DNA of 64,000 nt from Anaerotignum sp. GTDB lineage: Bacteria > Bacillota > Clostridia > Lachnospirales > Anaerotignaceae. Position numbers and translations under genes: made by a program. Shown here one piece after another: positions 1 to 64,000 of the stretch. Where the stretch lies: the NCBI GenBank assembly GCA_017523325.1, contig JAFWWO010000046.1, positions 1-64,000 of the forward strand, given 5' to 3'. Positions within the stretch are counted from its first letter, which is position 1. The number at the start of each line of letters is the position of its first letter. Below the pieces are notes generated by a model that did no database searches, was not told where the DNA came from, and saw only the letters and a list, made by a program, of their open reading frames with translations.

Positions 1-26
1 GTGCTCCGTGCTCCGTGCTCAAGGCC

Positions 27-54
27 ATTATGGACATTTTCAAACGTTTGTCAA
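27..54 (-). promoter_or_regulatory. Sigma-A type promoter leaving the window
   Basis: On the minus strand TTGACA (49-54) is followed after 16 nt by CATAAT (27-32). The predicted transcript starts about at the window edge and would begin with the GAGCACG-type repeat complementary to 1-20. Its gene lies outside the window. Confidence 0.55.
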
Positions 55-259
55 GGGATTTCATAAAATCTTTCCTGTGAAACCGAATGGACGGCATCTT
101 CATTTTTCCTTTCCGTCAGTCTTTTGTATATCTGTAAAAATCATATAATAAAATACAATAATTTTACCATGTCAGCAAAGAAAAAACAATAACATTTTTA
201 TGCGAAAATCCGCTGCGGTACGGGATAAAAGACTTTCGGTTTCGCACATTTTCCAAAAC

Positions 260-291
260 TTTTGCCGTTTCTTTGGCAAAATCCTTTTTTT
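260..291 (+). terminator. Possible plus-strand hairpin terminator
   Basis: TTTTGCC (260-266) pairs with GGCAAAA (275-281) across an 8-nt loop, followed by seven T (285-291). It is oriented to stop plus-strand transcription, yet no plus-strand gene precedes it in the window. It may end antisense transcription or be chance. Confidence 0.25.
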
Positions 292-418
292 CGGTGTTGC
301 AGGCATCCCATCATTATGCTTACTGCGGTTATGTAAGCCGCGAGCGGCTGTTCTCTTGCCACAGTAAAATCCCCTTTACCTATTTCCGCTGTCGTTGTTA
401 TATAACCTGCAAAATGAT

Positions 419-476
419 AAAACGGCATGACCGAAGCCACACCGTTTCATGCAGGGTTCCTTTATGCCGTTTTTTT
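419..476 (-). terminator. Terminator after polC
   Basis: AAAACGGCAT (419-428) pairs with ATGCCGTTTT (464-473) across a long loop. Both flanks are A/T-rich, so the hairpin could stop transcription from either side. It lies about 50 nt past the polC stop codon. Confidence 0.6.
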
Positions 477-527
477 GACGCCGACCATCAGCGTCTTTCC
501 TTGCCATTTTTTACTGCGGGCATCTCC

Positions 528-3500
528 CTAAAACAAACTCAACTGATTTGTTTCCGGAATGCCGTTTAATACACCGTTTTCCTTCAGCATATCTATCAAA
601 GAGTGGCCTAGAGAGGTACGTTCCTTTAATTCCTCAATGGTATGGAACTCACCCTCTGCCCTGGCGTCTACAATGCTCTGTGCCGCATTGATGCCCAACC
701 CCTGCAAAGAGTTAAAGGGCGGAATCAATCCCTCCGGTGTGATGATGAACTTCCTCGCATCGGAGCGGTACAGGTCAATGGGCAGGAAACGGAAGCCTCT
801 GGCGTAAAATTCCACAATAATTTCCAGTACAGTCAGTTTATTTTTATCTTTTGCCGTTATATCCTGTCCCTTGGCATGAATTTCACGCATGGCCTGTTTT
901 GCCACATCTATCCCCTTACACATACAGGAATAGTCAAAATCATCACAGGCTCTGACTGTAAAATATGTCGCATAATACGCCTCGGGATAATGTATCTTGA
1001 AATAGGCAATGCGGAATGCCATCATTACATAAGCCGCTGCATGGGCCTTCGGGAACATATATTTTATCTTTTGGCAGGAATCAATATACCAATCCGGCAC
1101 ATGGCAAGCCTTCATATCGGCAATATCCTCTTCCGTCAGGCCTTTGCCTTTTCTGACCTTTTCCATAATTTTGAAGGATTTCTTCTTATCCACACCTTTA
1201 TTGATGAGATAAATCATGATACTGTCACGGGTGGAAATGGTTTCCTTCAGGGTAATGGTACCATTTTCAATCAATGTCTGGGCGTTTCCCAGCCATACGT
1301 CCGTTCCGTGGGAAAGGCCGGAAATACGCAGTAAATCCGCAAAGGTTTTCGGCTTGGTATCCAAAAGCATACCCCTTACAAAATCCGTACCAAATTCGGG
1401 AATCCCCAATGTGCCTGTTTTACAGCCGATTTCCTCGGCAGTGACACCCAATGCCGCCGGAGATTCAAATAAAGACATGGTTTCCGAGTCTCCTAACGGA
1501 ACCGACTGAGGATTGACCCCCGTTAAATCATAAAGCATACGAATGACCGTAGGATCGTCATGACCCAACAAATCCAACTTCAACAAACGCCCACTGATGG
1601 AATGATAATCAAAATGGGTCGTTGTGATATTGGAATTTACGTCATTGGCAGGCCGCTGTATGGGACAAAATTCATAAATATGATGGTCACTGGGAACGAC
1701 CATCAGCCCGCCGGGGTGCTGCCCGGTGGTACGCTTGATGCCGATACAGCCCTCCACCAGACGGTTGACTTCCGCATTATGAGGTGTCATTTCCCGTGCA
1801 TCATAGTACTTTTTCACAAAACCATAGGCAGTCTTATCCTTTAGCGTACCGATGGTCCCCGCCTTAAACACATGTCCTGTGCCAAACAGTTCCTCTGTAT
1901 AGGCATGGGCTGTCTGCTGATATTCGCCGGAGAAATTCAGGTCAATATCCGGCTCCTTATCCCCTTCAAAACCGAGGAATGTCTGGAAAGGAATATCATG
2001 ACCGTCCTTATGGAGCATTGTGCCGCAAACCGGGCAAACCTGATCCGGCATATCACAGCCGCTGGCCTCCTCCATGGCATAGGCCCTCACCACATCGGAA
2101 TCAAAATCGGAATATTTGCAGTTGGGGCAAACGTAATGGGGCGGCAGAGAATTTACCTCTGTAATCCCCGCCATATTCGCCGCGAAAGAAGAACCGACAG
2201 AACCACGAGAGCCCACCAAATACCCATCTTCTACCGACTTCCAAACTAATTTCTGGGCGATGATATACAGCACGGCATAGCCGTTGCTGATGATGGAATT
2301 CAGCTCCGTTTCCAATCGCTCCTGCACCACGGGCGGCAAGGGTTCACCGTATATGGAATGGGCTTTTTCCATACAAATTCTTCGTAATTCTTCATCTGCC
2401 CCGTCAATTTTGGGCGGAAACGTTTCATCGGGAATCGGCTTGATTTTCTCAACCATATCCGCGATCAAATTCGTATTGGTAATGACGATTTCTCTCGCCT
2501 TTTCTTCCCCCAGATAGGCAAACTCTGTCAGCATTTCATCCGTCGTGCGCAGGTAAAGCGGCGGCTGTCTATCCGCATCGGCAAATCCCTCTGCCGCCAT
2601 GATGATGGTACGATAAGCCGCATCTTGCGGATCGATAAAATGCACGTCACAGGTTGCTACAACGGGCTTTTGGTATATCTCCCCCAGTGTAACAATTTTA
2701 CGGTTAAGCTCTTTAATATCCTCTATGGAATGGACATTGGCCACCCGAGGAGAGTCTACCATAAATTCGTTGTTGCCCAAGGGCTGAATCTCCAAATAAT
2801 CATAAAAATTGACGATTTGCTCGATGACCTCTTTGGGCTTTCCGTCCAGTAAAGCACGATATAACTCCCCTGCCTCACAAGCACTGCCCAAAATCAAGCC
2901 CTCCCGCAGGCGAAGCAATTCACTCTTCGGGATTCTGGGACGACGATGGAAATATTCAATATGAGATACGGAAATCAGTTCATAAAGATTGCGTAATCCC
3001 ACATAATCCTTCACCAAAATAATGGCATGATATGCCCTTAATTTCTTATAATTCACCGTCCGGCTGGCAAAGACATTGATTTCATCTACATGAAAAATCT
3101 TCTTCTCCACCAGCATATCTACGAAACGCAAAAAGACCTCCGCCGTTGCCTCAGCATCATTGACGGCCCTATGGTGCCCTTTTAATTCTACCCCTAAATG
3201 CGCACAAACAATATCCAGTTTATGCTTACCTAATTCCGGCAAAAGAATTCGGGCAAGCTCTACCGTATCCAACACCGTATTTCTTACTTCTATCCCGCAA
3301 TTTTTCTCTGCGTTCAGGCGGATAAAGCCCATATCAAATCCGGCATTATGTGCCACCAAAACAGCGTCCCCGCAAAAGGCGAGAAACTCCGGCAAAATTT
3401 CCCGAATTTTCGGGGCATCTGCCACCATTTCATCGGTAATACCCGTCAGCTTTGTAATCTCCGCAGAAATGGGCTTTTCCGGATTGACAAAGGTACTGAA

Positions 3501-4853
3501 TCTATCTATGATTTTCCCTTCTTTTACCTTCACCGCACCAATTTCCGTAATACGCTCCGTTTCTCGGGAAAGACCGGTGGTTTCAATATCGAACACCACA
3601 AAGGTATCGTCCAAAGATTGTCCCCTGGGCATGGTAACCACATTGCCCAAATCATCAATCAAATAAGCCTCTACGCCATAAATCACCTTCAAATCCGATT
3701 TGGCGGCGGCTTCCATGGCATTGGGGAAGGCCTGCACCACACCATGGTCAGTGATGGCAATGGCTTTATGTCCCCAATCGATGGCACGCTGTATAAACTT
3801 CTCCACCGGTGTCACACCGTCCATACTGCTCATTTGGGTATGCAAATGCAATTCCACCCGCTTTTCCTCCGCCGTATCCATGCGGGGCGGCGGTGCTTGT
3901 GCCGTCATAATATTTTTCGCCATAATATTGATTTCATGGGAGTATTTATCAAACTGGACATCGCCCTGCACACGAAGGTAAGCACCTTTTTTGAGGGCGT
4001 CCTTTAATTTAGGGTCAAAGGCGGCTTTTTTGATAAAGAATTTTACCGTTGTAGAATCGGTAAAATCTGTGATATCAAACGAAACAATATATTTTTCGCC
4101 TTTGATCTCTCGCGGTTCTATGTTATAAATACTTCCTTCGACAACCACGTTTTCTCCGGGGATTTTGGTATCTATAATTTTAGATACGTTACCACGAAAC
4201 TCCTTCCCGAGCAAAACGCCATTGGAAGCAGGTATTTCCACCCCTTCTGCCGATGCCTTTTCCTGTATGACTTCCGCTTGGGCGGCAGTGATTTTCTGTA
4301 TCAGTTTCTCTGTTTTGGTCTGCTGTTCCTGTTCAAAAGCCGCCCGTTCCGCCGTGGAAGTGACTGCATTTTTGAATTGAATCGGCAGCTGTTGCCCTGT
4401 CTGTGCAAAAATCATCTGCATAAGAGCTTCGTCCAACCGTTTTTGTGCCAGATAATATGCCATATTGTACTTTACAAAAATTTGCATTTTCCCATCTTCC
4501 CATTTCCATTGGGCATCGGAAATCACGCTGGCACATACCTTGCTTTGCTGTGCCACAAAGGTCCGTATGCTTTCCCAATAACCCTCTGCAAGATCTTGCG
4601 GAGAAAGCTCGTCCAATGCATAGGTCACATCAATTTGCACTTCCTGTGCGCCGGGAAGATTTTGCTTCAATTCCGTCTTCAAATCTTCCCATTTTGCCAG
4701 AGGGATCAACTGTGATGCAGTAATTCCCATGCTGATGGTATGCTCTTTTTTATGTATGGTCAAATTCTTTACAACGGTATCCCGAAAGGTATCCTCTACC
4801 TTCGGTGAAAGGGCCAATTTCTGAAATACCGCTTCAAAGCTTCTGGGCGCCAT
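528..4853 (-). CDS. polC: DNA polymerase III alpha subunit, PolC type
   Basis: This is the Gram-positive replicative polymerase of 1441 residues, the usual PolC length. In order it shows an N-terminal domain, an OB-fold region (about 215-320), a PHP domain beginning with the metal-ligand motif HLHT near residue 336 and split by the inserted 3'-5' exonuclease, the exonuclease itself (DIETTG near 419, late motif HRAVNDAEAT near 565), a CPNC/CPVC zinc-binding pair (about 905-945), the palm motif PDIDLNF (about 970) and the YMFPKAHAAAY motif (about 1267). The start has GGAGGG 7 nt upstream. It is the last gene of the pyrH-frr-uppS-cdsA-dxr-rseP-ispG-polC run, 19 bp after ispG, and is followed by a hairpin terminator. 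No key motif is missing. Confidence 0.97.
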   Translation of the reverse strand: MAPRSFEAVFQKLALSPKVEDTFRDTVVKNLTIHKKEHTISMGITASQLIPLAKWEDLKTELKQNLPGAQEVQIDVTYALDELSPQDLAEGYWESIRTFVAQQSKVCASVISDAQWKWEDGKMQIFVKYNMAYYLAQKRLDEALMQMIFAQTGQQLPIQFKNAVTSTAERAAFEQEQQTKTEKLIQKITAAQAEVIQEKASAEGVEIPASNGVLLGKEFRGNVSKIIDTKIPGENVVVEGSIYNIEPREIKGEKYIVSFDITDFTDSTTVKFFIKKAAFDPKLKDALKKGAYLRVQGDVQFDKYSHEINIMAKNIMTAQAPPPRMDTAEEKRVELHLHTQMSSMDGVTPVEKFIQRAIDWGHKAIAITDHGVVQAFPNAMEAAAKSDLKVIYGVEAYLIDDLGNVVTMPRGQSLDDTFVVFDIETTGLSRETERITEIGAVKVKEGKIIDRFSTFVNPEKPISAEITKLTGITDEMVADAPKIREILPEFLAFCGDAVLVAHNAGFDMGFIRLNAEKNCGIEVRNTVLDTVELARILLPELGKHKLDIVCAHLGVELKGHHRAVNDAEATAEVFLRFVDMLVEKKIFHVDEINVFASRTVNYKKLRAYHAIILVKDYVGLRNLYELISVSHIEYFHRRPRIPKSELLRLREGLILGSACEAGELYRALLDGKPKEVIEQIVNFYDYLEIQPLGNNEFMVDSPRVANVHSIEDIKELNRKIVTLGEIYQKPVVATCDVHFIDPQDAAYRTIIMAAEGFADADRQPPLYLRTTDEMLTEFAYLGEEKAREIVITNTNLIADMVEKIKPIPDETFPPKIDGADEELRRICMEKAHSIYGEPLPPVVQERLETELNSIISNGYAVLYIIAQKLVWKSVEDGYLVGSRGSVGSSFAANMAGITEVNSLPPHYVCPNCKYSDFDSDVVRAYAMEEASGCDMPDQVCPVCGTMLHKDGHDIPFQTFLGFEGDKEPDIDLNFSGEYQQTAHAYTEELFGTGHVFKAGTIGTLKDKTAYGFVKKYYDAREMTPHNAEVNRLVEGCIGIKRTTGQHPGGLMVVPSDHHIYEFCPIQRPANDVNSNITTTHFDYHSISGRLLKLDLLGHDDPTVIRMLYDLTGVNPQSVPLGDSETMSLFESPAALGVTAEEIGCKTGTLGIPEFGTDFVRGMLLDTKPKTFADLLRISGLSHGTDVWLGNAQTLIENGTITLKETISTRDSIMIYLINKGVDKKKSFKIMEKVRKGKGLTEEDIADMKACHVPDWYIDSCQKIKYMFPKAHAAAYVMMAFRIAYFKIHYPEAYYATYFTVRACDDFDYSCMCKGIDVAKQAMREIHAKGQDITAKDKNKLTVLEIIVEFYARGFRFLPIDLYRSDARKFIITPEGLIPPFNSLQGLGINAAQSIVDARAEGEFHTIEELKERTSLGHSLIDMLKENGVLNGIPETNQLSLF

Positions 4854-4872
4854 ATCTTCCCTCCTTTCCGTA

Positions 4873-5922
4873 TTAAATTTTTTCTATTTCCTCCATCAAT
4901 GCCGCCACCAATTCTTCCTCCGGCACTTTACGCAAAATCTCGCCTTTTTTGAACACCAGCCCAACGCCTTTTCCGCCGGCGATGCCCAAATCCGCCTCCC
5001 GTGCCTCGCCCGGGCCATTTACGACACAGCCCATGACGGCAACTTTAATATTTTTATGAATGTCCCTGCATTTTTCCTCTACCTCATGGGCAATGGAAAT
5101 CAAATCAATCTCCGTTCTGCCGCAGGTGGGGCAGGAAATAAATTCCACACCAAACCTCCGCAGACCAAGGCTTTTCAAAATTTCCTTCGCAGCCCTGATT
5201 TCTTCCACAGGGTCGCCTGTCAAGGAAACACGGATGGTATCCCCAATGCCCATGGCTAAAATGCTGCCAATGCCCACGGCAGATTTAATCGTCCCGCTAT
5301 AAGGCGTTCCCGCCTCCGTAATGCCCACATGAATGGGGTAAGGAATGGCTTGGGAAAGCAGACTGTATGCCTCTATGGAAAAAGGCACATCAGAAGCCTT
5401 GATGGAAACCACAATGTCATAAAACTCATATTTTTCTAAAATTTTCACATGCTTCAGTGCACTTTCCACCAGCCCCTGAGGGGTCACTCCGCCATATTTG
5501 TCAATCAGCTCCTTTTCCAAGGAACCGCTGTTCACGCCGATGCGTAGGGGGATTTTCTTTTCCTTCGCCATTTCCACCACCCGGCGAATATTCTCTTTAT
5601 CCCCAATGTTTCCGGGATTGATACGCACCTTATCCACGCCCAATTCCATGACCCGCAGGGCAAGGCGATAGTCAAAATGGATATCCGCCACCAACGGGAT
5701 ATGAATTTGCTCCTTAATTTTACCCACAGCCTCAGCGGCTATCATATCTGGCACAGCGACCCGCACCAGTTCACAGCCGGCTTCTTCCAAGGCATGAATT
5801 TGTGCCACCGTAGCTGCCACATCTCTCGTATCCGTATTACACATGGATTGTATCACAATGGGATTTTCGCCACCAAGAGCCAAATTACCGATTTTTACTT
5901 CTCTTGTTTTTTTTCTTTCCAT
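4873..5922 (-). CDS. ispG: 4-hydroxy-3-methylbut-2-enyl diphosphate synthase
   Basis: IspG (GcpE) makes HMBPP from the cyclic diphosphate MEcPP in the non-mevalonate isoprenoid pathway, using a [4Fe-4S] cluster. The 349-residue protein has an N-terminal TIM-barrel ([24 protein letters not shown] motifs) and a C-terminal cluster domain with cysteines in SCPTCGR (about 264 and 267) and [11 protein letters not shown] (about 299). This is the short bacterial form without the plant insert. It lies between rseP and polC in the operon, which also contains dxr from the same pathway and uppS and cdsA, which act on isoprenoid and phospholipid precursors. Confidence 0.97.
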
Positions 5923-5961
5923 GTTATTTCACCCTTTTCAAAATCTGCGGCTTACGAGAAT

Positions 5962-7050
5962 TTATCTTACAAAAAACTTCATAATATCTCCATAGAACAC
6001 AAAGGCCATCAGCCCCATTAAGAATACGAAACCTAAAAATTGCAGTTTACTTTCCGTTTCCGTATCCATAGGACGGCGGCGAATGGCTTCAATCAGCAAA
6101 AAGAGAATCCGCCCGCCGTCTAATGCCGGAATGGGAAAAAGATTCAATACACCCAGATTGGCACTCAGTACCGCACCGATATAAATCACATTTTGTATGG
6201 CGGCTTTCAGGCTATAAGTCAAGCCTGCCTCATAGCTATCGCCCACCATTTTGAATATGGCAATAGGCCCGCCATATTCCTCCTGCGAGGCGGTAAATGT
6301 AAATACCCGAAGCAGTCCTTCCGCTGTCATTTTGACATAGTTAATCATGGCATAATAGCTATAATACGCCGTTTCGGCAATGCCGGCTTTTTCATAGCCT
6401 TCCTCAGACTCCGCCAAAAGCCCTGTCTCCAGTTTGGGCGTGAAGCCTATCAAATACATTCCCCGCTCCTCATTCAGCCGAGGCTCTAGGGCATAGCGAT
6501 ATAGCTGCCCTTCCCGGGACACCTCCAGCTGTATGGTTTCGCCATGGTTCTGCTGTAAGATATACTGCAATTCATCATAAATATGGATACGCTTCCCATC
6601 CATGCGGCGAATGATATCTCCTTCCTGCAAACCGATGGTTGCAGCGGGAGAATCGGGCAATATCTCCTGAATTTCAGGCTTTGCCATATAACTGGTGCAG
6701 GTGAGCCCGAAAATCATAACAAAAGCCAGCAGAAAATTCATAAAAGGCCCTGCTGCCATGACCGCCAGACGAACAGGAATGGATTTATGCAAAAAGGAAC
6801 GGGAAGAAATCTCCCCTGCATTTGTTTCCCCCTCCATACGGCAAAAGCCCCCAAGTGGAAGCATACGAATGCTATATTCTGTTTCGCCCTTTTGACGAGA
6901 AAAAAGCTTCGGCCCCATGCCGATGGCAAATTCCTGTACCCAAATCCCATTTTTTTTGGCAACGATAAAATGGCCGAATTCATGGGCTACTACTAACACA
7001 CCGATTAAAACAATGGTAATCACTAAAGAGGAAATGATTTCCACCTCCAA
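5962..7050 (-). CDS. rseP: RIP metalloprotease, site-2 protease family
   Basis: A polytopic membrane zinc protease that cuts substrates such as anti-sigma factors or signal peptide remnants within the membrane. It has HEFGH in the first membrane segment (VAHEFGHF), a single PDZ domain (about 120-200, with GLQEGDII) and a C-terminal FPIPALDGGR motif giving the second active-site part, then membrane segments. About 360 residues is typical of Firmicutes RseP/RasP. The start is unusual. The frame opens with TTG at 7050, but that codon lies inside the only Shine-Dalgarno sequence (GGAGGTG, 7042-7048). The codon at ideal spacing is ATT at 7033-7035, with ATC at 7036-7038 as the other option. The coordinates use the TTG; the true start is probably 12-15 nt further in. 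Confidence 0.95.
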   Translation of the reverse strand: MEVEIISSLVITIVLIGVLVVAHEFGHFIVAKKNGIWVQEFAIGMGPKLFSRQKGETEYSIRMLPLGGFCRMEGETNAGEISSRSFLHKSIPVRLAVMAAGPFMNFLLAFVMIFGLTCTSYMAKPEIQEILPDSPAATIGLQEGDIIRRMDGKRIHIYDELQYILQQNHGETIQLEVSREGQLYRYALEPRLNEERGMYLIGFTPKLETGLLAESEEGYEKAGIAETAYYSYYAMINYVKMTAEGLLRVFTFTASQEEYGGPIAIFKMVGDSYEAGLTYSLKAAIQNVIYIGAVLSANLGVLNLFPIPALDGGRILFLLIEAIRRRPMDTETESKLQFLGFVFLMGLMAFVFYGDIMKFFVR

Positions 7051-7059
7051 ACAGATTGG

Positions 7060-8205
7060 TTAAAAATAAATTGTTTTGGCATACGCTTTTGCCCAAGCGT
7101 CCGCCTCCAACAATTCCTCTAACGTATATTCATACTTGACAGTATATGCGCCCATCACGCGTTCTATCAGCAGAGGAATTTGCAAAAAAGAAATATCTCC
7201 CTGCAAAAAACGGGCAACTGCCACTTCATTGGCGCCGTTCATAACCGCCGGTAATGTTCCGCCTACCTCCAACGCCTGATACGCCAAGGAAAGACAACGG
7301 AAGGTTTCCAAATCCGGCTTTTCAAAGGTCAGAGATCCATGGCGGGTAAAATCAATTTTGGGAAAGGGATTTTTCACCCGTTTGGGATAGGTCAGCGCAT
7401 ATTGAATGGGCACCCGCATATCCGCCTCGCCCATCTGGGCAATGACTGCTCCGTCCTCATACTCCACCGCAGAATGGACAATGCTCTGGGGGTGAATCAG
7501 CACTTCAATCTGTTTCGTTTCCACGCCAAAAAGCCATTTGGCCTCCATAACCTCTAAGCCTTTATTCATCAGCGTTGCGGAGTCAATGGTGATTTTCTTT
7601 CCCATGGACCAGTTGGGGTGCTGCAATGCCTCTGCCGCAGAAATATGCCCCAATTCCTCCCGCTTTTTCCCGCGAAAAGGCCCGCCGGACGCCGTCAAAA
7701 AAATCCGCCGAATGGGATTGTCCTGATTGCCCTGCAAGGCTTGGAAAATGGCCGAATGCTCACTATCCACCGGGTATATGGGAACATTTTTTTGCTTTGC
7801 CAGATCCATAACCAACTGCCCTGCGGAAACCAATGTTTCTTTATTGGCAAGGGCGATTGTTTTTCCGGCGGAAATAGCCGCAAAGGTGGGCTTTAACCCT
7901 ACATTTCCCACAACGGAAGTCAGCACTGTATTCGCCTTTTCATAGGTGGCCGCTTTGACCAGTCCATCCATACCGGACTCCACAAAAATGCCCGTATCTG
8001 CCAAACGACCTTTTAATACCTCCGCTTTTTGCCGATTCATTACTGCTACAAAATCAGGGCGAAACTGCCTTGCCTGTTTTTCCAATAGGTCTATATTTTC
8101 ATTCCCCGTCAGGACGACAATTTTCAGCTCCTCCAGATTTTGCACAACCTCCAATGCCTGTGTGCCGATAGAGCCCGTCGAGCCTAATATGGAAAGTCTT
8201 TTCAT
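7060..8205 (-). CDS. dxr: 1-deoxy-D-xylulose 5-phosphate reductoisomerase
   Basis: Dxr converts DXP to MEP with NADPH, the first committed step of the MEP isoprenoid pathway. The 381 residues include the NADPH-binding GSTGSIG near the N-terminus, the metal and substrate motif PVDSEHSAIFQ (about 145-155), TASGGPFRG, and the MNKGLEVMEA and HPQSIVHSAVEY motifs. The start at 8205 has AGAGGTG at good spacing. An upstream in-frame start at 8241 lies inside the end of cdsA and lacks a ribosome binding site. It follows cdsA by 16 bp and precedes rseP by about 10 bp. Confidence 0.97.
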   Translation of the reverse strand: MKRLSILGSTGSIGTQALEVVQNLEELKIVVLTGNENIDLLEKQARQFRPDFVAVMNRQKAEVLKGRLADTGIFVESGMDGLVKAATYEKANTVLTSVVGNVGLKPTFAAISAGKTIALANKETLVSAGQLVMDLAKQKNVPIYPVDSEHSAIFQALQGNQDNPIRRIFLTASGGPFRGKKREELGHISAAEALQHPNWSMGKKITIDSATLMNKGLEVMEAKWLFGVETKQIEVLIHPQSIVHSAVEYEDGAVIAQMGEADMRVPIQYALTYPKRVKNPFPKIDFTRHGSLTFEKPDLETFRCLSLAYQALEVGGTLPAVMNGANEVAVARFLQGDISFLQIPLLIERVMGAYTVKYEYTLEELLEADAWAKAYAKTIYF

Positions 8206-8221
8206 TTCTGTCACACCTCTG

Positions 8222-9043
8222 TCAATACGGTTGAGCCTCAATCAAAAACAGCATACTATAATACACCGCCGGTGCCGTTAAAATGACACTATCAAAGCGG
8301 TCCAACACCCCGCCATGACCGGGAATCAGCTTACCGAAATCCTTAATGCCCGTCAATCGTTTCATGGCAGATGCCGCCAAATCCCCGATTTGGGCAAGGA
8401 AAGAGCCGAAAAATCCCGTCAAGCCGCAGAGCAGCAGTATATTGACCCCTTCCAAGGCATAATACCGACGGATAAAAATGCCATAAAGCAACGCCAACAG
8501 TGTAGCAGTGATAATCCCGCCGATAGAGCCTTCTATGGTCTTTTTCGGGCTTAAAGAAGGAATCAGCTTATGCTTGCCCAGCGTAATACCGGCAAAATAA
8601 GCCCCTGTATCACAACCAAAAGCCGCAATAAATACCAGCCAGATAAACAGCTTACCATAGGTATATTCCCGAATCAGGTAAATATGGGAAAGCAGGAAAA
8701 AGGCATAGAAAAATCCGAAAAATCCCGTCATGCCTTCCAAAGCATTCGTTCTATCGTGGCGTACAACAGTATAGACCAGCAATACCACAAGAAACAGAGA
8801 AACAAAAATATTAAAATAATTATCCCCATTGATGACCTGTTCTATAAATATCATATAAAAAACCGCAAACGCATAGCCAATGATATGCAGTCCGATATTC
8901 TCTTTTGAAAAAGCCTGATAAAATTCATACATACCAAGCAGACCTAAAACACCGATTCCCGCCTTCAGCCATAGCCCGCCGCTGACTACGAAGTATATCA
9001 ACAGTGGCAGTAGTACCACTGCGGAAATGATTCTTGTTTTCAT
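8222..9043 (-). CDS. cdsA: Phosphatidate cytidylyltransferase
   Basis: CdsA makes CDP-diacylglycerol from phosphatidic acid and CTP, the branch point for phospholipids. It is a 273-residue polytopic membrane protein with roughly seven hydrophobic segments. It carries the family signature near its C-terminus: PKKTIEGSIGG, then QIGDLAASAMKR, GIKDFGKLIPGHGG and DRFDS. The ATG at 9043 has GAGGTG 7 nt upstream; an in-frame TTG at 9049 sits too close to that site. The order uppS-cdsA-dxr is conserved across Firmicutes. Confidence 0.95.
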   Translation of the reverse strand: MKTRIISAVVLLPLLIYFVVSGGLWLKAGIGVLGLLGMYEFYQAFSKENIGLHIIGYAFAVFYMIFIEQVINGDNYFNIFVSLFLVVLLVYTVVRHDRTNALEGMTGFFGFFYAFFLLSHIYLIREYTYGKLFIWLVFIAAFGCDTGAYFAGITLGKHKLIPSLSPKKTIEGSIGGIITATLLALLYGIFIRRYYALEGVNILLLCGLTGFFGSFLAQIGDLAASAMKRLTGIKDFGKLIPGHGGVLDRFDSVILTAPAVYYSMLFLIEAQPY

Positions 9044-9060
9044 GAGCAATCACCTCATTC

Positions 9061-9801
9061 TTATCTTCCGCCAAAGCGGCGATCCCGATTTTGGTAGTAA
9101 TATATGGCTTTCTGCAATTCCTTTTTATCAAAATCAGGCCAAAGGACATCTGAAAAATAAAACTCGGAATAGGCAATCTGCCACAAAAGGAAGTTACTGA
9201 TACGCTCCTCCCCGCTGGTGCGAATGACCAACTCCGGATCCGGTGCAGCTGCGGTATCCAATGCCATGGAGATGGTTTCCTCCGTAATATCGCTGGGGTG
9301 TAGCTTCCCCTCGGCGGCAGCCTGTGCTATTTTAGTGACAGCACGGCGCAATTCGTCCCGCCCGCCATAATTCAGCGCGATATGTACCGCCAAGCCGGTT
9401 TTTTCTTTGGAAAGCTCTGTAATCTCCAAAATCTGTTCCTGAATATCGGCATCTAATCTTGTAACATCTCCGATGACATCTAATCGCACATTGTTCTTCA
9501 GGAATTTCTTGAAATGGCTTTTCAAATATTGACGGAGCAAATCCATAATCGCCCCTACCTCCTCCTCGGAGCGTTTCCAGTTCTCCGTGGAAAAGGCATA
9601 AACCGTCAGATGCTGAATGCCTAAATCATTGGCATCGGAGATGATATTCTCCAACGCCTCGGCTCCGGCTTTATGCCCGGCTTTTCTGGGCAAGGCTCTT
9701 TTTTTCGCCCAACGGCCGTTGCCATCCATAATAATGGCGATATGCTTCGGCATTTTTTCGGGATTTAAGAGGTATTCCTTTACTTCCTTCTCAAAAAACA
9801 T
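9061..9801 (-). CDS. uppS: Undecaprenyl diphosphate synthase
   Basis: UppS is the cis-prenyltransferase that extends farnesyl diphosphate with IPP to make the C55 lipid carrier for peptidoglycan and wall polymers. The 246-residue protein has the N-terminal catalytic motif IIMDGNGRWAKKR, then YAFSTENWKR, NYGGRDE and the C-terminal RTSGE and LWQIAYSEFYF motifs. The start at 9801 is set by AGGAGG five nt upstream; an in-frame TTG at 9819 precedes that site. It follows frr and leads into cdsA. Confidence 0.97.
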   Translation of the reverse strand: MFFEKEVKEYLLNPEKMPKHIAIIMDGNGRWAKKRALPRKAGHKAGAEALENIISDANDLGIQHLTVYAFSTENWKRSEEEVGAIMDLLRQYLKSHFKKFLKNNVRLDVIGDVTRLDADIQEQILEITELSKEKTGLAVHIALNYGGRDELRRAVTKIAQAAAEGKLHPSDITEETISMALDTAAAPDPELVIRTSGEERISNFLLWQIAYSEFYFSDVLWPDFDKKELQKAIYYYQNRDRRFGGR

Positions 9802-9861
9802 AACTGCCTCCTGTGACAAAGCCCCTCCGAAAATAAGAGGGGCTTGACTGTTTGACGATAC

Positions 9862-10419
9862 TTATACCGCAAGGATATCCTTACATTTTTCCTCACATTT
9901 TTTATCAATCTCGGCAATGAATTTATCTGTCAGCTTTTGCGTATCGTCCTCCAGATCCTTCAATTCATCTTCTGTGATTTCTTTCTGTTTTTCCATTTTT
10001 TTGAAGCTGTCCATCGCATCTCTTCTGATGTTACGAATGGCAACCTTAGAGGTTTCCGCTTTCTTTTTTACGTCCTTTGTCAATTCCACTCTGCGTTCCT
10101 CTGTCAATTCAGGGAAAACAAGACGAATGACCTTACCGTCGTTATTGGGATTGATGCCCAATTCGGACATATTGATGGCCTTTTCAATGGCCTTTACCAT
10201 AGAAGCATCCCAAGGCTGAATTTGAATCAAACGCGCTTCGGGAACGGTAATATTCCCCACCTGATTGATGGGCGTAGGCGTGCCGTAATAATCCACCATG
10301 ATTTTATCCAACACATGGGGATTTGCACGACCGGCACGAATGGTACCGTAATCACTTTCCAGTGCCGCAATGGTTTTTTTCATTTTTTCTTCATAGGGTT
10401 TTGTCAATTCAGATGCCAT
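9862..10419 (-). CDS. frr: Ribosome recycling factor
   Basis: RRF, with EF-G, splits the post-termination ribosome. The protein is 185 residues, the standard length, and is mostly helical. It has typical RRF sequences: GRANPHVLDKIMVDYYGT, TPINQVGNI, an arginine-rich ELTEERRVELTKDVKK segment and the closing DELKDLEDDTQKLTDK helix. AGGAGG precedes the ATG. It lies 26 bp after pyrH and about 60 bp before uppS, the conserved order. Confidence 0.98.
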   Translation of the reverse strand: MASELTKPYEEKMKKTIAALESDYGTIRAGRANPHVLDKIMVDYYGTPTPINQVGNITVPEARLIQIQPWDASMVKAIEKAINMSELGINPNNDGKVIRLVFPELTEERRVELTKDVKKKAETSKVAIRNIRRDAMDSFKKMEKQKEITEDELKDLEDDTQKLTDKFIAEIDKKCEEKCKDILAV

Positions 10420-10445
10420 ATCGCTTTCCTCCTGTAATCACAAAA

Positions 10446-11153
10446 TTAAGAAACAGTTACAATGGTACCGATTTTTTCGCCGCCTACTGCGCGGATAATG
10501 CTGTTTTCTTCGTTCAAACCGAAAATGATAACGGGTATCTTCCGCTCGAAGCAAAGGCTGGCGGCTGCCATATCAATGACCTTCAAATTATTCTTCACAA
10601 TGTCTTCGGATTTGATCATGTCTATCTTCTTTGCGTTGGGATTCACGGCGGGGTCATCATCATATACCCCGTCGATGCTTTTTGCAAAAAACAGACCATC
10701 TGCTTCCAGTTCCGCTCCTCTTAAGGCTGTGATGGTATCGGTGGAGAAGAAAGGATGTCCCAGCCCTGCGGCAAAAATAACCACTTTCCCCGCATCCAAA
10801 TGGGCAATCGCCCTCTCCTTAGAGAATTGCTCTGTCATAGTACCCACAATAATGGGCGTCTGCACAACAGCCGTCACGCCATTTTGACGAAAGGCATCGG
10901 CAAGATAGATGGCATTCATCACCGTTGCCAACATACCAATCTGGTCTGCTTTGGTGCGATCCATTTCAGAGCCGGCACTTCTGCCCCGCCAGAAATTTCC
11001 GCCGCCTACAACCAGACAAATTTGCGTCCCTTTTGCCATGACCTCTTTGATTTGCGCAACCAATCCCCAAATAACGGTATCGTCAAAGATGACACCGTCC
11101 TTCTCTCCGGCCAAGGCTTCGCCGCTGAGTTTCAGCACAATTCTCTTATACAT
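10446..11153 (-). CDS. pyrH: UMP kinase
   Basis: PyrH phosphorylates UMP to UDP in pyrimidine nucleotide synthesis. The 235-residue protein is of the bacterial amino acid kinase fold: VLKLSGEALAG near the N-terminus, VVGGGNFWRG, the RTKADQIGMLAT motif and the DTITALRGAELEADGLFFAK region. AAGGAGG precedes the ATG. It is the first gene of the operon that runs to polC. In many bacteria rpsB and tsf stand directly upstream; here they lie at 33.8-35.6 kb, and pyrH has its own promoter (11340-11368) and a hairpin in its leader. Confidence 0.97.
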   Translation of the reverse strand: MYKRIVLKLSGEALAGEKDGVIFDDTVIWGLVAQIKEVMAKGTQICLVVGGGNFWRGRSAGSEMDRTKADQIGMLATVMNAIYLADAFRQNGVTAVVQTPIIVGTMTEQFSKERAIAHLDAGKVVIFAAGLGHPFFSTDTITALRGAELEADGLFFAKSIDGVYDDDPAVNPNAKKIDMIKSEDIVKNNLKVIDMAAASLCFERKIPVIIFGLNEENSIIRAVGGEKIGTIVTVS

Positions 11154-11249
11154 AAATCACAAGCCTCCTTACCTTACTAATGTAACATAAATTACAAAAA
11201 AATACCACTCTATTTTTCTTTCAATTTCCTTATGCTCCTTTTCTCCGAA

Positions 11250-11286
11250 AAAAGGAAACGCCTTCAAATTTTAAGCGTTTCCTTTT
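11250..11286 (-). terminator. Terminator-like hairpin in the pyrH leader
   Basis: On the minus strand AAAAGGAAACGC (11286-11275) pairs fully with GCGTTTCCTTTT (11261-11250), followed by more T. It lies downstream of the pyrH promoter and about 100 nt before the pyrH start, so it could attenuate the whole pyrH-polC operon. The T-run is interrupted by C, so termination may be partial. Confidence 0.5.
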
Positions 11287-11339
11287 CATTTTTCAAACCC
11301 TTTGTTTCGGATATGATTGGGGAAAAATTGTCTGCAATT

Positions 11340-11368
11340 ATTATACGAAATACCGCAGATATTTTCAA
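11340..11368 (-). promoter_or_regulatory. Sigma-A promoter of the pyrH operon
   Basis: TTGAAA (11363-11368) and a perfect TATAAT (11340-11345) are separated by 17 nt on the minus strand. The expected start is near 11333, which gives a pyrH leader of about 180 nt. Confidence 0.75.
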
Positions 11369-11450
11369 CTGTTTCCGGCAGAATCCCATTTTTTTATACA
11401 ATACTGTCATTTTGTCCGAAAAAAGATAAAATTCTTGCTTAGAAATTCAT

Positions 11451-11484
11451 AAAAAAGGCATACTCCGCAAAAGTATGCCTTTTT
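11451..11484 (-). terminator. Terminator after pyruvate carboxylase
   Basis: AAAAGGCATACT and AGTATGCCTTTT form a 12-bp stem with a 7-nt loop, followed on the minus strand by T-runs. It begins 8 nt past the pyc stop codon. Confidence 0.85.
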
Positions 11485-11491
11485 CCGTTTT

Positions 11492-14400
11492 TTATCCTTC
11501 CTGTGCGAAGGAAACCAGCAAGTCGCCCTGACTGACTTTCTCGCCTTCGATAACATAAATTTTATCTACAATGCCATCTTCCTTTGCCACAATAGAGGTC
11601 TCCATTTTCATGGCCTCTACCGTCAGTACAGGCTGATTTTTCTTCACTTCGTCCCCTTCCTTCACCAATATTTTACTAATGGTGCCGGGGATACTGGAAC
11701 CAAGGTGGAAGGGATTATTCTTATCCGCTTTCAGCCTACCGTCACTCTTGACCTCCAGATTTTTATCCAGAACCTTAATTTCACGCATGACACCGTTGAT
11801 TTCAAAGGTCAGGGTACGGAAACCATCGGCATCGGGGTCGGACATATCTATATATTTAATCAGAATATTCTTACCTTCACCGATTTCAATGGAGGTTTCC
11901 TCATTTTTCGCCAGACCATAGAAATAAACGTCACTTGTCAGCTTAGAAACATCGGTATAATACTCCCAATGGTAGCAATAATCATCGTACACCTTCGGGT
12001 ACATAGCATAACTGATGATATTTCTGGGGTTGATACGCTTCATGGTATGGGTTTCCAGAAGATACTTCTCAATTCCCTTCAAATCCGCAGGCTCCATCAA
12101 TGCACCGGCTCTGCCTTCAATGGGTTTCTGGCCTTTCAGCACGATTTTCTGCAATTCTTCGGGGAAACCGCCCTCCGGCTGGCCGATATTGCCCAGGAAA
12201 TAATCCACCACAGAATCGGGATAGGAAATATCTCGACCCTCTGTCAGGATATTATCTTTATTCAAGCCATTCTTAGACATGAATATGGCCATATCCCCCA
12301 CTACCTTAGAGGACGGGGTTACCTTCACGATATTACCCAGCAAATCATTGGCCTGTTTATACAGTTGTTTGATTTCTTCAAAATTATCGGCGGAGCCCAT
12401 GGCCTTTACCTGTGCCAACAGATTGGAATACTGACCGCCGGGAATTTCATATTTATAAATTTCCGTATTGGGTGTTTTCATTTCACTTTCAAAGCCTGTG
12501 AAAATCTGACGCACGCCCTGATAATAATGGCTCAATTCAATGAGTTGGTCGGGGTCTAAGCCTGTATCACGCTCTGTGTCCTTCAAAGCCTCTACAACGG
12601 CATTCATGGAAGGCTGGCTGGTCAGGGAACTCATGGACTGAATCGCCAAGTCCACAATATCCACCCCTGCTTCCGATGCCATCAGCACGGTGCTGACACC
12701 GTTACCTGTGGTATCATGGGTATGCAGATGTAGAGGGATATGTAATTCCTCTTTTAATGTACGGAACAGTTGCTTTGCCGCATAGGGCTTCAACAGCCCG
12801 GCCATATCTTTAATGGCAAAAATATGACAGCCCAAAGCCTCCAGCTCTTTCGCCTTACGCACATAATAATCCAGCGTATATTTCTTTTCGTTGGGGTCCA
12901 AAATATCACCTGTATAACAGATCGCACCCTCTACGATTTTTCCTGTCTTTAATGCCTCTTCAATGGGCATTTTCATATTCTCTACCCAGTTCAGGCTATC
13001 GAAAATACGGAATACATCTACGCCCCGCTCTGCGGAAACCTTAATAAATTCCTGTACCACATTATCGGGGTAGTTGGCATAACCCACCGCATTCGACGCA
13101 CGCAAAAGCATCTGAATTAATGTATTGGGCATCGCCTTGGAAAGCTGTTGCAGACGAATCCACGGAGATTCCTTCAGGAAGCGGTACGCCACGTCGAAAG
13201 TAGCACCGCCCCACGCCTCCACAGAAAAGGCATTTGCCATTGCCATATTGGTGGCAGGTGCGGCAACAATCAGGTCATTGGTACGCAGTCGGGTGGCCAT
13301 CAAAGACTGATGGGCGTCACGCATGGTCGTATCCGTCACAAACAGACGTTTTTCTTTCATGATGCTCTGGGTAAAGTCCTTGGCGCCCATTTTCAGGAAA
13401 GCATCTTTTGCACCGGAAACAGGTATGGTAGACCCGTCCTCCGCCATGCCAAAGGAAGGCGGTACAATGGGGTCAAATTCCGGCTTATGCCCCTTGGATT
13501 CATTGACAATCTGATTACCGATAAATTCTGCAATTTTTGTTGCTCTATCCTTGCCCAATACAATATTGAACAAATCCGGTGTATGCTCAATAAATGTAGT
13601 GGTACATTTCCCATCATTCCATGTTTTGCTCTGCAATACGTTAATCAGGAAAGGAATATTTGTCTTTACACCACGAATACGGGTTTCTTTTACCGCGCGG
13701 ATAGCCTTGCTTGTTACACCCTTAAATGTTCTGTCATGGGCAATGATTTTTACCAACAGACTATCGTAGAAAGGCGTAATTTCCGCTCCTGTATGGGCCG
13801 TACCACCGTCCAAACGGATACCATTGCCTGCAGGGGAACGATACACGCTGATTTTGCCTGTATCGGGCAGGAAATGATTGGCGGGATCTTCCGTTGTGAC
13901 ACGCAACTGAATGGAGTATCCGTTGCATTTTATCTCCTCTTGGGACGTGATGCCAATTTCCGGAGAATTTAATGGATAGCCTTCCTCAATCAACACCTGA
14001 GCCTGCACAATATCCACGCCGGTCACCGCCTCCGTAACGGTATGCTCCACCTGAATACGGGGGTTCATTTCGATGAAATAGTAATTTTCATCGGCATCTA
14101 CCAGAAATTCCAGTGTGCCGGCATTTTTATAGCCAACGTGCTTGGAAAGCCGTACCGCATCGGCAAAAATCTTCTCCCGCACACTGTCGCTTACCGTAAA
14201 AGCAGGGGCAAACTCCACAACCTTCTGGTGGCGTCTTTGTACGGAACAGTCACGGTCATACAGATGGACTACATTGCCGTACTTATCCCCTAAAATCTGC
14301 ACCTCAATATGCTTGGGGTCACGCAGATATTTTTCTACAAAAATTTTGTCATCGCCGAAGGCTTTTTTTGCCTCATTTCTTGCCTCTTCAAATTCTTTAG

Positions 14401-14956
14401 GCATTTCCTCAGCAGAATTGACAATACGCATCCCTCTGCCGCCGCCGCCATTGGAGGCCTTCAGCATAACGGGATACCCCACTCTTTCCGCTACCTCCAT
14501 CATTTCATTCAAACTTCTGACTGCATGGTCAACACCGGGTATAATGGGCACATTACATTCGATTGCCATTTGCTTGGAGGAAATTTTATCCCCCATGGCA
14601 TACATGACATCTACATTCGGGCCGATAAAAGCAATTCCTGCCTTATCGCAAGCCTCTACAAACTCAGGGTTTTCGGAAAGGAAACCATACCCGGGATGAA
14701 TGGCATCTACGCCCTTCGCCTTCGCAATTTTAATGATATTATCAATATCCAGATATGCGTCAATGGGGCCTTTTTCGGGATTGAGCATATAAGCCTCGTC
14801 CGTTTTGGTACGGAAAAGGGAATATTTATCCTCCTTGGAAAAAATACCGACGGTCTGAATCCCCAGTTCATTTAACGCACGATATACACGAATGGCAATT
14901 TCACCGCGGTTTGCCACCAGCACTTTCTTGAATTGTCTAATTTGTACCTCCTGCAT
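11492..14956 (-). CDS. pyc: Pyruvate carboxylase
   Basis: A biotin enzyme that carboxylates pyruvate to oxaloacetate with ATP and bicarbonate, an anaplerotic step. All three functional parts are in one chain of 1154 residues, as in Bacillus PycA. The biotin carboxylase is at about 10-460, with the ATP loop GGGGRGMR and EMNPRIQVEHTVTE. The carboxyltransferase is at about 535-810, with TMRDAHQSLMATRLR and HLHTHDTTGNG. A linking allosteric domain follows, then a C-terminal biotinyl domain with AMKMET, the modified lysine being near residue 1113. The ATG at 14956 has AAGGAGAG upstream; an in-frame ATG at 15016 lacks one. The gene has its own promoter and terminator. Confidence 0.97.
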   Translation of the reverse strand: MQEVQIRQFKKVLVANRGEIAIRVYRALNELGIQTVGIFSKEDKYSLFRTKTDEAYMLNPEKGPIDAYLDIDNIIKIAKAKGVDAIHPGYGFLSENPEFVEACDKAGIAFIGPNVDVMYAMGDKISSKQMAIECNVPIIPGVDHAVRSLNEMMEVAERVGYPVMLKASNGGGGRGMRIVNSAEEMPKEFEEARNEAKKAFGDDKIFVEKYLRDPKHIEVQILGDKYGNVVHLYDRDCSVQRRHQKVVEFAPAFTVSDSVREKIFADAVRLSKHVGYKNAGTLEFLVDADENYYFIEMNPRIQVEHTVTEAVTGVDIVQAQVLIEEGYPLNSPEIGITSQEEIKCNGYSIQLRVTTEDPANHFLPDTGKISVYRSPAGNGIRLDGGTAHTGAEITPFYDSLLVKIIAHDRTFKGVTSKAIRAVKETRIRGVKTNIPFLINVLQSKTWNDGKCTTTFIEHTPDLFNIVLGKDRATKIAEFIGNQIVNESKGHKPEFDPIVPPSFGMAEDGSTIPVSGAKDAFLKMGAKDFTQSIMKEKRLFVTDTTMRDAHQSLMATRLRTNDLIVAAPATNMAMANAFSVEAWGGATFDVAYRFLKESPWIRLQQLSKAMPNTLIQMLLRASNAVGYANYPDNVVQEFIKVSAERGVDVFRIFDSLNWVENMKMPIEEALKTGKIVEGAICYTGDILDPNEKKYTLDYYVRKAKELEALGCHIFAIKDMAGLLKPYAAKQLFRTLKEELHIPLHLHTHDTTGNGVSTVLMASEAGVDIVDLAIQSMSSLTSQPSMNAVVEALKDTERDTGLDPDQLIELSHYYQGVRQIFTGFESEMKTPNTEIYKYEIPGGQYSNLLAQVKAMGSADNFEEIKQLYKQANDLLGNIVKVTPSSKVVGDMAIFMSKNGLNKDNILTEGRDISYPDSVVDYFLGNIGQPEGGFPEELQKIVLKGQKPIEGRAGALMEPADLKGIEKYLLETHTMKRINPRNIISYAMYPKVYDDYCYHWEYYTDVSKLTSDVYFYGLAKNEETSIEIGEGKNILIKYIDMSDPDADGFRTLTFEINGVMREIKVLDKNLEVKSDGRLKADKNNPFHLGSSIPGTISKILVKEGDEVKKNQPVLTVEAMKMETSIVAKEDGIVDKIYVIEGEKVSQGDLLVSFAQEG

Positions 14957-15042
14957 GGAATCACTCTCCTTCTTTCGTTTGATACGATTTATCCGCAGAT
15001 GCCTTACCGGCACCAACGGAGGAAAATCGTAAATTACCTTTC

Positions 15043-15071
15043 ATTATACAATAGTTTCGCCCATTCGTAAA
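15043..15071 (-). promoter_or_regulatory. Sigma-A promoter of pyc
   Basis: TTTACG (15066-15071), a 17-nt spacer and a perfect TATAAT (15043-15048) on the minus strand, about 90 nt upstream of the pyc start. Confidence 0.7.
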
Positions 15072-15085
15072 CGAAAAAATATCAA

Positions 15086-15111
15086 GAATATGTATGTTAT
15101 GAAATACATTC
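15086..15111 (-). terminator. Weak hairpin downstream of radA
   Basis: On the minus strand GAATGTAT pairs with ATACATaTTC (one bulged base), followed by TTGATATTTTTT. It is the only terminator candidate between radA and pyc. The stem is A/T-rich, so termination may be poor. Confidence 0.35.
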
Positions 15112-15133
15112 CGCCGCTTGATGCATAGGATTT

Positions 15134-16504
15134 TTATTTTTTACCAAAGACCATGCCCAACAATTGGGAAAGGGATTTCACCTCAACTACTTCCATTCTC
15201 TCCAGTGGGATCTGCCGCATTCCGCCGGCAGGGATAAATACCTTTGCAAAACCCATGCGGTCCAATTCTTTCACACGGCTTTCCATGGACGGCACCCGCT
15301 TCAATTCTCCCGTCAGCCCTACGTCGGCAATAAAGGCCCAATCCGCAGGAATAGAACGGTCATAATAAGAAGATGCAATGCTCATCAATGCCGCCAGATT
15401 TGCCGCCTGCTCCTTCAAATAAAGGCCTCCCGTGGTCTTCATAACCACATTTTTATCATACAGCTTTATCCCGCCCCGCTGTTCCAAAATGGAAAGCAGG
15501 GTATTCAGCGTATCCTTTTTCATGGCCTCACTAATGCGGGAAGGATAGGGCGTAAAAGATGCCGAAACAAGACTCTCAATCTCCGCAATTACCGGACGGG
15601 AGCCTTCCTTTAGTACCGTTATGGCACTGCCGGAAACCATATCCCCCTTTCGCCGCTTTGTCACAAAATATTCCGAAGGGTTATCAATGGACGCCAGTCC
15701 TGTTTCTGTCATGGTAAAAAAACCCATCTCTCCCGTACTGCCGAAACGGTTTTTGGTTGCCACCAGACACCGTAATTCGTCGGCACCTTCTCCTTCCAGC
15801 ACCAGTACCGTATCCACCAAATGCTCTAACGCCCGCAATCCGGCAATTTCATCACTTTTATTCATCTGCCCAATCACCAGCGCCGCCCGTGGACGGGCTT
15901 TATTTTTAGCCTGCTGCACCAAAGCGGAAGCACATTCCATGGTTTGGGTCGGGTTCCCTGCACGAGAGGGCAAAAATTCCGCCAGTGTAAAGGTCTGGAT
16001 ACTATCCAATATAATCAAATCCGCATCGATCTCTCCGATTGCCGCCAGCACCGCATCCATGGAGGTATCTGCCAAAATCCAGATATTTTCCTCAATCCGT
16101 TCTAAAATCCGTTCCGCTCTATTCTTTATTTGGCTATCGCTTTCCTCACCGGAGGCATATAATATGCGATAGCCCTGCTTTGCCAGTGCCGATGCCGCCA
16201 TCAGGGATAATGTGGATTTCCCCCCGCCGGGAGGAGAGGTGATAATTGTGACAGAATCCCGCACAATGCCGCCGCCCATGACACGGTCAAATTCCGTAAT
16301 TCCCGTCAAAAGCCTTTGGTCATTTCCCGTTTGGACCTCCTTTAATCGCGACAGGGAGGGTTTCACGGCAGCCGTCCCTTTCCCTTCTTTTCGCTCCTCT
16401 ATTTCCCGGAAGCTGTTCCATTCCCCGCAATTCGGGCATTTTCCACTCCATTTCGGGCTTTTGTATCCACATTCCGTACATTGATATATGGTTTTTGTTT
16501 TCAT
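15134..16504 (-). CDS. radA: DNA repair protein RadA
   Basis: RadA is a RecA-related ATPase that helps process recombination intermediates by driving branch migration. The 456-residue protein has an N-terminal four-cysteine zinc finger (YQCTECGYKSPKWSGKCPNC), a RecA-like core with Walker A GGGKST (about 93), the family-specific KNRFGSTGE motif (about 250) and a C-terminal Lon-like domain without protease residues. The start follows an AGGTGG site. Upstream is a strong terminator, so radA needs its own promoter in a short spacer of about 40 bp, where I do not see a clear one. Confidence 0.96.
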   Translation of the reverse strand: MKTKTIYQCTECGYKSPKWSGKCPNCGEWNSFREIEERKEGKGTAAVKPSLSRLKEVQTGNDQRLLTGITEFDRVMGGGIVRDSVTIITSPPGGGKSTLSLMAASALAKQGYRILYASGEESDSQIKNRAERILERIEENIWILADTSMDAVLAAIGEIDADLIILDSIQTFTLAEFLPSRAGNPTQTMECASALVQQAKNKARPRAALVIGQMNKSDEIAGLRALEHLVDTVLVLEGEGADELRCLVATKNRFGSTGEMGFFTMTETGLASIDNPSEYFVTKRRKGDMVSGSAITVLKEGSRPVIAEIESLVSASFTPYPSRISEAMKKDTLNTLLSILEQRGGIKLYDKNVVMKTTGGLYLKEQAANLAALMSIASSYYDRSIPADWAFIADVGLTGELKRVPSMESRVKELDRMGFAKVFIPAGGMRQIPLERMEVVEVKSLSQLLGMVFGKK

Positions 16505-16540
16505 CTTTCCACCTGCCTCTGTCCAACATCTGGATTTACA

Positions 16541-16575
16541 AAAAGTGGGCTGTAATTTGATTACAGTCCACTTTT
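16541..16575 (-). terminator. Terminator between the 16.6-kb gene and radA
   Basis: A 16-bp arm AAAAGTGGGCTGTAAT pairs with ATTACAGTCCACTTTT with a single G-T wobble and a 3-nt loop, ending in a T-run on the minus strand. It follows the stop codon of the small conserved gene. Confidence 0.85.
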
Positions 16576-16582
16576 GATACCA

Positions 16583-16996
16583 TTAACCGATTTTTTCGAT
16601 TTCCACAGCAGGCTGATTGCCTTGCAATTCTATGCTAAAATTGATTTTCCCTGCCAGATTGGTTTTCATTTTTCCCACATTGACATCGTCAATCAGAATT
16701 TTATACTCCGTTTCCGGCTCCAGCTCCATGGTAATCTGCAAATCCTCGCCGCCCTCTACCGTAAAACGAGCACCCTTATCATTCATTTCAAAATGATGTA
16801 CCGTTGCACCGGGGACCGCTTCTAAAAGCATTTTTCCGTTTTTCTCCAGCTTTGTGATTTCGCAGAATGTTTTTACTTTATATAAATCTCCATTCACTTC
16901 AAAATCCTGCACCTTTTTCTTCTCGTCCATCAGATAATTTCCGAAGCTGATGGTGCCGTTATCTTCCTGTCGAATCAATTCTTCAATGACTGCCAT
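16583..16996 (-). CDS. Conserved protein of unknown function
   Basis: A 137-residue soluble protein with no signal peptide or membrane segment. From memory, similar short proteins are common in Lachnospiraceae and are sometimes labelled endosialidase, a label I cannot support from any catalytic motif. The sequence alternates short beta-like stretches (FEVNGDLYKVKTF, ARFTVEGGEDLQITMEL, NLAGKINFSIELQ), suggesting a small beta-sandwich. The start at 16996 has AGGAGG at good spacing; an in-frame ATG further upstream has none. It stands alone between its own promoter-like site and a strong terminator. Confidence 0.8.
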   Translation of the reverse strand: MAVIEELIRQEDNGTISFGNYLMDEKKKVQDFEVNGDLYKVKTFCEITKLEKNGKMLLEAVPGATVHHFEMNDKGARFTVEGGEDLQITMELEPETEYKILIDDVNVGKMKTNLAGKINFSIELQGNQPAVEIEKIG

Positions 16997-17032
16997 TTTG
17001 TGTATACCTCCTACTTCTATCCCCATAGAGCA

Positions 17033-17054
17033 GGCAGTCTTTTTGCCGACTGCC
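17033..17054 (-). promoter_or_regulatory. Leader hairpin upstream of the 16.6-kb gene
   Basis: GGCAGTC (17033-17039) and GACTGCC (17048-17054) form a 7-bp stem with an 8-nt loop in the leader, about 37 nt before the start codon. No T-run follows, so it is not a terminator. It could shape translation or RNA stability. Confidence 0.35.
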
Positions 17055-17104
17055 ATCACTCCTTGTTTCCTTGCAATATTTTATTTTTGGCTTTGCCTGC
17101 GATG

Positions 17105-17110
17105 ATTATA
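17105..17110 (-). promoter_or_regulatory. Probable extended -10 promoter
   Basis: TATAAT preceded by TGT (extended -10) on the minus strand; no good -35 box is visible. It would drive the small conserved gene at 16.6 kb separately from clpC. Confidence 0.4.
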
Positions 17111-17168
17111 ACACAAATTATCTTTGAGGTATAGACCAAAAATTCAGATTTTTTCTAAAAACATTTCC

Positions 17169-19616
17169 TTATTTCACAAGACGGAAGGAGAAGCCATTTG
17201 TCTTCAGCCCAACGGAAACCTTTTCCCCCTCTTTGAAGTTCCCCTGCAAGTATTCCTCCGCAAAGGCATCCTCGATTTTAGATTGAATTGCCCTTCTCAA
17301 CGGCCTTGCACCATAGGCCTTATCATAGCCTTCCTCCGCAATTTTCTCCAAAGCCTTTTCTGTAAATGTGACGTCAATCTGCATATTTTCCTTCACTCGT
17401 TTTGCCACAACATCGGTCATGAGCTTCACGATTTCCAAAATATCCTCTTTTTCCAGAGGGTGGAACACAATAATATCATCAATACGGTTCAGAAATTCCG
17501 GTTTGAAAATATTCTTGACCTCATCCATCACGCTTTTTTTCATATATTCATAGCTTTGCTCCGTGGTTTCCATGCTGGTAAAGCCTAAGCGTTTCGGTGT
17601 AGCAATGCTTCTGGCGCCGGCATTGGAGGTCATGATAATGACTGTATTTTTGAAGTCTACCTTTCGGCCCTGCCCATCGGTAATATGCCCATCGTCCAGC
17701 ACCTGCAGCAGGACATTGAATACCTCCGGAGAAGCCTTCTCGATCTCATCGAACAAAATCACCGAATAGGGATTCCGCCGCACCTTTTCGCTAAGCTGGC
17801 CGCCTTCTTCGTAACCTACATAGCCCGGAGGAGAACCGACCATACGGGATACACTATGCTTTTCCATATATTCGGACATATCAATCCGAATCATGGCATT
17901 TTCATCGCCAAACAACGCCTCTGCCAAGGCTTTGGAAAGCTCCGTTTTCCCTACGCCCGTAGGCCCAAGGAACAGGAAGGAGCCAATGGGCCGATTGGGG
18001 TCTTTCAGTCCCACACGCCCACGGCGAATGGCCTTCGCCACTGCCTTGACAGCCTCTTGTTGACCCACAACCCGCTGATGGAGCGTATCCTCCAAGCGAA
18101 GCAGACGTTGGCTTTCTTCCTCCCGCAGGCTTTGTACGGGAATCCCCGTCCAACGGGAAACGACCTCCGCCACATCTTCTTTGGTCACGACCTGTTCCGC
18201 TCCGCCGTTGGAGGTTTCCCAAGCCTTTTTTGCTTCTTTCAAGCTTTCCCGCAAAGCGTCCTGCTGTTTTTTAATGGCGGCGGCTTTTTCAAATTCTTCT
18301 GTTTTAATAGACTCTTCTTTTTCTTTCTCCATTTCCGCCAGTTTTTTCTCCAAATCCTTTACCCCGACAGGGGCTGTGAACGCCCGCAGACGCATACGAG
18401 ACGCCGCTTCGTCAATCAAGTCAATGGCTTTATCCGGCAGGAAACGGTCCGCCACATATCTGGAGGAAAGCCTTACGGCAGCCTCCATGGCCTCATCGGA
18501 AATGGTCACCTTATGGTGTACTTCATACTTATCCTTCAGTGCCAAAAGCATCTGAATCGCCGTTTTTTCATCGGGTTCCTCCACCCGCACCGGCTGGAAT
18601 CGCCGCTCAAAAGCTGCATCTTTTTCGATATGCTTTCGGTATTCCTCCAGTGTAGTTGCACCAATTAACTGAATTTCCCCTCTCGCCAGAGAAGGCTTCA
18701 AAATATTGGAGGCATCAATGGCACCCTCTGCCGCTCCGGCACCGATAATGGTATGGATTTCATCTACAAACAGAATAATATTCCCATCTGCCCGCACCTC
18801 ATCCAGTGCTTTTTTCATGCGTTCCTCAAACTCCCCACGGTATTTGGAACCGGCTACCATAGCAGAAAGGTCGAGGCTGACGATTTTTTTGTTTTTCAGC
18901 GTATCGGGAATATTGCCTTCCGCAATTTTTTGTGCCAATCCCTCTACAATGGCAGTTTTGCCTACACCGGGATCCCCCACCAGACAAGGGTTGTTTTTCG
19001 TTCTGCGGCTCAATATCTGAATAATTCGCTCGATTTCATTATCCCTGCCCACGATAGGATCAAATTTATTTTTTCGTGCCATATCCGTCAGGTTACGGCT
19101 AAATTTATCCAAAGTTTCTGTGGCACTTTTTTCTTCACTTTCTCCCTGCATATTCATACCCATGGCTCCCGCCGGCTGGGATTCGCTTTCCCCCAGCATC
19201 AGCAGGATTTCCTCATAGAGCCGTTGCAGGTTTACCCCAAGGCTTACCATGATTTTTACGGCAATGGTATCGCTTTCCCGAATCAGGGCAATGAGGATAT
19301 GCTCCGTTCCCACATAGCCTGTTCCCATGCGGAATGCCTCCTGCACGCTAAATTCTACCACTCTTTTGGCCCGTGGCGTAAAATCCGCAGGGATATAAAA
19401 GGCATTGACTCCTCGATTCATGGAAGCAATTTTTTCCATCACCTGATGATAGGTAATATTCTGCCCCTCCAGTGCCTTTGCCGCAACACTATCCTGCACC
19501 AATGTTAGCCCCAGCAGAATATGCTCTGTGCCGACGTATTTATTGCCCAGTTTGACTGCTGCCTCCTGGGCTCTTGTAAAAACATCTTGCGCTTTTTGCG
19601 TAAATTTTCCTTGCAT
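17169..19616 (-). CDS. clpC: ATP-dependent Clp protease ATPase ClpC
   Basis: An AAA+ unfoldase that feeds proteins to ClpP, central to stress response and development. The 815 residues hold a double Clp-N repeat (1-145), the first AAA domain with Walker A GDPGVGKT (about 214), a UVR/M-domain coiled coil (about 420-465, typical of ClpC rather than ClpB or ClpA) and the second AAA domain with GPTGVGKT (about 550). In Bacillus clpC sits in a ctsR-mcsA-mcsB-clpC operon. Here none of these partners is next to it, and I found no CtsR heptad operator upstream. Downstream termination is not obvious. Confidence 0.97.
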   Translation of the reverse strand: MQGKFTQKAQDVFTRAQEAAVKLGNKYVGTEHILLGLTLVQDSVAAKALEGQNITYHQVMEKIASMNRGVNAFYIPADFTPRAKRVVEFSVQEAFRMGTGYVGTEHILIALIRESDTIAVKIMVSLGVNLQRLYEEILLMLGESESQPAGAMGMNMQGESEEKSATETLDKFSRNLTDMARKNKFDPIVGRDNEIERIIQILSRRTKNNPCLVGDPGVGKTAIVEGLAQKIAEGNIPDTLKNKKIVSLDLSAMVAGSKYRGEFEERMKKALDEVRADGNIILFVDEIHTIIGAGAAEGAIDASNILKPSLARGEIQLIGATTLEEYRKHIEKDAAFERRFQPVRVEEPDEKTAIQMLLALKDKYEVHHKVTISDEAMEAAVRLSSRYVADRFLPDKAIDLIDEAASRMRLRAFTAPVGVKDLEKKLAEMEKEKEESIKTEEFEKAAAIKKQQDALRESLKEAKKAWETSNGGAEQVVTKEDVAEVVSRWTGIPVQSLREEESQRLLRLEDTLHQRVVGQQEAVKAVAKAIRRGRVGLKDPNRPIGSFLFLGPTGVGKTELSKALAEALFGDENAMIRIDMSEYMEKHSVSRMVGSPPGYVGYEEGGQLSEKVRRNPYSVILFDEIEKASPEVFNVLLQVLDDGHITDGQGRKVDFKNTVIIMTSNAGARSIATPKRLGFTSMETTEQSYEYMKKSVMDEVKNIFKPEFLNRIDDIIVFHPLEKEDILEIVKLMTDVVAKRVKENMQIDVTFTEKALEKIAEEGYDKAYGARPLRRAIQSKIEDAFAEEYLQGNFKEGEKVSVGLKTNGFSFRLVK

Positions 19617-19680
19617 TTATCTCACCTTCCTTAGGTTGATTTGTTAGCCATTCAGCGTTGTGACTGCTAATTTCTTTTTG

Positions 19681-19712
19681 AAAATAAAAGGACTTTTCGT
19701 CCTCTTATTTTT
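19681..19712 (-). terminator. Terminator between the pseudouridine synthase and clpC
   Basis: An A/T-rich hairpin with a GGAC/GTCC core and one mismatch, with T-runs on the minus side. It separates the amylase-pseudouridine synthase unit from clpC. Confidence 0.6.
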
Positions 19713-19773
19713 CACGGAATCTATTCATCTATTCTATTATAATACACTTGCACGAAAAATGCAAAGACAGATT

Positions 19774-20451
19774 TTATAAATTTCCGATTTCTTCCAAAAA
19801 GAGGGAGAAGGGCTCCTTCTCGGGCAAGGCAGAAAAGGCAAATCCCTCCTTTGTTTCCGGGTGGATACCGGAAAGGCAGTAGGACCACAGAGCAATTTCT
19901 GTCCGACCCTTTTTGCGAAAAGACGGGTGATATTTTTTATCCCCCCAAATGGGTACGCCGGCATGGCTGGTCTGCACACGGATTTGATGATGACGTCCTG
20001 TAAAAAGGGTAATTTTTGCTAAAGTCAAGCAGCCATATTCCGTTTCCCGCTCTCCCAGCCTTGCATATTGCAAAATAGCCTTTTTGCTCCCTTTCGCTCC
20101 TTCGGGCACAACTTCCGAAAGGTTCGTGCGGGTATTTTTCCGCAAGAAATCCTTCAGAATCCCCTTTTCTTGAGGCAATTTTCCGCAAAGAACAGTCAGA
20201 TACATCTTTTTTAACTGCCCCTCCTGCAACTCTTTGGATAGAAATGCTTCTGCTTTTTTTGTTTTTGCAAAAATCATGACGCCGCCCACCGGTCTATCCA
20301 GCCGATGCACCAACCCAAGAGGCTGATGGCAGCAATTCTCCAATGCCGAAAGCAGATCTGCATCTCCTGTTTTATCCGGCTGAACCGGTATTCCCTGCGG
20401 CTTCACCGCCACAAGAATATGCTTATCTTCAAACAATATATTACAATCCAT
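19774..20451 (-). CDS. RluA-family pseudouridine synthase
   Basis: A 225-residue RNA pseudouridine synthase, the compact catalytic form without an S4 domain. It has the catalytic motif HRLDRPVGG, whose Asp is the nucleophile, and GRHHQIRVQ further on. Proteins this short resemble the TruC/RluA group that modifies tRNA or 23S rRNA; the target cannot be read from sequence. The ATG lies inside the 3' end of the upstream amylase gene (11-bp overlap), so translation is probably coupled. A functional link between the two is not evident. Confidence 0.9.
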   Translation of the reverse strand: MDCNILFEDKHILVAVKPQGIPVQPDKTGDADLLSALENCCHQPLGLVHRLDRPVGGVMIFAKTKKAEAFLSKELQEGQLKKMYLTVLCGKLPQEKGILKDFLRKNTRTNLSEVVPEGAKGSKKAILQYARLGERETEYGCLTLAKITLFTGRHHQIRVQTSHAGVPIWGDKKYHPSFRKKGRTEIALWSYCLSGIHPETKEGFAFSALPEKEPFSLFLEEIGNL

Positions 20452-22498
20452 GTGACACTTCCTTCAAAATCATACCGCTTTTGGGCGGCAGCAACAACTC
20501 TATCTGCCCGCTTTTGACAGGATAATGCACGGGGGCGTCCATAAAACCTTCCCGTCCTGTCGTCAGGAGATTTTCCATATCCCCTTCCGTATGAACCCCT
20601 ATTTGCCATAGGGGAATCTGCACCTGCACCTGTTCCTCCGTATTATTCAATACAACAAGAATACGGTCATTTTCATCAAATCTTCCGTAAGCCAGCACGC
20701 CATAGGTCCCATATAGCTGTTTTAGGGAACCATGCCGCAGCACCTTATATTTTTTTCGCAGAGAAATCGCCTTTTTATGAAATAGAATCAAATCATGATT
20801 CTCTTTTCCCCATGGATAGGTGCGGCGGTTATCGGGATCCGTCCAGCCCACAACACCGGCCTCATCACCATAATAAACAGTAGGCGAGCCAATCCATGTC
20901 ATTTGCAGAAGAACAGCTTCCCGCATGACCGCCAAATCAATGCCTTCCCCTGCCGCCTGAGACCCTTCGGAATACAATCGCCCCGTTTTGCCGTTGGTTC
21001 TGGTTAAAAAACGGGAGTGGTCATGGTTGCTAAGCTCATTCATGGCTGTAAAAAGCGCCTGGACAGGCAAGCGACCCATGTGATAACCCATTGCGCCCCA
21101 AAAGGCCTCGGCATTATTATATAAATCGTCCCTACGCTCTGTACTATGCTTAGAAACGCCTGTCAGAAACCATGTGACAGGCTCCATAAAGGCATCATAA
21201 TTCATTACGCTATCCCACTGATCGCCCTCCAACCAAGAAGAAGCATCGCCGTAATGTTCCGCCAAAAGAAATTTATCTTTAGAAATGCCTTTTACAGCAC
21301 TGCGAAATTCCGCCCAAAAATGATGGTTAAAATCGGCTGTTTTTCCCAAATCCGCCGCCACATCTAACCGCCAGCCATCGGCCTGATAAGGCGGAGAAAG
21401 CCATTTCTTCCCGATAGACAGTATTTCCTCCCTCAGGGAGGAACAGCCTTCTATATTCAGCTTCGGGTGGTTTTGGTAATCCCACCAGCCCTCATAGTTA
21501 CCGTCCATTTTCCAATAAAAATAATTCCGATACGGGCTATCCGGATGGAGATAGGCGCCCTTCTCCTGATTCCGATAAATCCTTTCCCGATCCAGCCATT
21601 TATGGAATGCGCCGCAATGGTTAAACACACCGTCCAGCAGCACACGAATTCCCCTTTGATGGGCCTCTTCTGCCAATTTTGCAAAAAGGGCATCGGAAGC
21701 CGCCAGATTTTCGGCATCTGTGGTTCTGGTCTGATAAAGAGAGGCAGAAACATTCCATTGACCCTCCTCCAGAACAGTTCCCGTATCCGTAACAATTTTC
21801 CCAAGATGGGGGTCAATATGGTCATAATCCTGCACATCATATTTATGATTGCTGGGAGAAACGAAAATCGGGTTCAAATACAGCACTTCTACGCCCAAAT
21901 CCTTCAGATAATCCAGTTTATTCAAAATGCCCTGCAAATCTCCGCCGTAAAAACGGCAAAAATCCCCTTCTTCAGGCAGTCTATCCCAATCCTCTACCCG
22001 CTCTACCATGCGAGCCAGGTAGGTATATTCATTGGTTTTGACATCATTTGCGGAATCCCCATTACAAAAACGGTCCGGCAAAATTTGATACATTACCGCA
22101 CCCTTTGCCCAGTCCGGCGTTTGATAATCCCGCAGGATTTCAAACCAGCCATCGTCCTGATATTGGTGGAAATAACCGAACTTTGTGTAATAGCCGTACT
22201 GCTCGCCGTATTGCAGGCGGAAGTGATACCGTATTTTTTTCTCCGTCGTGGGAAGGAGTACTTTATAATAGGAAAACAATCCGTCCTGCTCCCTTTCCTC
22301 CATCAGGTATTCCCGCTCCTGTGTGCATAAAAAAACAGCCGTAAAGGTTCCTTTTCCTACACGGATGGCCACTTCCACCTGTTCCGTATGCAGTGGTTCC
22401 ATGGGGGAGCGAAATTGCTTCGTTTCATCGCTGAATACCGCCTGCTCACGAAAGGTATCTAAATCCATATGTAAGTAGGACTCCATATTTTCCGGCAT
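20441..22498 (-). CDS. GH13 alpha-amylase family hydrolase (neopullulanase-like)
   Basis: A 685-residue glycoside hydrolase of family 13 without a signal peptide, so intracellular. An N-terminal beta domain (about 1-125) precedes the (beta/alpha)8 barrel, the layout of cyclomaltodextrinase, neopullulanase and maltogenic amylase. Barrel motifs are visible: DGVFNHCG, WRLDVA (nucleophile Asp near 378), LLAEHYGD (acid/base Glu near 413) and SNHDHSR (third Asp near 492). It would degrade imported maltodextrins. The start at 22498 has AGGTGG upstream. A more distal in-frame ATG at 22552 is excluded because it falls within the promoter. Confidence 0.93.
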   Translation of the reverse strand: MPENMESYLHMDLDTFREQAVFSDETKQFRSPMEPLHTEQVEVAIRVGKGTFTAVFLCTQEREYLMEEREQDGLFSYYKVLLPTTEKKIRYHFRLQYGEQYGYYTKFGYFHQYQDDGWFEILRDYQTPDWAKGAVMYQILPDRFCNGDSANDVKTNEYTYLARMVERVEDWDRLPEEGDFCRFYGGDLQGILNKLDYLKDLGVEVLYLNPIFVSPSNHKYDVQDYDHIDPHLGKIVTDTGTVLEEGQWNVSASLYQTRTTDAENLAASDALFAKLAEEAHQRGIRVLLDGVFNHCGAFHKWLDRERIYRNQEKGAYLHPDSPYRNYFYWKMDGNYEGWWDYQNHPKLNIEGCSSLREEILSIGKKWLSPPYQADGWRLDVAADLGKTADFNHHFWAEFRSAVKGISKDKFLLAEHYGDASSWLEGDQWDSVMNYDAFMEPVTWFLTGVSKHSTERRDDLYNNAEAFWGAMGYHMGRLPVQALFTAMNELSNHDHSRFLTRTNGKTGRLYSEGSQAAGEGIDLAVMREAVLLQMTWIGSPTVYYGDEAGVVGWTDPDNRRTYPWGKENHDLILFHKKAISLRKKYKVLRHGSLKQLYGTYGVLAYGRFDENDRILVVLNNTEEQVQVQIPLWQIGVHTEGDMENLLTTGREGFMDAPVHYPVKSGQIELLLPPKSGMILKEVSHGL

Positions 22499-22529
22499 AT
22501 TTTCCCACCACCTTTGATATGATTCTCTT

Positions 22530-22559
22530 ATTATATGCACAGTCTTCCCCATCTGTCAA
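22530..22559 (-). promoter_or_regulatory. Sigma-A promoter of the amylase gene
   Basis: TTGACA (22554-22559), an 18-nt spacer and TATAAT (22530-22535): both boxes are perfect matches. The position excludes the ATG at 22552 as the translation start. Confidence 0.8.
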
Positions 22560-22581
22560 ACAACAGAACCTACATGATGCA

Positions 22582-22644
22582 ACAAACATACCTTGAGAAC
22601 GTCCGGTCAATTACTTGCTTTTGTTTTTTCTCAAGGCAGTTTGT
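22582..22644. repeat. Imperfect inverted repeat upstream of the amylase promoter
   Basis: ACAAAC-ATA-CCTTGAGAA (22582-22599) is complementary to TTCTCAAGG-CA-GTTTGT (22628-22644), giving 6 bp plus 9 bp with a small internal loop and a 28-nt loop. No T-run follows. It lies 23-85 nt upstream of the -35 box, so it may be an operator; it could also act as a weak terminator for the BofC-like gene. Confidence 0.4.
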
Positions 22645-22676
22645 CATTCTCTTTCGTTCCATGAAAATTCGTATCC

Positions 22677-23222
22677 TTAACTTCTATAATCCGCCAAAAC
22701 CTTTGCCAAATTCTCCTCTCCCGTCACCCGCAGGCCTTCCCGAATTTGCAGTATCTCTCCCTCCGGCAGAACAGAAAGCGGAATTTCCGTTCGCTCTCGC
22801 AGACGAATGGTTTTCTGTGCGTCTTCATAAAAAACTGCCAGATATCCACTGTCCTCACCGATAATATAGCTTTCGCTGCTCTTTCCTTCTATTTTGCATC
22901 GCAGCGTCACCTTTTCCGGAGAGAAATACACCAACTGCCAGCCCGTATAAACGCTTTGCAGCTGTTCCATATCCAACCCCTGCAAAAAATCCGGCGCCGG
23001 CTCTATTTGCTCCTTGGTAGCCTTATCCTCTGTATAAAAATACTGATAAATCATTTTGGTATTTGCATCAATTTTGGCTTCTTCCTTTATGACTTCCCTT
23101 GCCTGCGCCCGGGTCAGGTATTTTTCCGCCTCTTTATCCGCCAGATGCAAGGTATAACCATACCCCGCCGCCAATCCCAGCAGAAAAATGCTTACCGTTA
23201 CTATGGCCATGATTTTCCTCAT
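22677..23222 (-). CDS. BofC C-terminal domain-like protein
   Basis: A 181-residue protein with one N-terminal membrane segment or uncleaved signal (IMAIVTVSIFLLGLAAGYGY), so mostly outside the membrane. The last 65 residues (GEDSGYLAVFYED, then LPEGEILQIREGL and a closing LADYRS) resemble the C-terminal domain of BofC, a forespore protein that restrains SpoIVB in Bacillus. This similarity is from memory and should be treated as probable. The start at 23222 has AGAGGTGG upstream. A CATACTC sequence about 15 nt upstream resembles a sigma-E type -10, but the spacing to a GTATATT -35 candidate is not ideal. Confidence 0.7.
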   Translation of the reverse strand: MRKIMAIVTVSIFLLGLAAGYGYTLHLADKEAEKYLTRAQAREVIKEEAKIDANTKMIYQYFYTEDKATKEQIEPAPDFLQGLDMEQLQSVYTGWQLVYFSPEKVTLRCKIEGKSSESYIIGEDSGYLAVFYEDAQKTIRLRERTEIPLSVLPEGEILQIREGLRVTGEENLAKVLADYRS

Positions 23223-23270
23223 ACTACCACCTCTTAATTTGAGTATGGGCAAAGGAAACAGAAAATATAC

Positions 23271-23295
23271 AAAAAGGCCGTGCTTTTGCACAGCC
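23271..23295 (-). terminator. Terminator after pfp
   Basis: GGCTGTGC and GCACGGCC form an 8-bp stem (one wobble) with loop AAAA, followed by TTTTT on the minus strand, just past the pfp stop. Confidence 0.8.
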
Positions 23296-23306
23296 CATTT
23301 GCCAAA

Positions 23307-24530
23307 TCAATATAACCGCAAATGCACAGGAACCCCGTTATGATATGTACAGGGCAATTCCCCTTGAATCAGCGGCAGGAGGTAGTCTATCATTTCCTCC
23401 GTCACATCATTGCCGGCCTCATTGATCCATTCATCGGGAACTGTTTTGACCTGATTTGCGATTTTTGTAATATCCACAAAATCCACTTCAAAGCGATAAG
23501 GCTTTGTAGAGGTACGACGCAGTGCAACCATTTTTCCCGTACCGCCGGAAATGGCATAATCCGCCGCCGCCATGCCGATAAATCTGGCTTCATAAATATC
23601 CGCTGCAGATGCCACATGGGAGGCACAACGCTGCATGAGATTCAACTCCACGCTTCTTACTTTACAGCCGATTTCATGGCGTAGTATTTCCTCCAGATAA
23701 CGGGAGGCTCCTGCCAGTATTTTATGACCAAAGGCATCTGCCGCCCGATTTTGCAGGGCATCGGTCAGATAATCCCCTTCCTCATTTTTTAAGCCTTCGC
23801 TGACGGCAATGATAACGGCGTGTTTTTCCGCCATTTTCGCTCGCACGTCATCTAAAAATTGGTCTACGGAAAACGGCCGTTCACACAGATAAATCAAATC
23901 CGGTGCCGGATCGCCGTTTAATCTGCCTAAGGCGGAGGCCGCTGTCAGCCAGCCGGCATCCCGCCCCATAACCTCTACAATAGTAATGGCCGGCAGAGCA
24001 TATACATTGCAATCGCAGGCAATTTCGGAAAATGTGGTAGCAATATATTTCGCCGCAGAGCCAAAACCGGGACAATGATCCGTTTCCACCAAATCGTTAT
24101 CAATGGTTTTGGGTGCACCAATGATATGAATATCATCAATATGCTTCATACGGCAATATTCCGACAGCTTATAGACCGTATCCATGGAATCGTTCCCGCC
24201 GATATAGATGAAATATCCAATATTATATTGACGGAAAACCTCAATGATTTTATCGTATTCAAAGGTATTTTCCTCCCATGAGGACAGCTTCATACGGCAG
24301 GAGCCCAGTGCAGAGGACGGTGTCTGACAAAGCAGCTGCAATGTTTCAGGGTCAGACAATATATCGTTCAGCTCAATCAGCTTTCCCGATAATACCCCCA
24401 TAATGCCGTTTTTGGCACCATAAATACGGTCAATATTCTGATCCGCAAGTCCTTTTTCCACAACACCACAAAGAGTCGCATTGATGGCGGCGGAAGGTCC
24501 GCCGGACTGTGCAACCAATAAATTTTTCAT
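23307..24530 (-). CDS. pfp: Diphosphate-dependent 6-phosphofructokinase
   Basis: It phosphorylates fructose 6-phosphate, probably using pyrophosphate and reversibly. The 407-residue protein has an N-terminal AQSGGPSAAINA motif, GGNDS near residue 112 (the Asp in place of the Gly of ATP enzymes is the usual mark of PPi use) and PKTIDND (about 142). Its length and sequence suit the long clade of PFKs. The start at 24530 is preferred because the family begins just before the glycine loop. An in-frame ATG at 24581 with a GAGGAAG site is also possible and would add 17 residues. The purine permease lies directly upstream. Confidence 0.93.
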   Translation of the reverse strand: MKNLLVAQSGGPSAAINATLCGVVEKGLADQNIDRIYGAKNGIMGVLSGKLIELNDILSDPETLQLLCQTPSSALGSCRMKLSSWEENTFEYDKIIEVFRQYNIGYFIYIGGNDSMDTVYKLSEYCRMKHIDDIHIIGAPKTIDNDLVETDHCPGFGSAAKYIATTFSEIACDCNVYALPAITIVEVMGRDAGWLTAASALGRLNGDPAPDLIYLCERPFSVDQFLDDVRAKMAEKHAVIIAVSEGLKNEEGDYLTDALQNRAADAFGHKILAGASRYLEEILRHEIGCKVRSVELNLMQRCASHVASAADIYEARFIGMAAADYAISGGTGKMVALRRTSTKPYRFEVDFVDITKIANQVKTVPDEWINEAGNDVTEEMIDYLLPLIQGELPCTYHNGVPVHLRLY

Positions 24531-24605
24531 GTTATGCCGCCTTTCCGGTTCCCCAATAATACTCCCTTTGCGACTTTTCATTTTGACACTTCCTCTATCT
24601 TAACA

Positions 24606-25943
24606 TCAACCTAAAATCAACTTCAAGAAGAATAATATTGCAATAATAATGATAACCGGATTCAAATCCTTTGTCTTTTTGCTGAACAGTTTCAGCAGTA
24701 CATAAGAAATGACACCAAATACCAAACCTTCAGAAATACTATATGCCACAACCATCATCAAAATGGCGATGAATGCAGGGAATCCTTCCGTATAATCGCT
24801 AAAGTCGATTTCCGTAACGTTTTCCACCATAAACAAGCCCACCGTAATCAACGCAGGCGTAGTGGCAAAGGACGGAATGGTCGTGATAACGGGAGAGAAC
24901 AACAATGCAATCAGGAATAAAACGCCTGTTGTAAATGCCGTCATACCCGTTCTGCCGCCGTCTGTTACGCCGGAAGCGCTTTCTACAAATGTAGTTACAG
25001 TAGAGGTACCTAAGCAGGCACCCAAAGTGGTTGCCACAGCATCTGCAAAAAGCGCACCTTTGATACGGGGCAATTTGCCGTCTTTATCCAAGAAACCGGC
25101 TTTTGTGGAAACGCCGATGAGCGTGCCCAATGTATCAAACAAATCCACAAACAGGAACGCAAATACCACTACAATGAAATCTGAAATATTCATGCCCTTG
25201 AAAGACAGTTTGCCTGCAATGGGCAGTATACTGGGCGGTGCGGAAACGATGCCCATGGGAATCAGGGAATACGCCCCTGCATCAGGATTTACCTGATAAA
25301 TGCCTGTCAGCTGGCAAATAATGCCCAACAGCCATGTTGCCAAAATACCCAGTAAAAGCGCACCTTTCACTTTTCTGACAACCAAAATCAGTGTAATCAC
25401 CGTACCGATCAACGCCAAAGCTACGGGAACCGTTTTCACATCTCCCAATGCTACGCAAGTAGCAGGATCCCCCACAATGACCCCTGCATTTTGCAGACCG
25501 ATAAATGCGATGAACATACCGATACCTACGCTGGTGGCTTTTTTCATATTCGTGGGAATGGCATTAAAAATCGCTTCACGCACATTGACTGCGGAAAGAA
25601 GAATAAATATCAGACCTTCTACAAAAACTGCCGCCAATGCCGTTTCCCAGCCATAGCCGTACTGCAAAACCACGGTATAGGTAAAATACGCATTCAAGCC
25701 CATACCCGGTGCCAATGCAAAGGGATAATTTGCAAAAAACGCCATAAAGAATGTACCCAAGGCAGAGGCAATACAGGTGGCCGTCAGCAGTGCGCCAAAA
25801 TCCATACCCGTGGCGCTCATGATACTGGGATTGACCACCAGAATATACGCCATTGTCATAAATGTCGTCAATCCGGCGGTGATTTCCGTTTTCATGGTTG
25901 TGTTGTTTTCCTTTAGTTTGAAACACTTTTCAAAAAAACTCAA
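24606..25943 (-). CDS. Purine base permease, AzgA/NCS2 family
   Basis: A 445-residue membrane protein with about 12-14 hydrophobic segments, of the AzgA-like group (B. subtilis PbuG/PbuO) that imports hypoxanthine, guanine or adenine with protons. Visible family sequences are TAGLTTFMTMAYILVVNP near the N-terminus, GMGLNAYFTY, and FVDLFDTLGTLIGV in the second half. The likely start is a TTG at 25943 with AAGGAGGG six nt upstream; an ATG at 25967 overlaps that site. It is divergent from guaA and has its own promoter, consistent with a shared role in guanine nucleotide supply. I saw no purine riboswitch core in its leader. Confidence 0.92.
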   Translation of the reverse strand: MSFFEKCFKLKENNTTMKTEITAGLTTFMTMAYILVVNPSIMSATGMDFGALLTATCIASALGTFFMAFFANYPFALAPGMGLNAYFTYTVVLQYGYGWETALAAVFVEGLIFILLSAVNVREAIFNAIPTNMKKATSVGIGMFIAFIGLQNAGVIVGDPATCVALGDVKTVPVALALIGTVITLILVVRKVKGALLLGILATWLLGIICQLTGIYQVNPDAGAYSLIPMGIVSAPPSILPIAGKLSFKGMNISDFIVVVFAFLFVDLFDTLGTLIGVSTKAGFLDKDGKLPRIKGALFADAVATTLGACLGTSTVTTFVESASGVTDGGRTGMTAFTTGVLFLIALLFSPVITTIPSFATTPALITVGLFMVENVTEIDFSDYTEGFPAFIAILMMVVAYSISEGLVFGVISYVLLKLFSKKTKDLNPVIIIIAILFFLKLILG

Positions 25944-25991
25944 TAAAAACCCTCCTTCAATTTTCATCAATATTTTTACAAGACAATACCT

Positions 25992-26020
25992 AGTATAATC
26001 CTTCCCGACAAAAACTGCAA
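25992..26020 (-). promoter_or_regulatory. Sigma-A promoter of the purine permease
   Basis: TTGCAG (26015-26020), 17 nt, TATACT (25992-25997) on the minus strand. The leader to the TTG start is about 40 nt, too short for a purine riboswitch. Confidence 0.7.
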
Positions 26021-26147
26021 GGATTCCTTTTCGATTTTCATCCGGTTTTATAATCTTTCCCAAAAAACTCACTCTAAACAGGTTTCGCTTTTTTTGCCCC
26101 TGTCCCATTCATTTTATGCAAAAGAAAGCCTTTACCGACTTTTTCTC

Positions 26148-26176
26148 TTGTCAAGATTTGATGCCTATGCTAATAT
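26148..26176 (+). promoter_or_regulatory. Sigma-A promoter of guaA
   Basis: TTGTCA (26148-26153), 17 nt, TAATAT (26171-26176) on the plus strand. Predicted start near 26183, giving a leader of about 79 nt. Confidence 0.55.
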
Positions 26177-26195
26177 AAAAGCAATCAATAACCCT

Positions 26196-26221
26196 GCCGT
26201 CGGCATTTTCGGCGGCTTTTT
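26196..26221 (+). terminator. Terminator-like hairpin in the guaA leader
   Basis: GCCGTCG (26196-26202) pairs with CGGCGGC (26210-26216) with one G-T wobble and a 7-nt loop, followed by TTTTT. It is oriented for plus-strand transcription and lies between the guaA promoter and gene, starting about 13 nt after the predicted start site. No plus-strand gene upstream needs a terminator here, so control of guaA is the simplest reading. Confidence 0.55.
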
Positions 26222-26261
26222 GTCAATTCCGATGTATATCATTCTGAAATGGAGGCCAGTC

Positions 26262-27800
26262 ATGAACCGAGAAATGATTTTAATATTAGATTTTGGCGGT
26301 CAGTATAATCAGCTGATTGCAAGACGTGTGAGAGAACACCATGTATACTGCGAAATTCTCCCCTGGAATAAACCTTTGGAAGAAATCAAAGCGAAAAACC
26401 CCAAGGGCATTATTTTTACCGGCGGACCCAACAGCGTATATGATGAAAAATCCCCCAAATGCGACCCTGCCCTGTTTGCACTGGGCATTCCCGTTTTGGG
26501 CATTTGCTACGGCTGTCAGCTGATGGCGTATACCTTAGGCGGAAAGGTGGGTCACGCCGCTGAAAAAAGCGAATACGGCAAGGCGGAGGTAAAATTCGAC
26601 ACAAACAGCAAGCTGTTTCAGGGCATCGCAGAAAATGAAATCTGCTGGATGAGCCATACGGACTATGTGACAGAAATGCCCGAAGGTTTTCGTGTCGTCG
26701 GGACAACTCCTACCTGCCCTGCCGCTGCCATTGAGTGTCCCGAAAAGGGCTTCTACGGCGTGCAGTTCCACCCCGAAGTAAACCATACACCCCGTGGTAC
26801 GGATATGATTCATAATTTCCTGTATGAGGTCTGCGGTTGCAGCGGCGATTGGACCATGACGAATTATATTGATGATCAGATTAAAAAAATTCGGGAACAG
26901 GTTGGCGATGGAAAAGCCCTTTGCGCCCTTTCCGGCGGCGTGGACTCCAGCGTAGTTGCGGCTTTGGTTTCAAAGGCCATCGGAAAACAGCTGACCTGCG
27001 TATTTGTAGACCACGGTTTGATGCGTAAAAACGAAGGAAATGAAGTAGAAGCGGCATTTGACGGGTTCTTTGATTCCCATTTTGTACGGGTGAATGCACA
27101 AGAGCGTTTTTTGAATAAATTAAAAGGCGTTACCGATCCGGAACAAAAGCGTAAAATCATCGGCGAGGAATTCATTCGGGTTTTGGAAGATGAAGCCAAG
27201 AAAATCGGTAAGGTGGATTTCTTAGTGCAGGGCACCATCTATCCCGATGTCATTGAAAGCGGATTGGGCGATTCTGCCGTAATCAAATCCCACCATAACG
27301 TAGGCGGTCTGCCCTCCGTTGTAGATTTTGAAGAACTGATTGAGCCGTTGCGGCTTTTGTTTAAGGACGAAGTGCGGCAAATGGGCTTAGAACTCGGCTT
27401 GCCCGACCATCTGGTGTGGCGTCAGCCCTTCCCCGGCCCCGGCTTGGGTATCCGTGTAATTGGTGAGGTTACAGAGGATAAGCTGGAAATTCTGCGAGAT
27501 GCAGACGCTATTTTCAGGGAAGAAATTGCGAGCGCCGGTCTGGATAGAAGCATCAATCAGTATTTTGCAGTAATTACGGACGTCCGTTCCGTGGGCGTCA
27601 TGGGTGACTTTAGAACCTATGATTATACCATCGCTCTGCGTGGCGTAACCACCACTGACTTTATGACCGCTGATTGGGCGCGTATCCCCTATGAGGTGCT
27701 GGATAAAATCTCTATTCGGATTGTCAATGAAGTGAAAAATGTAAATCGTATTGTGTATGATATTACGTCTAAGCCGCCCGCAACCATTGAGTGGGAGTAA
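26262..27800 (+). CDS. guaA: GMP synthase (glutamine-hydrolysing)
   Basis: GuaA aminates XMP to GMP with glutamine and ATP. The 512-residue protein has the three family parts: an N-terminal class I glutamine amidotransferase with nucleophile Cys in GICYGCQLM (about 80) and the HPEVNHTP motif, an ATP pyrophosphatase with SGGVDSS (about 223), and a C-terminal dimerisation domain ending in [11 protein letters not shown]. The start has TGGAGG six nt upstream; the reading frame is open 56 codons further up, but that part is the promoter and leader. It is divergent from the purine permease and ends at two consecutive terminators. Confidence 0.98.
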
Positions 27801-27808
27801 TAGCAATA

Positions 27809-27829
27809 CCCCCCAGCTATGCTGGGGGG
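27809..27829 (+). terminator. Terminator after guaA
   Basis: CCCCCCAGC and GCTGGGGGG form a 9-bp GC-rich stem with loop TAT, 8 nt past the guaA stop codon. The following run is TAGTTTT, so the T-tract is short. Confidence 0.75.
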
Positions 27830-27847
27830 GGGGTAGTTTTACCAAGC

Positions 27848-27885
27848 AAAAGCCCTTAGCTGTGTTACCACAGCCAAGGGCTTTT
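27848..27885. terminator. Bidirectional terminator between guaA and the PBP gene
   Basis: AAAAGCCCTTAGCTGTG and CACAGCCAAGGGCTTTT form a 17-bp stem with one mismatch and loop TTAC, flanked by A on the left and T on the right. It can end guaA from one side and the penicillin-binding protein gene from the other. Confidence 0.85.
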
Positions 27886-27912
27886 ATTATGTTTATACCT
27901 CGTCAGCTTATT

Positions 27913-30573
27913 TTACTGTATACCAAAGTTATGCTCGCTCCAATCATCATCGGAAATTGGCGTATCTGTCCCGATAGGCGTTTCTGTCTGATCGGAGGGT
28001 GTCGTATTCCCGGTTTGGGCAGGTGTATCATCCAGCGGATTTTCCCGAACAATATGATCCGATGTACAAGTCGTACTCACATCAATATCCAGCTTCCCTT
28101 CGCCGCCTTCCGGCTTTCCAAGGATTTTTCCATCGCTGCCAACAGCCAGAACCACATCCATTTTATAGCTCTCCGGACAATTGGCCGACGCCAGCTTACC
28201 GGAGTGTTTACAAATGGTATAGGATTTATGCAGATCGCATATACCGGTATCTCCCTTGAAATCAGCGGCTGCAATATCTGAATGTAATCCATGTCCATAA
28301 TAATCCTGTCCGCATAGCCCGGTTGCCGTTTTTCCGGATACCCCACAGAAGGAAACATTTACAAGTCCCTCCGGTTTCTCAAATTTCTTATTCGCCAGCC
28401 CTTTATTCTGATGAATTTGGGACATGACGGTTCTCCAAATTTTCAGGTGAGCATTCCCGCTCCCTTTGATTTCTTTGGCTGTATCATATCCCATCCAGAT
28501 ACCGCCTGTGTAATACGGAGTGTAACCGTAGAAGGTCAAATCCTTTGTATCATTGGTCGTACCTGTTTTGCCGGCAACGGTCATTCCACTGATTGCTGCC
28601 TGCGTACCGGTGCCTTTTGTGATAACGTCCCGCATCATATCCGTCAGCATATAAGCTGTGGTTTCTTTCAGAACACGATGGGTTTCTGCCTGGTTGTTAT
28701 CCAACAAGACATTTCCATCATGGTCATAGATTACCGTATAATACACCGGTTGATGATATACACCACCATTGGCAATAGAAGCATAAGCCGCCGTTTCCTC
28801 CAGTACGGAAACACCTTGCGTCAAGCCTCCCAGTGCCACTGCACCCCCTTTATCGTTATCTGTAAGGGTTGTAAAACCGAATTTTTGCAAATACTCAAAA
28901 GAAACATCTGCCCCTACCATCATAAACGTCTTAACCGCCAATACGTTCATGGAGTGCCAGATACCCTTACGGACAGTCGTCGGTCCCGCAAACCTACCGT
29001 CCCAGTTTTTGGGTGCCCAACTACCATATTTCACCGGTTCATCGATAATAATGGAACCCGGCATCAGAAGGCCTGTATCAATAGCGGGTGCATAGGCAGC
29101 CAAGGGCTTAAATGTGGAGCCCTGCTGACGCAATGCTTGTGTTGCCCGGTTGAACACAGAATCCCCCGGCTTTTCGCCCCGACCGCCAACCAATGCCTTT
29201 ACTTCACCATTTTGCTGATCCATAATCACCATTGCCGCCTGTAAAGACTTTGAAATTGTAACTTTATCCAGTACAAGGGTATGGGTATCATCCAAAAGCT
29301 CTGCTTTCACGGACTCTACAAAGGCGTCCGCCTCACTCTGATTTCGCACCGTGGTCCGTTTTTCATAATGCGTTTGGTTTGTGTTTTCGTCGGGATTTGT
29401 GGTATCCAGAACAGAGATTAAATAAATCACATCCAGCATACCATCACCCGACGGGAATAAGCTATCGTTTTTCAGTGCCGTCTCTGTAATTTTTTGCATA
29501 TCAGAGTCCATTGTCAGATGAATTTGCAGGCCACCGCTATATATCTTATTGTACGCCTGTGCTTTTGTGAAGGATTTCTGCTCCATCAAATCCTTAGCAA
29601 TTTGGTCAATGGCGGCTTCTACGAAATAATTGTGTTTTGCATTGCCCTCTTCCTCATAGGAATTTTTGCAAACCAAATGACCGAATACATCTTCCGCCGC
29701 AGCCAAATCATATTCCTCTTGGGTAATAAAGCCCAATTCCTGCATTTTTTTCAAAACCGTAAGCTGTCGCTTCCGACTCTCTTCCGGATTGGCATCAGGT
29801 GCATACAGACTGGGATTTTTGGTAATGCCGGCAATACAAGCACATTCCGCAAGCGTCAATTCACTGGCATGCTTGCCAAAATAATAGAGGGCCGCTGTTT
29901 CCACACCACGCAGACCATGATGCAAGCTGATGGTATTTAAGTACAATTCCAAAACATATTTTTTGGCCTCTTCCTTCGTACCCAACTGCTTTCTTAAGGC
30001 TTTTTCCAAAGAAACAGCCAGATATTGTTCTTTGATTTTTCGTTCCAATTTTTTTTCGTTACCCAAAAGTTCGTTTTTTATCACCTGTTGGGTAATGGTG
30101 CTGGCACCTTGGGAAAAATGAAAACTTTTAACGTTTTCAAAAACTGCTCTTGCAATTCCCCGCATATCAATGCCGTTATGCTCATAAAAGCGTTCGTCCT
30201 CTATGGCAACGACTACATTCTGCATATTTTTTGTAGTAGCGGAAAGCTTTACATATTCCCGGTTTTCCGCTCCATGGAGCTTGTCTATCTCGTTCCCGTC
30301 TGCATCATACAAAACGGAGGTATAGGATTCCGGCAAAATATCAGCAGTATTAAGCATTTCCGTACTTTGCAGGATACCGAAAACCGTACCCAACCCTGCT
30401 CCTGCCACAGCAAAAGCAACAATCACGCATACAATAAGCAACGCCTTACCAATTTTGCTCGCAAAGGATTTCCCTCTGCGTCTTGGCCGCCGTTTTCTAT
30501 GGGTGTTATGCGTAGCCTTCCTACCGGTATGTGACCGATTGGAGGAGCATCTCCTGTTTTGCGATTGATTCAT
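27913..30573 (-). CDS. Class A penicillin-binding protein (PBP1A family)
   Basis: A bifunctional peptidoglycan synthase of 886 residues. A cytoplasmic tail very rich in Arg and Lys (about 1-40) precedes one membrane segment (LLIVCVIVAFAVAGAGLG). Then come a GT51 glycosyltransferase domain (EDERFYEHNG near 123, with QGASTITQQVIKN) and a transpeptidase domain with QQGSTFKPL (active Ser near 484), SMN (about 540) and GKTGTTND (about 668). The last 60 residues are low-complexity Thr/Pro/Asp. The start at 30573 follows a GGGGGAC site; a frame start at 30603 or 30612 lacks one and sits in a leader hairpin. It is preceded by a structured leader of about 290 nt with its own promoter. Confidence 0.95.
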   Translation of the reverse strand: MNQSQNRRCSSNRSHTGRKATHNTHRKRRPRRRGKSFASKIGKALLIVCVIVAFAVAGAGLGTVFGILQSTEMLNTADILPESYTSVLYDADGNEIDKLHGAENREYVKLSATTKNMQNVVVAIEDERFYEHNGIDMRGIARAVFENVKSFHFSQGASTITQQVIKNELLGNEKKLERKIKEQYLAVSLEKALRKQLGTKEEAKKYVLELYLNTISLHHGLRGVETAALYYFGKHASELTLAECACIAGITKNPSLYAPDANPEESRKRQLTVLKKMQELGFITQEEYDLAAAEDVFGHLVCKNSYEEEGNAKHNYFVEAAIDQIAKDLMEQKSFTKAQAYNKIYSGGLQIHLTMDSDMQKITETALKNDSLFPSGDGMLDVIYLISVLDTTNPDENTNQTHYEKRTTVRNQSEADAFVESVKAELLDDTHTLVLDKVTISKSLQAAMVIMDQQNGEVKALVGGRGEKPGDSVFNRATQALRQQGSTFKPLAAYAPAIDTGLLMPGSIIIDEPVKYGSWAPKNWDGRFAGPTTVRKGIWHSMNVLAVKTFMMVGADVSFEYLQKFGFTTLTDNDKGGAVALGGLTQGVSVLEETAAYASIANGGVYHQPVYYTVIYDHDGNVLLDNNQAETHRVLKETTAYMLTDMMRDVITKGTGTQAAISGMTVAGKTGTTNDTKDLTFYGYTPYYTGGIWMGYDTAKEIKGSGNAHLKIWRTVMSQIHQNKGLANKKFEKPEGLVNVSFCGVSGKTATGLCGQDYYGHGLHSDIAAADFKGDTGICDLHKSYTICKHSGKLASANCPESYKMDVVLAVGSDGKILGKPEGGEGKLDIDVSTTCTSDHIVRENPLDDTPAQTGNTTPSDQTETPIGTDTPISDDDWSEHNFGIQ

Positions 30574-30863
30574 TACTGTTCGTCCCCCTTTTTCACGGTT
30601 CATTGCGTACACAATGTCTCCGCTGTAGCCTATCGCAAAGCTACTTTATCATGGGCTTGCGCCCTATGTACATCTATTCCGAAATGCGCTTGTGTTCCAT
30701 ACCCTATCTTCCTCTTGACGCTTCTTCTGCCGTGCGACATTCGCAGCCTTCGGCTGCTCATCACGGGCTTTCGCCCTATGGGCAGATATGCGTAAACTAC
30801 CCGCCGTTTGCAAGCAACCGGCTGTCTGTTTACACATATCTGCCCGCACGGCTTATTGCTAAC
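30574..30863 (-). ncRNA. Structured leader RNA upstream of the PBP gene
   Basis: The sequence between the promoter (30870-30897) and the PBP start folds strongly when read on the minus strand. (a) 18-nt arms at 30828-30845 and 30780-30797 pair completely with a single G-U, enclosing a 30-nt loop. (b) GGGC-GAAA-GCCC (30765-30776) is a tetraloop hairpin. (c) GCAGCC-GAA-GGCTGC (30743-30757). (d) A second similar pair follows: GGGC-GCAA-GCCC (30653-30664), then GTAGC/GCTAC (30625-30644). (e) CATTG/CAATG (30601-30616) lies near the gene. Segments b-c and d share the order CATAGGGCGnAAGCCC-rTGATrA-hairpin, so the leader contains a tandem of related modules. I do not recognise it as a known riboswitch. 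Short frames here are explained by the structure. Confidence 0.6.
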
Positions 30864-30869
30864 GTGAAC

Positions 30870-30897
30870 ATTATACCAGAAATTGCTCATGTGTAAA
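30870..30897 (-). promoter_or_regulatory. Sigma-A promoter of the PBP leader
   Basis: TTTACA (30892-30897), 16 nt, perfect TATAAT (30870-30875) on the minus strand. Transcription would start near 30863 and enter the structured leader almost at once. Confidence 0.7.
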
Positions 30898-30951
30898 AGG
30901 GATTTTCTTTAGACAATCTTACATATTTTATAAGATTTTCAAATTTCCCTG

Positions 30952-30999
30952 AAAAAAAGGCTTTTCTCTCTCCCTGACAGAAAAAAAGCCTATTTTTTT
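30952..30999. terminator. Bidirectional terminator-like hairpin between PBP and yunB
   Basis: GGCTTTT (30959-30965) pairs with AAAAGCC (30984-30990), with seven T on the right (30993-30999) and seven A on the left (30952-30958). It can act in either direction. It lies between the divergent PBP leader and yunB, so it may insulate them or attenuate yunB. The rest of the 30.9-31.03 kb spacer shows only weak promoter matches. Confidence 0.5.
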
Positions 31000-31033
31000 C
31001 TTCTCTTTCATATCTTTTTTAGGGGGTATGATG

Positions 31034-31696
31034 ATGAGAAGAAAACGAAAATACGGCAAAAGAAAAAAACAGGGCGGCTTTTCACTTTTTTTATTTTCCT
31101 GCATGATAGTTCTATCTTTTCTCTGTTTTACGCAATTTGAAAAAAAATTCCTCCCTATGTTGAAAGAAATCTCTCATTTGCAGTGCAAAGCCATGGCAAA
31201 TCACATCATCGATGATGCTGTGGAAAAAACTCTGACAGATATGGGGCTTTCCGATGCTCCTCTTCTCATAAAAGAAACCGGTGCAGAAAGCTATACTGCA
31301 AATACTGTCCTCGTCAATCGTTTTTGCACACAATTAAGCGAAACCATTACAACCACTTTGGAGCATTTACCCAAGGAGGTCATTCGCATCCCCGCCGGAG
31401 CCGCCTCAGGAACCGTTTTTTTCGTGGATATGGGGCCGGAAATTCCTTTTACACTATTGCCTATGGGTGCGGCTCATGTGGATTACGAAACCGCCTTTCA
31501 ATCCGTTGGAATTAACCAAATAAATTACAAAATCTGGCTACATATTTCCATTGACATAAAAATTGTCAATCCCCTCTATCATGAGCCTTTGACACTGGAA
31601 CGAAAAATTATGCTGGCAGATTTGATATTCAGCGGAAAAGTACCCAACCAATTCTTCCAGATGGGACAAACGGGCGAATATCTATTGACAGAATGA
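31034..31696 (+). CDS. yunB: Sporulation protein YunB
   Basis: A 220-residue protein of the YunB family, which in Bacillus is made under sigma-E in the mother cell and is needed for normal sporulation; its biochemical role is unknown. After a very basic N-terminus there is one membrane segment (LFLFSCMIVLSFLCF). The outer part carries family sequences such as PAGAASGTVFFVDMGPEIPF and the C-terminal region GKVPNQFFQMG. Three ATG codons follow the AGGGGG site in tandem (31028, 31031, 31034); the third has the best spacing. It indicates a spore-forming host. Confidence 0.88.
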   Translation: MRRKRKYGKRKKQGGFSLFLFSCMIVLSFLCFTQFEKKFLPMLKEISHLQCKAMANHIIDDAVEKTLTDMGLSDAPLLIKETGAESYTANTVLVNRFCTQLSETITTTLEHLPKEVIRIPAGAASGTVFFVDMGPEIPFTLLPMGAAHVDYETAFQSVGINQINYKIWLHISIDIKIVNPLYHEPLTLERKIMLADLIFSGKVPNQFFQMGQTGEYLLTE

Positions 31697-31732
31697 ACAA
31701 ACTGCTAGTATGATTATCAATAGCGAGTTTGT
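31697..31732. repeat. Inverted repeat between yunB and the next gene
   Basis: ACAAACTGCTA (31697-31707) pairs with TAGC-g-AGTTTGT (31721-31732) with one bulged base. It begins right after the yunB stop. Only TTTGTTTG follows, so if it terminates it is weak; it may otherwise be a leader hairpin of the downstream gene. Confidence 0.4.
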
Positions 31733-31751
31733 TTGATATGGAGGGAAAACT

Positions 31752-32327
31752 ATGATTAAAACATTAGATGCCTTTTGGCGTGAAATCGCTGCCCTTTCTT
31801 ATGATAGCAGTGATTATGGAATCGTTCGTTCTGACTTTAGAGAAAATGAAATTGATGCTTTCGTAAAATGCTTTCTGCCCGGCACCGAAATACTGAAGGA
31901 TGGGAAAAACGGCACTCCCGTTGTCATGAAGGGTAAGGCAGATGATGATAAGGGTAAGACAGGTGCGGAGGAAATTGATTTCCACGGCTATCAGCTTTTT
32001 GATTATTCCGATACCGATGGAAATTGGGTGGTAATCACCTTCCCGGACCTGAATGCACTGGAACAGCATCTTTTAAGCGAGGCAGGCTATTTGAACTATT
32101 ACAGCACCGATATGCTGGTTTTTGAAGATGGTGTATTCAAGCCCTTTCAGATTATGTTCAATGGGGATAACGATACAGTCATCGGTATTGATAAAGACCA
32201 GCTGGACTCCCCCATGGATATTAAAGCCATGCAGGGACGGATTTGGGTGCGTTGGATGGATCCAAAAGAATTGGAACCCCTCACCGATGATGAGGTCGAA
32301 GCCTATAAGCGCTCTATTGGAAAATAA
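31752..32327 (+). CDS. Acidic protein of unknown function
   Basis: A 191-residue soluble protein that I do not recognise. It has no signal peptide, membrane segment, cysteine motif or obvious nucleotide-binding loop. It is acidic, with many Asp and Glu, and has a short Lys/Asp-rich low-complexity stretch (KGKADDDKGKTGAEE near 60-75). Hydrophobic beta-like segments (NWVVITFPDL, RIWVRWMDP) suggest a folded domain. The AGGG ribosome site seven nt upstream and a strong terminator just after the stop show it is a real gene. It is 55 bp after yunB on the same strand, so it may share its transcription. Confidence 0.85.
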   Translation: MIKTLDAFWREIAALSYDSSDYGIVRSDFRENEIDAFVKCFLPGTEILKDGKNGTPVVMKGKADDDKGKTGAEEIDFHGYQLFDYSDTDGNWVVITFPDLNALEQHLLSEAGYLNYYSTDMLVFEDGVFKPFQIMFNGDNDTVIGIDKDQLDSPMDIKAMQGRIWVRWMDPKELEPLTDDEVEAYKRSIGK

Positions 32328-32331
32328 AACG

Positions 32332-32364
32332 AAAAAGCGGAAATAGAAAATATTTCCGCTTTTT
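32332..32364. terminator. Bidirectional terminator
   Basis: AAAAAGCGGAAATA and TATTTCCGCTTTTT form a perfect 14-bp stem with a 5-nt loop between two convergent genes, the unknown acidic protein (plus) and the CoA-transferase (minus). Confidence 0.9.
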
Positions 32365-32375
32365 ATATGCCTATT

Positions 32376-33680
32376 TTACGCCTTCCATTTCTCATGGAAG
32401 CGTTTTTCATATTCCGCCTGCAAGCCCTCACGAAAATCCGGATGGGCAATGGCAATCAACGCCTTCGCCCTTTCTCGCAGGGTCTTTCCCCAAAGCTGTG
32501 CAATGCCATACTCCGTTACCACATAATTGACCTCTGTCCGCAATGTAGTTACTGCGGCGCCGTGGTCAAGAAACGGCACAATTTTGGAAATGGTTCCTCC
32601 CGCTGCCGTAGAGGGCAACGCCATAATCGCCCGTCCACCTTTGCTCATATTGGCGCCCCGCACAAAATCCACCTGTCCGCCTACGCCACTAAACTGCATA
32701 CCTTTTACAACCTCTGCATTGACCTGTCCCATCAAATCCACCTGAATACAGGAATTGATGGAAACCACATTATCATTTTGGGCAATGGTATAGGGATTAT
32801 TGACATAATCCACCGCACGCAACTCGAAGGCAGGATTATTATCCAAAAAATCATAGAGTTTTTTGGTGCCTGCGGCGAAGGTAGCAATGCTTTTTCCCCG
32901 GTCAATCTTTTTTCGTTTGTTGTTAATGACACCGCTTTTGATAAGGTCAACCACGCCGTCTGCCGCCATTTCCGTATGCAGCCCCAAGTCTTTTTTATCC
33001 TTCAAAAAAGTCACCACTGCATCGGGAATACCACCGATGCCCAGCTGGAGGGTATCGCCATCCTTGACGAGAGAAGCGCAGTTTTCACCGATTTTGCGTT
33101 CTACCTCCGTAATGGGAACAGGCGGTAATTCCGGCATCAACCTATCTTCCTCTACAATGATATCAATGTCCCGCAAATGAATGAAGGAATCCCCCATCAC
33201 ACGAGGTAAATTTCGGTTCATTTGTGCAATCACCAGTCCGGCTCGGTCCTTTGCATAGGGAAGGTGGTCAATTCCCGTCCCCATAGAACAATAGCCATGC
33301 TGATCCGGCGCAGAAATTGAAATCAACAGCACATCTATGCCGCCCCTTTCTTCCAGCATACGGGGATATTGATGGAAAAACCCCGGCAGATATTCTCCCC
33401 TGCCCTCTGCGACAGCTTTCCTTGTGGTTCCGCCTAAAAAAATGCCATGAAAGCGAATATGCTCTTCCATACCCGGCTCCATGTGCGGAGCCTGACCCAA
33501 CGAAAGCAGAAAATACAAATCCACATCGCGGAAAGCTTCTTTATTCCGTGCCAAAGCCTCTGTCAAAGCATAGGGTTCCGAACCGACGTGGGCAATCGAA
33601 ATTTTATCGCCGGATTTGATATGACGAACCGCCTCATCGGCAGAAAGTATTTTCCCCTGAAATTGTTGCTTCCAATCCAT
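32376..33680 (-). CDS. Family I CoA-transferase (4-hydroxybutyrate/butyryl-CoA type)
   Basis: A 434-residue member of the acetyl-CoA hydrolase/transferase family (AbfT, Cat2 and But proteins), which move CoA between a carboxylate such as acetate and an acyl-CoA. Visible motifs are QLGIGGIPDAV in the centre, GVGGQVDFVRGA, and YVVTEYGIAQL near the C-terminus. The substrate cannot be decided from sequence; in anaerobic Clostridia such enzymes usually make butyrate or 4-hydroxybutyrate esters of CoA. The ATG at 33680 has GAGGGTG upstream; an in-frame ATG at 33707 has no site. It is a single-gene unit with an extended -10 promoter near 33724 and no acyl-CoA genes beside it. Confidence 0.9.
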   Translation of the reverse strand: MDWKQQFQGKILSADEAVRHIKSGDKISIAHVGSEPYALTEALARNKEAFRDVDLYFLLSLGQAPHMEPGMEEHIRFHGIFLGGTTRKAVAEGRGEYLPGFFHQYPRMLEERGGIDVLLISISAPDQHGYCSMGTGIDHLPYAKDRAGLVIAQMNRNLPRVMGDSFIHLRDIDIIVEEDRLMPELPPVPITEVERKIGENCASLVKDGDTLQLGIGGIPDAVVTFLKDKKDLGLHTEMAADGVVDLIKSGVINNKRKKIDRGKSIATFAAGTKKLYDFLDNNPAFELRAVDYVNNPYTIAQNDNVVSINSCIQVDLMGQVNAEVVKGMQFSGVGGQVDFVRGANMSKGGRAIMALPSTAAGGTISKIVPFLDHGAAVTTLRTEVNYVVTEYGIAQLWGKTLRERAKALIAIAHPDFREGLQAEYEKRFHEKWKA

Positions 33681-33723
33681 TCCTTTCACCCTCTCTGTTT
33701 CAAACACTTGTTTTTCTACGTTC

Positions 33724-33729
33724 AGTATA
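33724..33729 (-). promoter_or_regulatory. Probable extended -10 promoter of the CoA-transferase
   Basis: TATACT preceded by TGT on the minus strand, 43 nt upstream of the start codon. The -35 region matches poorly. Confidence 0.45.
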
Positions 33730-33773
33730 ACAAGTTTTCCCTTTGTTTACCATACAAAAATTTTCCGCAACGC

Positions 33774-33813
33774 AAAAAAGGATGCGTTCGTTTTTCACGA
33801 ACCGCACCCTTTT
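33774..33813 (-). terminator. Terminator after tsf
   Basis: On the minus strand GGGTGCGGTTCGT pairs with ACGAACGCATCC (minor mismatches), followed by TTTTTT. It begins about 16 nt past the tsf stop. Confidence 0.8.
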
Positions 33814-33828
33814 GTATGCAGAAATAAA

Positions 33829-34761
33829 TTAGTTCATTGCTTTTGCAACTTCTTCTGCGAAGTTTTCTTCTTTCTTTTCCATGCCTTCGCCTGTTTCATA
33901 GCGCACATAACGAGCAATTTCGATATCCGCACCAACAGCCTTTGCAACGGAATCAATATACTGCTTTACTGTCATATCGCCGTCTTTTACATAAGCCTGT
34001 TCTACCAGGCAAAATTCCTTCATTTCCTTTTTCAATCTGCCTTCAATCATCTTTGCAATGATATTATCGGGCTTATTGGCATTCTTAGGATCATTCTTTG
34101 CCTGTGCTGTCAAGATTTCTGTTTCTTTTTCAATAAAGTCCGCAGGAACATCCTTTTCGGAGATGAATTTAGGGTTCAATGCTGCAATCTGCATGGCAAT
34201 GTTTTTACCCAATTCTACCAATTCATCGGATTCCTTTGCACAAGCCAGCTCAATCAGAACGCCGATTCTGCCGCCGCCGTGGATATAAGAAACCAGCTTA
34301 CCGGACTGTGCTTTTTCATATTTTTCAAAACGTCTGATATTCAGGTTTTCACCGATTACGGCTACCTGCTGGCTCAGTGCTTCTCTTACGGTAAACTGAG
34401 GATCCAGCGCCCATTTTTCTTCAAAGAATGCTTCTACATCTGCCGCAGGTGTTGTTGCAGCCTGTTTTGCGACTGCCGCTACATAATCCCTGAACACCTG
34501 ATTCTTTGCAACGAAGTCGGTTTCAGAGTTTACTTCTACGATTGCACCAACCTTATTATCATCACTCAGATAAACATCAACGATACCTTCAGATGCGATA
34601 CGGCCTGCTTTTTTTGCAGAAGCCGCAAGACCTTTTTCTCTCAGCAGTTCTACTGCCTTTTCCATATCGCCGCCTGCCTCTGTCAGAACCTTTTTACAGT
34701 CCATCATGCCTGCGCCTGTCATTTCTCTCAGTTCTTTTACCATTGCTGCTGTAATAGCCAT
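33829..34761 (-). CDS. tsf: Elongation factor Ts
   Basis: EF-Ts exchanges GDP for GTP on EF-Tu. The 310-residue protein starts with the UBA-like N-terminal region (VKELREMTGAGMMDCKKVL), followed by the TDFVAKN motif (about 80) and the core and dimerisation domains (SYIHGGGRIGVLIEL, FISEKDVP). Its length is normal. GGAGGG precedes the ATG; an in-frame ATG at 34776 lacks a site. It follows rpsB by 92 bp, with a terminator-like hairpin in between. Confidence 0.97.
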   Translation of the reverse strand: MAITAAMVKELREMTGAGMMDCKKVLTEAGGDMEKAVELLREKGLAASAKKAGRIASEGIVDVYLSDDNKVGAIVEVNSETDFVAKNQVFRDYVAAVAKQAATTPAADVEAFFEEKWALDPQFTVREALSQQVAVIGENLNIRRFEKYEKAQSGKLVSYIHGGGRIGVLIELACAKESDELVELGKNIAMQIAALNPKFISEKDVPADFIEKETEILTAQAKNDPKNANKPDNIIAKMIEGRLKKEMKEFCLVEQAYVKDGDMTVKQYIDSVAKAVGADIEIARYVRYETGEGMEKKEENFAEEVAKAMN

Positions 34762-34790
34762 GTTTTTTCCCTCCATACGTTCATATTGTT

Positions 34791-34829
34791 AAAAAAAGAA
34801 GCTCCAGCCCGTTTATATGGCTGAAGCTT
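34791..34829 (-). terminator. Terminator-like hairpin between rpsB and tsf
   Basis: AAGCTTCAGCC and GGCTGGAGCTT (minus strand) form an 11-bp stem with one wobble and a 9-nt loop, followed by C and seven T. It should reduce read-through from rpsB into tsf. tsf has no separate promoter that I can see, so read-through must be partial. Confidence 0.7.
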
Positions 34830-34853
34830 GGGCAAATGCCTTATTTCTCTCTA

Positions 34854-35582
34854 TTATTCAGCTACTGCCTCTTCTGCTGCGGGTTCTTCTGTGGCCTGTT
34901 CGCCCTGCTTGGACTCCAGAACAGCGTCTGCCACCTTAGAAGCAATCAGTTTTACGGCACGAATTGCATCGTCGTTACCGGGAATAACATAATCAATTTC
35001 ATCGGGATCGCAGTTTGTATCTACGATAGCCACAATGGGAATACCCAGTGTATGCGCTTCCTGCACAGCGATTTTTTCTTTTCTTGTATCCACAACAAAC
35101 ATCATATCAGGCACTTTTTTCATGTTTTTGATGCCGCCCAAGTTTTTCTCCAGCTTCTCCATTTCGTGCATCAGCTTTGCAACCTCTTTTTTGGGCAGAA
35201 CTTCAAAAATACCGTCAGCCTGCATTTTTTCCAGTTCTTTTAATCTTGCAATTCTGGTTTTGATGGTGTTGAAGTTTGTCAGCATACCACCCAACCATCT
35301 CTGGTTTACATAGTACATACCGCATCTTTCTGCTTCTTCCTTGATGCATTCCTGGGCCTGCTTCTTTGTGCCAACGAAAAGAATTTCGCCGCCATCTGCG
35401 ATGCAGTTACAGATTTCTGCATAAGCATCATCAACCTTTTTCACTGTCTTTTGCAGGTCGATGATATAGATGCCGTTTCTTTCTGCGAAGATGTATTCCG
35501 CCATTTTAGGGTTCCATCTTCTTGTCTGGTGGCCAAAATGCACACCTGCTTCTAACAACTGTTTCATTGAAATTACGCTCAT
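34854..35582 (-). CDS. rpsB: 30S ribosomal protein S2
   Basis: RpsB, 242 residues, is a standard S2 of the small subunit head. It begins [20 protein letters not shown] and includes the RNA-binding [10 protein letters not shown] and the [12 protein letters not shown] motif. The C-terminus ends in an Ala/Glu-rich tail. The start has AGGAGGTG. It has its own promoter (35689-35717) and a folded leader, and forms an operon with tsf. The pyrH-frr genes that usually follow are elsewhere in the window. Confidence 0.98.
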
Positions 35583-35682
35583 AGCGCACCTCCTATTGGT
35601 TTGTCCTCCGCATCTTCCCGCAGGAAACCGATTCCATCGGCACCAAACCTACGGCAACAAATGCGTGTGTTATGATTTATAC
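35583..35682 (-). promoter_or_regulatory. Structured rpsB leader
   Basis: About 100 nt between the start site and rpsB fold into an outer stem CCGTAGG/CCTGCGG (35648-35654 with 35618-35624) closing an inner hairpin CCGAT-GGA-ATCGG (35628-35640). GGTTTG (35644-35649) can instead pair with CAAACC (35598-35603), which lies next to the ribosome binding site. Such alternatives are typical of ribosomal protein autoregulatory leaders; binding by S2 is an inference. Confidence 0.45.
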
Positions 35683-35688
35683 CAAATT

Positions 35689-35717
35689 ACTTTACCACAT
35701 TTTCCTGCATTATGCAA
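35689..35717 (-). promoter_or_regulatory. Sigma-A promoter of rpsB-tsf
   Basis: TTGCAT (35712-35717), 17 nt, TAAAGT (35689-35694) on the minus strand. An alternative -10 (TATAAA, 35676-35681) lies just downstream. Confidence 0.5.
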
Positions 35718-35778
35718 GAATGTTTTGAATATAATCCTGATTTTTATAAAAAATTCCACCGAATCCTGCGCTTTCCGC

Positions 35779-35807
35779 AAAAAAACAGTGCGGGAAATCC
35801 CGCACTG
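35779..35807 (-). terminator. Terminator after the giant surface protein gene
   Basis: CAGTGCGGG and CCCGCACTG form a perfect 9-bp stem with a 4-nt loop, followed by seven T on the minus strand (35779-35785). It follows the stop codon by 28 nt. Confidence 0.9.
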
Positions 35808-35835
35808 CTTCATTGTTTACGCATAAAAGCAATTT

Positions 35836-38800
35836 TTATGCTTCTTCTGCTTTTTCTGCTTTCTCTGCATTTGCAGCAGCTTCTTCTTTCATTGCTTTCA
35901 ATTCATCCACTGCATCCTTTGTTACAATAACCCTCTTATTGGTATTATCCCAAACGATGCAATCATCGGAAATACCGAATGCATTGAACATTGCTCTGAA
36001 AGGAAGGAATGTTCTGCCATCCTTAATTACAGGTGTCGTATCAATAACGGTTCTTACGCCGTTTACGATTACTACATTTACGCCAATCTGAACAACAATC
36101 GTCTTACCGTCAGGTCTGCGTACTGTTGCAGTCTTTGTTGCGTCATCCCATGTGATGTCGCTGTTATCGATGGACAGTGCATGAGCAAATGCTCTCAAAG
36201 GAAGCATTGTTCTGCCGTTCATATCGATATAAGGTGCAACGTCTGTGTAATATTCGGAGCCATCTACTGTGTATCCTCTGCTGCCAATAGTGAATGTAAC
36301 GAATGCATCTACATTTACATCTACATCATCTGCACCTTTCACCAAAAGTTCAGACTTATAGTTGCCGTCAGTTGCATTATTACCCAAATCATAAACAGCC
36401 GTCAAAACATATTTGCCGGGTTCCAGATCGGCCAGCTTATCGCCTGCATCCAGTTTCCAATCACCTTTTGCATCTACTTTTGCTTTGCCAATCAGTGTAC
36501 CCTTGTTATTTGTCATACTGCTTGCATCTTTGCCGTATACAAGGATTTCTTTATTGCTCTGTGCTGTACCGGTCAGCGTTGTTGTTCCTTCCTTAACAGC
36601 CTTTTCGTTGACAACAATCGCTTTTGTCTTCGGTTTATAGCTACTACCGCCACCGCTGCTGCTGCCACCGTTGCTGCTCGGTTTGGGAACATTAAAGGTG
36701 GATGTCACAGTATACAGATTTTCACCATCGGTAGTGATATCTTCATAGGTTGCTGTAATCACATGCTGACCCACGGTAAATTCTGTGTTCACACCGTCAC
36801 CAAATGTTACGCTCCACTTACCGTCAGCATCTACATACATTTCGGAAGGGCTCAACAGTTGGCTGTTGTACTGCGCACCTTCGCCGATTCTTACCCAAAT
36901 CTTTTCGCCGGGCTGACCTGTACCAGTAATGGTCAACTGTTTTGTGCCATTTGCAACAGTAGCGCCGTTCTTCGGATAAGTAATGACGATAGGAGCTGCA
37001 TTTTCGTTCTCCATTGTGGTAATCTTGATTGTTTCGGATACAGATTCAGATGCGTTATCCGCTCTGTCAACCTGTCTGAATGTAACTTCTTTGCCCAGTT
37101 CTTTTCTGATGCCGGATTCCAGACCAAGTGTTGCTTTCTTAACTGACCATGCACCGCCATCGTTTGTTACCTCTTCAGGTGCAACTGTTGTCCATGTATC
37201 GCCGCCATCGAAGGAATACTGCAACTCATAATTGATGGGTTCGCCATCTGTGTAAGCCAGCAAGCCTTCTCCTGTGATTGTTTCATCTCTATCATAGATA
37301 GGATTTACTGTCACAGCTTCGGGAGCCTGATTATCAATTACCAAGTTTACAATCGCTTCACCAATTACGCCTTCCTTACCGGAATTTTCCAAATTGGTAT
37401 AAACAATCTTGAACTGGTAGTTGTTTTCCGGTTCCTCTTTGCTCAGTGCACCGATATTCAAATCTACGCTCCAAGCATTGCCGGATACTGTCCATTCTTT
37501 TACGCCCGTGATTACGGAGTCAGCATTTACGTTCTTACCCTTATCAAAGAAAACAAAGCTTACTTTAACGTTCTCGTTTGCAGCTTCGCCTTTTACGCTA
37601 AGAGTATTTATTCTGTCGCGGTTTACATAGTAAGTGTCAACGCCATTTACTACATACTTTGTCAAACCGCCAACATAAGTAATCTTCAGTTCATCAACCG
37701 TACCGATAGCGGGATCGCCGGGATCGCTCTCCTCTGCTTCTTTTACTGTAAACTTATTGGAAGCTTCAGATTCATTGCCCGCCATATCGGTTTCGGTCAC
37801 ATAAATTTCTGTGCCTGCCTTCTGCTGAGGAATCTTAATAGTCCATACATTGTCCTCAAGCGTCATATCTGTTTCGGGAACAGCGATATCTGTGCCGTCA
37901 ACATAAACCTTGATTGCGCCCTTATCGCCTTCCGCAGCCCATTTATAAGGCATTTCATTGCTTGTTACCTTCAGCACTGTTGTTCTGTTGGAAACAAACT
38001 CGTTATCGATTGCAGGAGCCTTGGGCGCTGTGGAATCGGGATAAATATATGTGGTGTTGCTATCCAGCTTATTATCCGTTACCGTTTCGCCTTCTTCAAC
38101 AAATCTTGCTACAACTGCAACCTTTGTGCCTTCAATAACCGGAGGTGTCTTACCGGAGTCGCTCAGCGCTTTAATCAATTCTATTTCGGAATTGCTTGCG
38201 CCTTCGCCACCAAATGTTACTGTCCATTTCTTATCATCATTTACAGTTGCTCGTTTCACGAAATAATCCATGAAATCTACCTGAATTGCAACGTCAATTT
38301 CATCTGTTTTCTGTGCAGTTGTAGTGCCTGTAAATTTGATTGCGTTATTTACGATTGTATTGATGAAAGGATTGTCCAAATCATCAATCGCAATGTCGTA
38401 TTCCTGAACAGATGCAGTTTCTACCTTAACCGTGTTGGAAGGATCGGAAACGTGACCTGCTTCATCTGTTACAACCGCATATACTTCATCCCCTGCACTC
38501 AGATAACCATCAGCGGAAATATCCACTGTCCATGTGCCATCATCTGCAACTGTTACAGTATATGTGCCCTTCGGTGTGGTAAGCGTCAGTTCCATACCTG
38601 CTTCTGCTGTACCATAGATAGCTGTGGATTTGGTTGTTACCTTGCCATCAACATTGTTACCGTCTACCACGGAGCCTGTGATTACAGGAGCATCGGGTGT
38701 TACAGTATCAATAGTAATGGTTGTGGTATCTTGTGTATATTTTCCTTCTTCAATTTCAGGCCGTTCGTCCAAAAGTCTTGCAGTTACGGTATATGCACCG

Positions 38801-41800
38801 TCATCCAAGCCTTTGAAAAGTGTTTTATTGTACTCCCATGTTGCTTTCCATGTGCCATCAGTACCTACTGCAACCGCCTGAGCGGGCAGAGCAAGTTCGC
38901 CCATTTCAAACAGCACTTCTACTTGCATTCCGCTGTAAACTTCTGTTGTTGTACCTTCGATTACAATATCCTTTTCATCCAGGACTGCATCGATTACCAT
39001 GTCATCATCTGCGGAAGTCTTTGTGATTTCCACTGCGATTGCAGGGTCATACTTCACATCGATGGAAAGAGGCACTTCAGATTCTTTGCCTGCTTTATCC
39101 ACTTCTGCTACTTTGATTTCGGAACCATAGGTAATGTAGCTATCCTTATCAAATTCAGGCAGAGTGATTATCCACTGGTTTGCTTTTGCTTCGTCGTCGC
39201 TTACTACCGGTTCTACTGTAACGCCTGTAAGTTCTACATCGTTTACATAAACCTTAGCGGTTGCTGCATAGCCGCCCATTTTTACTGTAATTTCTTTCGT
39301 TCTGTTGGTCACTTCCGTAGGTTCTACCAATTCGGGTGTACCGGGCAGTTCTTCAACCACTTCTACTGTAATCTCAGCAGACAAATCTGCATAAGCGGGA
39401 TCTGCATAAGAGATCTTCACTGTATATACACCATTTTCCAGCGTTGCCATAGAACCAAACAAATCGCTTACCTTTACAGTCTGTTCTGTTTTATCAACAC
39501 CTTCAAAATGCACTTCATTACCTTCAGGTGTTGTTACTGTTGCTTTCAGAGGCAGAATGGTATCATCTGCTTCTGTTACAGTGTACTTGAATTCAGATGC
39601 ATTTTTGCGATAAATAAACTGTTCTTCAGGTGTTGCCTTAATCTGTGCAACATCTTCTCTCTTCAATACCTTTGCCGTAATGGGTGCAGACTCATTACCT
39701 GCCAAATCGGTGATAGTAACTTCGATAGGTGTATCTACAAAATATTTGTCGATCTCAAACTCTACTTCGCCGTCAAAATTGTCATCTTTCACTGCTTCGT
39801 AAGTCTTATCGCCGATTTTCAGTACAACTGTTGCGCCTTCATCGCCTTCAGCCAGTGTCAGAGTTACCTTTGTGGTATTATCGAAAATCTGATCCAAGCC
39901 TCCAATTTCAGTCGGCGCTTTTGTATCCACAACGATAACTTTCGTTGCTGTCAGCTCAAGTTCCTCATCTTGATATGCAGGATCTGCATATTCTACTTTG
40001 ATGGTGTATTCGCCACCTTGGTAGATCCCACCAGCTATGCCATATTCATTAGCCTTAATTGTGAAGTCCTTATCAGCAACGGCATCTTTTACCTTTTTAT
40101 CTCCTACCCAAACGTTTACCTTTGCATCTTCTTCATATGTCGCTGTAAACGTCAGTTCTGTGTTAACTTTTGTGTAAGCCTTGCCGGTAAGAGTGTTTAC
40201 ACCGTAAGATTCAGGTGTTGTTATCTCAATCGGCGCCACTTTGCTGGGTTTCACTTTATTACCTGTGAATTCTTTGCTATTGCCTGCCAAATCGGTTACA
40301 ACAGCAGTAATTTCTGTACCAACGGGATGTTTTTCAATATCAAACTCTACCACGCCGTCAAAATCGTCATCTTTCACTGCTTCGTAAGTCTTGTCGCCGA
40401 TTGTCAGTGTAACTGTTGCGCCATAATCGCCTTCATCCAGTGTCAATGTTACCTTTCCGGCAACATCATAGATTTCATCCAGACCTGCGATGTTTTCAGG
40501 TGCTGTTAAATCCACAACAATAATTACTTCCGCCGCCAGTTCCTCATATGCAGATTCTACATATTCCACTTTAACGGTATGCTCACCTGCATCAAAGGAT
40601 GCTTTGTCGAAAGCACTGGCAGGAACTGTGATAACAGTTTTGCCTTCCTCATCTACTGCTATCTGCAGGCCATCGTCCTTTACTTCCTTGCCGTCTACAA
40701 GCACCTTGATTTGTCTGCTTGTTTCGTAGTCTACTTCAAATGTAAATTTTCCTTTTACGTTAGTATAGAATATGTTTGTATCGTCATATTGAGCCGCATC
40801 AACAGGTGTAATAGTAATTTCTTTCACTTCGCCGGGCAATACTTCATAGTCTTCGCCTTCATCATTGACAGTGAATGTCGTGCTATTGCCTGCTAAATCG
40901 GTTACTGTAACGCTCACTTTTGTGCCGGCAGGATATGTTTTGCCAAAAGCAAAAGTTACCTTGCCGTCAAAATCATCATCTACTCCAGTAAATGTATCAA
41001 ATGTATCTGTATCTTCTTCGCCGATTGTCAGTTTAACTGTTGCACCCTCATCGCCTGCATTCAGTTCCAGAGTTGCGCTTTCGGAGGTATTCACGATGGT
41101 ATCCAGACCGCCGATGGACGCAGGTGCTGTCATATCCAGCACAATCGTCAAAGTAGCTTTTTGTGTGTAAGCAGAATCAGCATATGTCACTGTTGCAACA
41201 TATGTTCCTTCCTCAAATCCGGCTGAGCCATAGATGCTGCAAGGAATTTCAACAGTAGGTCCGCTTGTAACGCCGGGAACCTCTTCTATATTTCCGTATG
41301 CATCCGTCAATTCTACTTTTATTTCCTTGCCTTCTGCATGTGTTACATCAAAAACAAATTCGTTCTTATTGTTGGTGTATACCACACCGTCTTTATCTTT
41401 ACCGTACTCTTCCTTCGGTGTGATTTGAATGTCATCAATCTCACCAACTTCAACCATAAATTCGCACTCAGCAGTTTTACCGGTATAAACATTTAACACT
41501 TTAACTGTTGCTTTACCGGCTCTGCCTGATACATAATCCAGAGGTACTTTCCACTTGCCGTCAGCGCCAACCTCAGTTGTTTCTTCGCCTCCATCTGCAA
41601 ATGTAACGGTAATTTCACCGTCAATATCGCCGGAAGTACCGGTAACCGCAGCACCGTCTATATCCATGTAAAATGTGTCCTCATCGGTTTTTACATCTGC
41701 TGTATTCTTTACAACCATTTTAACGGAGGTGAAAGCTTCTATGAAACCATCATATGTTACGGTTACATCATACTCACCGTCTGCTGCGAATGTTACATCA

Positions 41801-42861
41801 TCGATTACAGCCTTATTGGAAGCATCTACCGGAAATTTCTTTGAAGCACCGTCCTCATTGGTAACTTTAACTGTCTTAGGCGGCAATACGCCTCCGTTAT
41901 CGCTCACTTCCACTACAATCGGCATATTTCGATTTACATAGAATTTGCCATCGCTTGCAGCAATATTTCCGCCGATTTTATCAATCAAAGGTGCATCTTC
42001 GGGGTCAGCAAATGTAACAGTCGCCACATTGGAAATAACGCCTTTGCCGCCGCTGTTCAGTTTGCCGTCGCCGATTATGTTCTTCACGGGAACTGCTCTT
42101 TCCACGTCGTCACCGATGATGGTATCAAACAACTGCAGGCAAGCAAATGCCTTTTCTCCGCTTTGCGCCTTGTAGGATGTTGTAACAGAGCCGCTTGTTG
42201 TAAATTTTTTTCCAAATTTGAGGCTATAACCGGCATCTGTTTCGCCCTTTACCCAAAGAGACAACGTGCCATATGTGTCTTCAGGAACGTCATACTCAAT
42301 TACATAGCCTTCTCCCGCTGTGGCTTTTGTAATCTCGGGAGCAGTATAATCCATAGGCTGAACCACTACAAATTCAGCTTTTGTTTTCTCGAAAATCGCT
42401 TTGTAACCTTCCTCAAAATCGGTAGCAAAATCGGAACCACCTTTGACATATGCCGCAACAGTATATTTACCTGTTTCTAACTTACTAAAGTCATATTTGC
42501 TACTGTTGTAGTTCTCGCCGAGCTGAAACGTTACTTCCCCACCAGCCAAAATGTTTGCCGAATTCTTATGGCCAAGCTCTCTTATTTCCTCGTCATCCTT
42601 ATCCAATACACCTACACTCACTCTAGCGGTTCTCGGCGTATCATCTCCAACATAACCTGCTGCACCGTCTGCTTCATAGGTCCCTGAAAGAAGATGATAA
42701 GTTAATTCGCCTTTATAGGCCGACTCGTCATCCCAAGCCCACTCAGTATCAGTAGAATGAACAATCACAGCAGGGCTTTCCGCCATAACAGGAACAGAAA
42801 GTCCCAGTACCATGGCAAGAGAAAGTGCACCAGAAAGCAATTTTCTCGCTTTATACTTCAT
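35836..42861 (-). CDS. Giant secreted multi-domain Ig-like repeat protein
   Basis: A 2341-residue secreted protein. A signal peptide (KLLSGALSLAMVLGLSVPVMA) is followed by a chain of beta-rich Ig-like domains. Three repeats of about 200 residues at 480-1073, with a fourth partial copy, contain ITPxxxY...YTN, TAPxxIxGLDxI, VTLTLxEGDxGATV, FDGxVxF and VTDLAGNS. Other Ig-like units of the DxTAPxAPxI type lie near 1387 and 1614. A Gly/Ser linker (about 2070) leads to a further small domain. A C-terminal copper-amine-oxidase N-terminal-like domain (two LPLRAF/LPFRAM motifs, about 2187-2324) ends in an Ala/Glu-rich tail. No LPXTG or SLH motif is present, so anchoring may be by the C-terminal domain. 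The protein is highly acidic. It is probably an adhesin or surface-layer-like component; no catalytic motif is seen. The ATG at 42861 follows AAGGAGGG. Confidence 0.92.
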   Translation of the reverse strand: MKYKARKLLSGALSLAMVLGLSVPVMAESPAVIVHSTDTEWAWDDESAYKGELTYHLLSGTYEADGAAGYVGDDTPRTARVSVGVLDKDDEEIRELGHKNSANILAGGEVTFQLGENYNSSKYDFSKLETGKYTVAAYVKGGSDFATDFEEGYKAIFEKTKAEFVVVQPMDYTAPEITKATAGEGYVIEYDVPEDTYGTLSLWVKGETDAGYSLKFGKKFTTSGSVTTSYKAQSGEKAFACLQLFDTIIGDDVERAVPVKNIIGDGKLNSGGKGVISNVATVTFADPEDAPLIDKIGGNIAASDGKFYVNRNMPIVVEVSDNGGVLPPKTVKVTNEDGASKKFPVDASNKAVIDDVTFAADGEYDVTVTYDGFIEAFTSVKMVVKNTADVKTDEDTFYMDIDGAAVTGTSGDIDGEITVTFADGGEETTEVGADGKWKVPLDYVSGRAGKATVKVLNVYTGKTAECEFMVEVGEIDDIQITPKEEYGKDKDGVVYTNNKNEFVFDVTHAEGKEIKVELTDAYGNIEEVPGVTSGPTVEIPCSIYGSAGFEEGTYVATVTYADSAYTQKATLTIVLDMTAPASIGGLDTIVNTSESATLELNAGDEGATVKLTIGEEDTDTFDTFTGVDDDFDGKVTFAFGKTYPAGTKVSVTVTDLAGNSTTFTVNDEGEDYEVLPGEVKEITITPVDAAQYDDTNIFYTNVKGKFTFEVDYETSRQIKVLVDGKEVKDDGLQIAVDEEGKTVITVPASAFDKASFDAGEHTVKVEYVESAYEELAAEVIIVVDLTAPENIAGLDEIYDVAGKVTLTLDEGDYGATVTLTIGDKTYEAVKDDDFDGVVEFDIEKHPVGTEITAVVTDLAGNSKEFTGNKVKPSKVAPIEITTPESYGVNTLTGKAYTKVNTELTFTATYEEDAKVNVWVGDKKVKDAVADKDFTIKANEYGIAGGIYQGGEYTIKVEYADPAYQDEELELTATKVIVVDTKAPTEIGGLDQIFDNTTKVTLTLAEGDEGATVVLKIGDKTYEAVKDDNFDGEVEFEIDKYFVDTPIEVTITDLAGNESAPITAKVLKREDVAQIKATPEEQFIYRKNASEFKYTVTEADDTILPLKATVTTPEGNEVHFEGVDKTEQTVKVSDLFGSMATLENGVYTVKISYADPAYADLSAEITVEVVEELPGTPELVEPTEVTNRTKEITVKMGGYAATAKVYVNDVELTGVTVEPVVSDDEAKANQWIITLPEFDKDSYITYGSEIKVAEVDKAGKESEVPLSIDVKYDPAIAVEITKTSADDDMVIDAVLDEKDIVIEGTTTEVYSGMQVEVLFEMGELALPAQAVAVGTDGTWKATWEYNKTLFKGLDDGAYTVTARLLDERPEIEEGKYTQDTTTITIDTVTPDAPVITGSVVDGNNVDGKVTTKSTAIYGTAEAGMELTLTTPKGTYTVTVADDGTWTVDISADGYLSAGDEVYAVVTDEAGHVSDPSNTVKVETASVQEYDIAIDDLDNPFINTIVNNAIKFTGTTTAQKTDEIDVAIQVDFMDYFVKRATVNDDKKWTVTFGGEGASNSEIELIKALSDSGKTPPVIEGTKVAVVARFVEEGETVTDNKLDSNTTYIYPDSTAPKAPAIDNEFVSNRTTVLKVTSNEMPYKWAAEGDKGAIKVYVDGTDIAVPETDMTLEDNVWTIKIPQQKAGTEIYVTETDMAGNESEASNKFTVKEAEESDPGDPAIGTVDELKITYVGGLTKYVVNGVDTYYVNRDRINTLSVKGEAANENVKVSFVFFDKGKNVNADSVITGVKEWTVSGNAWSVDLNIGALSKEEPENNYQFKIVYTNLENSGKEGVIGEAIVNLVIDNQAPEAVTVNPIYDRDETITGEGLLAYTDGEPINYELQYSFDGGDTWTTVAPEEVTNDGGAWSVKKATLGLESGIRKELGKEVTFRQVDRADNASESVSETIKITTMENENAAPIVITYPKNGATVANGTKQLTITGTGQPGEKIWVRIGEGAQYNSQLLSPSEMYVDADGKWSVTFGDGVNTEFTVGQHVITATYEDITTDGENLYTVTSTFNVPKPSSNGGSSSGGGSSYKPKTKAIVVNEKAVKEGTTTLTGTAQSNKEILVYGKDASSMTNNKGTLIGKAKVDAKGDWKLDAGDKLADLEPGKYVLTAVYDLGNNATDGNYKSELLVKGADDVDVNVDAFVTFTIGSRGYTVDGSEYYTDVAPYIDMNGRTMLPLRAFAHALSIDNSDITWDDATKTATVRRPDGKTIVVQIGVNVVIVNGVRTVIDTTPVIKDGRTFLPFRAMFNAFGISDDCIVWDNTNKRVIVTKDAVDELKAMKEEAAANAEKAEKAEEA
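39321..41421 (-). repeat. Tandem coding repeats in the giant surface protein
   Basis: Three full units of about 195-204 codons (residues 480-683, 684-878, 879-1073) and a partial fourth (1074 to about 1180). Shared sequence includes VTDLAGNS, GATVxLxIG and, in the last two full units, TYEAVKDDxFDG. The units differ enough that the repeat is old rather than a recent expansion. Confidence 0.75.
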
Positions 42862-42980
42862 AATAATCTTGTCCCTCCTTACTTTAGTTTGAATAGCGTA
42901 CATTCCTTTCGCTATTTCTCGTTATATCAGGATCGGAATTCCGGCAATCCCAATATAAATTTCCCCTCTCTCCTTTCGTT

Positions 42981-43170
42981 AAAAAAATAAGACAATTTAC
43001 AAAAATTGCCATCAGTTTCACCGAAATCGCAGTGATTCCGGCTTTGTTTTGCAAAGTTCTCCTCTTCGGCTATTTGCACAACAACTATGCAACCGCCGAT
43101 ATATCACACCCTTTCAAGAAATAACCGTGAAAACACGTCAGTTTTTGAAAAAAACTGTATATACTATTTC
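42981..43170 (-). promoter_or_regulatory. Riboswitch-like leader ending in a terminator
   Basis: On the minus strand the leader contains in order CAGTTTTT/AAAAACTG (43157-43139), CGTG-TTTT-CACG (43137-43126), a two-tier hairpin TCGGC/GCCGA with TTGCATA/TGTGCAA inside (43099-43066), CTTTG-CAAAA-CAAAG (43056-43042) and TCACTG/CGGTGA (43035-43018). Next comes an intrinsic terminator: GGCAATTT/AAATTGTC (43010-42991) followed by TTATTTTTTT (42990-42981). The gene starts 120 nt further on. A folded domain plus a terminator before the gene is the form of a riboswitch or attenuator. I could not match it to any known class. Confidence 0.6.
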
Positions 43171-43176
43171 ATGGAA

Positions 43177-43207
43177 ATTATACCACATTTACCCCCCGTC
43201 CTGTCAA
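43177..43207 (-). promoter_or_regulatory. Sigma-A promoter of the giant surface protein gene
   Basis: Perfect TTGACA (43202-43207) and perfect TATAAT (43177-43182) with a 19-nt spacer, longer than ideal. The leader to the start codon is about 310 nt. Confidence 0.7.
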
Positions 43208-43248
43208 CTATTTTTGTAAAGTTTTTCTAAAAAATACAAACCAAAAAT

Positions 43249-43278
43249 AAACAGGATATTTTACAAAATATCCTGTTT
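43249..43278 (-). terminator. Terminator after topA
   Basis: AAACAGGATATTTT and AAAATATCCTGTTT form a perfect 14-bp stem with a 2-nt loop, followed by ATTTTT on the minus strand. Confidence 0.9.
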
Positions 43279-43345
43279 ATAAAGCATTGATATAAAAAAT
43301 TTTTATCGTTTTTCATGTCATGAATACAAAAGTTTTTAAGTTTTT

Positions 43346-45454
43346 TTATTCCCGCACATAGCCGCATTTTTCATTGGAACAAACGATTTTCGGATTTTTC
43401 CTGCCCTTTTCCTCCAAATAGCTGCCGCAGTTCGGACATTTTTCTCCTGTGGGCTTATTCCAAGACATAAAGCCACATTCCGGATTATTTTCACAGCCGT
43501 AATAGGTGCGGCCTTTTTTCGTCTTTTTCATTAAGACCTTTCCGCCGCAATCGGGACAGTTGACACCGGCTTCTTCAAAATAAGGCTTGGCATTCTGACA
43601 TTCCGGGAAGCCGGGACAAGCAAGGAATTTTCCGTATCTTCCGTATTTGATAACCATATTTCTGCCGCATTTTTCACAGATGACATCGCTGACCTCGTCT
43701 TTAATTTCCACCTTATCCAGCTTTTGTGTTGCATCGTCCACACAGCGTTTGAAATCGGGATAGAAATCACGAATTACTTGTTTCCATTCTTCGTGCCCCA
43801 TTTCCACCTCGTCCAACCGTTTTTCCATATGGGCGGTGAAATCAACATCCACAATCTCGGAAAAATACCCTTTCATAATATCATTGACAATTTCGCCCAA
43901 TTCCGTAGGGAACAGGTTTTTGGCTTCTTTTGTGACATAATGGCGGGTCTGTATGGTCGTCAGGGTCGGGGCATAGGTACTGGGACGTCCCACGCCGATT
44001 TCCTCCAAAGTTTTAATCAAAGAAGCATCTGTATATCTGGCGGGTGGTTGTGTGAAATGCTGTTCCGGCAGCAATTCCTCCGCCTTCAGTATATCCCCCT
44101 CGGAAAGCTTGGGTATCATTTTTTCATCTTCTTCCTCGCCCTTGCTGTAAACCTCCAAAAAACCGCTAAAACGCAATCGAGAGCCGGTTGCACGGAAGCC
44201 ATATTCCCCCGCCTGCAATTTCACGGAAAGGGTGTCATATACCGCCGGACTCATTTGGCTTGCCACAAAACGCTCCCAAATCAGTTTATAAAGACGATAC
44301 TGGTCTTTGGAAAGCGATTCCTTGATGCTGTCCGGTGTACGGCTGATATTTGTAGGGCGGATCGCTTCATGGGCATCTTGGGTCTTCCCTTTGGATTTAT
44401 AAATCGTCCGTTCCGGATTTACATATTCCTCACCGTATTGTGCTTTGATAAATTCTACCGCAGCGGCATAGGCTTCATCGGAAACACGGAAGGAATCGGT
44501 TCGTATATAGGAAACCAAACCGACAGTACCCTCTCCCTTGACATTTATACCTTCATACAACTGCTGGGCAACCATCATGGTTTTCTGGGATGCCATATTC
44601 AGATGCTTGCTGGCCTCCTGTTGCAGGGTACTGGTAGTAAAGGGCGCAACGGGCTTTTTCTGTCTTGTGCCTGTTTTCACCTCTGTTACCTGAAAGGACT
44701 TGTTTTTGATGCCTTTCAATACAGCATTGGTTTCGGTTTCCTTGGAAAGGTTAATTTTTTCTTCGCCCTTTCCGTAAAATTTTGCTTCAAACCCTTTGCC
44801 GGAGCCGTCTTTCAAAACAGCACCCAACGTCCAATATTCCTCCGGTATAAACTCCCGAATTTCTTCCTCCCTATCACAAATCAAACGTAGGGCAACAGAC
44901 TGCACCCTGCCGCCGCTCAGGCCTTTCTTCACTTTTTTCCATAACAGATTGCTGACGGTATAACCCACTACACGGTCCAGCACGCGGCGAGCCTGCTGTG
45001 CGTCCACCAAATCCATATCAATATCTCTTGCTTCGGAAATGGAACGCTTTACTGCCGTTTTTGTAATTTCATTAAAGGTGATACGGCTGATAGGCTTATC
45101 CTCCAAATTCAAAGCATGGAGCAGATGCCAGCTGATGGCCTCCCCTTCCCGGTCCGGGTCAGTTGCCAGAAAAACTTTATCCGCCGCTTTGGCATCTCTG
45201 CGAATTTTACTTAATAATTCGCCTTTCCCGCGTATGGTGATATATTTCGGTTCAAAATCATGCTCAATATCAATACCCAGCTGGCTTTTGGGCAAATCTC
45301 TGATATGCCCCATAGAAGCTTCGATTTTATAATTACTCCCCAAAAACTTGCCAATCGTCGTTGCCTTTGCCGGGGATTCCACAATCACAAGATATTTTTT
45401 CCCTTTTGTTTGCTTGGTTGTCTTTTTCTTTTTTTCCGCTGCTGCCTTTGCCAT
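43346..45454 (-). CDS. topA: DNA topoisomerase I
   Basis: A type IA topoisomerase that relaxes negative supercoils. The 702-residue protein has a short Lys-rich N-terminus, the Toprim domain (VIVESPAKA, then DPDREGE near 100), the strand-passage core with the active Tyr in YIRTDS (about 315) and a C-terminal set of three four-cysteine zinc ribbons (CEKCGR, CPDCGG, CPNCG). The length is normal for Firmicutes. A GAGGTG site precedes the ATG. The dprA-topA order is conserved; the gap is 14 bp. Confidence 0.97.
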   Translation of the reverse strand: MAKAAAEKKKKTTKQTKGKKYLVIVESPAKATTIGKFLGSNYKIEASMGHIRDLPKSQLGIDIEHDFEPKYITIRGKGELLSKIRRDAKAADKVFLATDPDREGEAISWHLLHALNLEDKPISRITFNEITKTAVKRSISEARDIDMDLVDAQQARRVLDRVVGYTVSNLLWKKVKKGLSGGRVQSVALRLICDREEEIREFIPEEYWTLGAVLKDGSGKGFEAKFYGKGEEKINLSKETETNAVLKGIKNKSFQVTEVKTGTRQKKPVAPFTTSTLQQEASKHLNMASQKTMMVAQQLYEGINVKGEGTVGLVSYIRTDSFRVSDEAYAAAVEFIKAQYGEEYVNPERTIYKSKGKTQDAHEAIRPTNISRTPDSIKESLSKDQYRLYKLIWERFVASQMSPAVYDTLSVKLQAGEYGFRATGSRLRFSGFLEVYSKGEEEDEKMIPKLSEGDILKAEELLPEQHFTQPPARYTDASLIKTLEEIGVGRPSTYAPTLTTIQTRHYVTKEAKNLFPTELGEIVNDIMKGYFSEIVDVDFTAHMEKRLDEVEMGHEEWKQVIRDFYPDFKRCVDDATQKLDKVEIKDEVSDVICEKCGRNMVIKYGRYGKFLACPGFPECQNAKPYFEEAGVNCPDCGGKVLMKKTKKGRTYYGCENNPECGFMSWNKPTGEKCPNCGSYLEEKGRKNPKIVCSNEKCGYVRE

Positions 45455-45468
45455 TGTTTCACCTCAAA

Positions 45469-46563
45469 TCAACTTTCTCTGATGTATCCCGCATAAGGTA
45501 TTTTTTTAATATAGCCGGATAACTCCAACAAAGATAAGATATATTGTACTTCCTGTATATTCTTATGCAGCTTCCGGCACAATGCTTCCGCATCTATGGG
45601 AATATCCTCCGGAATCTGTGTATAAACTTCCTTTTCTTCAAAATCAAGGCTCATCGCAACCTTCTGTTGAAAAGCCTGCTTTTCCTTTTCCCGATATGCA
45701 ATGCCCAACTCCTGCAAAATATCATTTCCCTCCGTAATGATAGGACAGCCCTGTTTGATGAGAGCATTCGTGCCATAGCTTAGGGCACTGGTTACATTGC
45801 CCGGCACAACAAATACATCTCTGCCGTTTTCTAAAGCAAGATCCGCTGTAATCAGAGTGCCGCTTCTTTTGCCCGCCTCCACAACAATCAGCATACGGCT
45901 TAAGCCGCTGATGATACGATTGCGATAGGGAAAATTCTTCGGCACAGCAGGGGTACCCGGCGGATATTCCGAAAGGACGCAACCATTGGCCACAATACGC
46001 TCCATCAAGTTTTCGTTTTCCTTCGGATAGCAAATATCCAAACCACAGCCCAAAACCGCTATGGTTCTTCCGCCGCCGTCCAAAATGCCCTTATGGGCTT
46101 CGCTATCAATCCCTTTCGCCATGCCGCTGACAACAATTACGTTCGTTTTTCCCAGATCCTTTGCCAGATCATAGGCAACGCCTGCGCCGTACCTGGAGCA
46201 TTTTCTCGCACCGATAATGGCTACGGTTTCAATCCCCTCCTCCGGCAATGTCCCTCTGACATAAATGCCCACAGGCGGATTATAAATCTCACGCAAAAGC
46301 CGAGGATAGCTTGGGTGCCAGTAGGAATAGAATTGAATATCCTTTTCTTCCAATTCTATTATCCAATCATTCAAGATAGCCTCATCTCTGGAAGAAAGAA
46401 GTGTATGCAGTATCTTTTCCGGAAGCCCCGGCACCTTCTTCAGCTCCTCCGGCTCTGCCTTCCAGACGGCCTCTCCACTGCCGAAGTGTTCCAAAAGCAT
46501 ATGGATACGTTTGAAGCCTACCCCATCCAGACGGGACAGCCACATCAAATAAAACTCCTCCAT
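45469..46563 (-). CDS. dprA: DNA-processing protein DprA
   Basis: DprA (Smf) loads RecA on incoming single-stranded DNA during natural transformation and is also widespread in non-competent species. The 364-residue protein has an N-terminal helical domain with a helix-hairpin-helix-like stretch, the Rossmann core (VAIIGARKCSRYG, VVSGMAKGIDSEAH, AVLGCGLDICYP, SGLSRMLIVVEAG) and a C-terminal winged-helix-like domain. The ATG at 46563 has AAGGGGTG upstream; an in-frame GTG at 46572 overlaps that site. It is divergent from yifB, another competence-linked gene. Confidence 0.95.
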   Translation of the reverse strand: MEEFYLMWLSRLDGVGFKRIHMLLEHFGSGEAVWKAEPEELKKVPGLPEKILHTLLSSRDEAILNDWIIELEEKDIQFYSYWHPSYPRLLREIYNPPVGIYVRGTLPEEGIETVAIIGARKCSRYGAGVAYDLAKDLGKTNVIVVSGMAKGIDSEAHKGILDGGGRTIAVLGCGLDICYPKENENLMERIVANGCVLSEYPPGTPAVPKNFPYRNRIISGLSRMLIVVEAGKRSGTLITADLALENGRDVFVVPGNVTSALSYGTNALIKQGCPIITEGNDILQELGIAYREKEKQAFQQKVAMSLDFEEKEVYTQIPEDIPIDAEALCRKLHKNIQEVQYILSLLELSGYIKKIPYAGYIRES

Positions 46564-46601
46564 AACGAACACCCCTTCCTTACCCGCAAGTCACGTCCTT
46601 T

Positions 46602-46630
46602 ACTATAATGTGTTTCTTTTCAAAATTCAA
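46602..46630 (-). promoter_or_regulatory. Sigma-A promoter of dprA-topA
   Basis: TTGAAT (46625-46630), 17 nt, TATAGT (46602-46607) on the minus strand, about 35 nt upstream of the dprA start. Confidence 0.7.
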
Positions 46631-46710
46631 TAGTTATTTTTCAACGAAAGAAAAAATTTAACGAGAACCGTCTTATAATTCTTATAATATAGAAGAAATC
46701 CGACATTTCA

Positions 46711-46739
46711 TTGCACTTTTTCATAAAAATTGGTATGAT
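46711..46739 (+). promoter_or_regulatory. Sigma-A promoter of yifB
   Basis: TTGCAC (46711-46716), 17 nt, TATGAT (46734-46739) on the plus strand, followed by the yifB start at 46775. Confidence 0.7.
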
Positions 46740-46774
46740 AGAAAAAAATTCCGCAAGAAAAGAGGCAATCACTT

Positions 46775-48307
46775 ATGCTTTCTATTATAAAAAGTGCCGC
46801 TCTGATGGGCATAGACAGCTACCCCGTGGAGGTGGAAGTAGATTTAAGCAGCGGGCTTCCCTCCTTCGATATTGTCGGTCTGCCGGATTCTGCCGTAAAG
46901 GAATCCAGAGAACGGGTGCGGACAGCCATTCGCAATTCCGGTTTCGCCTTTCCTGTAAAGCGTATCACAGTCAATCTGGCTCCCGCCGATACCAAAAAAG
47001 AGGGAGCATCTTTCGACCTGCCTATCGCTTTGGGTATCCTTGCCGCAACGGAGCTTTTCCCTGCCGCAGCAACCGGAAACTCCCTGATTACAGGGGAGCT
47101 TTCTTTGGACGGTTCCGTACGCCCTGTCAACGGGGTATTGCCCATGATACATGACGCTTGGAAAAGAGGGGTCACTACCTGCTTTGTCCCCGCAGACAAT
47201 GCGGAGGAGGCAGCTTTGGTCAACGGTATGACGGTGTATCCCGTCCATAACATAAAGGAAATTGCAGCCCATTTTTCCGGCGGCAAACAAATCCTGCCCT
47301 ACGAAAAAAATCAGGACTTTTTCCCCCATGGGGAGGACGAGCAAGAGGGATTGGATTTTGCCCATGTGAAAGGGCAGGAAAACGCCAAGCGTGCCATGGA
47401 GATCGCTGCGGCCGGCGGGCATAATATTTTGCTAATCGGCCCTCCCGGCTCCGGAAAAACCATGCTGGCAAAGCGTTTGCCTACCATTTTGCCGGACTTA
47501 AGCTTTGAAGAAAGCATTGAAATCACAAAAATATATAGCGTAGCAGGGTTGTTAAAAGAGAAAAATGCATTGGTGCATAACCGCCCTTTTCGTTCTCCCC
47601 ATCACACCATTTCTCCCTCCGCTTTGACCGGCGGCGGGCGGATTCCAAAGCCCGGCGAGATTTCGCTTTCTCATCATGGGGTATTGTTTCTGGACGAATT
47701 ACCGGAATTCCAGCGGAACGCCCTGGAAGTCATGCGCCAGCCATTGGAAGATGGGAAGGTCACCATCTCACGGGTAAACGGCACACTGACCTTCCCCTCG
47801 GATTTTATGCTGGTTGCGGCAATGAATCCCTGTCCCTGCGGCTATTTGGGCAATAGCGAAAAATGCCATTGCTCCACCAGCGAAATCATGAAATATCATC
47901 GGAAAATCAGCGGGCCTTTGCTGGATCGTATTGATTTGATGATTGAAATGCCTGCAGTGGCCTATGAAGATTTGGAAAGCACCTCCCCTGCCGAAAACTC
48001 CGCCACTATAAAGGAACGGGTGGTGCGAGCCCATAAAATACAATTAGAGCGGTTCAAAAATGAGGGGATTTTCTTTAATGCACAGATGAATGCGGCACAA
48101 ATCGAAGCCTACTGCCCTCTTTCCCCAAAGGAAAAAGAGCTTTTGCGTTCTGCCTTTGAAAAAATGGAGTTAAGTGCCAGAGCCTATCATAAAATACTGA
48201 AAATCGCCCGTACTGCCGCCGATTTGGCAGGAGCGGAACAGATTACACTGCCTCATCTGTTGGAGGTATTGCAGTATCGCTCTCTGGATAGAAAATATTT
48301 GCTGTAA
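46775..48307 (+). CDS. yifB: YifB/ComM family Mg-chelatase-like AAA ATPase
   Basis: A 510-residue AAA+ protein of the family whose best-studied member, ComM, is a helicase that promotes branch migration in transformation. It has an N-terminal Lon-substrate-like domain (SGLPSFDIVGLPD, VNLAPADTKKEG), the ATPase core with Walker A GPPGSGKTML (about 222) and Walker B-like LFLDELPEF, a CPCGYLG motif, and a C-terminal helical ChlI-type domain. The start has an AAGAGGC site. It is divergent from dprA and leads into the DUF1275 gene 12 bp downstream. Confidence 0.95.
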   Translation: MLSIIKSAALMGIDSYPVEVEVDLSSGLPSFDIVGLPDSAVKESRERVRTAIRNSGFAFPVKRITVNLAPADTKKEGASFDLPIALGILAATELFPAAATGNSLITGELSLDGSVRPVNGVLPMIHDAWKRGVTTCFVPADNAEEAALVNGMTVYPVHNIKEIAAHFSGGKQILPYEKNQDFFPHGEDEQEGLDFAHVKGQENAKRAMEIAAAGGHNILLIGPPGSGKTMLAKRLPTILPDLSFEESIEITKIYSVAGLLKEKNALVHNRPFRSPHHTISPSALTGGGRIPKPGEISLSHHGVLFLDELPEFQRNALEVMRQPLEDGKVTISRVNGTLTFPSDFMLVAAMNPCPCGYLGNSEKCHCSTSEIMKYHRKISGPLLDRIDLMIEMPAVAYEDLESTSPAENSATIKERVVRAHKIQLERFKNEGIFFNAQMNAAQIEAYCPLSPKEKELLRSAFEKMELSARAYHKILKIARTAADLAGAEQITLPHLLEVLQYRSLDRKYLL

Positions 48308-48319
48308 GAGGTTTTTACC

Positions 48320-48994
48320 ATGATATATTCCAAAGAACAAATGTCCGAATCCTTTCTCATCGGCGTGTTGCTTGCCATTGTGGGGGGATTTTTGGACGCC
48401 TATACATATATGATACGTGATGGTGTTTTCGCCAATGCTCAAACAGGGAATATCGTTCTGCTGGGAATTCATCTGGCAGAAGGCAAATGGCTGCAGGCCT
48501 GTACCTATTTTATCCCGATTTTGGCATTTGTGCTGGGTATTTTCCTCAATGAATGGATACGAAAGCTTTTCCTGCCATTGCCGAAAATCCACTGGCGGCA
48601 AATTGTCATTTTATTTGAAATGGCAATACTTTTTATCGTTGCCCTATTGCCTCAAAGCCATACTTATAACATCATTGCCAATGTGCTGGTTTCTTTTGTC
48701 TGCTCCATGCAGGTACAGAGTTTTCGCAAGGTGCATGGGCTGCCTTATGCCACCACCATGTGTACCGGCAATCTGCGCAGCGGCACAGAGCACTTGTTCC
48801 GCTTCGTGCAGAATAAAGACAGAAACGATTGGATAAAAAGTCTGCATTATTACGGAGTGATTCTGTTTTTTATTTTCGGTGCGGGCATCGGAGCCATCGC
48901 AACCCTTCGCCTTGCACACCATGCAGTCGCATTTTGCAATATCTTTTTGCTGGTGGTTTGCGGACTTCTTTCTATTAAAAATAAGGACTCATAA
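48320..48994 (+). CDS. DUF1275 (YoaK family) membrane protein
   Basis: A 224-residue integral membrane protein with about six hydrophobic segments. The family signature is present: an early GGFLDAYTYM, then FANAQTGNIVLLG, SFVCSMQVQSFRKV and ATTMCTGNLRSGTE. Function of the family is not established; it is often described as a transporter-like protein. It lies 12 bp after yifB and shares its terminator, so the two genes are probably co-transcribed. Nothing in the sequence connects it to DNA processing. Confidence 0.9.
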   Translation: MIYSKEQMSESFLIGVLLAIVGGFLDAYTYMIRDGVFANAQTGNIVLLGIHLAEGKWLQACTYFIPILAFVLGIFLNEWIRKLFLPLPKIHWRQIVILFEMAILFIVALLPQSHTYNIIANVLVSFVCSMQVQSFRKVHGLPYATTMCTGNLRSGTEHLFRFVQNKDRNDWIKSLHYYGVILFFIFGAGIGAIATLRLAHHAVAFCNIFLLVVCGLLSIKNKDS

Positions 48995-48998
48995 CCTT

Positions 48999-49033
48999 AA
49001 AAGGCTTTATGCATAGATTGCACAAAGCCTTTT
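48999..49033. terminator. Bidirectional terminator between the DUF1275 gene and sbcC
   Basis: AAAAGGCTTT and AAAGCCTTTT form the main stem, extended by TGC/GCA with small mismatches. It lies between convergent genes. Confidence 0.8.
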
Positions 49034-49035
49034 AT

Positions 49036-52000
49036 TTATATCTGTAATTGAATGGAACTTCCGCTGTTGCTTTTTTTGACCAAAACTTTCTTTGCAATGC
49101 TCTCCTTTAATTCGGATACATGAGAGATAATGCCAATCAAACGATTGCCATAGGATAGCTTTTGCAAAACCTCGACCGCCTGTTCGCGGGAGCGGTCATC
49201 CAAAGAACCAAAACCTTCATCAATAAACATGGCATCTACCCGCACGCCACCTGCATGCGCTTGAATGACATCGGAAAGTCCCAATGCCATACATAATGAC
49301 GCCTTAAATGCTTCCCCGCCGGAAAGTGAGCGAACAGAACGGCTTTTCCCCGTATAATAATCCACCACTTCCAACTCCAATCCCGCTTGACTTCTGCGGT
49401 TTGCCGCCCGTTGGGCGTGGAGCAGTTGAAAGCGGCCTTCTGTCATATCTTTCAAGCGGAAATTCGCCGCCTGCAGCACCTTCTCAAAATAAAACCCCTG
49501 CACAAACTGCTCAAAGGCAATTTTATCTTTTCCCGCCAATTCTCCATTGGCGGTTTTGGAAAGCTCCATCACCGGCAGATATTCTTTTTCCGCTTTTTCC
49601 CGATTTTCCAATTCTACCTTACAGTACCGGGTGAGGTTTTGTAAAACCGCCGCTTTTTCCCGCAAACGATTGCCCGCTTCCTTTTGGCTTTCCTTTTGCG
49701 CCTTACATTTTTCCAACTGTTCCGCCAAAGAGGAAATATCCTTTTCTTCCCTATTCTCGCATTCTTTTTCCATACTTTCTTTAGCCTGTTGCAATATCGC
49801 TAAATCAGAAAAGAATTTACGGTTTGCTTCCTCTCCCTGTTCCAATATATCCCGCTCCGTCAATATTGCGGCAAATTCTGCCTCATTCAAAAAGCCCCGT
49901 GACTCCAGCATTGCCTGAAAAGCAGTTTCACTTTCCCTCATGCCAAGCTCTGCCTGTACGGCTTCTTTTCTCGCCTGCTCCAACAGAGCAAGGTACCGCT
50001 CCTTTTCCTCCCGTGCTACTTGCCACGCTTCTTTTAAGTCATGCTCCGCCATTTCCGCCTGCTGTAATTCTTCTTGCAGCAACAGGCATTTCCGGGCAAA
50101 CGCCTCCGTAGGAATATCCTCCAGCTGGGTCTGCAAAAGCTGATACTCTCCTTGCTTTCTCTGAAAAAGGAGCTCTGTCTCCGCCGCATTTTGCTCTGCC
50201 GCGGAAAGACTTTTTTGGGTATTCGACCAATCCTGTTCCATCTCCTCTGCCTGCTTACGAAGGCTGTTTAAGGAAGTCATTTCCTGCTGGAGATCCCGCA
50301 ACCCTTTCTCTTCTTCCCGCCATTGGGCCTCAACCTTTCGATTTCTTTCCAACAGAGATTCCTGACCCAAATCCAATTTTTTGCAGGCTTGCAAAAAGCC
50401 ATCTTTCAGTAAGGTAAGCCGTTCTTTTTCCGCCTTGCCCTTTTCAGAAATTTCCTGCTGTCTTGCAAAAGCCTCCTCCAAAAGGAGTTTTTTCTCCTTC
50501 CATTCCGCCTCCGTCGGTGCGTCGCCGGAAAGCACTGTCTTTTTCGGGTGATGGGTCGCCCCGCAGACAGGGCATTCCATGCCTTCCTCCAGACCATTCG
50601 CCAAAAAACCCGCCTGCTCCCGCAAGAATAATGTTTCGGTACGATTCGCTTCTTCTCTCGCTTGGAGCCACTGCTGTTCCGCAGCTTTATATTGCTCCGC
50701 CAGCTTTTGCAAGTCAGCTTCCTTTTGTGAAATCTCAATCTCCTGTTGGCAAAGAAGCTGTAATTTTTCTTTTTGTTCTTTGCACCGCATCACCCTTTGT
50801 TCCTGCAGCTGAATCCGGGCAGATAACTTGTCTGATTCTAAAAGGGCTTTCTGCAAGCCCTCCAGGCTTGCCTTCTGCTGCCTCTCCTTTTCTTTCCACC
50901 GGGTTAGGGCAGTCTCCATGGCAGCTTTTTGATTGGAAATGTCTTTTAACTCTTCTTTGAGGGCGTCCCGTTGCAGATACCGTTCCTTTTCCATATTCAG
51001 CTTAATCAAAAGATTCCGTTTCTCCTCCAGAACGGGCTTTTGCAATAAAATGCTTTGATTTTTCTCCTCCAGCCCCTTCAGCTGTTCCTCTATCTCTTCA
51101 CTCCGCCTTTTATAGGTCAACACAGCTTCCAGCCAGTCTTTCCAGCGGGCATGGGCCTTTTGCCATTCCTGCTTTAAGGGGAAGAGTACATCCAAGGCAA
51201 TTCTCTGTTTTTTCAAAAAGGCTGTTTCTCGTTTTTTCTCCTCTGCAAAGGATTCACGTTCTGCAAAATTCTGCCGTAGCTTGTCCCGCTTTTTTAACAG
51301 GCGTTCCGTTTCCTCTCCCTCTGCGATTTCCTGCTCCAGGCGGCGGATTTCCTCCTCCATATTGAGCTGTTGTGCATCGGCTTTTTGCAGAGCCTCATTC
51401 ATAGTTTCTAATTCGAGTGTTTTTTTTGCAAGAATTTCAGCACTATGATAAAGAATATTTTCTCCGTCCATATCCTGCGGCAAAAGCTGATGCAAATACT
51501 GCAGCAATCGCTTCTCGCCATCCTCCAGCGTTGTTCGTTTTGTTTTTTCCGCTTCTTTTAACCTTCTTTGGAACTCGGCATATAAATCCGTATGAAACAC
51601 CTTGCGGAAAATACCGCCCCGCTCAGCGCTGTCTGCATAAAGCAGTTTTAGAAATTCTCCCTGTGCAATCATGGAAATTTGCTTGAATTGCTTGGCATCG
51701 ATGCCCAGCAGATCCTCAATTTTATGTTTCACCGATGTAAAGCCGTCAGCCATCAATTCTTTTTCACCGTTTTTCACATAATACAGCGTTGCCTCCGCCG
51801 CTTCCGTGGTCATGCCCTCACCACGCAGCTTTGGTCTTTGATAGGCAGGGACTCTATGCACCTGATACGTATTCCCTTGATGAGAAAATAAAAACTCCAC
51901 AAATGTTTTTGCATTGCCCATAGAAAAATCACTGCGCAGACTGTCCATCTCCCGATGAGAGCCGCTTACCTCGCCGAATAAAGCAAAACAAATGGCATCA

Positions 52001-52134
52001 AAAATTGTCGTCTTGCCTGCCCCTGTATCCCCGCTGATGAGAAAAAGCCCCTTTTCCCCCAACTGTGCAAAAGGAATCTCCGTAACAGTCGCAAAGGGAC
52101 CAAAGGCGGATATGGTCAAAAATAACGGTTTCAT
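49036..52134 (-). CDS. sbcC: Nuclease complex ATPase subunit SbcC
   Basis: SbcC is the Rad50-like partner of SbcD; the complex cuts hairpins and processes DNA ends. The 1032-residue protein has the N-terminal ABC half with Walker A GDTGAGKTT (about 35), two long coiled-coil arms rich in Glu, Lys and Gln joined by a zinc hook CPVCG (about 518), and the C-terminal half with the signature LSGGEAF (about 938) and Walker B MFIDEGFGSLD. AAGGAGG precedes the start. Its ATG overlaps the sbcD stop by 4 nt, so the two are translationally coupled. Confidence 0.96.
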   Translation of the reverse strand: MKPLFLTISAFGPFATVTEIPFAQLGEKGLFLISGDTGAGKTTIFDAICFALFGEVSGSHREMDSLRSDFSMGNAKTFVEFLFSHQGNTYQVHRVPAYQRPKLRGEGMTTEAAEATLYYVKNGEKELMADGFTSVKHKIEDLLGIDAKQFKQISMIAQGEFLKLLYADSAERGGIFRKVFHTDLYAEFQRRLKEAEKTKRTTLEDGEKRLLQYLHQLLPQDMDGENILYHSAEILAKKTLELETMNEALQKADAQQLNMEEEIRRLEQEIAEGEETERLLKKRDKLRQNFAERESFAEEKKRETAFLKKQRIALDVLFPLKQEWQKAHARWKDWLEAVLTYKRRSEEIEEQLKGLEEKNQSILLQKPVLEEKRNLLIKLNMEKERYLQRDALKEELKDISNQKAAMETALTRWKEKERQQKASLEGLQKALLESDKLSARIQLQEQRVMRCKEQKEKLQLLCQQEIEISQKEADLQKLAEQYKAAEQQWLQAREEANRTETLFLREQAGFLANGLEEGMECPVCGATHHPKKTVLSGDAPTEAEWKEKKLLLEEAFARQQEISEKGKAEKERLTLLKDGFLQACKKLDLGQESLLERNRKVEAQWREEEKGLRDLQQEMTSLNSLRKQAEEMEQDWSNTQKSLSAAEQNAAETELLFQRKQGEYQLLQTQLEDIPTEAFARKCLLLQEELQQAEMAEHDLKEAWQVAREEKERYLALLEQARKEAVQAELGMRESETAFQAMLESRGFLNEAEFAAILTERDILEQGEEANRKFFSDLAILQQAKESMEKECENREEKDISSLAEQLEKCKAQKESQKEAGNRLREKAAVLQNLTRYCKVELENREKAEKEYLPVMELSKTANGELAGKDKIAFEQFVQGFYFEKVLQAANFRLKDMTEGRFQLLHAQRAANRRSQAGLELEVVDYYTGKSRSVRSLSGGEAFKASLCMALGLSDVIQAHAGGVRVDAMFIDEGFGSLDDRSREQAVEVLQKLSYGNRLIGIISHVSELKESIAKKVLVKKSNSGSSIQLQI

Positions 52135-53264
52135 GCTTCTTCCTCCTTTAGCTCCCTCCAGATATTTCGCAAAAGGCCTTGCTGGACATCATCCAACTCC
52201 TTGCCGTTTTGTTTCTCAAAAAACAGGGAAAAGATTTCTTCCGGCACCAGTTCTTCCGTTTCCAGTGAAACGGTTTGCTCAAATTCTTTTTCCTGCTGTG
52301 CAAATTCCAATGTCATAAGATTGGGATATACGCTGCGCAGCCGCCCAATGGGATCGAACAATGCCTCCTGATTTGTCAGGATACAGCGGATATAATCTTC
52401 GGAGCCTTCTTCCTCCGCCGCTTGTAAAATACTCTCCAGAGGACCCTTCATCTCCCGAAAAGCTCTTTTTGTCATAAGAGGGATAAAATCCATTTCTATC
52501 TCCCCTTTTTGCTTCAATTCGACTACTGTAATGCCCTTTTTCTGACGGATTTCCGAAAAGGAATAGGGCATGGGCGAGCCTGCATAACGCACATGGTCTT
52601 TGCCGATGCGTTGGGGGCTATGCAAATGCCCAAGGGCAATATAATCAAAATCAAAAAATAAACCGGCATCAATTTCCTCCACTCCGCCAAGGGTAAGGAC
52701 TTCAGAATCGCTGCGTTGGGCCGTTCCCTTCCATGTCACAAACTGATGGGCAAGGAGTATATTTCGTTTTCCCCAATCAATTTCTGTGGCTTGCAGCAAT
52801 ATTTTTGCTGCTTCCTGATAAGTCTCCACCGATTGCTCCGGAAAAAGTCCATGGACATGAGAGGGCTTGAAAAAAGGCAGCAGGTAAAAATTCACTTCGC
52901 CATATTTATCCTGCTGTTGGTAATGCTCTATTTCTTTTTCAATGGCGCCGCAAAACACAATGCCGCTTTTTGCCATCAATTCTCTGCCAAATCCCAACCT
53001 TTGGGCGGAATCATGATTGCCGGCAATGATATAGGTATGTATGCCCCTTTGGGAAAGCGCTGTCAAAAATGTATCCAACGTACGAACCGCTTCTACCGAT
53101 GGCACAGGTTTATCATAAATATCTCCTGTAATCAGCAATGCATCCGGCTGCTCCTGCTCTATATGCTCTAATATTTGCCGGAGCAACTCCTCCTGCTCCT
53201 CCAGCATGGAAAATTCATAGACCCGTTTCCCTAAATGCAGGTCGCTGATATGAAATAATTTCAC
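52131..53264 (-). CDS. sbcD: Nuclease complex subunit SbcD
   Basis: SbcD is the Mre11-like metallophosphatase nuclease that works with SbcC. The 377-residue protein shows the phosphoesterase motifs in order: SDLHLGKRV (about 7-15), TGDIYDKP (about 46-53), GNHDSAQRL (about 82-90) and the later HQF and GHLHSPQ. The C-terminal capping region is present. A GAGGAG site lies about 12 nt upstream of the ATG. The gene overlaps sbcC by 4 nt, and a perfect hairpin stands just upstream. Confidence 0.96.
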   Translation of the reverse strand: MKLFHISDLHLGKRVYEFSMLEEQEELLRQILEHIEQEQPDALLITGDIYDKPVPSVEAVRTLDTFLTALSQRGIHTYIIAGNHDSAQRLGFGRELMAKSGIVFCGAIEKEIEHYQQQDKYGEVNFYLLPFFKPSHVHGLFPEQSVETYQEAAKILLQATEIDWGKRNILLAHQFVTWKGTAQRSDSEVLTLGGVEEIDAGLFFDFDYIALGHLHSPQRIGKDHVRYAGSPMPYSFSEIRQKKGITVVELKQKGEIEMDFIPLMTKRAFREMKGPLESILQAAEEEGSEDYIRCILTNQEALFDPIGRLRSVYPNLMTLEFAQQEKEFEQTVSLETEELVPEEIFSLFFEKQNGKELDDVQQGLLRNIWRELKEEEA

Positions 53265-53286
53265 TGGTGTTCTCCTCTCTCTAAAA

Positions 53287-53313
53287 GGCGGTATAGAGAG
53301 ATTCTATACCGCC
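53287..53313 (-). terminator. Hairpin upstream of sbcD
   Basis: GGCGGTATAGA and TCTATACCGCC form a perfect 11-bp stem with a 5-nt loop, followed by TTTTA on the minus strand. It probably ends the upstream oxidoreductase transcript, but it lies only about 20 nt before the sbcD start and might also affect sbcD. Confidence 0.6.
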
Positions 53314-53358
53314 ATCGTACCGTGATCCGATACAACCGTTCCAATGCTTTCGATTATA

Positions 53359-53380
53359 TTGGCATTTTGCCAATTTTTTT
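53359..53380 (+). terminator. Palindrome with a plus-side T-run
   Basis: TTGGCA-TTT-TGCCAA (53359-53373) is followed by T-rich sequence on the plus strand. There is no plus-strand gene nearby. A TATAAT sits just downstream on the minus strand, so this could instead be part of a promoter region for sbcD. Confidence 0.25.
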
Positions 53381-53383
53381 TGC

Positions 53384-53974
53384 TTAGAACGATTTTGCGA
53401 TTTCCTCAGCCTTTCTCATCGCCTCCTGCAAAATCTCCTCCGCCGGGCGGATACCCAAATCCAAGCCTTCTGCGGCAATACAAGTATATTGCTCAATACC
53501 GAAAAATTTGCTCATCGCCTGCAAATATACAGAACCCATTTCCATATCGGTACCTTCGTAGATGCCGCCTCTTGTTGTGAAATAAACCATGTTATCCGCC
53601 TTGCAAAGACCGGTCAATCCCTTTTCATCGGCATGGAAGGTAATGCCGTCCACACTGATATTTTCAATATAGACCTTAAGCAGCGCCGGAAAACTCAAAT
53701 CCCAAAATGGCGCCGCAATCACAATTTTATCCGCTTTGGCAAACTGATGGGCATAGCGAAAGCGAGGGTGTTGCAGTACGCCGTTTTGCAGTAATGCTTC
53801 TCTCTGAGAAAAAAATCCATCGGAAAAGAAGGTCAGAGCTTCATCCATTAAACATAGGGATTCTATGGTGTAGCCCTGTTCTTTTTCCAAATTAGCCAGA
53901 AAATGCTCCGCCAGCTTTTTGGAGCGAGATTCCTCTCTGCGAATACAGCAATCGATAAATAATACCGACTTCAT
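53384..53974 (-). CDS. Flavodoxin-fold NAD(P)H oxidoreductase
   Basis: A 196-residue member of the FMN-dependent NADH-azoreductase/quinone reductase family (flavodoxin_2). Visible motifs are IDCCIRREESRSKKLAEHF near the N-terminus (FMN phosphate loop; the two cysteines are atypical) and the central APFWDLSFPALLKVYIE, which binds the flavin ring. The TTRGGIYEG region also matches the family. It probably reduces quinones, azo or nitro compounds in the cytoplasm. AAGGAGAGGG precedes the ATG. It lies between the YdcZ pair and sbcD. Confidence 0.88.
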   Translation of the reverse strand: MKSVLFIDCCIRREESRSKKLAEHFLANLEKEQGYTIESLCLMDEALTFFSDGFFSQREALLQNGVLQHPRFRYAHQFAKADKIVIAAPFWDLSFPALLKVYIENISVDGITFHADEKGLTGLCKADNMVYFTTRGGIYEGTDMEMGSVYLQAMSKFFGIEQYTCIAAEGLDLGIRPAEEILQEAMRKAEEIAKSF

Positions 53975-54093
53975 AAAACCCTCTCCTTTTGTCCTGTGTC
54001 ATAGGAATCTTTGTTATATTCTTCCCACAATTCTACATCTTCCACTCTCAAACAATCATTTGTCAAATATACAATAATCGGTATATTAGCCAT
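53971..54093 (-). CDS. Possible small ORF coupled to the oxidoreductase gene
   Basis: A 40-codon frame between the second YdcZ gene and the oxidoreductase. Its stop overlaps the oxidoreductase start (ATGA), which would couple them. The ribosome binding site is weak (AAGAG directly next to the ATG). The peptide is acidic and matches nothing I know. It could be a chance frame. Confidence 0.2.
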   Translation of the reverse strand: MANIPIIVYLTNDCLRVEDVELWEEYNKDSYDTGQKERVL

Positions 54094-54107
54094 CTCTCTT
54101 AAGTTAG

Positions 54108-54590
54108 CTACTCCATCTCCTCCCACATGGATAACGACTTTCTGACGCTTTCCTGCTGGAGGGAAATCTTTTGTTTTTCCATCCATGCAATCCCTGCAAC
54201 AATGAGCAAAATCCCCACTATTCGTCCTATACCAAGACATCCAAAAAACACATAATCCAAAGAAATAGCGGTACCCAACTGCCCGATAAGTATCAACACG
54301 GTTGATAGCATCGCCCCGCTATAACTAGTACCGATAATAAGAAAAATCATAGCAATCAATCCACAAACACTTCCCAGATAAAACAGAATTGGCGCTTCCT
54401 TTATATGAGAAAAATGCAGTTCCACCCCATTCCCTGTGGCAAAAATCAAGCAAAAGGCAATGACAGAAGCCTCAATATAGTTAATAAGGGCTCCGTTTGC
54501 TGTACCCAGGCTCTCTCCTGCCTTGACATTGACCATTTTATTGATGGTATTCAAAAATCCATTGGCAATTGCCGTCAGATAAAATATCAT
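54108..54590 (-). CDS. YdcZ (DUF606) family membrane protein, second copy
   Basis: A 160-residue membrane protein with about five hydrophobic segments. It resembles the DMT-superfamily YdcZ group (small transporters of unknown substrate), with typical glycine-rich segments (IEASVIAFCLIFATG, LIGQLGTAISLDY). The start has AGGAGG. It follows another YdcZ-type gene by 11 bp. Paired small DMT genes often form a heterodimer, which is an inference here. A frame extending upstream to 55133 is an artefact of overlapping frames. Confidence 0.82.
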   Translation of the reverse strand: MIFYLTAIANGFLNTINKMVNVKAGESLGTANGALINYIEASVIAFCLIFATGNGVELHFSHIKEAPILFYLGSVCGLIAMIFLIIGTSYSGAMLSTVLILIGQLGTAISLDYVFFGCLGIGRIVGILLIVAGIAWMEKQKISLQQESVRKSLSMWEEME

Positions 54591-54601
54591 AACTTTTCCT
54601 C

Positions 54602-55024
54602 CTACCCGTTTACCACAAGAAATACACCCGCCAACATCAGAATATAGCAAGGGAGGTATTTTAGGTGAAAAGACCTTTTCTCCACGCCGAACCAGCCATA
54701 ATGATCCACCAAAGCAGAAGAAAGCATTTGCCCAATCACGGACAAACTCAACATAGCTGTGGCACCGATCCGCAAAGTACACCAACTGCTGGTAGAAACA
54801 ATAGCAACGCCCATAAAACCCACTAAAAAAACATACCACGGGGCACCACGGAATGTAATTATTCTTTTTTCCTTCCAACGAATATATCCAATCAATAAAA
54901 CCGCCGCTATGGCATGAACAAAAAAGCAAATCCCAAATAAGCTGTAATAATTCCCCAACTGGGCATTCAGGGAAATCATAAGTCCCTGAAAGATACCGGC
55001 TAACACCAGAAATAGAAAATACAT
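54602..55024 (-). CDS. YdcZ (DUF606) family membrane protein, first copy
   Basis: A 140-residue membrane protein with about five hydrophobic segments, starting MYFLFLVLAGIFQGLM and containing LNAQLGNYYSLFG, a YdcZ-like first helix pair. AGGAGG lies seven nt upstream of the start at 55024; a frame start at 55087 has no site. The gene has its own promoter at 55188-55216, a leader that contains a conserved hairpin element, and is followed 11 bp later by the second YdcZ gene. Substrate unknown. Confidence 0.82.
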   Translation of the reverse strand: MYFLFLVLAGIFQGLMISLNAQLGNYYSLFGICFFVHAIAAVLLIGYIRWKEKRIITFRGAPWYVFLVGFMGVAIVSTSSWCTLRIGATAMLSLSVIGQMLSSALVDHYGWFGVEKRSFHLKYLPCYILMLAGVFLVVNG

Positions 55025-55130
55025 ATTGCTTCCTCCTATCGGGTAATATTTCCTTACATGAAAAATGTATCGCCATAACACATTCATAAACAGTCAACCT
55101 TATACAAGCATCTCCGCCAAACTCTCTGAC

Positions 55131-55175
55131 CACCGTACAAATTCGCAGCGTTCCCGCTGCTCATCACGGGCTTTT
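55131..55175 (-). ncRNA. Second copy of the structured leader element
   Basis: On the minus strand the leader carries AAGCCCGTGATGA, the hairpin GCAGCG-GGAA-CGCTGC (55160-55145) and GAATTTGTACGG. The same arrangement occurs in the PBP leader (30729-30770) with hairpin GCAGCC-GAA-GGCTGC and GAATGTCGCACGG. The two copies swap a C-G pair for G-C in the inner stem. In the outer stem, CCGTG pairs with TACGG here and with CACGG there. The flanks GTGATGA and GAAT are identical. No open frame is shared in meaning, and the element sits directly after a promoter in both places. Confidence 0.6.
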
Positions 55176-55187
55176 GCTTTCCTAAAC

Positions 55188-55216
55188 AGTATAACACAGT
55201 GCTTCCTTTTCTTCAA
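55188..55216 (-). promoter_or_regulatory. Sigma-A promoter of the YdcZ pair
   Basis: TTGAAG (55211-55216), 17 nt, TATACT (55188-55193) on the minus strand. The expected start is near 55181, just upstream of the conserved hairpin element. Confidence 0.65.
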
Positions 55217-55271
55217 CGTTTCCGCCTTTCCATAAGCACCTAACCGGAATCTCTCCCCTTCATTGACAAAA

Positions 55272-55298
55272 TCGCCCAAAGAAAACATCCTCGGGCGA
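55272..55298 (-). terminator. Terminator of the nucleoside operon
   Basis: TCGCCC and GGGCGA form a 6-bp GC-rich stem with a 15-nt loop followed by TTTTG on the minus strand, just past the last nucleoside hydrolase stop. Confidence 0.6.
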
Positions 55299-55310
55299 CT
55301 CCATGCGTTT

Positions 55311-56240
55311 TTAATCATATTTTTTCATCAATTCCATGACCTTTTGCAAAAATACTTCTCTATTCACATCCATCACGATATAGGCATTATGCTCCATTTG
55401 TTTATCGCTATACAGGTCTGTAACGGTTTTTCCCAATGTCAATGCCCCTTTTGTTTCCACCCGTATGCCTACATGATGGGTCTCGAATATACTGTCATCC
55501 ACAGCATAATACAGAGCAAGCGGATCATGCAATGCGACCCCTTTCATACCCCATTCCAAATATTTTTTCTGCCCCATTTGGAATACCTCTCGAAACAATT
55601 TTGCCTGAGAACTACCCAATGCACCGATTTCATCCAATTCTTCCGGTGTTACAAATGCTTTCATCGTAACATCCAGTCCGCACATATAAACAGGGATACC
55701 GGAACAAAACAGCATATCTGCCGCATGAGGGTCGGCATATATATTAAACTCTGCACAGGGTGTCACATTTCCGCCAACGGCCGCACCGCCCATAATGACT
55801 GCCTTTTTCACCAACTGAGGTAATTCTTTATATTTTGCTAAAGCAATCCCAATGTTCGTCAGAGGGCCAATGGCAATCAGAACCAATTCACCGTTGCATT
55901 CCTTTGCAATACGATAGATAGCGTCCCATGCTTTTTCCGCAGGTATTTCTTCTTTCGGAACAGGATATGCCACACCGCCCAAGCCATCTTCTCCATGAAA
56001 AGCAGAGGCATCAATTCTTTCACGAAAAAGAGGTTTATCCGCACCGGCAAATATAGGGTAAGCGGCACCACTTGCCGCCCGTATACGCAGAGCATTGACA
56101 GTCGTCTGATCCACTCCTACATTCCCTGCAACCGTAGTAACGGCTCGAATATCCAGTTCCGGCATTTGCTTCGCCAATAAAAGTGCCGCTGCATCATCCA
56201 CACCCGGGTCACAGTCAATAATCACAGGAAAACACTTCAT
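55311..56240 (-). CDS. Nucleoside hydrolase, second copy
   Basis: A 309-residue inosine/uridine-preferring nucleoside hydrolase that splits nucleosides into base and ribose. The calcium and ribose-binding DCDPGVDD motif is at residues 9-16, with GPLTNIG, MGGA and the late ALHDPLA whose His is the usual catalytic residue. The ATG overlaps the stop of the preceding hydrolase by 4 nt, and AAGGAGAG lies upstream. It is the last gene of the Nup importer operon. It differs from its neighbour (about 314 residues), so the two may have different base preferences. Confidence 0.93.
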
Positions 56241-57181
56241 GTTCTTCTCTCCTTTCCGTATTTCGCAATTCGTTCTACCAAAAGATCTACAAAGCCCTGT
56301 CTGTCAATACCCATCAACACCTTAGCATTGGGCGACACCTTTAATATACTGCGAAAATCTGCCACTGTGGCACCTTTACAAAAATCTCCTATGGTTTCTA
56401 CCTGCACGAAAAGTTCTTGGCTTTCCATCAATTCCGGCTTCACCAAAACGGCTACCGCCACCGCATCATGGAGCGGTGCTCCTTTATAGCCAAGGTTTCT
56501 GTGAAACAGATAGAAAAATTCCAGCCATTCGGCCACGATTGCGGCAACCGGATTATCCAATGTGCGGATGCGTTCAAAATCCTCAGGAAAAATCAGTGCT
56601 TTTTCCGTCACATCCAGCCCCGCCATGGTAATGGGGATACCTGAACGGAATACCACGTCTGCCGCTTCCGGATCTACCAGAATATTAAACTCTGCCGCCG
56701 GCGTCCAGTTTCCATATTGCACACCGCCGCCCATGAATGAAATATGGGCAATTTTCGATTTTAACTCCGGATGCGCCAACAACAATGCCGCTACATTGGT
56801 CAAAGGGCCTGTGGAAACAATGGTAATCGGCTCGTCACTTTTGCGGATTATTTTTTCCATCAGCGTCACAGCGTCCATCTCCTCCAAATCAAAATCCGGC
56901 TCCGGCAATATCGGGCCGTCCAAACCAGATTCCCCATGCACAGAAGGGGCATTCATCGGCTCCGATACCAAAGGACGCACTCTGCCCTTCGCCACAGGTA
57001 CACACAGATGAAGAAGCGTACAAATCCGCTGTGCGTTATAAGTCGTTTTTTCGATAGTCTGATTTCCACAGCTGCTGGTAATGGCACGAATATCTAACTC
57101 CGGACTGGCCGCCGCCAAAACCCACGCAATGGCATCATCATGACCCGGATCTCCATCGAGAATAATGGGTATTTTCTTCAT
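56237..57181 (-). CDS. Nucleoside hydrolase, first copy
   Basis: A 314-residue nucleoside hydrolase with DGDPGHDD at residues 9-16, GPLTNVA, FMGGG and APLHDAVAV with the likely catalytic His. The second aspartate cluster reads GHDD where the other copy has GVDD. It lies 74 bp after the permease nupQ and overlaps the second hydrolase. GGAGG precedes the start. Together with the ABC importer it would release bases from imported nucleosides. Confidence 0.93.
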
Positions 57182-57210
57182 GAAACTTCCTCCGTTATTT
57201 GATAGCAGAA

Positions 57211-57240
57211 AAGTTGGTTAAGCCCTTGCCGCCCCAACTT
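57211..57240 (-). other. Hairpin between nupQ and the first nucleoside hydrolase
   Basis: AAGTTGG and CCAACTT form a 7-bp stem with a 16-nt loop, followed by TTTTC on the minus strand. It could slow transcription or protect the upstream RNA end; it is too weak to be called a terminator. Confidence 0.35.
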
Positions 57241-57255
57241 CTCCCGGTTTTTGAT

Positions 57256-58200
57256 TTACTTATCTTTATTTTTTATTTTCTTGACCTTTTTCATGGTTGA
57301 TGCCGCATACAGCACCAAACCAATGATGGTCACCAAATAAGGCATGGCAGAAATCAGATTAGAAGAAACTCCCTGCACACCGGAAACCTTGGTACGTAAT
57401 GCTTGGGCAAACCCAAACAACAGCGAAGAAAACATAGTTCCCACAGGCTCACCACGCCCCATAGCTTGTGCCGCTAAGGCAATAAAGCCACGCCCGGCTA
57501 CCAAACCCGTATTCCAGCTTTGGGAATAGTACATGGACATAAACGCTCCACCCATGCCGCACAGAATACCGGAAATCGCTAATGCAATATACTGAATTTT
57601 AATGACGCTAACACCAACGCTTTCTGCTGCGTGGGCATTTTCCCCAACAGCACGAATCTGCAAGCCGATAGAGGTTTTATATAACAATACCCAAATCAAA
57701 AATACCAACAGAAATGCCACATAGGTCAAAACAGCATGACCGGAGAAGATATCGCCCAATATGGGAATTTGATGCAGCCCCGGTATTTTTATCGTTGGAA
57801 TCAGAATATTAGAGCTAGTCAAGGAGGCCGTATTCCCTCTTTCGCCCGTAAAGAGATACAGCAGAAATATCGTTCCGCCAGCACTCATGGTATTGACAGC
57901 AATACCGGCAAGGATAATATCCGTATGCAGCTTTAAGGCGAAAAATCCAATCATCAGTGCTAACAATATACCAACTACAATGGCACCTAAAACACCGATA
58001 AACCAGCTTTGGGTCCAAAAACTAAACAGCGTTCCAAATAATCCGCAAATCAGCATAATCCCTTCCAGACCAATATTGACAACGCCGGCTTTTTCCGCTA
58101 CCACTGCCGCAAGAGCAGCAAATAATATAGGTGCCGTAATACGGAAAATTGAGAAGGCAAAGTCAGTTTGAAAAACCATTGTTATAATTTGTTCGAACAT
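57256..58200 (-). CDS. nupQ: Nucleoside ABC transporter permease, NupQ type
   Basis: A 314-residue inner membrane permease of the BPD_transp_2 family with about eight or more hydrophobic segments and the conserved NIGLEGIMLICG near residue 42 and GENAHAAESVGV. It pairs with the other permease as the membrane channel of a nucleoside importer, as in B. subtilis NupNOPQ. Its start overlaps the stop of the NupP-type gene (TAATG), a sign of translational coupling. Confidence 0.9.
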   Translation of the reverse strand: MFEQIITMVFQTDFAFSIFRITAPILFAALAAVVAEKAGVVNIGLEGIMLICGLFGTLFSFWTQSWFIGVLGAIVVGILLALMIGFFALKLHTDIILAGIAVNTMSAGGTIFLLYLFTGERGNTASLTSSNILIPTIKIPGLHQIPILGDIFSGHAVLTYVAFLLVFLIWVLLYKTSIGLQIRAVGENAHAAESVGVSVIKIQYIALAISGILCGMGGAFMSMYYSQSWNTGLVAGRGFIALAAQAMGRGEPVGTMFSSLLFGFAQALRTKVSGVQGVSSNLISAMPYLVTIIGLVLYAASTMKKVKKIKNKDK

Positions 58201-59318
58201 TACGCTTCCCCTCCTTCCGCTTTTGGTGTGCTTGCTGTTTTTTGTGCAATTTCTTCTTTCGCACCGGCAACCACCAACTTTTGTCGGTATTTCGCCAAGA
58301 ATTTTTCTGCAGCAAAGAACAGGAAAATCACCGCCTGAATGATGTCCACCATTTCAGAAGGCACATCACAATAGGTTGCCATCAGTGTACAACCTCTATT
58401 CAGATAGGAAATAAAAAATGCCGCAACAGGAATAAAAATTGGGTTGTTTTTCGCCAAAATTGCCACAGTAATACCCGTCCAGCCATGGCCTGGCAAATCA
58501 CGCCAAAGGAATGTTTCATACCGTCCCAAAACTTCAATGGCACCGCCCATGCCGGAAAGAAAACCGCCAATAACCTGGGAAAGTATAATCACTGCGCCAA
58601 CCTTCATGCCTGAATATTTCGCAAAATTTTCATTGATACCAATCATACGAATGCTGTAACCCCAACGCATACGATACATAAACAATGCTACAAGCAACGT
58701 AAAAAGCAATGCAATCAAGAATCCCCACGTCAGCTTTGAGCCTCCGGCTACCAACTGCGGAATTTTCGCCGTTGCTGCAAAAGGAAATGTCTGCACAGAA
58801 CCTTTGCTGCCATCCGCAAAGACATGGTTCAAAAAATGCAATACAACATACATAATGATATAATTCATCATCAGAGAAGATACCATTTCACTGGCACCCA
58901 GTTTTACTTTCAGCACCGCAGGGATATACAGCACAGCGGCACAGGCAGCAGAAGCCACCAAAACCGCAATAACAATATCAAGATATGTACCTGTTGACCA
59001 ATAAATCCCAACCAGAGCTGCTACAAAACCGCCCAACATCACGCAACCTTCGCCACCCAGATTAAACTGGTTGGAGGAGAACATCACACAAACTGCCAAT
59101 CCGGTGAAAATAATGGGCGTCATGGCTGCTAAAATGGTATAAATGGAATTCATGCTAATAGAGCCATTTGTAATCAAAGGGGCAACCAACATATATCGCA
59201 ACGCCTCAAAAGGTTTATCGGAGCAGATGAATATAAACACCATTGCCACAATCAGCGCCACCAAAATCGCCGCTGCACCACGTATAATTTCAAACATAAA
59301 CATACGTCTGTTATTCAT
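58200..59318 (-). CDS. nupP: Nucleoside ABC transporter permease, NupP type
   Basis: A 372-residue permease with a longer N-terminus than its partner, about ten hydrophobic segments, the conserved FNLGGEGCVMLGG (about 88-100) and GINENFAKYSG. It overlaps the ATPase gene by 8 nt and nupQ by 1 nt. AAGGAGGG lies upstream. The C-terminal 25 residues are charged and probably cytoplasmic. Confidence 0.9.
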   Translation of the reverse strand: MNNRRMFMFEIIRGAAAILVALIVAMVFIFICSDKPFEALRYMLVAPLITNGSISMNSIYTILAAMTPIIFTGLAVCVMFSSNQFNLGGEGCVMLGGFVAALVGIYWSTGTYLDIVIAVLVASAACAAVLYIPAVLKVKLGASEMVSSLMMNYIIMYVVLHFLNHVFADGSKGSVQTFPFAATAKIPQLVAGGSKLTWGFLIALLFTLLVALFMYRMRWGYSIRMIGINENFAKYSGMKVGAVIILSQVIGGFLSGMGGAIEVLGRYETFLWRDLPGHGWTGITVAILAKNNPIFIPVAAFFISYLNRGCTLMATYCDVPSEMVDIIQAVIFLFFAAEKFLAKYRQKLVVAGAKEEIAQKTASTPKAEGGEA

Positions 59319-60870
59319 GGCACACCCTCCTTATTTCTTCATCACTTTGCCTTTTCAATCCCAGCATATACTCACCCATAATTTCATCATTCAAAACAGA
59401 AGTATCTTCAAAATACGCCGCAATATTTCCGTTGTAAAACACAACCAAGCTATCAGAAAGTTCCATTACCTCGTTCAAATCGGCAGATACCAGAAGTACT
59501 GCCGCACCTTCCCTGCTCAGTTCAACCAGCTTTTTGCGGATAAATTCCGTGGCACCAACATCAATACCTCGGGTGGGCTGGTCTGCAATAATCAACTTAG
59601 GGTCGGAAGAAAATTCACGAGCAACCACAACCTTTTGAATATTCCCACCAGAAAGCATTCCAATCTCCTGCTTATAGCTCTTGCACAAAACCTTATAATC
59701 CGCAATCAGTTCATTGCTCTCTTTGTGTATGGCGTTCATATTAAAGAGCATTCCTTTATTAAACTTCTTTTTGTCAAAACGATCAGAGATCATGTTTTCC
59801 TCAATGGTACCGGAAGCGGCAATGCCATAGACCATTCTATCCTCAGGAATCAGTGAAACGCCCAATTCACGGATTTTTCTCTGTGGCATACCCAAAATAT
59901 TCTTGCCGTTTACCGTCACACTGCCTGCATCTGGCGTATTTAAGTGAAACAACATTTCCACCAATTCCCGCTGGCCGTTACCCTCGACACCGGCAATACC
60001 GAGGATTTCTCCTTTTCGCACGGAAAAGGACAATTTATCCAGCATTTTTCTATTCCAAGAATCGGTATATTCTAAATCACGCACTTTCAAAACAACGTCT
60101 GTCGGTTGCGCTTTTTCTTTTTCAACAGTCAGAATGACATCTCGCCCTACCATCAGACGGGAAATATCCTGCTCCGTAATGCCGGCAGTTTCATAAACCC
60201 CCATAGATTTACCGCCACGCATAATGGTCAGTCTATCTGTAATTTGTTTGATCTCTTTCAATTTATGGGAAATGAAAATAATGGTATAGCCCTGTTCCTT
60301 TAGGCTGACAAGCTCTTTGAACAACTCTGCTGTTTCTTGGGTGGTCAAAACGGCTGTAGGCTCGTCCAAAATTAAGATTTTCGCACCGCGCACCAGTGCT
60401 TTGAGGATTTCCACCTTTTGTTTCATCCCAACAGGAATATCTATAATCTTTGCATTGGGATCCACATGGAGATTATATTTTTTTGCATATTCCTCTGTGA
60501 TTTGCACCGCTTTCTTATAATCAATAAATACTCCCTTTTTGGGCTCCATACCCAAAACCATATTTTCCGCAACCGTAAGGCTGGGAACCAGCATAAAGTG
60601 TTGATGTACCATACCTATCCCTTTGGATATGGCAACCGTAGGCGATGTCAGTGATACCACCTCGCCATTTACAATAATTTCACCCTCTGTCGGCTGTTCC
60701 AAGCCAAACAGCATCTTCATCAGAGTGGATTTACCGGCACCGTTTTCGCCCATCAGTGCATGGATTTCGCCCCGTTTGACATGAAAGTCAACGCCTTGGT
60801 TGGCAGCAACACCATTGGGATAGACCTTTGTGATGCCTTGCATCTGAACAACATATTCGTTGTTTCCCAT
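59311..60870 (-). CDS. nupO: Nucleoside ABC transporter ATP-binding protein, NupO type
   Basis: A 519-residue ATPase made of two fused ABC domains, as in sugar and nucleoside importers. The first has Walker A GENGAGKST (about 40) and a Q-loop; its signature is degenerate (VGMKQKVEILKAL). The second has GVEGNGQRELV in place of Walker A, a sound signature LSGGNIQKVVVAREF and a Walker B-like ADQPTRGID. It follows the lipoprotein gene across a partial terminator and is read through into nupP. Confidence 0.92.
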   Translation of the reverse strand: MGNNEYVVQMQGITKVYPNGVAANQGVDFHVKRGEIHALMGENGAGKSTLMKMLFGLEQPTEGEIIVNGEVVSLTSPTVAISKGIGMVHQHFMLVPSLTVAENMVLGMEPKKGVFIDYKKAVQITEEYAKKYNLHVDPNAKIIDIPVGMKQKVEILKALVRGAKILILDEPTAVLTTQETAELFKELVSLKEQGYTIIFISHKLKEIKQITDRLTIMRGGKSMGVYETAGITEQDISRLMVGRDVILTVEKEKAQPTDVVLKVRDLEYTDSWNRKMLDKLSFSVRKGEILGIAGVEGNGQRELVEMLFHLNTPDAGSVTVNGKNILGMPQRKIRELGVSLIPEDRMVYGIAASGTIEENMISDRFDKKKFNKGMLFNMNAIHKESNELIADYKVLCKSYKQEIGMLSGGNIQKVVVAREFSSDPKLIIADQPTRGIDVGATEFIRKKLVELSREGAAVLLVSADLNEVMELSDSLVVFYNGNIAAYFEDTSVLNDEIMGEYMLGLKRQSDEEIRRVCHE

Positions 60871-60902
60871 GGATGAACCCCCTTACATTTGAAAATGATT
60901 TG

Positions 60903-60928
60903 AAAAAAGGGGAGCCGGACAGCTCCCC
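60903..60928 (-). terminator. Partial terminator between the lipoprotein and nupO
   Basis: GGGGAGC and GCTCCCC form a 7-bp GC-rich stem with a 6-nt loop, followed by six T on the minus strand. It lies about 50 nt after the lipoprotein stop and 33 nt before nupO. It would give more binding protein than ABC subunits, as is usual in binding-protein operons. Confidence 0.8.
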
Positions 60929-60977
60929 CATTTTACAAAAAATACGCCTTTTATACATTCTGCTTTGTTAACGATAA

Positions 60978-62087
60978 TTATGGTTGCATGGAATCTCTCA
61001 ATGCTCTTGCAGCGTCATTTCCACCGTCAGTCAGTGCGGAAGGAACCGTAATTTCGCCTGCTACGATTGCTTCCTGTGCTGCCAGAACTGCATCTTGTAC
61101 ATCTTGAGGGACACTTGCGAAATTCTTATCCGTCACAATACCAACACCACCTTCTGCGATGCCAAGATTGATTTCCTGACCCCAGAATTCGTTGCCCTGT
61201 GCCCACTGTTCAAAGAACCAGCAGATACCATCGCCAACATTTTTCAGACCGCTTGTCAATGTGATGGCTGCCAGTTCCGCACCAAAGGTTGCTTCCTGGT
61301 CAGAATCAACACCGATGAACCAAGCCTTGCCTGTTTCCTGTGCCGCTTCTGCGCCGCCGTTGCCAGCCGCACCGCCAACACCCCAAACGATATCTGCCTT
61401 CTTATCGTTAATCATGGACAGTGCCAATTCTTTTCCATATGCAGTATCATAGTAGTTTGTTACATAACGGGTATCTACCTTTACATCAGGGTTTACAGAC
61501 TGTGCGCCTGCCAGATAACCATACAGGAAATCGTTAATAACAGGACTGTCAACACCGCCAAGGAAACCAATTACGGCATCATCATTCATCTTATCATAGC
61601 CGGAAGTGGTCATCGCTGCCGCAAATACACCAACCATATAACCCAAGTCATTCTGTCTAAAACTCATGTTTACAACATTCGGACATACGCCAACATATGT
61701 TGTATCGTCATAAATCAAGTATTTCTGGTCGGGATATTTTTCAGCAACTTCTTTCAGATAATCAGGCATCTGATACGTGCCGACAATAATCAGATCGTAT
61801 TCACCGGATTCGGAAACTTCATACAGCGTTTCCAACCACTTGGGCTGATCTGCATCTGTTGCACCCATTTCAATGGTTTTCGCTTTGATTACACCGTCTG
61901 CCTCCAGCTTGTCCAAACCGGATTTTGCAGAATCGAAAAAGGATTTGTCACCTAAGTTCCCATTTACAAGGTTACACACATTGTAAACTTCTCCTTTTTC
62001 ACCACCGTCAGATGCACTCCCGCCACAGCCGGCCAACATAGAAATAGCCAATGCAGAAGCGAGCAGTAAAGAAAGCAATTTTTTCAT
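60978..62087 (-). CDS. nupN: BMP family nucleoside-binding lipoprotein, NupN type
   Basis: A 369-residue extracellular substrate-binding lipoprotein. The signal peptide ends in LAGC, so Cys21 would be lipidated. The mature protein is a periplasmic-binding fold of the BMP/PnrA group (NLVNGNLGDKSFFDSA, FRQNDLGYMVG, GFLGGVDSPVINDFLYG, WGVGGAAGNGG). Family members bind purine or other nucleosides; the downstream hydrolases agree with that. AAAGGGAGAGG precedes the ATG. It is the first gene of the six-gene operon, with its own promoter. Confidence 0.93.
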   Translation of the reverse strand: MKKLLSLLLASALAISMLAGCGGSASDGGEKGEVYNVCNLVNGNLGDKSFFDSAKSGLDKLEADGVIKAKTIEMGATDADQPKWLETLYEVSESGEYDLIIVGTYQMPDYLKEVAEKYPDQKYLIYDDTTYVGVCPNVVNMSFRQNDLGYMVGVFAAAMTTSGYDKMNDDAVIGFLGGVDSPVINDFLYGYLAGAQSVNPDVKVDTRYVTNYYDTAYGKELALSMINDKKADIVWGVGGAAGNGGAEAAQETGKAWFIGVDSDQEATFGAELAAITLTSGLKNVGDGICWFFEQWAQGNEFWGQEINLGIAEGGVGIVTDKNFASVPQDVQDAVLAAQEAIVAGEITVPSALTDGGNDAARALRDSMQP

Positions 62088-62171
62088 AGTCCTCTCCCTT
62101 TCTTATTTTTAATTTTTTTATTCTACAACGAATCCACACTCCTATTCAATATGAGCATGGTATTCAAGTAT

Positions 62172-62200
62172 AGTTTACCTGATATATCCACAACTGTCAA
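62172..62200 (-). promoter_or_regulatory. Sigma-A promoter of the nucleoside operon
   Basis: TTGACA (62195-62200), 17 nt, TAAACT (62172-62177) on the minus strand. The leader is about 80 nt, with no clear terminator in it. The rest of the yajC-nupN gap (62088-62409) holds only this promoter and the yajC terminator. Confidence 0.65.
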
Positions 62201-62365
62201 CAATTTTACAATGCCGCTCCTATTTTTTAGCAACATTCCACAATGCATTTCATGGAATCAGCTATCCAATTCTGTTCTCTCCCTTTTGCAGTTTATGTCT
62301 TTCTACTTTTACACAAAGAAAGATTTAGAATTTGCGCCTTCCTTCAAAAAACATTTTCAAAAAAC

Positions 62366-62402
62366 AGATTCCACAAAACAAAAGGAGGCGTCTGTGGAAT
62401 CT
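62366..62402 (-). terminator. Terminator after yajC
   Basis: AGATTCCACA and TGTGGAATCT form a perfect 10-bp stem with a 17-nt loop, followed by G and a T-run on the minus strand. Confidence 0.75.
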
Positions 62403-62409
62403 GTCAAAA

Positions 62410-62868
62410 TCATTCTTCTGCTTTTTTGAATAAACCACGCTTTTTCGGCTGTTCCAATTCGGGAGGTGCTTCATTGGACATATTGGGTTCTGCCTTACCG
62501 AAAATTTCGGTTTTTGCAACGGGAATCCGTACGCCCTTGTTCAAGCCGAACTCTACAATCAGGCAATCGTATGTGATATCTACCACTTTTCCATAAAAAC
62601 CACTGTTTGTAATAATGGTATCGCCCACTTCCACGGCATTTCTCATCTCCGCCAGCTTTTTTTCCTTCTTCTGGGTCGGTCTGATGGAAAGGAAATACAT
62701 CACCAAAAGCAAAGCCACACAGTAAATCACAATCAGCATAACCGGATTATTCGCTCCAAAAGAGCCGAAAAGCCCGCCGCCCGCTGTGGCCGTTGTCGTT
62801 TGTTGCGTCGCCTCTGTACCGCTGGGTGTTACAATCGTATCCAGCAAAAAAGGTATAAATCCCTGCAT
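62410..62868 (-). CDS. yajC: Preprotein translocase accessory protein YajC
   Basis: A 152-residue membrane protein with one membrane segment (PVMLIVIYCVALLLVMYFL, about 43-61), preceded by a Thr/Gly-rich stretch and followed by the family motif RPTQKKEKKLAEMRN, then GDTIITNSGFYGKV and a charged tail. YajC joins SecD and SecF at the translocase in many bacteria. Here secDF is absent next to it; yajC follows tgt, as it often does, and ends at a terminator before the nucleoside operon. Confidence 0.92.
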   Translation of the reverse strand: MQGFIPFLLDTIVTPSGTEATQQTTTATAGGGLFGSFGANNPVMLIVIYCVALLLVMYFLSIRPTQKKEKKLAEMRNAVEVGDTIITNSGFYGKVVDITYDCLIVEFGLNKGVRIPVAKTEIFGKAEPNMSNEAPPELEQPKKRGLFKKAEE

Positions 62869-62959
62869 ATTCTTTCTCTCCTAACTTTATTCGATATGAT
62901 TTTCACTACAATATATCAATTATAAATAGATTTCCATGTTCCGTCAAGTCCGCAAAAAC

Positions 62960-64000
62960 TCATTTGCCGTTTTGTCGAAAACCCTCCAGCTTTTCTTTTT
63001 TATACTGATGGAAACGGTCCTCGTCCAAAGCCTGTCGGATTTCCTCCATCATCGTATTAAAGAAATACAGATTATGCATCACACAAAGACGCATGGCCAG
63101 CATCTCTTTCGCCTTAAATAAATGTCGGATATATGCCCTGCTGTATCGGCGGCAGGCGGGACAATCACAGCTTTCATCAATAGGGGTGTCGTCCAGCTCA
63201 TATTTTGCATTCATCAGATTCAGCTTGCCTTGGTTGGTGTAAACATGGGCATGGCGGCCGTTTCTTGACGGCAATACACAATCGAAAAAGTCTACCCCTC
63301 TTTCCACCGCCTCCAAAATATTTTCCGGCGTTCCCACTCCCATCAGATAAGTAGGCTTATCCTGCGGGAGATACGGAACAACCTCCTCGATGATACGATA
63401 CATCTCCGCATGGGTTTCCCCTACCGCCAGACCACCGATGGCATAGCCGTCCAAATCCATTTCCGTAATCCGCTTTGCGTGTTCGATACGAATATCCTCA
63501 TAAGTCGCCCCCTGGTTGATACCAAAGAGCATTTGCTGTTTATTGATGGTATCCTCCAAGTTATTCAGCCGTGCCATTTCTTTTTTGCACCGCTCCAGCC
63601 AGCGGGTAGTTCTTGCCACGGAAGCCTCCACATAGGGGCGCTCCGCCGGAATACCGATACATTCATCAAACGCCATGGCAATGGTAGACGCCAGATTGGA
63701 CTGTATTTGCATACTTTCCTCCGGCCCCATAAAAATCTTCCTGCCGTCAATATGAGAACTGAAATAGACGCCCTCCTCGGTGATTTTGCGTAATTGCCCC
63801 AGGGAAAACACCTGAAACCCACCGGAATCTGTTAAAATAGGCTTGTCCCATATCATGAATTTATGGAGCCCGCCCAATTTTTTAATGATTTTATCACCGG
63901 GACGCAGGTGCAGATGATAGGTATTGGAAAGCTCCACCTGACACTTCAGCCCTTCTAAATCCTCCGTAGATACAGCGCCCTTGATGGCCGCACAGGTGCC
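62960..64000 (-). CDS. tgt: tRNA-guanine transglycosylase (5' end outside window)
   Basis: Tgt exchanges the wobble guanine of certain tRNAs for preQ1 on the way to queuosine. The 346 visible residues run to the window edge in frame, lacking only about the first 30. Motifs are VELSNTYHLHLRPGD, DSGGFQVFSL with a catalytic Asp, LPSRNGRHAH with the nucleophile Asp region (DCVLPSRNGR), and the zinc-binding CDCPACRRYSRAYIRHLF. It reads toward yajC, the usual neighbour. Confidence 0.95.
   Translation of the reverse strand, partial: GTCAAIKGAVSTEDLEGLKCQVELSNTYHLHLRPGDKIIKKLGGLHKFMIWDKPILTDSGGFQVFSLGQLRKITEEGVYFSSHIDGRKIFMGPEESMQIQSNLASTIAMAFDECIGIPAERPYVEASVARTTRWLERCKKEMARLNNLEDTINKQQMLFGINQGATYEDIRIEHAKRITEMDLDGYAIGGLAVGETHAEMYRIIEEVVPYLPQDKPTYLMGVGTPENILEAVERGVDFFDCVLPSRNGRHAHVYTNQGKLNLMNAKYELDDTPIDESCDCPACRRYSRAYIRHLFKAKEMLAMRLCVMHNLYFFNTMMEEIRQALDEDRFHQYKKEKLEGFRQNGK

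Follow-up and report, generated by a model that had tools for sequence, protein, structure and literature searches.

Why should the gene for a class A penicillin-binding protein (PBP) of an Anaerotignum species be preceded by a long, highly structured leader, and is that leader a switch belonging to this gene? The question was raised by a sequence-only reading of the DNA analysed here, a stretch of 64 000 nucleotides (the window), which described a clear promoter followed on the minus strand by about 290 nt running up to the PBP start codon at 30573. Much of that description holds. The promoter is indeed a good one (TTTACA-16-TATAAT with TG before the -10 box, an 11/12 match, 30897-30870 on the minus strand). 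The leader of 289 nt folds at -110.9 kcal/mol, as against -79.3 ± 4.8 for shuffled sequences (z = -6.64; none of 200 shuffles was equal), and the stems that had been named are all present: the 18-bp lower part of P2, GGGC-GAAA-GCCC, GGGC-GCAA-GCCC, GCAGCC/GGCTGC, GTAGC/GCTAC and CATTG/CAATG. The duplication of a module, also claimed, is real, since a covariance model built from copies that include those of relatives matches 30726-30879 with 143.9 bits and, separately, 30619-30714 with 19.3 bits (E = 5e-4). By contrast, the idea of two mutually exclusive folds finds no support in the energies: the CCGTG/CACGG alternative reaches only -68.1 against -74.5 kcal/mol, i.e. it is 6.4 kcal/mol worse, and its pair probability is about 0. 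There is no terminator in the leader on the minus strand. The features are collected in Table 1.

Table 1. Features of the PBP leader, its host gene and a second copy of the element in the window
Feature	Position	Strand	Remarks
-35 hexamer TTTACA of host promoter	30892..30897	-	region upstream of -10 varies between copies
Extended -10 TGG-TATAAT	30870..30875	-	ancestral: TGTTATAAT or similar here in element-free orthologs
Unit 1: 5' segment GTTCACGTTAGCAATAA and four-way junction	30729..30869	-	copies at C33 (91% identical) and elsewhere; model match of 143.9 bits
P1 5' strand GCCGTGCG	30845..30852	-	pairs with 30729-30736; G-C to C-G swap in C54 copy (GCCCTGCG/CGCAGGGC)
P2 long hairpin, GCUUGC apical loop	30780..30844	-	sequence differs among copies, pairing kept
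P3 hairpin GGGC-GAAA-GCCC, conserved CATA directly before	30765..30776	-	from alignments of copies
P4 ATGAG...CGAAT closing GCAGCC-GAA-GGCTGC	30739..30761	-	also in relatives and in Clostridiales-1
P1 3' strand CGCACGGC	30729..30736	-	pairs with 30845-30852
Unit 2, diverged P3-P4 repeat: GGGC-GCAA-GCCC, ATGATAA, GTAGC/GCTAC; closed by GTACATA/TGTGTAC	30607..30671	-	model match at 30619-30714
Ribosome-binding site AAGGGGG	30584..30590	-	shared with element-free orthologs G001 and G004
Class A penicillin-binding protein gene	27913..30573	-	PF00912 Transgly and PF00905 Transpeptidase
Second, shortened copy (P4 module without P2/P3)	55129..55227	-	24.1 bits, E = 1.6e-5; follows promoter-like site TGTTATACT

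An Rfam scan of the leader returned no family at cut-off, in agreement with the remark that no known riboswitch could be recognised. A hammerhead ribozyme was considered and rejected: the match is below threshold (21.8 versus 37 bits), GUGAUGAG...CGAAU is without C3 and A15.1, and the UGAG/CGAA likeness is accounted for by a tandem G.A helix. Two other features of the window may be recorded. A t44 RNA (RF00127) match of 46.2 bits, for a cut-off of 44 bits, lies at 35599-35687 (minus strand) directly upstream of the rpsB gene (S2), and the region 39694-41145 contains repeated DNA of coding scale, with 245-nt and 128-nt copies at intervals of about 585-624 nt, probably as a result of gene duplication.

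The leader, at 30870-30590 on the minus strand, is not a single-copy sequence, a point that the sequence-only reading had missed. When it was compared by BLAST with the window's own draft genome (G000; 1.66 Mb, 80% complete), 23 matches were found across many contigs; the same search in 59 relatives gave none at E 1e-3. About 27 copies were examined in G000, that of the PBP leader included, and the shortened copy at 55129-55227 of the window lies upstream of a transporter-like gene. The copies have in common a four-way-junction RNA made of an outer helix P1, a long hairpin P2 capped by GCUUGC, a GGGC-GNNA-GCCC hairpin and an AUGAG/CGAAU helix, in the order P1, P2, CAUA, P3, P4, P1'; the AUGAG...CGAAU part of P4 is possibly a helix with tandem sheared G.A pairs. 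P1 reads GCCGUGCG/CGCACGGC in the window and GCAGUGCG/CGCACUGC in relatives, and many copies carry extra tandem P3-P4-P1' units. At one locus represented in two species (L035 and L047), the upstream flanks are near-identical and the P2 sequences differ. Six G000 copies (L026, L029, L033, L085, L091 and L093) share a 3' tail, CCATCGAAACGGCAGTCGAGATGGTATACT, which ends in a -10-like box and could be an outward promoter.

Copies at different loci show strong conservation of pairing. In an alignment of ten G000 copies, both sides have changed in 19 of the 44 pairs (score 0.330, versus 0.146 after shuffling and at most 0.071 after sliding). With relatives added, this rises to 38 of 44 pairs, 90% of the cells being paired, and the score to 0.565 (0.168 shuffled, at most 0.117 slid); the larger alignment was fitted to the structure, the first was not. 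For P2, pairs changed on both sides number 16 out of 26 in G000 alone and 26 out of 26 with relatives. Paired columns contain 13 G.U mismatches versus 2 A.C, counted per alignment column, an excess that would follow from selection on the sense RNA and not on the DNA. We rely on this count and not on that from aligned P2 arms of this form of the element (63 G.U versus 36 A.C), which holds one recurrent A.C mismatch per copy. The model made from the ten copies finds 45 matches in G000, antisense matches to the palindromic P2 included; in five further species of the genus it detects diverged copies. According to a broader model, the RNA is present in 60 of 295 genomes and 33 of the 129 sampled genera of the order, where copy numbers are lower bounds, about 10 candidates having been scored per genome; the best new matches adopt the same four-way junction. 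A search of 84,980 species genomes with the exact G000-type pattern gave 0 matches, and a looser pattern led to six Lachnospiraceae contigs.

Is the element an old component of the PBP leader, or did it arrive later? Each of the nine genomes sampled from the genus has the PBP gene, with the same divergent neighbour where readable. The PBP leaders of the eight relatives contain no such element, the promoter box being followed by a short leader (that of G005 was read less completely). Thus, the place that reads TTTCTGTTATAAT-AACTTGAATAAGGGGG in G004 reads TTTCTGGTATAAT-[element]-GTGAAAAAGGGGG in the window. The same situation is met at fbp (read in G003 and G008) and pth, where relatives are element-free and the element lies directly 3' of the ancestral -10 box; G007 has, judged by eye, an element-like sequence near pth at another place. 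Comparison with these element-free orthologs demonstrates, at three loci, an insertion just 3' of an existing -10 box. Orthologous PBP leaders show no conserved pairing, the outcome that the sequence-only reading had itself named as a refutation, so specificity for the PBP gene fails. What stands of the earlier claim is that a class A PBP gene has a structured RNA in its leader; that it is a leader or switch specific to PBP does not, as the readable orthologous leaders are without the element and it precedes other genes as well.

The closest known RNA is Clostridiales-1 (RF01699), described by Weinberg et al. (2010) as a structured RNA and listed neither as cis-regulatory nor as a switch (PMC2864571); Rfam classes it as a small RNA gene. 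The two have the same outer P1, the same adjoining long P2 capped by GCUUGC and the same AUGAG...CGAAU helix, and they resemble each other in size, in being multicopy, in their tandem units, in their sense position before unrelated genes and in their occurrence in Lachnospirales. They differ in that Clostridiales-1 has a 3' hairpin, GGAUUG..GGGAG..CGGAG..CAAUCC, after the UGAG helix; it is absent from the form described here (hereafter the variant), which has instead GGGC-GNNA-GCCC between P2 and the AUGAG helix. In the Rfam scan the window leader did not match RF01699, even up to E 5, and relatives of the variant score 39.3, 32.0 and 31.4 bits against it, all below the gathering cut-off of 48 bits. 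Each of the other eight genomes of the genus has canonical RF01699 copies; the single weak match in G000 (31.6 bits) is also a variant copy. The models of the variant and of RF01699 detect each other poorly. Scores below the cut-off, a third hairpin that differs in kind and in place, and poor reverse detection together suggest that the variant is a sister form of Clostridiales-1 rather than a member.

This relationship matters for the question of mobility. In two related genomes, G287 and G261, the RF01699 copies are near-identical, dispersed and bounded by terminal inverted repeats; they start with TGACGTAAGGGTCAAAAG and end with CACCTACCTCA (TTAGTACCTCA in one without the 3' hairpin). All 17 complete copies are flanked by exact direct repeats, of 5 bp in 14 cases and 6 bp in 3, while shuffled flanks gave 3.3 and 0.2 on average, respectively. 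Each genome contains the ends about 80 times, in many cases at a distance of 190 bp, the left one being the 5' strand of P1 and the right one lying, in the 190-bp form, after the added 3' hairpin. The Clostridiales-1 copies of G287 and G261 are MITEs, a connection for which we found no paper in the open-licence literature. Similar ends with direct repeats were seen by eye in G137 and G284. A 248-bp form with an extra hairpin in the UGAG arm occurs at L212 and L213 of G287, at L213 beside a 39-bp internal-deletion derivative. The Clostridiales-1 MITE has targets of the TNATA type, similar to TATAATA, and this likeness could account for insertions at -10 boxes. No target duplication is definable for the copies of the variant in G000, so that mobility of the variant rests on dispersal, on empty orthologous sites and on relatedness; like MITEs, these copies are dispersed, multicopy, short and non-coding. 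As to the source of transposase, the 18 regions of G287 and G261 with lone ends revealed truncated copies only and no autonomous transposon. Mobilisation by Y1/RAYT is not supported, because Y1_Tnp is present in 4 of the 9 genomes of the genus and the elements in all 9.

The genes that follow the RNA are unrelated: besides the PBP gene, identified by Pfam, they include uppP, an fbp-like phosphatase gene, pth, tmk, polA, pheS, thrS, rimP, V-ATPase and RNase J genes, named mostly by inspection of the protein sequence. With genes called by a codon-usage model, the downstream gene is in sense for 37 of 41 variant copies and 25 of 28 Clostridiales-1 copies. Diverged copies in co-directional gaps are sense in 41 cases and antisense in 4 (binomial p = 9e-9), against 4 and 4 for the young Clostridiales-1 copies of G287 and G261 (Fisher p = 0.013); these p-values are inflated, since the copies are related, some of them orthologous, and hence not independent, and the young and diverged copies come from different lineages. 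Many canonical Clostridiales-1 copies start about 20 nt or less after the upstream stop codon, e.g. before rplL and the gene for the V-ATPase catalytic subunit. Some copies are associated with T-boxes: at L037 (G003) and L038 (G002) a copy at about 1501-1650 precedes an O-acetylhomoserine-type sulfhydrylase gene and lies within an apparent T-box leader, with GGTACCGCGG downstream, and further copies come after the T-box terminators of pheS and thrS.

What, then, does the PBP leader represent? A riboswitch or attenuator controlling the PBP gene would account for the 5' UTR position, the strong structure and the tandem modules. We nevertheless regard such a PBP-specific device as very unlikely, given the orthologous leaders that do without it, the unrelated genes and lack of a single pathway downstream of the other copies, the missing terminator and the cost of the alternative fold. 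Another possibility is a multicopy trans-acting small RNA that possesses its own conserved -10 box and is read through, or is processed from leaders. A -10 box does precede most G000 copies, some copies are situated after terminators or at 3' ends, and Clostridiales-1 is filed as a small RNA gene. But at PBP, fbp and pth this box is that of the host gene and older than the element, the unit in the window leader is not followed by a terminator, and many Clostridiales-1 copies sit inside operons, directly after a stop codon; we therefore hold this explanation to be improbable.

A serious rival, though in our opinion a less likely one, is a purely selfish MITE, the hairpins of which serve transposition, as DNA or single-stranded DNA, without any function of the RNA. 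Leader position and sense bias would then follow from an AT-rich, -10-like target and from the removal of harmful insertions by purifying selection. In DNA, too, GNA triloops and tandem G.A pairs are very stable, and this fits such a view, as do the MITE structure of Clostridiales-1 with its TATAATA-like targets, the deletion derivatives and the amplification of tandem units. There is also a precedent in the BOX elements of pneumococcus, which have been judged parasitic (PMC3049150). Three observations argue the other way: the sense bias of diverged co-directional copies as compared with the young ones, the excess of G.U over A.C mismatches, and compensatory change maintained in the long term over 33 genera.

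We favour, with a probability of roughly 0.6, the explanation that the PBP leader is a mobile structured RNA element, inserted 3' of a -10 box and retained as a generic mRNA leader. It consists of one copy plus a diverged second unit of a dispersed RNA element, sister group to Clostridiales-1, in a superfamily that spreads as MITE-like elements, as seen for Clostridiales-1 in G287 and G261 and as we infer for the variant. One copy landed just 3' of the PBP -10 box in the lineage of the window, as the element-free orthologs show, and its RNA would by that position become the 5' part of the PBP mRNA. The element would act on the mRNA independently of the gene: with a P2 duplex of the 25-bp class and a four-way junction, the 5' end of the transcript would be protected or would undergo processing, and no ligand would be sensed. 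RNase III would be a natural candidate for such processing, by analogy with transcribed Correia elements, which can be cut by this enzyme (MITE review PMC10969869).

We conclude that the leader is no PBP switch; it belongs to a dispersed, insertion-prone element found in front of dozens of unrelated genes of gut Lachnospirales, within their leaders. More tentatively, one may speculate that a transposable element with a conserved RNA cargo seeds housekeeping leaders and intercistronic gaps across Lachnospirales, and that sense copies are kept as modules of control at the mRNA level, so that a MITE builds a genome-wide post-transcriptional network. If this were true, one post-transcriptional system would comprise Clostridiales-1 and the new form as its two classes. 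Clostridiales-1, an orphan Rfam RNA of no known function, is now seen to travel on a mobile element, and the covariance model defines a second class, not yet annotated and similar in reach. An origin and a mode of action, both open to testing, can thus be proposed for many of the long structured leaders in gut Clostridia; such leaders are easily misread as gene-specific switches.

Other dispersed elements offer partial parallels. The Correia repeats of Neisseria are also MITEs located upstream of genes, but they differ in having their own promoters and IHF sites, and they are not known to share a sequence or a four-way junction with the present element. The BOX elements of Streptococcus pneumoniae are similar in design: they are modular dispersed repeats with a variable number of internal modules, structured if transcribed, and have MITE-type ends (PMC3049150). 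Their orientation differs, however, since BOX elements show a genome strand bias only (61% on the leading strand) and are enriched between convergent genes (PMC3049150), whereas the element described here lies in sense to the downstream gene.

Follow-up and report, generated by a model that had tools for sequence, protein, structure and literature searches.

The gene for a giant secreted protein on the minus strand of the window, by which we mean the whole stretch of 64,000 nucleotides analysed here, is preceded by a leader that could tentatively be read, from its layout and from its likeness to known designs, as a weak, translation-coupled transcription attenuator. Promoter elements, a Shine-Dalgarno sequence, an open reading frame (ORF) running through a terminator-like hairpin and a stable fold are all present in the leader; from their arrangement we infer a working terminator, translation of the ORF and a link between the two. 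In such a mechanism, RNA polymerase would start near 43170 and make the folded leader. With no ribosome following, the hairpin at 43010-42991 would form, and some transcripts would end near 42981 as an RNA of ~190 nt. A ribosome loading at GAGGAG (43064-43059) and translating the 56-codon ORF would cover the terminator stem, so that the polymerase would read on, and would stop just before the Shine-Dalgarno sequence of the giant gene, where it might help translation to start.

The gene itself (35836-42861, minus strand, start at 42861) does encode, as an earlier note on this DNA had claimed, a secreted protein of 2341 residues. The protein carries a signal peptide as well as Ig-like (Big_6) and copper-amine-oxidase-N stretches near its C-terminus; its ATG lies ~120 nt past the end of the terminator and is preceded by the Shine-Dalgarno sequence AGGAGG (42874-42879). 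Leader and gene (35836-43207) sit between topA and rpsB, and in most relatives with a readable region topA is directly followed by rpsB; judged by this gene order, they are an insertion between the two genes that is seen in the source species only. In the genomes searched, no relative of the giant protein has been found beyond the region of its copper-amine-oxidase domain. Its signal peptide, MKYKARKLLS..., resembles the MKHKTSKLLS... of paralogous surface proteins of the same genome.

Transcription is predicted to begin near 43170 on the minus strand. The -35 and -10 elements had been described as a perfect pair, and the hexamers TTGACA (43202-43207) and TATAAT (43177-43182), the latter preceded by TGG as an extended -10, are indeed both consensus. 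Their spacing is not, as the spacer measures 19 nt against the usual 16-18 nt, and because of this length the promoter has not been listed by a simple scanner confined to spacers of 16-18 nt.

The terminator (42981-43010, minus strand) reads GGCAATTTTTGTAAATTGTC followed by TTATTTTTTT; its hairpin at 43010-42991 has an 8-bp stem and a UUGU loop and runs into the U-run UUAUUUUUUU, in which 9 of 10 positions are U. The intrinsic terminator with a nearly unbroken T-run that had been reported is thus present in form, and its weakness qualifies the description: the hairpin reaches just -5.2 kcal/mol, and when the leader is dinucleotide-shuffled 1000 times, a terminator this good arises in 29 cases. 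The same-strand terminators of nearby genes (-9.8, -12.6 and -14.2 kcal/mol) have two- to threefold its stability, and a stricter first scan has passed over the leader hairpin because its cut-off was set at -5.5 kcal/mol. By its sequence features, the element is a legitimate yet weak intrinsic terminator.

The leader ORF, which was absent from the earlier note and is newly recognised here, begins with TTG and comprises 56 codons (MQNKAGITAISVKLMAIFVNCLIFLTKGERG..., 42884-43054, minus strand). It spans the whole terminator and ends with the stop codon TAA at 42886-42884, just before the Shine-Dalgarno sequence of the giant gene and 22 nt from the gene itself. Its own Shine-Dalgarno sequence, GAGGAG (43059-43064, minus strand), is separated from the TTG at 43054 by 4 nt, which is short. 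Among 1000 shuffles, 5 contain an equally long ORF that has a Shine-Dalgarno sequence, and 74 do when the Shine-Dalgarno sequence is not required, counts that have to be read in the knowledge that the ORF was picked out post hoc. The codon score of -0.12 per codon falls between those of real coding and out-of-frame stretches, under 95% of real gene stretches of equal length and over most out-of-frame ones. The peptide matches no Pfam family, no relative of the ORF has been found, and a search for tandem repeats near it has returned none. Against the attenuator reading stand the missing relatives of the ORF, its post hoc discovery, the TTG start, the 4-nt spacing, the weak hairpin and the low codon score, as well as a homology to a second leader family elsewhere in this genome (described below) that is not significant.

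The leader from 43170 to 42981 (~190 nt) is predicted to fold at -50 kcal/mol, and the stretch 42975-43175 at -50.8 kcal/mol, with a z of -2.4 against shuffles. When the terminator is held fixed and the part upstream is shuffled, 4 of 300 shuffles are as stable as the whole leader, and the stability of 43101-42981 lies above that of all 300; the RNA is therefore structured beyond its composition. Three helices before the terminator (all minus strand) stand out in the fold ensemble, namely CGUG/CACG (43126-43137, p 0.96), the hairpin UCGGC..GCCGA with inner UUGCAUAG/UUGUGCAA (43066-43099, p 1.0) and the hairpin GCCGGAAUC/GAUUUCGGU (43020-43042, p 0.84). Of the five hairpins that had been counted, these three hold, while the first and third compete with a long imperfect hairpin in the 5' part of the leader (43099-43164, minus strand, p 0.5-0.7); this long hairpin competes with three local ones, and CGUG/CACG alone is firm in that part.

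Such a fold could also serve as a long 5' UTR that stabilises or tunes an abundant surface-protein mRNA, the terminator-like hairpin being fortuitous or too leaky to matter. We regard this as rather unlikely, yet the -5.2 kcal/mol of the hairpin, equalled by 3% of shuffles, speaks for it, and S-layer proteins typically have strong promoters and long-lived mRNAs (PMC8056022). Long leaders also precede large surface-protein genes in relatives, and in those of L041-L043 and L038-L039 no obvious terminator has been recognised by eye. A stabilising fold has, however, no need of 9 U in 10 positions straight after an 8-bp stem, and strong terminators are retained in the leaders of other, separate surface-protein genes in this genome.

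The earlier note had proposed a transcriptional riboswitch or protein-dependent attenuator whose ligand would be new or whose class had not been recognised. The layout behind this proposal, with a promoter, a structured leader, a terminator and a gene, holds; the riboswitch part does not. No match to the leader has been returned by Rfam 15 at gathering score, and at relaxed E-values the best one within the leader, at 0.15, is an unrelated alphaproteobacterial sRNA model, so that known riboswitch classes are ruled out at both thresholds and the Rfam match that would have removed the novelty has not appeared. Neither the c-di-GMP-I nor the c-di-GMP-II model matches, in agreement with the observation that the conserved cores of these classes are not visible, and the sole Rfam match in the whole window is t44, the leader of ribosomal protein S2, at 35599-35687. 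Matches to the leader DNA are likewise missing from the other genomes of the genus and from plasmids, and none in phages is convincing; GTDB contigs contain no relative either, and a pattern search has yielded none. A covariance model of the leader has recovered only itself from 58 family genomes and 392 order genomes, its weak matches (23-bit) aligning single hairpins only. A control model built from the single t44 sequence of the window, with a structure line one column off that weakens the control, has, with E values of 1 or less, recovered the t44 leader at 19 of the 22 loci of relatives that include rpsB; for 14 of these the E value is no higher than 0.01. As no relative has been found, the leader is, within these collections, an orphan to which the usual riboswitch test, conservation, cannot be applied, and no conserved core can be claimed for it.

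A candidate motif, TTGAAWGGGTGTG, common to the leader and to leaders of surface genes of the same genus, has also been considered (best pair matched by 5 of 300 shuffles); it has not been accepted, because the comparison extended over 11 leaders and another match in the genome was plainly due to chance. The leaders of large surface-protein genes at L041, L042 and L043 (same genus) share GAATGGGTGTG and a common palindrome, TTCGTT..ATAATTATA..AACGAA, with short ORFs that begin at a shared ATG. The long leaders of two paralogous large secreted proteins at L038 and L039 (same family) are related to each other, and GTTAG..CTAAC hairpins recur in them.

It is improbable that a factor, be it a small molecule, as in a riboswitch, or an RNA-binding protein, tips the leader between the terminator and an alternative pairing of 43055-43047 with 43004-42996, which is predicted to exclude it. 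The isolated segment 43066-42981 does have two near-equal folds, at -19.6 and -20.1 kcal/mol, and the high stability of 43101-42981 would suit such a switch too. The hairpin at 43042-43020 and this possible antiterminator pairing are mutually exclusive. For the whole leader, however, 135 of 300 shuffles have an equal antiterminator capacity, which is thus no better than chance; since shuffled leaders are equally often bistable, bistability does not speak for a switch. Riboswitches, moreover, are normally common to several species, whereas the leader has neither an Rfam match nor a relative in the genomes and collections searched. One NusG gene has been found in the source genome (about 80% complete), the housekeeping one in a secE-nusG-rplK cluster, and no LoaP has been seen there. 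A riboswitch of a new ligand or class is thus unsupported, and a species-restricted ligand- or protein-sensing attenuator of an undescribed class that controls the giant surface protein appears very improbable. An independent small RNA of ~190 nt, with the giant gene transcribed mainly from a second promoter past the terminator, is quite improbable as well. Promoter and terminator would frame a compact stable RNA, and an extended -10-like element does lie past the terminator, where TTGCCG at 42947-42942 and TGATATAAC ending at 42921 (minus strand, spacer 15) are an example of such a second promoter; but this candidate has a poor -35 and poor spacing and is unlisted by the scanner, and no conserved sRNA relative occurs in the 58 family and 392 order genomes.

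A second leader family, found as a by-product and more interesting than the leader of the window, has come from a paralog search, which returned five copies of a different leader before surface-protein genes of the source genome. The signal peptides of these genes resemble that of the giant protein, and their products combine Listeria-Bacteroides repeats with SLH or copper-amine-oxidase-N domains. Leaders of this family are placed at C47:1-180 (minus strand, L118), C37:1-230 (plus, L101), C60:2395-2750 (minus, L099), C51:28812-29023 (minus, L103), C41:10830-11030 (minus, L100) and C21:16935-17071 (minus, L035). They have two terminators: T1, which in C60 reaches -7.3 kcal/mol, and T2, which ranges from -25 to -33 kcal/mol. 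In C60, a promoter made up of TTGCGA, a 17 nt spacer and TATAAT is followed by GAGGA and the ORF MQMLDKTAKMCIIVTNKGNDTLFLAWKNNRTYQAHHCGIGTCRFGVLFCVNGGGAY, which reads through both T1 and T2. The three further copies that span the region preserve this frame (four paralogs in total), and the variable columns number 12 at the third codon position versus 8 and 5 at the others. C47 and C37 bear a CGAA tetranucleotide tract inside the leader ORF, where the assembly breaks; past the tract, the three reading frames have their ends at differing positions, within T2 or beyond it. By analogy, the family looks like a phase-variable attenuator of the pil1 type discussed below.

The contigs C37, C47, C51, C41 and C21 break inside or beside such a leader; the CGAA tract forms the end of both C47 and C37, which may be chromosomal neighbours. 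In the C60 copy (2360-2430) there is a single CGAA unit, and the gene is truncated behind its signal peptide; next to it comes the gene of another secreted protein, which has a promoter of its own. No convincing match to a model of the family has been obtained in any other of the 392 order genomes.

Homology between the window leader and this family has been considered and rejected, as the family model R2 does not match the window and alignments are not significant. Promoter spacers are similar in the leader starting at 43170 and in the second family, a likeness that may reflect merely a common TGTGnTATAAT extended -10. The window leader fits the principle of the family by design, minus the repeats, and not by sequence. 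An ORF with a ribosome-binding site through the terminator, together with the same design in the second family, favours ribosome-coupled attenuation over ligand sensing. If the leader ORF does control read-through, the bacterium would gate its largest secreted protein via the coupling of transcription and translation, and, taken with the repeat-bearing family, leader-ORF attenuators would appear to be a general and partly phase-variable control of adhesin-like surface proteins in such bacteria, a control that we have found described for streptococcal pili only.

Several known systems share parts of this layout. The c-di-GMP-I and -II riboswitches of clostridial surface proteins occupy the same upstream position and use a transcriptional terminator, and differ in that the window matches neither Rfam model. 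In Escherichia coli pyrBI, a leader ORF of ~44 codons spans the terminator, so that coupled translation prevents termination; the window leader likewise has an ORF across its terminator, in another organism and another sequence, without pyrimidine genes and without evidence of UTP sensing. LoaP processive antitermination acts where very long genes that have intrinsic terminators are preceded by hairpins in the leader (PMC12691694), and this arrangement recurs here, whereas the UNCG-tetraloop hairpin typical of LoaP has no counterpart, as no helix closing a UNCG loop exceeds p 0.1 in the leader folds. In the pil1 and pil3 systems of Streptococcus gallolyticus, as in the window, a surface-protein gene is preceded by a promoter, a Shine-Dalgarno sequence and an ORF into or through an intrinsic terminator; here, the ORF behind the promoter has a ribosome-binding site and extends from 43054 to 42884, through the terminator at 43010-42981. 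It has been established experimentally for these surface pili that longer leader peptides destabilise the premature terminator, and in pil1 the repeat number alters the length of the leader peptide, translation through the terminator switching pilus expression (PMC3894217). The window leader, known from sequence alone, differs in its TTG start, in having no tandem repeat and in its weaker terminator, -5.2 versus the -18.7 kcal/mol of pil1 (PMC3894217); the tandem-repeat feature of pil1 is present instead in the second leader family of the source genome.
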